From positions 1 to 12,313 of the forward strand of contig JAUVYQ010000078.1 of NCBI GenBank assembly GCA_030603035.1: a stretch of DNA of 12,313 nt, written 5' to 3'. Shown here in pieces: positions 1 to 12,313 of this stretch. The notes beneath the pieces are model-generated. The model did not search any database and was not told the DNA's origin. It was given only the letters and a program-made list of their open reading frames with translations. Positions within the stretch are counted from its first letter, which is position 1; the number at the start of each line of letters is the position of its first letter. This DNA comes from Phycisphaerae bacterium (lineage in GTDB: Bacteria > Planctomycetota > Phycisphaerae > Sedimentisphaerales > SG8-4). Made by a program: the position numbers and the translations under genes.

Positions 1-84
1 CATCGGATTAAGGGTTATCGTGACCTGCCGATTTTAGTTGAGAAATTAAAGGAAGCAGTTGACCAGAAGGAGGCTGTAGCGTAG
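1..84 (+). CDS. C-terminal fragment of an unidentified protein (partial)
   Basis: Frame 1 is open from the window edge to a TAG at 82-84 and gives 27 residues, HRIKGYRDLPILVEKL followed by a charged, Ala-rich tail. The fragment is too short to assign. A basic 'GYRxLPxLVxxL' tail loosely recalls the C-termini of some insertion-sequence transposases, but that is an impression from memory and not a demonstrated match. If it were a transposase, its position 60 nt before a glycosidase gene with no clear N-terminus would suggest that an insertion cut that gene. The body of the gene lies outside the window. Confidence 0.5.
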   Translation, partial: HRIKGYRDLPILVEKLKEAVDQKEAVA

Positions 85-143
85 ATTATGAAACCGTTCC
101 GACCGTATGGTGAATTTCAACGACAAGTGGGACAATCTCAAAG

Positions 144-2315
144 TTGCTGACATGGACACCGAATGCAACGCCACAGACGGCAAGCCGCGTGCGCCAAATC
201 GCGTTGGGCTACACCGGGGAGGACCGCAGTTTCTCCTGGGTCCATCCGGACGGCTACGCGCTCACGTGGACTATCTGCGAGTTGGAGGACCGGCCGGGCT
301 TCACCTTGCGCTCAGAGTTTAAAAACGGATCCGCCGAGAAGGTCCGCTTGCACAACTTCATCCTGTGCCGCACCCCCCGTGACGCTTTCGCGTGTGCGGG
401 CGATCCCGCTTCGTGGTGCCTGAGTACCACCAGCTACTATAGTCGCCGCATCGGGAACTTGGAGCGGGTGCTTCCAAGCGAGGAGGAACTGGCCCGTCAA
501 AAGGCATATCTCGGCCGGGCCCAGTACTCAACACGTGACCCTCGCCGCAAGGATGGTCATTGGCGGGCCTTTCGTGATGTCATAACCCTGTATACGGACA
601 GCAGCCAAAGAGGCCTGACGATGGGGGCCGTTGGCCCACCTGTGTCCGATGTGCGGTTCAATGTAAGGGTCGATCACGGGCGAATGCTGTTGGAGATCCT
701 GGGCACGATGAACGACGTCCTGGTGGACCCCGGCGAGACTCGCAAAAGCGAGCAGATACTGGTCCTGATCAAGCCCTACCGCGAGGCGGTGCAGACAATG
801 TTCCGCTGGATCGCCGAAACCCACGGCTTTCGAACACAGCGCGGGGCCCTCTTCGGCTGGCTCAGCTGGTACGGTCCCTACACAGGCATTACGGCGGATA
901 TTGTTGGCAGGGTGGCGAAGGCTGTCGGCAAGCACCGTGACAGGATTCCGATACAGGTCATTCAGATGGACGACCTGTGGCAGGTTGAACGCGGCGACTG
1001 GCGGGCGCACCCTACAAGATTCCCTGACGGCATGAAGGTCGTGGCCGATGCAATCCGCCAGGCGGGCGCCATTCCGGGGATATGGATGGCCGTGATGAAT
1101 ACCCATGACCCCAAGCCGAAGCACTGGTACCAGGGAAAACCGCGCAAAGATGGCGTAGGCTACATTGACCCCACACACCCGGAGGGGGAGAGATTCATCC
1201 GGGAATCCGTGCGTCGAATGTATCAGGCCGGCTACCGCTACTATAAGTTTGACTTCAATCACATATCGGGCGCCGGCCGCCTTTACAACCCGAAGCTGAC
1301 CCGCGTGCAGGCTATGCGGCACCTGTATGGGATTCTGCGCGAGGAGTTAGGTGAAGACAGCTACATCCTTGCTTGCACCGGCACCGTGCAGCGTTGCCTG
1401 GCGGGTTTCGTGGACGCGGTGCGGGTCGGTTCGGACAGCCCACGCGGGGGCAGGTGGAATACCCCGCCTGCCTTGTCGGATGGATTTCCGCCCGGTCCGG
1501 GTTTGGTTCCAGAATTGATTCGCACGGCCGCGCAGAGCGCCCTGGCCAACGGCATCCTTTTCGCCTGCGACCCGGACGCGACCTTCGCGGTTCGCGAAAC
1601 AAATAACGCGCATGCCTGGGAGAGCTACGTGGGGCTGCTGGGTGGACTGAACATGATTTCAGAGCCCCTGGACAGGACCGAGGTGTTCAGCCCGGGCTCG
1701 CGTGCCATGCACATGGTCGAGATACTCAATCCTCCCGCACCGGACAAGGGCTGGTCGATGAACGGCGGCGTGGACCCATGGCACCGTCAGTTCGGTTTTG
1801 TCGCCGAGAGGCCTTGGGGCAGTTTTGCATCGGTTGCGCTGTACAACACGGACGAGGAGCCGGCCGACGTGGCGCTGAACACCACGGAGTTGGGCGCATT
1901 GGGCGATAAATTCAACGTTTGGTCATTCTGGGATGAAAGGTACGTGGGGCTTGGCAGCGCCGACTTCGCCTCAAGGAACGTGCCCGCGCGCGGGGTGGCC
2001 CTGCTTCGGCTAACCGCCCAGCCGAAGGACCAGGACCAGCCGGTCCTGGTCGGATCAAGCCTGCATTATTCAATGGGCTCGGCCGAGATCAAGGAAGTGC
2101 GACCGTCCGGGTCGGGCATCACAATCGAGTTGAACCCAAAGGCCGGGGCCATCGAGGGGAAGCTCTTCATTTACAGCGCAAATCCGCTGCAACTGAAGGT
2201 GGTCACCGGAGTCAGGGCTTCAGTGGCACCGGCAGGCGACCGCGTGTACGTCGTTCAATTAGAACAGCGCAGCCGTGGCGAACGGCAAGTCCTGAGCCTG
2301 GTGAGCATCGAATGA
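144..2315 (+). CDS. Clan GH-D (GH36-like) alpha-galactosidase, possibly 5'-truncated
   Basis: This 723-residue protein is a likely retaining alpha-galactosidase or related alpha-glycosidase acting on galactosides such as plant oligosaccharides. From the N-terminus it has a beta-sandwich-like region (about 1-225), a TIM barrel and a C-terminal beta-rich domain (from about 590). Barrel landmarks are FGWLSWYGPY near residue 238, the QMDDLW motif with D276/D277, YYKFDF with D370 as presumed nucleophile, and RVGSDS with D431 as presumed acid/base. The 61-residue spacing suits clan GH-D. No signal peptide is visible. The listed start is a TTG without a Shine-Dalgarno site. The frame stays open to 114 but has no ATG, and the only nearby ATGs (88, 107) are in other frames. 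The start is therefore doubtful, and the 5' end may be lost or frameshifted. Base composition is far GC-richer than the neighbours (43 of 60 bases G+C at 1381-1440 versus 28 of 60 at 8641-8700), which suggests recent acquisition. Enzyme class is firm; exact substrate is not. Confidence 0.85.
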   Translation: MLTWTPNATPQTASRVRQIALGYTGEDRSFSWVHPDGYALTWTICELEDRPGFTLRSEFKNGSAEKVRLHNFILCRTPRDAFACAGDPASWCLSTTSYYSRRIGNLERVLPSEEELARQKAYLGRAQYSTRDPRRKDGHWRAFRDVITLYTDSSQRGLTMGAVGPPVSDVRFNVRVDHGRMLLEILGTMNDVLVDPGETRKSEQILVLIKPYREAVQTMFRWIAETHGFRTQRGALFGWLSWYGPYTGITADIVGRVAKAVGKHRDRIPIQVIQMDDLWQVERGDWRAHPTRFPDGMKVVADAIRQAGAIPGIWMAVMNTHDPKPKHWYQGKPRKDGVGYIDPTHPEGERFIRESVRRMYQAGYRYYKFDFNHISGAGRLYNPKLTRVQAMRHLYGILREELGEDSYILACTGTVQRCLAGFVDAVRVGSDSPRGGRWNTPPALSDGFPPGPGLVPELIRTAAQSALANGILFACDPDATFAVRETNNAHAWESYVGLLGGLNMISEPLDRTEVFSPGSRAMHMVEILNPPAPDKGWSMNGGVDPWHRQFGFVAERPWGSFASVALYNTDEEPADVALNTTELGALGDKFNVWSFWDERYVGLGSADFASRNVPARGVALLRLTAQPKDQDQPVLVGSSLHYSMGSAEIKEVRPSGSGITIELNPKAGAIEGKLFIYSANPLQLKVVTGVRASVAPAGDRVYVVQLEQRSRGERQVLSLVSIE

Positions 2316-2481
2316 GCCTGAACACAACCAGTTCGAAAAAGGGCTGAGAGTTATTGTCAAGAGTTGTGTATGGAAGAATGATCAGGCGGCAGGTTTAAGC
2401 CCAAAAACCAGGCGGACATCAACAAAGATGGTGAAGAATTGGAGGGATTCTTCGAGCCGAGCCTGTCGCTTGAAAAAAACA

Positions 2482-2510
2482 TTGACGTTGCTGATTTTTT
2501 GAGATATATT
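2482..2510 (+). promoter_or_regulatory. Candidate sigma70-type promoter
   Basis: TTGACG (2482-2487) and TATATT (2505-2510) are separated by exactly 17 nt, close to the bacterial housekeeping consensus. Transcription would start near 2517, leaving an untranslated leader of about 140 nt before the SDR gene that contains the 12-bp inverted repeat. No other good promoter is visible in this gap. The call rests only on motif similarity. Confidence 0.45.
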
Positions 2511-2529
2511 GTGCAATGAAAAGAAATTT

Positions 2530-2574
2530 GGGTATTTTGATGTTGGGTGCGTTTCCAATAGTATCAAAATACCC
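2530..2574. repeat. Perfect 12-bp inverted repeat (stem-loop)
   Basis: GGGTATTTTGAT (2530-2541) is matched exactly by its reverse complement ATCAAAATACCC (2563-2574), with a 21-nt loop. Inside the loop TTGG (2543-2546) and CCAA (2554-2557) could pair again. No T-run follows, so it does not look like a simple intrinsic terminator. It could be a leader hairpin for the SDR transcript, a repressor operator or a mobile-element remnant. The sequence does not decide between these. Confidence 0.6.
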
Positions 2575-2588
2575 CTGAACGGTTACAA

Positions 2589-2609
2589 AGTTTTAAGTTT
2601 AAAGTTTCC
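2589..2609 (-). repeat. Single unit of the ACTTTAAACTTAAA repeat family
   Basis: The plus strand reads AGTTTTAAGTTTAAAGTTTCC. This has the same sequence and ends as the second arm of the inverted pair in the SEC-C gene (4257-4291), but lacks one 14-bp unit. The differing unit number shows that this family expands and contracts in 14-bp (2x7) steps. Here it lies in a non-coding gap. Confidence 0.6.
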
Positions 2610-2657
2610 CTATACTCAACCCTTGGTAAAACCGGTGAGTTTGTGTAAATTACTAAA

Positions 2658-3419
2658 ATGATTTACGAAGACCTCGAAGGCAAAAAGGTTTTAGTTACCG
2701 GCTCCAGCAGCGGAATCGGCGCCGCAACAGCAGTTTTGTTTAGCCGGCAGGGCTGCTTTGTCGGAGCCCACTACTTCAGGACAAAAGACGGTGCGGAAAA
2801 AACCCTTGAGCAGGTGAAGCAAAATAGCGATGGTCTTTTACTTTGTGCCGACGTCCGTGACGAAAAGCAGGTTCACGAAATGGTCGAGCAGTTCGCCAGA
2901 GAGGCCGGCGGCATCGATATACTTGTCAATAATGCCGGTTCGCTTATTGACAGGCAGCCATTTGAAACCGCAACCGTGGATTATCACGACGATGTATATG
3001 CCACCAACGTCCGCAGCGTACTTTTGGTAACGAGGTCGGCCTTGCCGTATCTGAAAAAGAGCAGAGGTAATATTGTCAATATCGGTTCAGTTGCCGGCCA
3101 TCATGGCGGAGGTAACGGCTCAGGAATTTACGCAGGTGCAAAAGCCGCCGTTGCCACTGAGACTATTTCTATGGCAAAGGAATTTGCTCCATACGGCATC
3201 CGGGTCAACAGCGTCCTGCCCGGCTTTATTGAGACACGTTTCCACGAGCGGTTTAGTCCACCACAGCGCTGGAAAGAAGTTGCCGAACAAACCCCGCTCG
3301 GCAGAAACGGTACCGCCGAGGACATAGCAAAGGTGGTACTGTTCCTCGCAAGCGAGGCAGCCGGCTTTATCACCGGCGAATATATCGCCGTAAATGGCGG
3401 CCTGTATATGCGAGCGTAA
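2658..3419 (+). CDS. SDR family NAD(P)-dependent oxidoreductase (FabG-like)
   Basis: This is a complete 253-residue classical short-chain dehydrogenase/reductase, a cytoplasmic Rossmann enzyme of normal family length. It shows the cofactor motif TGSSSGIG (residues 14-21), the NNAG motif, the catalytic Ser144 in NIGSVAG, Tyr158 and Lys162 in YAGAK, and the usual C-terminal ending FITGEYIAVNGG. Family members reduce or oxidise carbonyl or hydroxyl groups, including 3-oxoacyl-ACP reductase and sugar or polyol dehydrogenases. The substrate cannot be read from the sequence and no fatty-acid genes adjoin it. ATG 2658 is the first possible start because an in-frame TAA lies 12 nt upstream. No Shine-Dalgarno site is apparent. 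A REP-like hairpin follows the stop by about 55 nt. Confidence 0.9.
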   Translation: MIYEDLEGKKVLVTGSSSGIGAATAVLFSRQGCFVGAHYFRTKDGAEKTLEQVKQNSDGLLLCADVRDEKQVHEMVEQFAREAGGIDILVNNAGSLIDRQPFETATVDYHDDVYATNVRSVLLVTRSALPYLKKSRGNIVNIGSVAGHHGGGNGSGIYAGAKAAVATETISMAKEFAPYGIRVNSVLPGFIETRFHERFSPPQRWKEVAEQTPLGRNGTAEDIAKVVLFLASEAAGFITGEYIAVNGGLYMRA

Positions 3420-3473
3420 AAAAAAACAATCCTTGCGGTCCACGGCTCTTTTTGGTATATAAGTGCCTGGTAA

Positions 3474-3497
3474 TGCCAAGAGGCATCCCTTTCGGGA
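3474..3497 (+). repeat. REP-like double-hairpin element, copy A
   Basis: Two adjacent small hairpins, TGCC-AAGA-GGCA (3474-3485) and TCCC-TTTC-GGGA (3486-3497), form an intergenic element between the SDR and SEC-C genes. Its left half is the same as copy C at 4438 and, inverted, copy B at 3743. The intergenic position would allow a role in transcript ends or mRNA stability, but there is no T-run. Confidence 0.6.
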
Positions 3498-3530
3498 CAA
3501 AAGAAATCATAACCGTTCAGGTCCACAATT

Positions 3531-4355
3531 ATGAAAGAATATTCCGAATTAGTAAATAGATACAAGAAATTTCGAAAGCTAAACCGGAAATTGCACAGTA
3601 TCTTGACTCATAAGGTATCCAAGAAAGCAATCCAAGAATGTGGGCGAAAATTGGGTATTATGAAGGGCGACACCTTTGTTTTTCGAGATATGGATGAGAC
3701 TGCCGTTCTAATGGACTACTGTATCTATGACTATTATGAGAACTCCCAGGGGGGATGCCCCTTGGCAGGCTCAAATGCCGTATCTCGGTATATAGCGGAG
3801 TCTCCGCCCGTCCCCGGTTCAGATGAGTATGTAGTGCTCAAAGCGATGTCGGAATCGTTTTATACACTCGTACAGGTTGAGCATGTCGCCGAGGGAGTTG
3901 GAGCTCAGGCCGACGACCTATTAGGCGATAGAAGTTTTCTGATTATAGATATGGGACTCGGTAAAACGGCGGTCAAAGGTCTTGTAATTGCCACAAGGCT
4001 CCTGCCTTTTGAAGATTTCACTATGACTTCCGGCGCGGCTCTTCCTGTAGACCCTGAGATAGTCGAAGAAATCTTCCCCCGCACCAAAAAGCCGACTTCG
4101 CTGCGCTCCGTTTTTGGTGCGGGGATAATTCAGCAGTTTGGCAGTGAGGACGCCGGAAACTTTAAACTTAAAACTTTAAACTTAAAACTTCTTGATATGC
4201 AACAAAGAGCTGATTTAATGACCACAATTATTCGTTTGTGTCTGGGGGAGGAAGGAAGTTTTAAGTTTAAAGCTTTAAGTTTAAAATTTCCTAACGAACC
4301 CTGCCCCTGCGGTAGTGGCAAAAAATACAAGCGTTGCTGTGGTCGAATGATTTGA
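3531..4355 (+). CDS. Hypothetical protein with C-terminal SEC-C zinc-binding motif, carrying repeat insertions
   Basis: This 274-residue protein starts at ATG 3531 without a clear Shine-Dalgarno site. Its only recognisable part is the C-terminal SEC-C motif PCPCGSGKKYKRCCG, with Cys258, Cys260, Cys269 and Cys270 as zinc ligands, of the type found at the end of SecA and many unrelated proteins. The N-terminal part is basic and probably helical (about 1-55). The middle has no motif I recognise and no signal peptide or membrane segment. Three stretches come from repeats: NSQGGCPLAG is REP-like copy B, and NFKLKTLNLKL and SFKFKALSLKF are the two arms of a 34-bp inverted repeat. All keep the frame. 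The second arm sits directly before the SEC-C motif and acts as a linker. Function is unknown. Confidence 0.75.
   Translation: MKEYSELVNRYKKFRKLNRKLHSILTHKVSKKAIQECGRKLGIMKGDTFVFRDMDETAVLMDYCIYDYYENSQGGCPLAGSNAVSRYIAESPPVPGSDEYVVLKAMSESFYTLVQVEHVAEGVGAQADDLLGDRSFLIIDMGLGKTAVKGLVIATRLLPFEDFTMTSGAALPVDPEIVEEIFPRTKKPTSLRSVFGAGIIQQFGSEDAGNFKLKTLNLKLLDMQQRADLMTTIIRLCLGEEGSFKFKALSLKFPNEPCPCGSGKKYKRCCGRMI
3743..3768 (-). repeat. REP-like element, copy B, inside the SEC-C gene
   Basis: This is a 26-bp copy in inverted orientation. Its reverse complement differs from copy C (4438-4463) at only one base (G for A in CCAAGAGGCA). It is read in frame as part of the SEC-C protein. Near-identity of two copies 670 bp apart, one coding and one not, points to recent dispersal rather than protein-level constraint. 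Confidence 0.75.
4156..4290. repeat. 34-bp inverted repeat pair built from 14-bp units, within the SEC-C gene
   Basis: The left arm (4156-4189) holds two tandem ACTTTAAACTTAAA units. The right arm (4257-4290) is its reverse complement with 2 mismatches in 34. The arms enclose 67 bp (4190-4256). Because the sequence is close to symmetric, both arms are read as similar FKxKxLxLK peptides. The transcript could fold into a long AU-rich hairpin. Confidence 0.8.
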
Positions 4356-4437
4356 TGAAAGACAACTAAAGAATGCCTAATGAATTGAAAGCCGAATTAT
4401 CGACCTGGCAATGCAACGAGTCAAGAACATAGGGAGA

Positions 4438-4463
4438 CTGCCAAGAGGCATCCCCCCTGGGAG
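4438..4463 (+). repeat. REP-like element, copy C, at the 5' end of recJ
   Basis: This starts CTGCCAAGAGGCATC and ends CCCTGGGAG. It contains the TGCC-AAGA-GGCA hairpin of copy A and differs from the reverse complement of copy B at one base. It lies just before the recJ start, and its last five bases can act as the Shine-Dalgarno site. Confidence 0.75.
4459..4463 (+). promoter_or_regulatory. Ribosome binding site for recJ supplied by a REP-like repeat
   Basis: GGGAG ends 8 nt before ATG 4472, which is good Shine-Dalgarno spacing. This supports ATG 4472 over the later in-frame ATGs at 4490 and 4511. The bases are the right end of REP-like copy C, so the repeat appears to have given recJ its present translation start. 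Confidence 0.45.
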
Positions 4464-4471
4464 AACTCTCG

Positions 4472-6310
4472 ATGCGACTTTCTGCACGGATGCAAAATAC
4501 CGGATACCGGATGCCCGATACTCGATACTCGCGAATCGGGAATCGAAAATCGAGAATCCGCCAAGGGGCGTCCTGCGGAGAGAATCGAGAATGGGTAATC
4601 CAGCCCCCGGACCGTCGCTCTGCCCAGCTTGCCAAGTCGCTAAGGGTTTCGCCTCTTTTAGCACAGGTTTTAATCAATCGCGGCGTAACCGATTCCCGCG
4701 CCGGTGCCGTTTTCCTCAGGCCGAAACTGACGGAGCTTATCCAGCCCGGCCAAATGCCGGGGGTCAAAACAGCAGTCCGACGGTTAAAGCGGGCTATTAG
4801 AAACAAGGAAAAAATCACCGTCTATGGCGACTATGATGTGGACGGCATTACAGGCGTCTCAATTCTCTGGCAGATTCTAACATTGCTCGGTGCCGATGTT
4901 GATTACTATATCCCTCATCGAATCGATGAAGGCTATGGCCTGAACGAAGAAGCCGTCCAGGCACTGGCGAAATCCGGCAGCAAACTCTTAATCACCGTTG
5001 ACTGTGGTGTTACGGCATTTAGCTCCGCCGAACTTGCCGGGCAATTAGGTCTTGAGTTGATAATTACCGACCATCACCAGCCCGAGTCCGAGCTGCCTAA
5101 AGCCGTTGCCATTGTGCATCCTGCGCTGGAAAAATCCTACGCCAACCAGGATTCATCCGGTTCAATGGTCGCCTTTAAGCTGGCCTGGGCGATGGCAAAT
5201 GAATTCAACGCAGGTCGAAAACTTGAACCGGCATTGCGTGAATTTATGATAAATGCAACGAGCCTGGCAGCGATGGGAACCATCGCCGATATTGTGGACA
5301 TGCGAGGTGAAAACAGGGTTCTGACAAGCTATGGACTTAAAACCTTGCCGCAGTGCAAACTCTCCGGTATCCAGGCCTTGATTGCCTCGGCCGGACTGAC
5401 AGGCCAGGGACTCGATAGTTTCCACATCGGCTTTCGGCTTGCACCAATGCTCAACGCAGCAGGGCGAATGGGACACGCACGATTAGCCGTGGAGCTTTTG
5501 ACCAGCAGTAGCCAGGTCCGCTCGATGCAAATAGCCGAATATCTCAAAGAGCAAAACGGCCGGCGCCAGCAGTGTGAGCGGAAGATATTCGAGCAGGCCT
5601 GCCAGATGATAGTCCAGCTCGGCCTGAACCACCCCGAGCGGAAGACCATTGTGCTTGCAAGCGAAAACTGGCACACCGGCGTAATAGGCATTGTGGCCTC
5701 GAGAATAGTGGAAAAATTCTATCGTCCAACGATTATGATTAACAACGCCAGCCCCGCAGATGGCATCGCTCAAGGTTCCGCCCGCTCAATTCCAGGATTC
5801 TGTTTGCTCAGCGCAATCAGAGCCTGCTCACAGCATTTAATTGAATTCGGCGGCCACGAAATGGCAGCCGGCATGACTATCGAAACCCAGAAGATAGACC
5901 AATTCGCAGCCGAATTCGAGGCCTATGCGAAGCAAAACTTGAGCGAAAATGATGTGGTCGCCAAACTTCACATCGACGCAGTGGCCAAATTGGGTGAATT
6001 TCGTAAAGAAACCGTCAGCGAACTGCAAATGCTTGGCCCATTTGGCCAGGGCAATCCCAGGCCGATTTTCGCAACGAAGGGCGTTCGTCTTGCCTCCCCA
6101 CCGAGAAAGGTCGGCACAAGGGGCGAACACTTGCAACTTGCCATAACCGACAATACAACCGCAATCCGCTGCATCGGCTTCCGCTTCGGAAAATTGGAGA
6201 AGAAGCTGCTTGAACACGAGTTCTTCAATGTCGCCTATCAGCCGCAGATTAATACCTATGACGGAAACAGCAATGTCGAATTTGTCCTGGCTGATATACA
6301 GTTTGAATAG
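4472..6310 (+). CDS. recJ: Single-stranded-DNA-specific exonuclease RecJ
   Basis: This 612-residue RecJ is a cytoplasmic Mn/Mg-dependent 5'-3' single-strand DNA exonuclease of recombination and mismatch repair. The DHH phosphoesterase domain has DYDVDG (D120, D122, D124), the TVDCG motif and the DHH motif (D200-H202). The DHHA1 domain has GGHEMAAG (G460-H462), followed by a C-terminal OB-like domain (about 500-612) ending in VEFVLADIQ. The family-like N-terminus only begins around REWVIQPPD (residue 39 on). Residues 1-38 are translated heptamer and REP-like repeats (4494-4580), rich in Arg and without homology to RecJ. No start codon lies between the repeats and the conserved part, so translation must begin inside the repeat block, best at ATG 4472 with GGGAG 8 nt upstream. 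The stop lies 26 nt before the converging minus-strand stop. Confidence 0.93.
   Translation: MRLSARMQNTGYRMPDTRYSRIGNRKSRIRQGASCGENREWVIQPPDRRSAQLAKSLRVSPLLAQVLINRGVTDSRAGAVFLRPKLTELIQPGQMPGVKTAVRRLKRAIRNKEKITVYGDYDVDGITGVSILWQILTLLGADVDYYIPHRIDEGYGLNEEAVQALAKSGSKLLITVDCGVTAFSSAELAGQLGLELIITDHHQPESELPKAVAIVHPALEKSYANQDSSGSMVAFKLAWAMANEFNAGRKLEPALREFMINATSLAAMGTIADIVDMRGENRVLTSYGLKTLPQCKLSGIQALIASAGLTGQGLDSFHIGFRLAPMLNAAGRMGHARLAVELLTSSSQVRSMQIAEYLKEQNGRRQQCERKIFEQACQMIVQLGLNHPERKTIVLASENWHTGVIGIVASRIVEKFYRPTIMINNASPADGIAQGSARSIPGFCLLSAIRACSQHLIEFGGHEMAAGMTIETQKIDQFAAEFEAYAKQNLSENDVVAKLHIDAVAKLGEFRKETVSELQMLGPFGQGNPRPIFATKGVRLASPPRKVGTRGEHLQLAITDNTTAIRCIGFRFGKLEKKLLEHEFFNVAYQPQINTYDGNSNVEFVLADIQFE
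4494..4557 (+). repeat. Degenerate heptamer array in the recJ 5' end
   Basis: The tract can be read as consecutive heptamers: CGGATAC, CGGATGC, CCGATAC, TCGATAC, one 8-base step, then CGGGAAT, CGAAAAT and CGAGAAT. After REP-like copy D it resumes with CGAGAAT and GGGTAAT (4586-4599). It encodes the Arg/Ser-rich RecJ residues from about 8 to 29. Confidence 0.7.
4558..4580 (+). repeat. REP-like element, divergent copy D, inside recJ
   Basis: This starts CCGCCAAGGGGCGTCC and ends TGCGGAG. The CGCCAAGGGGCG part keeps the stem-loop of copies A and C with compensating changes (CGCC/GGCG for TGCC/GGCA), which suggests that the fold is kept. It lies in the same orientation as copy C, so two REP-like copies bracket the heptamer array. 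Confidence 0.5.
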
Positions 6311-6323
6311 GACTCTTGACAAA

Positions 6324-6351
6324 TCAAAGTTCAACGTCAAAAGTCAAAATA
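6324..6351 (+). repeat. Heptamer tract at the recJ / transglutaminase gene junction
   Basis: TCAAAGT, TCAACGT, CAAAAGT and CAAAATA follow one another with a 7-bp step. The tract fills the gap between two converging genes and supplies the TGA stop (6339-6337) and last residues of the minus-strand gene. Confidence 0.5.
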
Positions 6352-7857
6352 CTGTTCTAAGCCCTGGCCCCTGTTGATTATCACCTTATCAATCTTGAAC
6401 TGCCCCAAAGTGGTGACTAAATTGAAGAAGTCCGCCGGCTCGCCGTTGCCAACATCCAGAGTAATATGGCCGGGACCATAGCCGTCTAATCCTACACTCT
6501 TAAATGCCGCATCCAGACCAATCCATTTGTCGCCGACATATGCCTGTACCCAGGCATGTGGACCAAAGCAGTTACGCAAATTCTGCCACTCTTTTACGTA
6601 CACAACCCCTACAGCCACCTGAGCCGGGATCCCAACAGCCCGACACATCGCCGCCGTCAATACCGCAAACTCGCTGCAGTCGCCTTGCCTACTGGCTGCA
6701 ACTTCCACTGCTGTTGCATAACCAACCGACAGGCTTCCTTTCTTTATATATTTGGCAACAAACGATTCAATTTTTTTGGCAGCCTCGGCTGCATCTTTTG
6801 TATCACCCACCGCACGACAAGCAAGGTCAATTATCTCCTTACGGTCGCTTTGTAGAAATCTGTTGGGCTTCATCGCCTCTAAGATGACTTTATCTCTGCC
6901 CGTGTAAGGAAAACTCGTCCCTGCCGGTGCGGCAACGGGTTCGACAGTTACCATTACTTTGCCATTTTCCAGCCGCTGTACTTTTTGATTGTTATTGGCT
7001 GGTATCCTCAAACTATCCGTTTCTGGCGTTGGGCTCAAAATGTAGGTAATCGATGAAGCTGTGCTAATATTATCCAACGGCCTCGGACTGGCCAAAAACA
7101 CCTTATCAATTACTTCAAACACTTCGTTCGCACTGAGAGCAAATTCCTTGGCACAGGCGACCATCTCGATTTTCATCCCCGCTACCGGCATTATAGTCTT
7201 CTGTGTTCGCAGGTTTTCATCAACATAGCTGGTACTGACAATCTCACCGGCCCCCGGTATATTAAGGATTGTCGTCACTTCTGTCAAAGCCACGACGCGC
7301 CCTAACAGGTCAATGTTTCGTTTCGGCCCAACACGTATTTGGGCCTCAAGAGCCTGCAAGATTCCCGGACTGAATACCTTTGCGGTATACGTCGAACTTT
7401 CCTTCAGGCCTTTCTTGAGTTGTAGCAGGCGCAAACCTTCAGCCATTACCGCGCCGCTCGGCCATTCAAGCGTACTCTTCTGCTCGGCTCCCATTGAGGT
7501 CGTGGTCAGATTCACAGCGCCGTTGGCATCCACCGTCCCAGCCACTTTCATCGTCATCGCTGCCAATTCCTGCACAACCTCAAAACCCAGCGGCCTGCCG
7601 CCGGTCGTCTCGATACAGGTTTCCGTCATATCCATGGTTACCGGAACAGCAGCTCGGCTTATCGTAATGCTGACTTTTTCAGTAGTAGTCACTTTCCCAT
7701 CAGCCACGACCCGGCTCTGTATGGCATAGCCGACTTTCTTGCCTTCTATAAACACAGCAAAGTACTCCGTTTCGCCCCTGCTTATTGCTGATAGGGGCAT
7801 CGGCGAATCGGCCACTGCCAACACTAAGCAAACGCCAAGAAGATATCGAACTCTCAT
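6337..7857 (-). CDS. Secreted transglutaminase-like (papain-fold) protein
   Basis: This 506-residue protein starts at ATG 7857, with AGGAG (7869-7865) 7 nt upstream, the best ribosome binding site in the window. A longer in-frame extension to 8112 is rejected because it would run into murE and bury the signal peptide. Residues 1-25 (MRVRYLLGVCLVLAV, then a possible cut after PLSA) look like a Sec signal, so the protein is probably periplasmic. No lipobox is seen. A large N-terminal region (about 30-300) of beta-rich character has no motif I can name. The C-terminal transglutaminase core has the triad Cys394 (RQGDCSEFA), His434 (GPHAWVQAY) and Asp449 (IGLDAAF), all present. Such cores act as cysteine proteases, amidases or crosslinking enzymes; the substrate is unknown. 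It is divergent from murE with a 145-bp shared upstream region and converges on recJ. Confidence 0.88.
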   Translation of the reverse strand: MRVRYLLGVCLVLAVADSPMPLSAISRGETEYFAVFIEGKKVGYAIQSRVVADGKVTTTEKVSITISRAAVPVTMDMTETCIETTGGRPLGFEVVQELAAMTMKVAGTVDANGAVNLTTTSMGAEQKSTLEWPSGAVMAEGLRLLQLKKGLKESSTYTAKVFSPGILQALEAQIRVGPKRNIDLLGRVVALTEVTTILNIPGAGEIVSTSYVDENLRTQKTIMPVAGMKIEMVACAKEFALSANEVFEVIDKVFLASPRPLDNISTASSITYILSPTPETDSLRIPANNNQKVQRLENGKVMVTVEPVAAPAGTSFPYTGRDKVILEAMKPNRFLQSDRKEIIDLACRAVGDTKDAAEAAKKIESFVAKYIKKGSLSVGYATAVEVAASRQGDCSEFAVLTAAMCRAVGIPAQVAVGVVYVKEWQNLRNCFGPHAWVQAYVGDKWIGLDAAFKSVGLDGYGPGHITLDVGNGEPADFFNLVTTLGQFKIDKVIINRGQGLEQYFDF

Positions 7858-7864
7858 AATCCAG

Positions 7865-7869
7865 CTCCT
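7865..7869 (-). promoter_or_regulatory. Strong Shine-Dalgarno site deciding the transglutaminase start
   Basis: AGGAG on the minus strand lies 7 nt before ATG 7857 and directly before a signal-peptide-like N-terminus. It is clearer than the site of any other gene here and fixes the start. Confidence 0.75.
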
Positions 7870-8002
7870 TTCATATTTCATAGTACCGCTCTGGGATTTC
7901 TCAATAGATTCACTGCCACCAAGTATATACCCAAAACCATAATTTTTCATCGCAATAATTTTTCTTCCGGCTAAAATAAGCAAAAATTCTTTGTGGAAGC
8001 TT

Positions 8003-9535
8003 ATGACTTTTGGCGAACTCCTAAATCTGGTTTCTTCGGACAAAGTGCCCGGTATTTGCGTCGATTCCCGTCTTATCAAAGCTGGTGATATCTTCGTGGC
8101 TATTGAAGGCACTGTTTACGATGGCCACGATTTCATCGACCAGGCCCTTGCCAATGGCGCGAAATACATCGTTTGCCAACAATGTGAAGCATCGTGCGTG
8201 AGGCGTGAACAGAGGCACAAAGGCACAAAGCTAACGCAATACGCAATACGCAATACGCAATACGAGACTATAATCGTTGACGATTCTGCAGAAGCAGCAG
8301 CCCTTCTGGCACAGGCACGCAGGGGCAATCCGGCTTCGCAATTAACCAACCTCGCCGTTACCGGCACAAACGGAAAAACCACGGTCGCCTTTCTCGTTCG
8401 CTCTTGTATACAAAAGGCCGGCAAAAAGTGCGGCCTTATCAGCACAATCATTTACGATACCTGTTCAGCCACTTCCGAAGCAGCTCTAACAACGCCCGAT
8501 TGTTTGGCCATCGCCGAGAGACAGGAGCAAATAGTCAAGGCCGGCTCAAAATATATGGTCATTGAAGCCAGCAGCCACGCTCTTTCTCAAAACCGCCTGG
8601 CAGGTATTAACTTCAAAGCCGCCGCATTCACCAATCTCGCCGGCGACCATCTCGACTACCATAAAACAAAAGAAGATTACCTCGCCGCCAAAACCAAACT
8701 TTTTTCACTTCTTTCACCTGACGCTAAAGCGGTATTGAATAAACAATCGCCGGAGGCCAAACAAATCGCCGGCAAAACCAAGGCCAAAATCTTATGGTAC
8801 GCCGTTGATGAACCATCTGATTTAACTGCCTGTATCGAATCGCTGAATATAAGCGGAACGGTTTTTGTCTTGGAATATGCCGGCCAAAGACAAAAAGTAA
8901 AGACCCATTTGCTGGGCCGATATAATGTTAGCAATTCTCTCGCGGCGGCGGGACTGTGCCTCGCAGCCGGTTTCAATTTGGAAACGATAGCGGCCGGCCT
9001 TTCAGCTCTGCGAACAATACCCGGCCGATTGGAAAAACTCGACGGCGATGACGTTTCCGTCTTCATCGATTACGCCCACACCGATGACGCTTTGAAAAAT
9101 GTCCTCTTCACGCTAAAACCTTTCTGTAAGGGCAGGCTAACGGTTGTTTTCGGCTGCGGCGGTGATAGAGACAGAACTAAACGGCCCCGTATGGCTAATG
9201 TCGCTGAACAATTAGCCGATTTTATCATCGTTACCAGCGACAACCCAAGAACGGAAGAACCTATGGCTATCATTGAGGAAATCATCGCCGGCTTCGAAAA
9301 AAGCCCTTCAATACAAAGTAAGGAAATACGCAATACGCAATACGCAATACGCAATACGAAGATAATTGAGCCGGACAGAAAAAAGGCCATTGAATTGGCT
9401 ATAAAAACTGCGGCCAAAGATGATATCGTGCTTATTGCAGGCAAAGGCCACGAAACGTATCAGATAATTGGAAAGCAAAAATTTGATTTCAGCGACAAAA
9501 AAATCGCTCAGGAGTATCTGAGAAAATCAAGATGA
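8003..9535 (+). CDS. murE: UDP-N-acetylmuramoyl-L-alanyl-D-glutamate--2,6-diaminopimelate ligase
   Basis: MurE is the cytoplasmic ATP-dependent ligase that adds the third stem-peptide residue. From ATG 8003 it has 510 residues. The N-terminal substrate domain has CVDSR and AGDIFVAI. The central ATPase domain has the P-loop TGTNGKTT (G121-T127), the EASSHAL motif and the Lys-bearing YLAAKTKLF helix. The C-terminal domain has DYAHTDDAL, GCGGDRDRTKRP and GKGHE. DNPR (413-416) is the known signature for meso-diaminopimelate. A TTG at 7991 would add four residues; ATG is preferred, but neither has a clear ribosome site. Two surface loops are lengthened by translated repeats (GTKLTQYAIRNTQYE and KEIRNTQYAIRNTK). 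Both are in frame and outside the motifs, so the enzyme is probably active. The stop overlaps an ATG in the ATGA form, the natural murF start. Confidence 0.95.
   Translation: MTFGELLNLVSSDKVPGICVDSRLIKAGDIFVAIEGTVYDGHDFIDQALANGAKYIVCQQCEASCVRREQRHKGTKLTQYAIRNTQYETIIVDDSAEAAALLAQARRGNPASQLTNLAVTGTNGKTTVAFLVRSCIQKAGKKCGLISTIIYDTCSATSEAALTTPDCLAIAERQEQIVKAGSKYMVIEASSHALSQNRLAGINFKAAAFTNLAGDHLDYHKTKEDYLAAKTKLFSLLSPDAKAVLNKQSPEAKQIAGKTKAKILWYAVDEPSDLTACIESLNISGTVFVLEYAGQRQKVKTHLLGRYNVSNSLAAAGLCLAAGFNLETIAAGLSALRTIPGRLEKLDGDDVSVFIDYAHTDDALKNVLFTLKPFCKGRLTVVFGCGGDRDRTKRPRMANVAEQLADFIIVTSDNPRTEEPMAIIEEIIAGFEKSPSIQSKEIRNTQYAIRNTKIIEPDRKKAIELAIKTAAKDDIVLIAGKGHETYQIIGKQKFDFSDKKIAQEYLRKSR
8196..8264 (+). 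repeat. Compound heptamer repeat in the murE N-terminal domain
   Basis: Two near copies GCGTGAG/GCGTGAA (8196-8209) are followed by two copies of the octamer GGCACAAA (8214-8229), then four exact copies of ACGCAAT (8234-8261) and a final ACG. Three heptamers make seven codons, so the tract is read as the peptide period AIRNTQY. The insertion lies between the VCQQC strand and the VDDSAEA helix of MurE. Confidence 0.9.
9328..9358 (+). repeat. ACGCAAT heptamer tract in the murE C-terminal domain
   Basis: Four exact ACGCAAT units (9328-9355) plus ACG are read as EIRNTQYAIRNTK. They sit in the loop before the EPDRKKAIELAI helix, a place where MurE proteins vary in length. The reading frame is kept. 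Confidence 0.9.
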
Positions 9536-9636
9536 AAGAATTCTCAATTACAGCCCTGGCCCGGATAATAAAAGCTTGTCTCGCTCCACAGGGACTTGCA
9601 ATACGCAATACGCAATACGAGAATTCACCGGTGTAA
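9532..9636 (+). pseudogene. murF: Displaced natural 5' end of murF (out of frame with the rest)
   Basis: ATG 9532 overlaps the murE stop (ATGA) and opens 34 codons starting MKEFSITALARIIKACL, then passes through the ACGCAAT tract and stops at TAA 9634. These first residues match the usual MurF beginning (compare E. coli MurF, MISVTLSQLTDILNGEL, directly before its TTDTR motif). The matching VSTDSR of this gene lies 15 codons beyond the tract but in the other frame. I read this as the true N-terminus, cut off by a copy-number change in the repeat. Adding one 7-bp unit, or removing two, would fuse it in frame to the remainder. Confidence 0.75.
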
Positions 9637-10991
9637 GTACCGACTCGCGAACTACGCAAATCGGCGATTGCTTTTTTGCTGTTACCGGCGACAATTTCGA
9701 CGGCCACGATTACGTAGCTGATGCACTTGCCGGAGGTGCGGTTTGTGCTGTGGTCGGCAAAGAAATCAAAGACACCAAATTTATTGGCAAACCCATACTC
9801 AAGGTTAATGATACCGTAAGAGCCCTCGGCGATTTTGCCGCAGAATACCGTCGCAGGATGGGCTTTAAGGTAGTCGCAATAACCGGCTCAGTAGGCAAAA
9901 CAACCGCAAGGCAAATCGCTTATCACATCTTAAGTCAGCATTACCGTGTATTTCAGGCGCCGAAAAATTTCAATAACAATATAGGTCTGCCTTTGACGCT
10001 GCTCGCCGCTGACCCGGAGGACCAAATCGTCATCGCCGAGCTTGGCAGCAACCACCCCGGTGAGATAGCTTACTTGACTCGAATTGCTCAACCCAATATC
10101 GCTGTTGTTACCAATGTTTATCCAGCCCATTTGGTAGGGTTCGGTGACCTGCAAACTATAATGCAGGAAAAATTATCCATATCAGAAGGATTGCAGCCCG
10201 GCGGTATTTTCATAATCAACGCTGACTTGGTTAAATGGTTAAATGGTAATCAGTTAAATTACCAATCACCAATTACCAATCACCAAATTATAACTTTCGG
10301 CAAATCAGATGGCTCTAACTACCAGGCCCGGAACATTGATTCCACCGGCTTCGGCAGCAGTTTCACTATCGATGGCCCCCCGCCTTGCGGGAGCCGCACG
10401 CAGGTTTACTTGCCATTGCTTGGCCCGGGCAATGTCGAAAATGCGCTTGCCGCCTGGGCTATTTGCAGCCAATTTGGCCTGACTATCGATGATTTTGCAC
10501 AGGCCGTAAAGGGCTTGCCGCCCGTTTCTATGCGTGCTGAACTGCTCCAAATCGGCACACTAACGGTATTAAATGATTGTTACAATGCAAACCCGGCCTC
10601 AATGAAAAATGCACTGGATATATTGACTAATCTTGGCTCAGGCCAAAGACGCCGACTCACTTTTATCTGTGGTGATATGGCTGAACTGGGACAGCAAGCC
10701 GAACTCTTGCACGCCGAGCTGGGTGCCTCTGTTGCACGGGCCGGAGTGCAGCTCTTACTGGCAGTCGGCAAATTTGCGAAAATCACAGCCAAAGCTGCAA
10801 AAAGAACCGCCGAATACGATTTAGGTTCCCGCGAAGCGGGGTCCCTGCAAACAAAATGTTTCAAAGATATGCTTTCAGCTTGTAATAATCTGGAAAAATT
10901 CATAAAAGATTACGATATAATATTAGTCAAAGGTTCACGGGTGGCCGGACTTGAAACGGCCGTCGAAAAACTAAAAGAGGTTTTCTCGTGA
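9576..10991 (+). CDS. murF: UDP-N-acetylmuramoyl-tripeptide--D-alanyl-D-alanine ligase (main frame)
   Basis: MurF is the cytoplasmic ligase that adds D-Ala-D-Ala to complete the UDP-MurNAc pentapeptide. As drawn it has 471 residues from TTG 9576, the only standard start codon available in this frame, with no Shine-Dalgarno site. Present are VSTDSR and GDCFFAV (N-terminal domain), the P-loop TGSVGKTT (103-110), NFNNNIGLPLTLL, AELGSNHPGEIAYL, VTNVYPAHL, then NDCYNANPASM, GDMAELG and LVKGSR in the C-terminal domain. All catalytic landmarks are intact; only the first 20 or so residues are in another frame (9532-9636). Translated repeats appear at four places: the ACGCAAT tract at the N-terminus, QSPITNHQ (CCAATYA heptamers), DGPPPCGSR and GSREAGS (GC hairpins). 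The stop is 13 nt before mraY. The enzyme family is certain; expression depends on which start is used. Confidence 0.9.
   Translation: MSRSTGTCNTQYAIREFTGVSTDSRTTQIGDCFFAVTGDNFDGHDYVADALAGGAVCAVVGKEIKDTKFIGKPILKVNDTVRALGDFAAEYRRRMGFKVVAITGSVGKTTARQIAYHILSQHYRVFQAPKNFNNNIGLPLTLLAADPEDQIVIAELGSNHPGEIAYLTRIAQPNIAVVTNVYPAHLVGFGDLQTIMQEKLSISEGLQPGGIFIINADLVKWLNGNQLNYQSPITNHQIITFGKSDGSNYQARNIDSTGFGSSFTIDGPPPCGSRTQVYLPLLGPGNVENALAAWAICSQFGLTIDDFAQAVKGLPPVSMRAELLQIGTLTVLNDCYNANPASMKNALDILTNLGSGQRRRLTFICGDMAELGQQAELLHAELGASVARAGVQLLLAVGKFAKITAKAAKRTAEYDLGSREAGSLQTKCFKDMLSACNNLEKFIKDYDIILVKGSRVAGLETAVEKLKEVFS
9598..9619 (+). repeat. ACGCAAT heptamer tract at the murF frameshift point
   Basis: A partial unit (GCAAT, 9598-9602) precedes two exact ACGCAAT units (9603-9616) and ACG. 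This is the same repeat as in murE, which has four units in each tract. The frame of the natural murF start and the frame of the murF body meet here, one unit short of being joined. Confidence 0.9.
10229..10290 (+). repeat. Second heptamer family (CCAATYA) with inverted partner inside murF
   Basis: Two GGTTAAAT octamers (10229-10244) are followed by CCAATCA, CCAATTA and CCAATCA (10262-10282) and a degraded unit. The left part (GGTAAT) is a partial inverse of the right part (ATTACC), so a weak hairpin can form. It encodes NGNQLNYQSPITNHQI between INADLVKWL and ITFG, in frame. Confidence 0.7.
10379..10391 (+). repeat. GC hairpin element in murF
   Basis: CCCGC-CTT-GCGGG is a perfect 5-bp stem within the segment encoding DGPPPCGSR. 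It looks like a single-hairpin relative of the REP-like elements. It is in frame and lies in a variable loop between the SFTID and VYLPLLG strands. Confidence 0.45.
10828..10840 (-). repeat. GC hairpin element in murF, second copy
   Basis: CCCGC-GAA-GCGGG is a perfect 5-bp stem, followed by GTCCCTGCA. This order resembles the reverse complement of REP-like copy A (TCCCGAAAGGGATGCC). It is read in frame as GSREAGS, near the MurF C-terminus between EYD and KCFKDML. Confidence 0.5.
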
Positions 10992-11004
10992 AGCGAGATA
11001 TGAG

Positions 11005-12138
11005 ATGATATACCACTTGTTATGGTATTTGCGTGCCGGGGAACGATTCCATTTCTATGCCTACCAGAACGTGATGTTTCGCTCCGTAGCAGCCGTTTTG
11101 ACCAGCTTCCTGATTGCCATTTTTATTGGTCCCACCATTATCCGCTGGCTTATGCGCAAAAAGATTGGCGACCGTCCGGAGTTTCACCACGCCGCTCTCA
11201 ACGAATTGACCAAAGAAAAGGCCAACACACCCACGATGGGAGGCCTGATTATCATACTTGCAGTTCTCGCAACAACCTTATTATGGGCCAAATTGAACTA
11301 TCCGTTTGTTCAAAAAGCGATTATTTTAACAATATGGTTCGCTGTCCTGGGTGGTGTCGATGACTGGCTGAAACTCACCAGCGATGTTCGACACCGCAGC
11401 AGAAGCGGGCTAAAGGCCTGGGAGAAGCTCATCTTCCAAATCGGTGGAGCTGTTTTGATAGCCTCGTTTTTATTTGCTGATTTTGTCGATATTCCTGACG
11501 GCCAGCTATTCTGGCTGCCATTCTACAAAAAGGGCATACACCTGGCCACCTGGATGTTAATATTGATAGCAATCTTTTATATATCAGCCACCAGCAATGC
11601 CGTGAACCTGGCCGATGGTATGGATGGATTGGCAGCCGGATGCGTGGGAATGGTCAGTTTGGTCCTGGCGGTGCTTTGCTATGTCGCCTCCGAGACGATG
11701 ACACGAACCACTCCTGTTACTTGGGCAGCTTATCTCCTGCTCCCGCATATACCACAGGCCGGCGAGCTGAGCATCTTTTATTCGGCAATCGTAGGAGCCG
11801 TGCTCGGCTTCTTGTGGTTCAACTGCCATCCCGCCCAGACATTTATGGGAGATGTTGGCTCGCTTCCATTAGGCGCCGCAATGGGATATGGTGCACTGGT
11901 GACGAGAAATGAAATTCTGCTTTTAATTATTGGAGGCGTATTCGTGCTGGAATTGGTCAGCGTAGTATTGCAGGTCGGCTATTTCAAATACACCGGCGGA
12001 AAACGCCTCTTTAGATGTGCCCCCATCCATCATCATTTTCACCTGGCCGGCTGGAGCGAGCCACAGGTGGTAGTACGTTTTTGGCTCTTAGCCGCCGCCT
12101 TTGCCGCTGTTGCTCTCGCTACTCTAAAAATCCGCTAA
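11005..12138 (+). CDS. mraY: Phospho-N-acetylmuramoyl-pentapeptide-transferase
   Basis: MraY is the polytopic inner-membrane enzyme that transfers phospho-MurNAc-pentapeptide from UDP to undecaprenyl phosphate, giving lipid I. It has 377 residues, slightly above the usual 320-370, and about ten hydrophobic segments are visible. Key motifs are TPTMGG, the GGVDDWLK aspartate pair D119/D120, NLADGMDGL (N201, D204), the MGDVGSLPLG loop with D283, and PIHHHF with H342-H344. ATG 11005 is 13 nt after the murF stop; a second ATG at 11000 is in another frame. No strong Shine-Dalgarno site is present, so translation is probably coupled to murF. No repeat insertion is found here, in contrast to murE and murF, perhaps because membrane loops tolerate them less. 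Confidence 0.96.
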   Translation: MIYHLLWYLRAGERFHFYAYQNVMFRSVAAVLTSFLIAIFIGPTIIRWLMRKKIGDRPEFHHAALNELTKEKANTPTMGGLIIILAVLATTLLWAKLNYPFVQKAIILTIWFAVLGGVDDWLKLTSDVRHRSRSGLKAWEKLIFQIGGAVLIASFLFADFVDIPDGQLFWLPFYKKGIHLATWMLILIAIFYISATSNAVNLADGMDGLAAGCVGMVSLVLAVLCYVASETMTRTTPVTWAAYLLLPHIPQAGELSIFYSAIVGAVLGFLWFNCHPAQTFMGDVGSLPLGAAMGYGALVTRNEILLLIIGGVFVLELVSVVLQVGYFKYTGGKRLFRCAPIHHHFHLAGWSEPQVVVRFWLLAAAFAAVALATLKIR

Positions 12139-12198
12139 ATTGCCGTCCTCCAGCCGTAATCAGTCAATACAGCTTGATTGTTTGATTTTTCTTTTTCA

Positions 12199-12231
12199 GG
12201 GCACCCGCCTCCCAGAGGGGTGCCCGTCAAG
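12199..12231 (-). repeat. REP-like hairpin downstream of mraY
   Basis: GGGCACC (12199-12205) pairs with GGTGCCC (12219-12225), and inside it CCTC pairs with GAGG around a CCA loop. The right half, CTCCCAGAGGGGTGCCC, matches inverted copy B (CTCCCAGGGGGGATGCCCC) with one substitution and one missing base before its last C. The lack of a T-run argues against a standard terminator, though a T-rich stretch lies just upstream. The remaining bases to the window end show no supported gene. Confidence 0.6.
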
Positions 12232-12313
12232 TTTGTAGGTAAAAATAACCCTCCAACAGGTGCATTTTTGGTAAATTAGCTTAAAATTCACCTAAAAATG
12301 TTTCTGCCATTGG

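Follow-up and report, generated by a model that had tools for sequence, protein, structure and literature searches.

A heptanucleotide repeat splits the murF reading frame of a Phycisphaerae bacterium, probably through recent slippage in a kind of repeat that abounds in a sister genome

The murE-murF junction and its heptamer arrays

The window considered here, the full stretch of 12,313 nucleotides from a Phycisphaerae bacterium, carries adjoining murE and murF genes with heptanucleotide arrays inside their coding sequences (Table 1). The murE frame is open, and its start is probably ATG 8003 although the listed ORF begins at a TTG (7991). The murE stop codon (TGA 9533-9535) overlaps the ATG of murF (9532), the gene for UDP-MurNAc-tripeptide--D-Ala-D-Ala ligase, which is expected to be essential. 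Translation from this ATG gives MKEFSITALARIIKACLAPQGLAIRNTQYENSPV and ends at TAA 9634-9636, and the frame that encodes this MurF N-terminus differs from that of the body. The body frame is open from TGA 9519 onward, with TTG 9576 as its sole ATG, GTG or TTG upstream of the conserved TDSR block. All three Mur ligase Pfam domains (N, middle and C) fall within the body ORF; the N-terminal piece, shorter than the 60-residue cut-off of the ORF list and scanned separately, gave no Mur ligase domain. In a complete MurF the first strand and helix share one frame with the rest of the N-terminal domain, whereas in the window they are out of frame with it. The initial annotation had described murF as split across two frames at an ACGCAAT tract and had pointed to the same unit in murE, and both descriptions hold.

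Table 1. Coordinates of the murE and murF reading frames and heptamer arrays in the window
Feature	Positions	Strand	Remarks
murE, open, with two ACGCAAT arrays	8003..9535	+	ORF list, Pfam
murE ACGCAAT array 1, in frame	8234..8264	+	4.4 copies, Tandem Repeats Finder
murE ACGCAAT array 2, in frame	9325..9358	+	4.9 copies, Tandem Repeats Finder
Out-of-frame MurF N-terminus	9532..9636	+	34 residues; sister species read it in one frame with the body
MurF body ORF from TTG	9576..10991	+	Pfam, ORF list
Heptanucleotide tract GCAATAC / ACGCAAT, where the frames cross	9598..9619	+	Period 7, 3.1 copies, 100% match, Tandem Repeats Finder; four units in G001 and G003
Second murF heptamer array AATTACCAATCACC, in frame	10257..10286	+	Tandem Repeats Finder

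The murF tract is stop-free in all frames, and each frame of one strand gives the identical heptad. The window contains 11 copies of ACGCAAT where 2.45 would be expected, and the count of 11 was reached by 0 of 200 shuffles. The tract shares features with phase-variable coding simple-sequence repeats (SSRs) of the neuO type, in that it is a coding tandem with a unit that is not a multiple of three and a reading that depends on copy number. Copy number also varies among close relatives (three versus four units), at the level of species rather than strains.

Nothing pointed to an origin from mobile elements or phages: megablast, the one program used, returned no plasmid match for the window and no phage match for 7991-11000. 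No tRNAs and no Rfam families at the gathering threshold were found in the window, and 1 promoter-like match, at 9541-9569, was found where chance alone would give 0.9.

The murF slot and N-terminus in related genomes

In an alignment within the genus, the window has three units at the murF slot and the sister genome G001 has four, as does the nearest relative, G003, with one C-to-T change; G002 has another heptamer array there, in frame. All three relatives read through the slot in frame, and G001 and G003 thereby have a complete N-terminal domain in a single frame. With their four units these two genomes encode GLAIRNTQYAIREFTGV, exactly the continuous peptide that had been predicted to result from one extra ACGCAAT. 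Thirty related murF loci were read, and in none of them is the frame interrupted at the slot. At 28 the locus encodes an N-terminus of its own in frame; the frame of L023 runs open into murE, and that of L030 is open but lacks a recognisable N-terminus. Among four matches in G001, one is a full-length MurF. The other arrays also come and go within the genus. The second murF array is 21 bp longer in G001 than in the window, G002 and G003; murE array 1 is identical in G001, has a collinear match in G003 and is missing from G002; and murE array 2 is found in G001 and G002 and is absent from G003. In the murF and gpsA loops, relatives hold other heptamers or none.

The four units of both nearest relatives raise the question of a sequencing or assembly miscount, in which the true count is four and one unit is missing from the consensus. 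A break in a gene expected to be essential, with the remainder of the window intact by eye, would fit such an error. However, both longer murE arrays of the same unit were assembled in frame, and inspection by eye of the window's listed ORFs revealed no other frame break and no further indel-like lesion. A tract of 22-29 bp also fits within an ordinary short read and within the word lengths used in assembly. A miscount is unlikely, if still to be reckoned with.

The MurF N-terminal segment is present in 153 of 155 MurF proteins (145 by pattern and 8 by eye), in a database whose sampling favours open frames. Across 46 aligned MurF proteins, which were picked as full-length, L9 is invariant and M1, K2, F4 and I6 are nearly so. 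Five of the first 22 codons differ between the window and G003, four synonymously and one non-synonymously, and because of this pattern the break looks recent; the chance of at least four synonymous changes in five under neutrality is 0.016-0.023, a rough figure from five codons only. Against G002, 14 of these 22 codons are changed, 12 of them non-synonymously, a divergence that may reflect replacement of this entire block by exchange. The MurF body differs from that of G003 at 75 of 455 codons (40 synonymous and 35 non-synonymous changes), which suggests that it is still constrained. Pseudogene decay of murF was rejected on the strength of these changes and of the open body frame.

The loss of frame might instead be tolerated, with translation restarting at TTG 9576 to give a body that works although the first strand and helix are missing. 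The TTG shares its frame with an open and constrained body, and the Thermotoga maritima MurF (3zl8) has about 10 residues ahead of the TDSR block in a sequence alignment, so a short N-terminus is possible in a MurF. The structural alignment of 3zl8 begins at model residue 2, and hence the Thermotoga protein may keep the first strand. The near-invariant N-terminal residues listed above argue against a restart, as does the placement of the TTG in relatives. The initial annotation had reasoned that relatives lacking MKEFSITAL and starting at the TTG would undermine its interpretation; G001 and G003 retain MKEFSITAL in frame and have the equivalent of the TTG out of the body frame, and a TTG start in sister genomes was accordingly rejected. 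No Shine-Dalgarno-like stretch was seen by eye before the TTG, and ATG 9532 likewise has no strong one. AlphaFold orders residues 1-20 of the G001 MurF and leaves the slot (residues 21-29) unordered, with pLDDT <50; for the form that starts at the TTG, confidence is lost across most of residues 1-75, although such confidence values do not measure how stable or active a protein is. A tolerated restart is improbable.

Period-7 tracts across the sister genome

The 1.0 Mb of G001 that was read contains 112 period-7 tracts, a density about ten times that of three further genomes from the same order; a second measure puts the ratio at 3-21 times. The common units vary widely and are not G-rich. These tract counts exclude masked runs of N, and the random-point controls come from a separate run. 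Tracts are under-represented in long ORFs, which hold 25 of 97 scorable tracts versus 620 of 938 random points; the 25 include tracts in murD-like, gpsA, rsmB and mnmE genes. Searches of an open-access library found no description of the heptamer tracts of this lineage.

Two tests were applied to the reading frames around the tracts. A codon-usage frame test scored 95 of 108 G001 tracts as weak, 8 as keeping frame, 4 as changing frame and 1 as changing strand, while 638 random points gave 447 weak, 186 kept and 5 changed frames. This test lacked power and gave way to one based on ORF extent. Frame changes at 4 of the 13 non-weak G001 tracts are at first sight contrary to the main reading developed here. 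These four tracts, L168, L179, L080 and L095 (293-318), all lie at a gene boundary or before a gene start, by gene identities judged by eye.

The ORF-extent test placed 5 of 97 G001 tracts, versus 15 of 938 random points, in the class with two long ORFs in different frames, and each of the five, read individually, proved to separate two neighbouring genes. Breaks near gene ends escape this test (it scored the window's own murF tract as "other"), which therefore gives no proof that G001 is free of broken genes. In another genome, G020, two tracts fall in the two-ORF class; one resembles a gene junction and the other adjoins a masked run.

Origin of the break and comparison with known systems

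The murF break has the look of recent slippage in a kind of repeat that abounds in the sister genome, rather than of a proven switch. The tract would be a heptanucleotide SSR in a tolerated MurF loop, which links the first helix of the N-terminal domain to the TDSR strand. The inherited state was likely four units in frame, as in the two nearest relatives, and one unit was probably lost in the sampled lineage, most likely by slipped-strand mispairing. Since a heptamer is not a whole number of codons, such a loss would put N-terminus and body into different frames, as they are now. The change would be recent and probably harmful to the enzyme. The three-unit form may be an allele, in the minority or short-lived, that the assembly happened to capture, or it may be one component of a mixed population. 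We consider the loss of one unit by slippage, leaving the frame split, the probable explanation.

Two further mechanisms may be considered. The two frames could be joined on the tract by programmed ribosomal frameshifting or by slippage of the transcript, since the tract is open in all frames with the same heptad in each frame of a strand. The relatives, however, are in frame and need no shift, and the frame transition expected to be conserved under a programmed mechanism is found at 0 of 30 loci, making this hardly credible. The initial annotation had suggested a natural slippage switch. If selected, such a switch would let cells of one population differ in unit number and thereby fix the share of cells with full MurF. 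In its favour, the sister genome is rich in such tracts, and they vary within the genus. A selected switch is nevertheless very improbable, for the gene is expected to be essential, G001 has a single full-length match, and the absence of any broken relative among the loci read weighs against it. The arithmetic does resemble that of neuO, where read-through is reported at multiples of three units only; 2-93 units are reported for neuO, against the 3-4 seen here (PMC3046976). A broader scheme is a very long shot: stop-free heptamer tracts might repeatedly arise, be exchanged and disappear again at fixed loop positions in core enzymes (MurD, MurE, MurF, GpsA, RsmB and MnmE), making essential wall genes slippage-prone, with the bet-hedging effect that some cells are always switched low for the synthesis of peptidoglycan precursors.

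Coding repeats whose unit length is no multiple of three are mainly familiar from genes that are typically dispensable or surface-related; here one lies inside a peptidoglycan ligase, and the part of the sister genome read has about 110 tracts per Mb. Should three units prove to be a true state within a mixed population, this would offer a direct measure of how frequently slippage breaks an expected-essential gene in nature; should that state be fixed, it would suggest that MurF can dispense with its first strand and helix. The pattern of slots amounts to a natural experiment on protein loops that accept inserts, and raises the question of the route by which one heptamer reaches many unrelated sites.

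Several known systems bear some likeness to these repeats. The palindromic elements of Rickettsia are in-frame inserts tolerated in housekeeping proteins, as are the repeats here; those elements are longer and palindromic, whereas these are tandem heptamers. A general satellite survey covers units of 10-200 nt (PMC6749651). The GGGNATC heptamers of Xanthomonas and Nostoc are genome-wide SSRs that prefer four units and are under-represented in coding regions, much as the G001 tracts are in long ORFs; they are G-rich, quadruplex-forming and of one consensus, unlike the diverse common units found here (PMC4692102). Marine Beggiatoaceae likewise have many heptamer tandem sets per genome, some of them in ORFs. 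These are direct repeats of a single unit, TAACTGA, mostly intergenic before start codons, with intragenic copies mostly at protein ends (PMC4679880), in contrast to the many units in G001 and its 25 of 97 scorable tracts within long ORFs.

The nearest known mechanism is the poly-psi tract of neuO, a capsule modification gene in the E. coli K1 prophage CUS-3, where AAGACTC units encode RLKTQDS heptads, begin two bases past the start codon, and are reported to switch (PMC3046976). Both systems have a coding heptanucleotide repeat in which three units make one seven-residue heptad, full translation occurs at one copy-number residue class, and a change of ±1 unit shifts the frame. The murF tract differs in that it has 3-4 units and lies within a domain of an expected-essential wall-precursor ligase.

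Frame of murF at the first heptamer tract

The window carries the gene row murE-murF-mraY (ORF list and Pfam), and its murF reading is divided between two frames at a heptanucleotide tract. The initial annotation described this frame break correctly, and the break is real; the slippage switch proposed along with it was not demonstrated. The unit ACGCAAT is stop-free in all six frames, and the three frames of a given strand yield an identical seven-residue peptide apart from its rotation. This is why both sides of the break resemble a single peptide, a match that had also been pointed out. ACGCAAT also builds two arrays in murE, both longer and in frame according to the repeat scan. The murF break is most likely the recent loss of one heptamer unit.

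Features of the window and of the related stretches compared with it
Feature	Location	Description	Basis
murF N-terminal ORF	ATG 9532 to TAA 9634-9636	34 residues; ATG overlaps murE stop	Sequence reading
murF body ORF	9576-10991	Frame other than N-terminal piece; all three Mur ligase domains	Pfam
Perfect heptanucleotide tract	9598-9619	3.1 copies; overlap zone of both murF frames	Repeat scan
Second murF array	10257-10286	+21 bp (three units) in G001, frame kept
Palindrome-like murF inserts	10374-10396, 10824-10847	Two, small, G+C-rich, in frame; common to G003, missing from G001; the first also missing from G002
Other-unit heptamer tracts	4157-4190, 4256-4285, 4497-4558	SEC-C gene and start of recJ ORF
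G001 murE/murF locus	L064, JAUWBI010000098.1	MAG Phycisphaerae bacterium CSMAG_1316; same genus
G003 murE/murF locus	L065, DAOVNI010000015.1	CSMAG_1493; same genus
G002 murE/murF locus	L074, JAUVYZ010000201.1	CSMAG_1255; same genus
Additional DNA in G003	L065, 2061-3551	About 1.5 kb separating murE from murF; second murE array missing there
MurD-like ORF of G001	L082, 15821-17308	Two heptamer arrays with different units

Among the genomes compared, the closest to the window is G001, with 30% of sampled 31-letter words in common. The records named in the table were assigned to G001, G003 and G002 by agreement in sequence and coordinates. DNA alignment gives four units at the first murF array in G001 and four in G003, there with one C-to-T change; G002 has other heptamers (CACGAGC/CACGAGT) at the same position. 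All three relatives read without interruption across this slot, which lies in the loop between the first helix and the TDSR strand, and the window's first murF array is the only one out of frame among the arrays compared in this alignment. The first murE array is missing from G002 and the second from G003. Since arrays differ or are missing among same-genus relatives, the slots evidently fill and empty.

Intact state in relatives and age of the break

A search of 61 related genomes gave a match in 59, and the N-terminus was read in 30 MurF loci (L001 and L005-L033); some matches in genomes outside these loci are partial or in two pieces. No break at the slot was found in the 30 loci read, and 28 have their own in-frame N-terminus. 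In L023 (G026), murE and murF are seemingly one open frame of 966 residues with no separate murF start, and in L030 (G059) the open murF carries, at the slot, a long repetitive extension in place of a recognisable N-terminus. Two database searches, with the best 120 of each pooled, gave 155 MurF proteins; the N-terminal segment was found by pattern in 145 of them and by eye in a further 8. Protein databases favour open frames, which makes these figures weaker evidence than those from the DNA loci. P0055 and P0108 are without the segment. The latter, of 444 residues, starts just ahead of a heptad insert and, on its protein sequence, may be a second broken case.

Over the first 22 murF codons, five differ between the window and G003, four of them synonymously, and three differ from G001, two synonymously. 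The rough chance of at least four synonymous changes in five under no constraint is 0.016 to 0.023. In the murF body, 75 of 455 codons differ from G003 (40 synonymous, 35 non-synonymous). The synonymous excess argues, from a small sample, for selection on the N-terminus during much of the divergence, and on these few codons the break looks young. Against G002, 14 N-terminal codons are changed, 12 non-synonymously. The protein P0005 is 91% identical to the window MurF body and has an upstream stretch common to G003, yet carries a different N-terminus and a different heptamer array. Both the divergent G002 N-terminus and P0005 are in line with exchange of the whole N-terminal block.

Predicted structure of full and TTG-start MurF

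AlphaFold was given G001 MurF with 45 relatives selected as full-length, and the same relatives were used for the TTG-start form, that is, the body read from TTG 9576 without its own N-terminal piece. The G001 model has a mean pLDDT of 81.7, with 86 and 78 in the first two ten-residue blocks, values below 50 in the slot (21-29) and 75-90 over residues 31-90; VIA-align matches it to MurF structures from residue 1 or 2 onward. The TTG-start model has a mean of 74.5, and residues 1-45, 53-65 and 68-75 fall below 50 with scant secondary structure. The modelling favours a damaged N-terminal domain in the TTG-start form, model confidence not being activity. Against damage, sequence alignment indicates that Thermotoga MurF (3zl8) starts just ~10 residues ahead of the TDSR block; its structural alignment by VIA-align nevertheless begins at G001 model residue 2.

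Heptamer tracts across the genome and in known systems

The G001 sample (997,525 bases in 60 stretches of a 3.5-Mb genome, five stretches being from contigs chosen for carrying ACGCAAT arrays) contains 112 tracts of period 7; next comes period 8, with 21. About 0.4 Mb from each of three other genomes of the order contains 5 (G014), 4 (G020) and 5 (G040). When counting is restricted to perfect tracts of 2.5 copies or more, 315 kb of G001 has 33 and its triplet-shuffled version has none, and 400 kb of G014, G020 and G040 has 2, 5 and 14; on this measure the contrast with G001 ranges from 3-fold to about 21-fold. ACGCAAT is the most frequent unit (9 of the 112 tracts; 52 commonest units in total), and its threefold repeat was found in 13 of the 61 related genomes, every one of the same family; the reversed controls gave no case. 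By eye, several frequent units in the 60 stretches fit AATNNNC, and an identical unit recurs at unrelated sites.

After 15 tracts near stretch ends were set aside, 25 of the 97 scored lie within one long ORF and 67 do not, compared with 620 of 938 random points inside a long ORF, so that tracts are depleted in genes. Five lie between ORFs of different frames, and all five, read individually, are gene junctions; this ORF-extent test is blind to breaks near gene ends and missed the window's own murF break. Ten of 18 listed tract-bearing G001 ORFs were scanned with Pfam, giving MurD-like, GpsA, RsmB, MnmE, tRNA pseudouridine synthase, fumarase and QueG proteins, the remaining three being a TPR protein, an M16 peptidase domain and a sigma-54 activator. 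As at the murF slot, GpsA and RsmB orthologues carry at one loop either differing heptad peptides or no heptad at all (GpsA, seven of nine genomes aligned, with fragment matches only in G003 and G006; RsmB, eight of nine, with a weak match only in G002). More interesting than the murF break is the way this lineage habitually carries heptamer tracts, in frame, within core genes.

No description of such tracts in Planctomycetota was found in searches of an open-access library. The mechanistic precedent for the murF tract is neuO of E. coli K1, in which three AAGACTC units encode one RLKTQDS heptad and translation is complete only when the unit number is a multiple of three (PMC3046976). Heptamer SSRs are reported to be over-represented and little studied (PMC4692102), and the TAACTGA repeats of Beggiatoaceae are for the most part intergenic (PMC4679880). 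The tracts described here differ in lying inside core enzymes and in having varied units.
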